From an uncultured Ignavibacteria bacterium (lineage in GTDB: Bacteria > Bacteroidota > Ignavibacteria > Ignavibacteriales > Melioribacteraceae), in the NCBI GenBank assembly GCA_937930275.1, contig CALGLM010000285.1, forward strand, positions 1-11,435: 11,435 bases of DNA. Reading direction: 5' to 3'. Each line of letters begins with the position of its first letter. The first letter of the stretch is position 1. Under the pieces are notes generated by a model, which saw only the letters and a list, made by a program, of their open reading frames with translations, was not told where the DNA came from and did no database searches. Shown here in pieces: positions 1 through 11,435 of the stretch. The translations under genes were made by a program, and so were the position numbers.

Positions 1-873
<873 letters not shown>

Positions 874-2550
874 TTAGTCTCTTGTATTCAATTTAAATAT
901 GTTGGCGGGTTTAACAAAAGTATTATTTTTGCCCGTATTATTTACTCTATGTAACCTCTCAACTTTATCAAGTGTATCACGTAAAACCCCTAACGAACGC
1001 TGACTAAGCAAATCTATTTTAATTAAACCTAACTCTTCTATTGAGTACATATCGGGTTGTGTAATTATTATTCCTAAGCCCTTATTGCCGGCGTATTCCA
1101 AAGCAACATAATTAGTAATAGGTTCTTTGGTTATTACAATTCCGCTTGGGTGAATGCTTAAGTGTCGTGGAAATCCGGCTATTTTTGATGCTATTTCAAT
1201 TATACTTTTCCAAGGCTCAGTAGAAAAATTCAAGTTTTTTGATTCGGGAAATTTCTGTGCTAATATGGGTAAATTTTCCGCACTTGTCCAGGGAATAAAT
1301 CTGCTGTGTTTCGAAATTTCACTTTGTGAAATTCCAAATGCTTTTGCTATTTCTCTAAAAGCGCTTCGAGCTCTAAAAGTAACCGTGGTAGATATCATTG
1401 CAACTTTATCGTATCCGTACTTATCAAAAATATATCTTACTAATCTGTCTCTTTCTTTCCATGAAAAATCTAAATCAACATCGGGGGGCGATAAACGTCC
1501 TCTATTTAAGAATCTTTCAAAATATAAATTATGATAAATCGGATTTATTTGTGTAAAACCTAAACAGTAAGCAACTAAACTATTTGCCGCAGAACCTCTG
1601 CCAATACTCACCATCCTTCGTGTTTTGGCTTCTCTAACAATATCCCAAACAACTAAGAAATAATCTAAAAATCTTAATTCGTCAATTACTTCTAATTCGT
1701 ATTGTAAACGCTTTACGGCTTTTTCCGTTATTGGTTTTATCCTTTCTGATAATCCCCTGAAACTTACTTTCCATAGGTATGAAAACGGAGTTTCATCCGA
1801 ATTTAATTTAAATTCCGGAAACTTGTATTTGTGGAATTCAAAATCGACACTGCATTGTTGGGCTATATCATCCGTATTCCACATTGCTTCGGGTACGGAT
1901 TTCCATATATTGGTCAATTCTTCAGGACTTTTTAAATAGTATTCAGGGTCTTCTATTTCGTCATCGTTCAAGTTTGCAATTGTTTTATTAAGTCTTACTG
2001 CATTTAATGCTTTATGTACTATATAATCTTCTTTTTTTTCAAAATATACGGGGTTAGAAGCCATTATTTTAATTTTATGCTCTTTAGCATAATTAAATAA
2101 TAAGCGTGTATTTTTTTTTGCTTTCTCGGTACTAATCAATTCTGCATAAAAATTTTCATTATTAATACCTCGTTCGTTTAATAACTGAAATAATTGAATT
2201 GAATTGATTAGTACAAATATGTTTGTCGAAATTTTAGATAAAATATCAATTATCGAAAATTCGTCTTTTAGCTTTTTTGCGGTAATTATTTTGCATATTT
2301 CGCTATAGCCCGCATTATTTTTTGCAATTAATATAACGCTGTGGTATTCATCTTTAATTTGCGAACCTAAAATAGGTTTTATTTTTTCTGCAGATGCAAT
2401 TTTTGCAAATTTAATTAAACCGTTCATTGCATTTTCATCAGTAAGAGCTACATATCCGGAACCGCTTTTTTTTGCAAATCCAATTAGTTTTTCAATTGTA
2501 ATTGCACCGTTTAATAACGAAAAATTAGAATGAGTATGAAGTGAAAACAT
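874..2550 (-). CDS. dnaE: Truncated DnaE-like C-family DNA polymerase (PHP-palm-thumb only)
   Basis: The protein resembles the N-terminal half of bacterial DNA polymerase III alpha / error-prone DnaE2; the symbol denotes the family, and a full replicative DnaE is presumably encoded elsewhere. Seen in its 558 residues: a PHP domain (about 1-240) starting LHTHSNFSLL; the palm motif GRGSAANSLVAYCLGF (317-332); YFERFLN and PPDVDLDF (355-362) with catalytic D357 and D359; a thumb region; IHPSGIVI (466-473); and IKIDLLSQRSLGVL (510-523) with the third catalytic aspartate D513. The frame stops at 558, whereas relatives run to about 1,000-1,160 residues, so fingers, helix-hairpin-helix, clamp-binding and OB regions are missing. 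The PHP metal site also looks damaged: the usual LTDH reads LTDE (E39), the usual GCE reads GSQ (Q64), and the usual NDVHY reads NPVYF. It follows dinB by two bases and is last in the LexA operon. It may be a decayed polymerase, a non-catalytic partner of DinB, or a specialised short form. Family certain, activity doubtful. Confidence 0.9.
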   Translation of the reverse strand: MFSLHTHSNFSLLNGAITIEKLIGFAKKSGSGYVALTDENAMNGLIKFAKIASAEKIKPILGSQIKDEYHSVILIAKNNAGYSEICKIITAKKLKDEFSIIDILSKISTNIFVLINSIQLFQLLNERGINNENFYAELISTEKAKKNTRLLFNYAKEHKIKIMASNPVYFEKKEDYIVHKALNAVRLNKTIANLNDDEIEDPEYYLKSPEELTNIWKSVPEAMWNTDDIAQQCSVDFEFHKYKFPEFKLNSDETPFSYLWKVSFRGLSERIKPITEKAVKRLQYELEVIDELRFLDYFLVVWDIVREAKTRRMVSIGRGSAANSLVAYCLGFTQINPIYHNLYFERFLNRGRLSPPDVDLDFSWKERDRLVRYIFDKYGYDKVAMISTTVTFRARSAFREIAKAFGISQSEISKHSRFIPWTSAENLPILAQKFPESKNLNFSTEPWKSIIEIASKIAGFPRHLSIHPSGIVITKEPITNYVALEYAGNKGLGIIITQPDMYSIEELGLIKIDLLSQRSLGVLRDTLDKVERLHRVNNTGKNNTFVKPANIFKLNTRD

Positions 2551-2552
2551 TT

Positions 2553-3698
2553 TTAAAACTTACCTACCGTTATTGAATCAAAACCAAACTTGTCTCTAAT
2601 TTTAGATACGGCTCTGTACATCCTTTTTCTCATTGTTTCGGCATCTTCAAAAATTGTATCTTGTTCGGCGTATTCCCTTAAGTTGCTTAAAGCTACTCCA
2701 AGCAAACGTACTCCTACCCTTCTTGTGTATTCAGTTTTAAATAAGCGTAAAATAGTTGAATAAATAATATCGTCTGAATCGGTTGCATATTTTAATGTTT
2801 TTGCTCTTGTTACGGTAACAAAATCAGTATATCGTAATTTTAAGGTTATTGTACAGGCAACCCAATCTTCATCACGTAATAATTGACAAACCTTACCGCT
2901 TAATTCAAAGAGTGTTTGTTGAAGTTTGTTTTTATCGGTAACATCTGTATCAAAAGTTGTTTCTTTTGATAAGCTTTTTCGGATATGAGATATACTTAAA
3001 ATATTATTACCGTGCCCGTTAGCCTTTTCCCAAATATCAATTCCCGATTTTCCAAAAGTTACCGAAAAATATTCTTTAGGAATAGATGTTATATCCTTAA
3101 TTTTATAAAAACCTTTTTCATTAAAGTGTTTAATTGTAACCTTACCTACCCCGGGTATGGTTTCGAGCGGCATATTTGCTAAAAACTCTTTCTCTAAACC
3201 CGGTATAACGTAAGTAATTCCTTTTGGTTTATAACAATCCGATGCAATTTTGGCAATAGTTTTATTTGTGCCGATACCAATTGAGCAAGGTAAACGTAAA
3301 AACTCCCATATCTCCTTCTGTAATTTATTGGCAAACTGCAGTAAATTGCCGTAAATTTTGGAAGTCCCGGTAAAATCCATATAAAATTCATCAATAGAAG
3401 CTTGCTCTATAATCGGAGCATATTTTTTTAAAATTTTTTCGACAGCTTCGGAATAACGTTCGTATTCTTTATAATGACCGTGCAAATAAATTCCGTGCGG
3501 ACAAAGTCTATATGCTTGACCTATGGGCATTGCCGAGTGTAGCCCAAATTCTCTTGCCTCGTACGAGCAGGCAGATACAACTCCCCTGCCGTTTGGGTCT
3601 GCACCCACAATAACGGGCTTCCCTTCTAAATCGGGGTTAATAATACGCTCAACCGAAACAAAAAAGGCGTCCAAGTCTAAATGAAAAATTATTCGCAT
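2553..3698 (-). CDS. dinB: Y-family translesion DNA polymerase IV (DinB)
   Basis: This protein of 381 residues is a DNA polymerase IV, an error-prone enzyme that copies past damaged bases. Catalytic residues are all present: D8 in FHLDLDAFF and D103-E104 in SIDEFYMDF. F13 sits at the steric-gate position that excludes ribonucleotides, with the same numbering as E. coli DinB. Other features are YEAREFGLHSAMP (fingers), SIGIGTNKTIAKIASD and KPKGITYVIP (palm), a helix-hairpin-helix IPGVGKVTIKHF (181-192) in the thumb, and a little-finger domain from about residue 240, opening KSLSKETTF. After RLLGVALSNL, the pentapeptide QDTIF (346-350) stands where many DinB proteins carry the clamp-binding QLSLF motif. 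Intact catalytic residues argue against ImuB, the inactive relative found in DnaE2 cassettes. The start ATG lies six bases after the DUF72 stop, and the DnaE-like gene follows after two bases, so translation is probably coupled. Expected to be LexA-repressed. Confidence is high. Confidence 0.96.
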   Translation of the reverse strand: MRIIFHLDLDAFFVSVERIINPDLEGKPVIVGADPNGRGVVSACSYEAREFGLHSAMPIGQAYRLCPHGIYLHGHYKEYERYSEAVEKILKKYAPIIEQASIDEFYMDFTGTSKIYGNLLQFANKLQKEIWEFLRLPCSIGIGTNKTIAKIASDCYKPKGITYVIPGLEKEFLANMPLETIPGVGKVTIKHFNEKGFYKIKDITSIPKEYFSVTFGKSGIDIWEKANGHGNNILSISHIRKSLSKETTFDTDVTDKNKLQQTLFELSGKVCQLLRDEDWVACTITLKLRYTDFVTVTRAKTLKYATDSDDIIYSTILRLFKTEYTRRVGVRLLGVALSNLREYAEQDTIFEDAETMRKRMYRAVSKIRDKFGFDSITVGKF

Positions 3699-3704
3699 TT
3701 GGCA

Positions 3705-4589
3705 TTAAGCTTTTATTTTTTCTAAACGAGGAAAAGTTTTTAATGTAGTATCCGGTATTTTTACCTTTATTCGGTTATTCAGTAAGTACATAAACTCAAA
3801 AGCATTTGCAACAGCATAGCCGGTCGGGTGGTTATTAAGTATAACAAAAACTTTTTTTACTTTATCATAAACTTCACGTAAACTATTTTCAATTTCGGTA
3901 ATTTCTCCTGGCAAATATAAATATTTATATCTTTCGTTCTGTTCGTTATATGTTTGCGGTTTACCGAAATTGTTTATCGATTCCTTCCAACCATCAACAT
4001 TTCTACCATGACAGCGTAAATAAAGTATGTTTCCGGTTACAAAAGGAATAAGGGGTAAAGAAGCACCAACTTTAGGTTGGTCAACGGCACAAAAACTAAC
4101 TTTATTTTCTATTAAAAACTGAACGGCATCTTTATTATTCCAGGAGTTATGTCTAACTTCCAAAATTTTATTATATGGTTGAAATATTTCAAACAATTTA
4201 CTTAAATAATTAATATTAGCATCGTTAAAGCCAAAAGAGTAAGGAAATTGCATTAATAAAGCCCCCAACCTTTCGGCTCTATTAAGTAAATCCAAATTAT
4301 ATTCAAAATACTTAGATTGTTGTAAACTAAATTCACGCTTGTGTGTAAAGTCCTGATTTAATTTTATGCTAAATAAAAAATCGGAGTTGTTTTTTACTTT
4401 TTCTATCCAGCCTTTTACTATTTCCGCTTTAATATAAGTATAAAACGAGGAGTTAACTTCTACAGTATTAAAATAATCAGAATAAAATTTAAGCCAATCG
4501 TATTCCTTCGTTGCGCTTGAATAATAAAAACTGTTAACCCAGTCTTTATACGACCAGCCTGCGGTTCCAATGTATGATTTTTGTTCCAT
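3705..4589 (-). CDS. DUF72 family protein (YecE-like TIM barrel)
   Basis: This 294-residue protein belongs to the DUF72/YecE family, predicted TIM-barrel proteins of unknown biochemical role. Family signatures seen are IGTAGWSYKDW (7-17), FNTVEVNSSFY (40-50), FLFSIKLNQDFTH (71-83), LGALLMQFPYSF (108-119), ILEVRHNSW (142-150), FCAVDQP (166-172), LYLRCHGRN (189-197) and FVILNNHPTGYAVANA (248-263). No signal peptide or membrane segment is evident, so it is expected in the cytoplasm. It sits six bases after the YjbQ stop and six bases before the dinB start, inside the LexA operon, which suggests a role in DNA damage or its metabolic consequences; that is inference from position only. Length is normal (about 240-300 in the family). 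No Shine-Dalgarno site is visible, and coupling to the upstream gene is likely. Family assignment is strong, function unknown. Confidence 0.9.
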   Translation of the reverse strand: MEQKSYIGTAGWSYKDWVNSFYYSSATKEYDWLKFYSDYFNTVEVNSSFYTYIKAEIVKGWIEKVKNNSDFLFSIKLNQDFTHKREFSLQQSKYFEYNLDLLNRAERLGALLMQFPYSFGFNDANINYLSKLFEIFQPYNKILEVRHNSWNNKDAVQFLIENKVSFCAVDQPKVGASLPLIPFVTGNILYLRCHGRNVDGWKESINNFGKPQTYNEQNERYKYLYLPGEITEIENSLREVYDKVKKVFVILNNHPTGYAVANAFEFMYLLNNRIKVKIPDTTLKTFPRLEKIKA

Positions 4590-4595
4590 AACAAA

Positions 4596-5012
4596 TTAAT
4601 AAAAAATAGTTGCAATTAGTTTTCTGTTGCCGCCGTAATTTCGGTGTTCACCTAAATAAATTCCTTGCCAAGTTCCTAAATTTAATCTGCCTTGAGTAAT
4701 AGGGATAGTTATTGAAGCACCTAATAAAGATGATTTAACATGGGCAGGCATGTCATCATTTCCTTCACAAGTATGGCTAAAATAACCCGAGCCGTCAGGA
4801 ACTGCTCTGTTAAAAAATGCTTCCATATCAACACGTACATCGGGGTCCGCATTTTCATTTAAGGATAACGATGCTGATGTATGCTGAATAAACAGATTTA
4901 ATATGCCGGCTGAAATATTTTTTATCTCCGGTATGTTAAATAATATCTCATCGGTAATTAAGGTAAAACCACGTTTTTTTTGCTTAATTGTGATAGCTTT
5001 TTGAATAACCAT
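4596..5012 (-). CDS. yjbQ: YjbQ/UPF0047 family protein
   Basis: A small, complete member of the UPF0047/YjbQ family (138 residues, normal length). The conserved family blocks are intact: FIQHTSASLSLNENADPDV (41-59), HTCEGNDDMPAHVKSSLLG (80-98), ITQGRLNLGTWQGIYLGEHR (105-124), and GGNRKLIATI near the C-terminus. H44, N54, H80, H91, E122 and R124 lie in these blocks. E. coli YjbQ has been reported to have weak thiamine phosphate synthase activity, but the physiological role of the family is unsettled. Cytoplasmic; no signal peptide. It is third in the LexA operon, 17 bases after the alkyltransferase stop and six bases before the DUF72 start. Why it is in a damage-inducible operon is unknown. 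The ATG start matches the usual family N-terminus. Confidence 0.92.
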   Translation of the reverse strand: MVIQKAITIKQKKRGFTLITDEILFNIPEIKNISAGILNLFIQHTSASLSLNENADPDVRVDMEAFFNRAVPDGSGYFSHTCEGNDDMPAHVKSSLLGASITIPITQGRLNLGTWQGIYLGEHRNYGGNRKLIATIFY

Positions 5013-5029
5013 AAATTCTTGTTTCCGAT

Positions 5030-5488
5030 TTATAATGAAATTTTTTCAATTTCTAAAAGTTTCTCTTTTCGCCAAGTTCCGCCTGCATAACCCGCAAGCT
5101 TTCCGTTATTTGCTATAACCCTATGACAAGGAATAACTATCGGAATTTTGTTTTTGCCGTTTGCCGAGCCTACCGCTCTAACAGCTTTTGGATTACCGAT
5201 ATTTTCGGCTATTTGTTTATACGAAACAGTTTTTCCGTAAGGTATTTTTTGCAATTCTTGCCATACTTGTATTTGAAAATCTGTTCCGTTTAACAATAAA
5301 GGTATATCAAAAGTAGTTCGTGTTCCGTTAAAATAATCAATTAATTGTTTTTTCGTTTGTTTTAATAATTCGTTTTCTTCGTCTTTCCCCTTATTTTCAA
5401 CAAAATTTATTTCTTCCAATTTTGTTTGAGTGCATATAATTTCTAACACTCCTATAGCACTTTCAAGGTACCCAATATACTTTTTCAT
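5030..5488 (-). CDS. ogt: O6-alkylguanine-DNA alkyltransferase (methylated-DNA--protein-cysteine methyltransferase)
   Basis: This suicide repair protein transfers the alkyl group from O6-alkylguanine (and O4-alkylthymine) in DNA to its own cysteine. In its 152 residues the acceptor is C121 in IPCHRVIANNGKLAGYAGG. The arginine finger R104 (KAVRAVGSANGKN) and the hinge asparagine N113 lie 17 and 8 residues before the cysteine, the same spacing as in human AGT (R128, N137, C145). The helix-turn-helix segment FQIQVWQELQKIPYGKTVSY is typical. The N-terminal ribonuclease-like domain is short, with no AraC/AdaA domain attached, so this is the stand-alone Ogt-type rather than the regulator Ada. It follows lexA by 14 bases and has the only clear Shine-Dalgarno site in the operon. 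Regulation by LexA, rather than by an Ada-type adaptive response, is inferred from the operon. Function is secure. Confidence 0.96.
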   Translation of the reverse strand: MKKYIGYLESAIGVLEIICTQTKLEEINFVENKGKDEENELLKQTKKQLIDYFNGTRTTFDIPLLLNGTDFQIQVWQELQKIPYGKTVSYKQIAENIGNPKAVRAVGSANGKNKIPIVIPCHRVIANNGKLAGYAGGTWRKEKLLEIEKISL

Positions 5489-5494
5489 TTTTTG

Positions 5495-5499
5495 CTCCT
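5495..5499 (-). promoter_or_regulatory. Shine-Dalgarno site for the alkyltransferase gene
   Basis: AGGAG on the minus strand, six bases before the ATG at 5488-5486. It stands out because most other starts in the window lack a recognisable site, so this gene may be translated more strongly than its operon neighbours. Confidence 0.7.
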
Positions 5500-5502
5500 A
5501 TT

Positions 5503-6126
5503 TTATATTGCTTTTTTATCCATACTTCTATAAATACCTATAACTACTCCCACAATAATAAATTTGAGACCGGTTTTTTCTATTATAATAGGTTTATATT
5601 CAATATTTTCGGAATGAAGTTCTATCCTATCTTCATATTTAAAATAGCGTTTAACTACTGCTGAATCTTCTAAAACGGCAACTACAATTTGTCCGTTCAA
5701 AGGAATAATATTTGGATTTACGATAACTATATCGCTATCAAAAATATAAGCATCCTTTAAGCTATCCCCTTTAACCTTTAACAAAAACGAATCACCCGGT
5801 AAATTTACAATAGTGGGAAGTTCGATAGTATCAATAGAATCGGGATATATGGTTAATGGATTACCGGCAGCTACTTCACCTAAAATTGGGCGTGAAATAA
5901 ATAACTTATCTTCAATGGTAAGTTCAATTCCGCGTGAAAGTTTTTTATTACGTTTAATATAACCTTTATTTTCTAAGGCTTCAAGCTGTTGTTTTACGGT
6001 TGAACGATTTTTATAACCAAAATACTCTGCTATTTCGGCTAAAGTCGGCATGTTTCCGTTATTAGATTTTACTTTTATTATGTAATCTAATATTGCTTTT
6101 TGTTTTTCGGTTATGTTTTTGGACAT
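5503..6126 (-). CDS. lexA: LexA repressor
   Basis: LexA represses the SOS regulon and cleaves itself when bound to RecA filaments. I start it at the ATG at 6126-6124 (207 residues, MSKNITEKQKAIL), which matches usual LexA N-termini; an in-frame TTG two codons upstream is possible but less likely. The N-terminal winged helix (about 5-65) contains MPTLAEIAEYFGY and STVKQQLEALENKGYIKR. The C-terminal S24 peptidase domain has the cleavage site Ala87-Gly88 (EVAAGNP), nucleophile S122 in VKGDSLKDAYIFDSD, and base K159 in AVVKRYF. The Ser-Lys distance (37) and Gly-Ser distance (34) equal those of E. coli LexA. It heads a tightly packed run of damage genes and has a palindromic operator just upstream, so it most likely represses its own operon. 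No clear Shine-Dalgarno site is seen. Confidence is high. Confidence 0.96.
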   Translation of the reverse strand: MSKNITEKQKAILDYIIKVKSNNGNMPTLAEIAEYFGYKNRSTVKQQLEALENKGYIKRNKKLSRGIELTIEDKLFISRPILGEVAAGNPLTIYPDSIDTIELPTIVNLPGDSFLLKVKGDSLKDAYIFDSDIVIVNPNIIPLNGQIVVAVLEDSAVVKRYFKYEDRIELHSENIEYKPIIIEKTGLKFIIVGVVIGIYRSMDKKAI

Positions 6127-6135
6127 ATTCAAATA

Positions 6136-6151
6136 CCATACATTTGTATGG
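6136..6151. promoter_or_regulatory. lexA: Candidate LexA operator (SOS box)
   Basis: The bases CCATACATTTGTATGG form a perfect inverted repeat with 7-bp arms around a 2-bp centre. It begins directly after the predicted -7/-10 element and covers the expected transcription start, nine bases before the lexA ATG, so a bound dimer would block initiation. The sequence differs from the E. coli (CTGT-N8-ACAG) and Bacillus boxes, but its TACA/TGTA core with short spacing recalls the cyanobacterial type. I saw no second complete copy in the window. Assignment as the LexA site is inference from symmetry and position. Confidence 0.75.
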
Positions 6152-6182
6152 TAAATTTACATTTTTTTTTGTAATAAGTCAA
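6152..6182 (-). promoter_or_regulatory. Predicted promoter of the lexA operon
   Basis: On the minus strand, TTGACT (6182-6177) is separated by 17 bases from TAAATT (6159-6154), a good sigma70-type pair. The same bases also read TAAATTTA (6159-6152), one mismatch from the Bacteroidota TAnnTTTG -7 element. Transcription would start near 6147, inside the palindrome, giving a leader of about 20 bases. A run of nine A fills part of the spacer. Confidence 0.65.
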
Positions 6183-6279
6183 TAACCGATATAATATTTT
6201 GCAAAATTTAAAATAGTACATCAATTAAGTGATGTTAAATAAAATGTATTTAATTAATTTAGATTTTTTTGCAAAATGG

Positions 6280-6308
6280 AAACTCCCCTCTTGTAGAGAG
6301 AGGAGTTT
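6280..6308 (-). terminator. Probable intrinsic terminator of the FN3/sensor operon
   Basis: A 12-bp stem with one mismatch (6280-6291 against 6297-6308; mismatch 6287/6301) closes a 5-base loop, TGTAG on the plus strand. It is the most GC-rich element in the spacer and lies about 40 bases past the stop of the multi-PAS gene. On the minus strand it is followed by TTTCCATTTTGC, an imperfect U-tract, while the plus-strand side is less T-rich. It sits between the two operons, where a terminator is expected. Confidence 0.6.
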
Positions 6309-6349
6309 GTATGAAAAGATAATTTTAAAGGTTGGTTATTAATGTTAAA

Positions 6350-9300
6350 CTAAATAAAAATTCGTTTTAAAACATCAACTAATTTATCTCGCATAACCGG
6401 TTTTGAAATAAAATCGCTAAAACCGGCTACAATAAATTTTTCTCTATCTCCGGGTAACACATATGCAGTAACAGCAATAACCGGAACTGATTTGTACCCG
6501 GGCATTCTCTGAATTGAACGAAGTGCGTCTAAGCCGTTATATTCACCTTGTAGGTTCATATCCATTACAATAAAATCGTATTTGTTTTTTTCTAATAGAG
6601 GTATAGCATCTTCAAATGAAACAGAAAATTCAATTGATCTTAAATCTTTCATTTGTGATTTGAATAAAATTTGGGAATCTGTTTGATCTTCAAGGTACAA
6701 ACAACTATAATTACTCATATCAAATTTTTTTTCAATCGGTTTTTCGGGCATTTCGATAGATGATGGTTTAGGAGTAGTTACAACCGGTTCTTCAACTATT
6801 GCGGGTGGAATATAAACCGGCTGAACTTCAGGAATAAAATTAAATTCGGGTTCTGTCGGTTTTGAATAAATTTCTTGCAAAACTTGTCTATCTTCTTTTA
6901 TTATCGGTTTTTCTTCTATTTCGGGAACAAAAGTCTTTTCTTGTTTAGAAAGTGATTTTTCAAACGCCGAGTTAATATTTTCCAAAACTCTAAAATTATA
7001 TTTTAACGGAAATTTAATCCCTATCTCCATAATTTTTCCGGCTCTGGTAACTTCTTCAACCTGACCGCTTAAAAGATATAAAATTTTACGCAACAATCTA
7101 ACAGTGAATCGAGAAATTCCGTAATTACGTCTTACCGTTTCTTCGTTAGCCGTCAATATTTCCTTCATCTTTTTTAATAATTCCGGAGTAATTCCCGAAT
7201 TTACGTCTTTTAAAGAAATAATTCCTTCATCTTGATTTAGAGAATAAGCCGAAATATATATTTTTGATTCCTTAGAATTATTAATTGCAAAAGTAAGAAA
7301 CAGATTAAGTAACGTTACAAGTTTATATTTATCAGTCTGAATTGTCAAAGACGATGAAATTTTACCGTAAGCAAACGATTTGTTTTTAGATTCGGATAAT
7401 TCTTTTAGATTATTCTGTAAATCTTCAATTATCTCTATAAACACAACTTGTTCCGGAAATACTTCGATTTGTTTGGTTTCTAATGCAACATATTCGGAAG
7501 CATTATCCAAAATTCGCATTAATAGTTTTTGGTTCTCATTAATAATTGAAATGGCTTCTTCTTGTTCTTCAGTCGGGTCTATTATACTTTCTGAAAGTTC
7601 TTGAGCAAACCCTTTAATTACATTAATAGGAGTTAAAATTTCATGAAACAAATGTGATAAAAAGTCTAAATCAAGCGATCCTATATTCGAACTCGGTTTC
7701 TCAATAATTTCTTTTTCAATTCTAATTATCGGTTCTTGTTTAACACTAATTAATAGAATATAAATTTCGACTTGTCCGTTGTTGCCTAACACCGGAGTTA
7801 CATTTGTTTCCGTATTAATTCTATTTCCGGATTTGGTTTTCAAATCTATTTCCACAACAAATGAATTTTGTTGATTTTGATTTAATACCATTGAGTTAAA
7901 TTTACCCCTATTATCATCGGCAATTAAACTTATCATAGGACGTTTGTCTAAATCCCCTTTTTTATAACCAAGTTTTTCAATCACAGATTTATTAGTATAA
8001 CTGATAAATCCGTCCGAATCTAAAACAATAACCAAGTCATTTGTATTTTCAGTAATTGTCTTATAAAAAGAATCAGAAGAGTTAGAATTTTTATTTTCGG
8101 CTTTTTTTATAAAAGTGATATGAGCCTTTTTACCTCTATAGTCTGTATCTTTTTTATATATTTCTACGGTTATAGTTGCTCCGTCACTTCTTTTTTGCCT
8201 GACCGGACCGGTATATATATCATTTCTATTTATGCTTTCGGTTGTTTCCAACAAAGTTTGTATATCTTCCGGAGTATATAAATCGGTTAGATCCAACTTT
8301 AAAAAATCAGCTCGTTTGTATCCATATAAATTCAACGCGGAATCATTTACATCTAAAAATCTTAAATTTTCAATTTCGTAAATAAAAACCGGTTGCGGAA
8401 TAATGTTAATATTCATTTCGTTCATAACAACCTTGTCATTTAAGTTATTTTTCAAATCTTTTATTTTAATACTTATATTACCTGAAACCATGCTGCCGGA
8501 TATTATTTTGGTAAATAATACCTCATATTCGTTTATGACTTCACCGTTTTGTCTGTGAAGATAAATATATTTATGTCCTTTACGTTCTCTAAAATTGTTC
8601 CTGTATCTTTCAATTTCCGATACAAATTCGTCATCAAAAACTTCGGCAATATTTTTTTTATGTAGATTTTCACCGTTTGAAAAATCTAATAATAAATTTG
8701 TTTCTGTATTATATGAAATAATTTTATTTTGTTCGTCAACAATAAATACTTCCGAAAAATCTGAAATTGAAGTTTCCTCAGAATCCGTATTTTTTTCGAA
8801 TACTAAATCCTCGGCAATATTTACAATTCCTAATACCCTATTATTGCTAAATATCGGTATTTTAACAAGTCTAATTCTATCTCCTTTAGTAGTTTTTCTT
8901 TCGTTTACAATTTTAACATTTATATTTGCATTGAATATAAAATAATCTGCATCACGTCCAAATTCTGTACCTGTTGTTTTAGAAAGTATTGTTGAATCGG
9001 CTCCTTCTAATTCAACCTTGGGAGTCCCAATTCTTTGGGCATAAGGACTATTAACCAATACATATTTATGTTCACTGTTTTTAATCCAAACCTTATAGTC
9101 AATACTATCTATCTCATTTGCAAGTTTTGTTTTAGTAATAATTGAATAAGGAAACGAATTTACCAACGTTTGAGCTATTTCTGCTAATTTTGTAGGAATT
9201 GGTAATCTGGATACTTCAGAATCAGTTACTACAAGTCTGTTTTTTGAATATTTATAGTAATTAAATGTAAAGAAAAAATACTCTTTTTGGTAAAATGAAA

Positions 9301-9580
9301 ATTTAGAGCATAAAATTTCAAAGTTTTCATCTTCGGCAAACGAAAACATCCCTTTTTTGAATACAATTAATTCATATTTAAGAGATTCGTTAATTGTTGT
9401 TACAATTAAATCGGCATCTTTTTTACTAAATATTGATGTGATTTTTGCATTAGTCTTTAATCCGGGAATAAATCCAGAAGCTTCTTTATTAAATCCAAAT
9501 ATCAATAAATCATAACTAAAAATTATAGTCGGATTTTCATTATTATTTAATATATATTCAAAAAAACTGTCGTTTATCAT
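6350..9580 (-). CDS. Multi-PAS hybrid sensor histidine kinase-like protein with C-terminal receiver and degraded ATPase domain
   Basis: This 1076-residue signalling protein has no evident membrane segment or signal peptide, so it is probably cytoplasmic. Domains in order: a divergent PAS-like N-terminus (about 1-115); PAS-like regions at about 145-262 (YKVWIKNSEHKYVLVN) and 272-375; two clear PAS domains at about 385-492 (PQPVFIYEIENLRFLDVN, LYGYKRADF) and 503-613 (DLVIVLDSDGFISYTN, KLGYKKGDL); a HisKA helix with phosphoacceptor H646 in FHEILTP; an HATPase-like region (about 750-860); a Pro/Glu/Lys-rich linker (about 885-950); and a complete receiver with E964-D965, phosphoacceptor D1007, T1038 and K1060. 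The ATPase motifs are poor: the N-box Asn aligns to F764, the G1 box reads DVNSGI instead of DxGxGI, and the GLGL box reads NYGISRF. It may not autophosphorylate. It begins one base after the FN3 lipoprotein stop. No output DNA-binding domain is present, so the partner is unknown. Confidence 0.88.
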   Translation of the reverse strand: MINDSFFEYILNNNENPTIIFSYDLLIFGFNKEASGFIPGLKTNAKITSIFSKKDADLIVTTINESLKYELIVFKKGMFSFAEDENFEILCSKFSFYQKEYFFFTFNYYKYSKNRLVVTDSEVSRLPIPTKLAEIAQTLVNSFPYSIITKTKLANEIDSIDYKVWIKNSEHKYVLVNSPYAQRIGTPKVELEGADSTILSKTTGTEFGRDADYFIFNANINVKIVNERKTTKGDRIRLVKIPIFSNNRVLGIVNIAEDLVFEKNTDSEETSISDFSEVFIVDEQNKIISYNTETNLLLDFSNGENLHKKNIAEVFDDEFVSEIERYRNNFRERKGHKYIYLHRQNGEVINEYEVLFTKIISGSMVSGNISIKIKDLKNNLNDKVVMNEMNINIIPQPVFIYEIENLRFLDVNDSALNLYGYKRADFLKLDLTDLYTPEDIQTLLETTESINRNDIYTGPVRQKRSDGATITVEIYKKDTDYRGKKAHITFIKKAENKNSNSSDSFYKTITENTNDLVIVLDSDGFISYTNKSVIEKLGYKKGDLDKRPMISLIADDNRGKFNSMVLNQNQQNSFVVEIDLKTKSGNRINTETNVTPVLGNNGQVEIYILLISVKQEPIIRIEKEIIEKPSSNIGSLDLDFLSHLFHEILTPINVIKGFAQELSESIIDPTEEQEEAISIINENQKLLMRILDNASEYVALETKQIEVFPEQVVFIEIIEDLQNNLKELSESKNKSFAYGKISSSLTIQTDKYKLVTLLNLFLTFAINNSKESKIYISAYSLNQDEGIISLKDVNSGITPELLKKMKEILTANEETVRRNYGISRFTVRLLRKILYLLSGQVEEVTRAGKIMEIGIKFPLKYNFRVLENINSAFEKSLSKQEKTFVPEIEEKPIIKEDRQVLQEIYSKPTEPEFNFIPEVQPVYIPPAIVEEPVVTTPKPSSIEMPEKPIEKKFDMSNYSCLYLEDQTDSQILFKSQMKDLRSIEFSVSFEDAIPLLEKNKYDFIVMDMNLQGEYNGLDALRSIQRMPGYKSVPVIAVTAYVLPGDREKFIVAGFSDFISKPVMRDKLVDVLKRIFI

Positions 9581-9581
9581 A

Positions 9582-11387
9582 TTAATAAGGAATTGTTATT
9601 TGAATAATATTTGAGTATTCCGAAGCCGTTATATCGTTAGCTGCTTTTATTCTGTATTCGTATGAATTACCACGGTATAGTCCCGGTCCGTTATCGCTAT
9701 AAGTTGTAATATTATTTCCTACTATAGCTACTCTTTCAAAATTAATTGAACCTGTCATTCGTCTTTCAATTTCAAAACGAGTTTCGTTTTGTGAGTTATC
9801 AGTCCAAGTTAAATCAACTCTAATCTGTCCCGAAGGTACAGTACCAGCCAAGTTAGTCGGTTTTTGTAACGGTGTAATAACTTCATTAGTATAATCTGAA
9901 TATAGGCTTCCTTTATAAGCTCTTACTTTAAAGTAATAAATGATACCCGGGTTTAAATCAGTCACGGTTAAAGAATTTTTTGTAACAACCTGATATAATT
10001 CGTAACTTCCGTTTACTTGTGCTTTACGCCATACTTCAAAAGCCGTTTCGTCATTACTGTTATCAACCCAAGTTAAAAAGTATGAAACTCCCGATACAAT
10101 TTCACTAATCTTTAAATTAGTAGGTGATTTTGGAGGCAATAATGGTATATAAGCCGTATCTTCATTGGAGTAAGGGGTATAAAAACCTTCAGTAGTTAAA
10201 TGCCTTGCTCTATAAGTATATGTTGTATTTGCCGTATAATTGGAATCATAAAATACCTTTACGTCAGCATCTACTTCTCCAATTTCCAGATATGAACCGT
10301 TTGCAGTTTTCCTCTCAATTTTTGTACCTATTTCTTGTACGGTATTATCATTCCATCTAACAACTACTTTACGAGAAGTATAATCAAATGCGGCAGATAA
10401 ATTTGAAGGTCCAGGTATATCGGCATTTGCGGTGGTTACGGTTACTTCATTTGAATAAGCTTTTGTGCTTGTTAATAATGCAGCAACTCTGTATGTGTAA
10501 GTATTTCGTGCGGATAAACCTTGATCGGTAAATTCGGTGCTATTAGGTGAAATTAATCCCACAGTAACCCAACTTGTGCTTTGGCTAATATTTTTTCTTT
10601 GAATTTCAAATCCGTTTTCATTATTAGAATTATCATTCCAACGTAAATAAACTTTAGTTGCTCCTAAAGCACTTGCCGAAAGATTACTTGGTGAATCTCC
10701 GGAAGTACCCCCTGTTGTACTTACTTGATTACTAAATGCACTATTACCGTATTGGTTTTTAGCACGTACTTTATAAAAATAAGTAACATAAGTTAATAAA
10801 CCAAAGTCACTATAGTTAGTACTGTTTTTAGGTAGCGTTACATATGGTTGGCTTCCGAAAGCATTTTCGGTTCCTGCGCTACGCCAAATTTCGTAAGCTT
10901 CTTCATTTGTTCCGTTATCTTCCCAAAGCAGTACAACTGCTGTTTCGCTTATTTTACTTAATGTTAAATTTGTAGGTACATCAGGCGGATCAGTGTTTTC
11001 TTTTACATATAAATCCGAAATCAAATCACTTTGTTTATATACACTGTTTTTATTATATACTGTTACAGCTAACGAAACTTTTGTTCTAAGCAAAACCGAA
11101 TCAATCATAAAGTATAATTCCGGAAATGTTCCGTCATCTCCAATAGTGAAAATTCCGTTAGACGTTCCGTTTACAAATACTTCAAACTTTTGCAAACCTG
11201 GTCCGCCCGATACATCGGAAGCTGTATAAGTAATTTTATTTTTTCCTACTCTTACGCTATCTCCGCTTTTCGGAGATGTTATGGATATTTTAGGGGTACT
11301 GTTGTTAGTACCTACAACATTATCAACGCAAGAATAAATCGTAATTAGTGAAATAATAAAAACTATGGATAATAATATATTTTTCAT
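9582..11387 (-). CDS. Lipoprotein with Ig-like region and five fibronectin type III domains
   Basis: A predicted exported lipoprotein of 601 residues. The N-terminus MKNILLSIVFIISLITIYSC is a signal peptide with a lipobox-like end and C20 as the likely lipidated residue. An Ig-like region (about 31-128, opening PKISITSPKSGDSV) is followed by five FN3 domains at about 137-225, 232-320, 325-415, 420-507 and 508-600. Each carries the same signature, W-x-DN-x(3-4)-E-...-(E/K)(I/V)-x-R, with tryptophans at 155, 250, 345, 440 and 528, and each ends in the typical Y-x-(Y/F)-(K/R)-(V/A/I)-(R/K/A) strand. No enzymatic domain or type IX sorting domain is visible, so a structural, adhesive or binding role at the cell surface or in the periplasm is likely. 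The stop lies one base before the start of the multi-PAS protein, implying co-transcription. No Shine-Dalgarno site is visible; TTGACT at 11416-11411 could be part of its promoter. The true role is unknown. Confidence 0.88.
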   Translation of the reverse strand: MKNILLSIVFIISLITIYSCVDNVVGTNNSTPKISITSPKSGDSVRVGKNKITYTASDVSGGPGLQKFEVFVNGTSNGIFTIGDDGTFPELYFMIDSVLLRTKVSLAVTVYNKNSVYKQSDLISDLYVKENTDPPDVPTNLTLSKISETAVVLLWEDNGTNEEAYEIWRSAGTENAFGSQPYVTLPKNSTNYSDFGLLTYVTYFYKVRAKNQYGNSAFSNQVSTTGGTSGDSPSNLSASALGATKVYLRWNDNSNNENGFEIQRKNISQSTSWVTVGLISPNSTEFTDQGLSARNTYTYRVAALLTSTKAYSNEVTVTTANADIPGPSNLSAAFDYTSRKVVVRWNDNTVQEIGTKIERKTANGSYLEIGEVDADVKVFYDSNYTANTTYTYRARHLTTEGFYTPYSNEDTAYIPLLPPKSPTNLKISEIVSGVSYFLTWVDNSNDETAFEVWRKAQVNGSYELYQVVTKNSLTVTDLNPGIIYYFKVRAYKGSLYSDYTNEVITPLQKPTNLAGTVPSGQIRVDLTWTDNSQNETRFEIERRMTGSINFERVAIVGNNITTYSDNGPGLYRGNSYEYRIKAANDITASEYSNIIQITIPY

Positions 11388-11435
11388 ATCTAAATTTTAT
11401 AAATTCTCAAAGTCAACTAAAAATGAACGGGATTC

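Follow-up and report, generated by a model that had tools for sequence, protein, structure and literature searches.

In cyanobacteria the DNA polymerase known in split form is the replicative DnaE, and the B-family polymerase of Methanothermobacter likewise consists of two polypeptides, with no intein. Among accessory enzymes, a RecA-NT motif in Y-family polymerases and a pairing of PolY with DnaE2 in Bacteroidetes have been described (available portion of PMC6511836), and DnaE2B-PolY-RecA complexes have been proposed for the same group (available portion of PMC12926913, which also states that one partner is catalytically inactive in ImuA-ImuB-DnaE2 systems). The accessible text of PMC3919608 includes one Ignavibacteria genome with both DnaE1 and DnaE2 and mentions that fragmented sequences were sometimes reconstructed, so a split form may have been met there as a fragment.

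The stretch of DNA analyzed here (the window) comprises 11,435 nucleotides of a contig from an uncultured Ignavibacteria bacterium. One of its genes very probably encodes the N-terminal subunit (N-half) of a non-covalent, two-polypeptide polymerase of the DnaE2 type, whose C-terminal subunit (C-half) would come from a second gene and which likely acts in a mutasome with DinB and RecA. The features of the locus are summarized in Table 1.

Table 1. Features identified in the window, with coordinates and strand
Feature	Position	Strand	Basis or remark
N-terminal half of split DnaE2-like polymerase (putative), PHP + palm + thumb, 558 aa	874..2550	-	
Residues 519-558: last palm helix and variable low-confidence tail	877..996	-	pLDDT <50 from residue 540 on
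Third palm aspartate D513, with K511 two residues ahead	1012..1014	-	Invariant 28/28
Palm aspartates D357 and D359 (PDVDLDFS)	1474..1482	-	Aligned to Taq PDIDTDFS; invariant 28/28
dinB, Y-family polymerase, 381 aa; DxD and DE active-site residues by eye	2553..3698	-	Pfam IMS, IMS_C
DinB C-terminal RecA-NT-like motif AVSKIRDKFGFDSITVGKF	2556..2621	-	By eye; resembles first RecA helix and strand of relatives
DUF72 protein	3705..4589	-	Pfam
UPF0047 protein	4596..5012	-	Pfam
O6-alkylguanine-DNA methyltransferase (ogt)	5030..5488	-	Pfam
LexA-type repressor (LexA1), first gene of packed run	5503..6132	-	Pfam and NCBIfam
Perfect 20-bp palindrome TACCATACATTTGTATGGTA (P1), proposed LexA1 operator, directly before lexA	6134..6153	.	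P1 at lexA1 in 8/10 relatives' genomes
Promoter-like TTGACT-17-TAAATT directly before proposed operator	6154..6182	-	Consensus match only

The N-half is a single open reading frame with an ATG start. Pfam places a PHP domain (PF02811) at residues 4-98 and DNA_pol3_alpha (PF07733) at residues 258-515, with no domain beyond; neither fingers nor helix-hairpin-helix (HhH) domains were found by Pfam in this polypeptide. The GRGSAA motif occupies residues 317-322, and D357, D359 and D513 are aligned to the PDIDTDFS and KMDFL aspartates of Taq Pol III alpha, which we take to be catalytic. Together with D361 and K511, they are invariant in all 28 aligned N-halves (alignment A3, the window and 27 loci picked for diversity from the best 80 of 193), and the window protein has both the three palm aspartates and the PF07733 domain expected of a C-family DNA polymerase. 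The original prediction, made from the letters of the window, had noted that the aspartates and GRGSAA are kept in a protein that ends 45 residues past D513, and the open reading frame, Pfam and the Taq alignment confirm this. It had also remarked on the tight packing behind dinB, which is borne out by a dinB end only 2 bases upstream of the N-half and by gaps of 2-17 bases throughout the minus-strand run lexA-ogt-UPF0047-DUF72-dinB-N-half. The other half is indeed absent, as it stated, from this protein and from the contig, whereas relatives encode that half elsewhere; in the 276 bases downstream of the N-half, the list of open reading frames contains none of at least 60 aa on the minus strand.

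By eye, the C-termini of DinB in 36 relatives look like that of the window, and RecA of relatives carries ..IEK.HGKG.IMKLGD, or a near variant, close to its N-terminus. The window DinB has, by eye, the features of an active PolY partner with a RecA-NT motif. Directly upstream of lexA1 (window 6350-9580) lies a gene for a large PAS/HisKA/receiver hybrid kinase, and a related kinase is found upstream of lexA1 in several relatives (L022, L025, L067, L282, L286, L287 and L288), a conserved pairing.

A search of protein sets with the window N-half found 1719 proteins among 7997 scored candidates. It accepted lengths of 0.55-1.75 times the query only, so that a DnaE longer than 976 aa could not appear among these homologues, and our comparison with fused forms rests instead on genome searches and a tree. 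All 120 homologues among the matches listed are 528-606 aa long, contain PHP and PF07733, and are 61-100% identical. A scan of species genomes with the N-half yielded 193 relatives, and the best 80 of these loci were inspected. Their titles are mostly Ignavibacteria, Melioribacteraceae or Bacteroidetes, the others being Cloacimonadota (1), Chlorobiota (1) and plain "Bacterium" (2). At 74 of these 80 loci the N-half is a single open reading frame of 529-592 aa, and at 4 (L026, L029, L054 and L079) it is truncated by a contig end; at none was a full-length version seen, and such a gene in close relatives is what the original prediction had named as evidence against itself. At two further loci (L064 and L077) the N-half is broken into two open reading frames, possibly by decay or sequencing error. 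The conserved core stops at ..KIDLLSQRSLGVLRDT, with a short tail of variable sequence beyond it, an end point that alignments (including A1, 29 of the 120 listed homologues) show to be common to the family.

In close pairs of relatives, dN/dS is 0.025-0.144 for the N-half and 0.039-0.127 for the C-half described below, as obtained from a simple Nei-Gojobori count on 22 pairs in which dS is often saturated and from which infinite-dS values are excluded. Each half is under purifying selection in relatives, as had been anticipated for the N-half, for which the close pairs lie at about 0.03-0.14. That the window protein ends inside the DnaE profiles, on a short contig (11.4 kb), is what would be expected of a pseudogene or an assembly truncation of full-length dnaE, an explanation whose probability we consider negligible given the size common to all 120 listed homologues (which equally supports the earlier view that this is no simple frameshift), the purifying selection in relatives, and the occurrence of the C-half as a separate open reading frame in many arrangements.

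In 26 of the best 80 loci, the inspected stretch also contains a protein of mostly about 560 aa, the C-half, with fingers (PF17657) and HhH (PF14579) domains and a weak OB match under the Pfam cut-off. Where it neighbors the N-half, it lies divergently between DUF72 and dinB, in tandem in either order, or convergently. Its homologues (120 among the matches listed) are 485-628 aa long and all contain PF17657 and PF14579, and the fingers residues R164/R165 are invariant in all 20 aligned sequences (alignment A2, 20 of the 26 C-halves). At the sequence level the N-half matches DnaE up to residue 576 (Escherichia coli numbering) and the C-half from 592-595 (E. coli and Mtb), placing them on consecutive parts of one DnaE, with which predicted structure models agree. 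In databases the halves, where named, are called "PHP domain-containing protein," "DNA polymerase III subunit alpha" or "hypothetical protein"; named C-half relatives among the matches listed are "DNA polymerase III alpha subunit" or "hypothetical protein."

Co-occurrence of the halves was counted in 391 genomes of the class of CP053447 (G002, titled Ignavibacteriota), evenly drawn from a larger group at a completeness of at least 80. The N-half (called at E <= 1e-150) is present in 72 genomes, as a partial match in 10 of these, and a stand-alone C-half (called at 840 bits or more, in frames of 510-628 aa, with one stop within the match in G306 and G374) is present in 70. Both halves are found in 65 genomes, the N-half only in 7, the C-half only in 5 and neither in 314 (odds ratio 583; Fisher p 1.2e-59, uncorrected for kinship and therefore overstating the evidence, because the genomes are related). 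Lower-scoring pieces of a C-half are present in three N-only genomes (G065, G071 and G240). The 65 pairs divide into 35 on different contigs, 24 within 6 kb (divergent in 11, N-then-C in 6, C-then-N in 4 and convergent in 3) and 6 that are 40 kb to 3.3 Mb apart on one contig; given the first and last of these groups, expression of the halves need not be coupled. In a draw of 395 genomes from the phylum (matches listed at E <= 1e-90), a stand-alone C-half of at least 840 bits was found in 27 and in two pieces in G071; all 28 were already in the class set, and in genomes first met in this draw the matching frames, of 871-1175 aa, are fused forms or DnaE1. Distances in the N-half and C-half trees are correlated (r 0.52, reached by none of 2000 permutations; 54 genomes with both sequences), but this was set aside as proof of interaction because both halves follow the species tree and the signal is inseparable from shared descent.

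The neighborhood of the window recurs in L022, L025 and L028, where lexA, DUF72, dinB and the N-half follow in the same order, and with wider gaps in L015; in L001, whose contig begins there, dinB and the N-half are present. The C-half is on another contig in all five of these genomes. The closest relative met (G358) has an N-half 77% identical to that of the window over residues 248-531, where its contig ends inside the gene, a pyruvate:ferredoxin oxidoreductase neighbor as in the window, and a C-half of 560 aa. In a test of eight relatives' genomes, seven have a C-half. The exception, G003 (L050, CP070637), is a single-contig 2.8-Mb MAG with an N-half and no stand-alone C-half match, through loss or incomplete assembly.

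The original prediction had inferred from the lost fingers half a function other than processive synthesis, which is left unsupported by a separate C-half in 65 of the 72 N-half relatives; its suggestion to look for a separate C-terminal fragment gave a positive result in those 65, in the five genomes of similar neighborhood and in G358. In one such account the N-half needs no partner and serves a purpose other than polymerization, perhaps binding DNA or assisting DinB, and the C-half is a separate leftover. The N-half does adjoin dinB in the window, dinB is present at 36 of the best 80 loci, and 7 of 72 genomes, as well as G003, have an N-half without a full C-half. We nevertheless judge this unlikely, since strict conservation of the palm catalytic residues would be needless and since the C-half has intact fingers residues in all 20 aligned sequences, is under purifying selection, and accompanies the N-half in most genomes.

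The relationship of the split polymerase to other C-family enzymes was examined in a tree of 38 rows. Split halves from 20 genomes form one clade (support 97/99) beside a clade of fused genes (99/97) contributed by 8 same-class genomes and 5 other Bacteroidota, and five DnaE1 fall far outside both. The split polymerase groups with the DinB-linked fused DnaE of Bacteroidota, apart from DnaE1, in this tree built without named DnaE2 sequences (e.g., mycobacterial). A dinB gene directly precedes the fused gene in all five other Bacteroidota examined and is near it at only two of the eight same-class loci (L155 and L156). In the alignments, the split site is the palm-fingers linker of the fused relatives: those of the same class read ..LDILSTRGLGT..DTM..PP.. 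and then GxTxGCFY.ESPAM, the split N-halves stop a median of 26 aa past SQR, and the C-halves start a median of 62 aa ahead of GxTIGCFYIESPG.

Two DnaE halves encoded by two genes recall the split-intein DnaE of cyanobacteria, spliced into one chain. Such splicing appears extremely unlikely here: the N-half tails beyond the last conserved SQR are only 12-44 aa long, with a cysteine in 2 of 151; HN[CST] occurs in none of 90 C-half leads; and Pfam, at E up to 1, finds no intein domain in the window N-half or the G358 C-half. The variable N-half tail (877-936 in the window, and its counterparts in homologues) often ends in a short hydrophobic peptide (e.g., NIFKLN), which may be a docking motif; a loose pattern for it fits 58 of 151 sequences, too weakly for a binding motif to be claimed.

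The sequences of relatives show that each half exists there, is conserved and is subject to selection, that the two co-occur, and that their sister form is a fused gene. The two-polypeptide polymerase that we favor would work as follows. The N-half would supply the PHP, palm and thumb of a C-family polymerase of the error-prone, damage-response DnaE2 type, and the C-terminal subunit, from a second gene elsewhere in the genome, would supply the fingers with the invariant RR pair, HhH and OB. The halves would fold separately and then dock without a covalent link, restoring the palm-fingers active site between them, and with DinB, encoded 2 bases upstream with its RecA-NT-like end, they would form a probable DnaE2-PolY-RecA mutasome like that proposed for Bacteroidetes. 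We infer that the halves assemble, that the complex synthesizes DNA and is damage-induced, and that the organism of the window has a C-half. Counting against this reading are the N-half genomes that lack a full C-half (G003 included), the five genomes with a C-half only, and the restriction of dinB to 36 of the best 80 N-half loci. Alternatively, the associated halves could be a catalytically weak scaffold that aids DinB rather than a polymerase; an inactive partner has its precedent in ImuA-ImuB-DnaE2 (available portion of PMC12926913), and the window DinB keeps its own active-site residues (by eye), yet invariance of both palm and fingers residues makes this very unlikely.

Two palindromes bear on regulation of the split polymerase. 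Promoter-like consensus matches of the kind found ahead of P1 are no commoner in the window (30) than in shuffles (29.0). The 18-base core of P1, with up to 2 mismatches, is found at 9 of 10 relatives' lexA1 genes versus 4 of 696 other genes. At up to one mismatch, ten genomes have 0-5 sites each (16 in all, versus 4 for a reversed control pattern), of which 11 were placed: 8 at lexA1, 1 before an N-half (G354), 1 before a C-half (G147) and 1 at another gene (G002). The second palindrome, TAGTGnnCAnnTGnnCACTA (P2), emerged from a dyad search of 24 regions upstream of C-halves. Counted afterwards with up to 3 mismatches, it precedes the C-half in 44 of 50 genomes versus 5 of 696 other genes, a count that is partly circular because the 50 genomes overlap with the 24 discovery regions. 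Two of the five other-gene sites (L049 and L071) belong to the C-half itself and were counted from its divergent neighbor. More independent evidence comes from the position of P2 before a second LexA (LexA2) and from its genome-wide rarity: at up to one mismatch, eight genomes have 0-3 sites each (15 in all, versus 2 for the control), 6 at the C-half, 7 before LexA2 (in five genomes) and 2 elsewhere.

LexA2 is 38% identical to the window LexA and fits the LexA model better (227 versus 159 bits). Within the stretch tested, P2, with up to 3 mismatches, is found at 28 of 30 LexA2 loci, including genomes without the polymerase; the exceptions (L259 and L274) are shortened loci. At a limit of 178 bits, chosen from the score list (weaker relatives continue at 165 bits and less), LexA2 accompanies the C-half in 65 of its 70 genomes and occurs in 97 of the 391 overall, 27 of the 97 having neither half. 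Two genes come after that of LexA2: one encodes a conserved protein of 80-98 aa with a weak WYL match below the Pfam cut-off, the other a protein of 127-164 aa without convincing family match (L240:2196-2438 and 2444-2827; similar in L233, L238, L241 and L242).

From the placement of P1 and P2 sites, the N-half and the C-half appear to have different LexA repressors in L025 and L028, whose layout resembles that of the window, and less clearly so in L022, where both sites are imperfect. This suggests a tentative model, possible though on balance doubtful, of a two-key enzyme in which the N-half and dinB would be controlled by one LexA paralogue (P1) and the C-half by the other (P2), an AND gate on error-prone synthesis; with the halves under different repressors, active mutagenic polymerase would assemble only once both were inactivated. 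The layout is not universal, as L055 and L056 have lexA, DUF72, dinB and both halves in a single orientation. P2 is found at dinB itself in 10 of 34 loci, and neither palindrome was found at recA (six loci). At a further set of loci (L031, L034, L035, L038, L039, L046, L048, L051-L053, L057, L062, L063 and L066), the N-half follows an apparent run of acyl-CoA dehydrogenase, IMP dehydrogenase, glycosyltransferase and PurD (by eye), without dinB in the locus, and neither P1 nor P2 precedes the N-half there. Non-canonical SOS repressors in Bacteroidetes are described in the available portion of PMC8565304, in whose main text the string "Ignavibacter" is absent.

Several features bear on assignment to the DnaE2 type. 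All eight relatives' genomes tested contain a further DnaE-like frame of 1150-1169 aa, and five of these were placed in the tree, far outside the split and fused clades, making the split polymerase of relatives a second C-family enzyme beside full-length DnaE1. The PHP metal site departs from the reference motif HHDHEH[C/H]DH (available portion of PMC12926913), with H at position 39 in 0 of 28 sequences, E at 64 in 1 of 28 and P at 167 in 27 of 28, and such degenerate ligands suggest that there is no PHP proofreading. The NCBIfam model for error-prone DNA polymerase (PRK05672, cut-off 939 bits) is missed by the halves (356 and 250 bits) and also by two fused relatives tested (617 and 597 bits); for neither half does NCBIfam distinguish DnaE1 from DnaE2.

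An account of a split, intein-free C-family polymerase was not found in the accessible literature searched; the string "Ignavibacteri" is absent from the main text of PMC12926913, whose three uses of "split" concern other matters. Going by that literature, a C-family polymerase divided between palm and fingers, with its two genes maintained across a bacterial class, would have an architecture not described before, one hidden by current annotation names. It would offer a natural test of the non-covalent assembly of DnaE palm and fingers, and of subunit splitting as a control of mutagenesis.

Among known systems, the DnaE2B-PolY-RecA module (available portions of PMC12926913 and PMC6511836) shares with the putative polymerase an accessory C-family enzyme beside DnaE1, a degenerate PHP site and a Y-family partner with a RecA-NT motif, but its polymerase is one chain, whereas here there are two proteins from two genes. 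The ImuA-ImuB-DnaE2 mutasome also combines C-family and Y-family proteins in a LexA-linked setting; the DinB described here differs in having active-site residues (by eye), and its DnaE partner in being split. The cyanobacterial split DnaE is similarly a C-family polymerase from two separated genes, but it is intein-joined (available portion of PMC3919608), whereas the present enzyme is an accessory copy without an intein signature. In its intein-free division into two polypeptides the putative enzyme resembles the split B-family polymerase of Methanothermobacter, which, however, is archaeal and belongs to an unrelated polymerase family.
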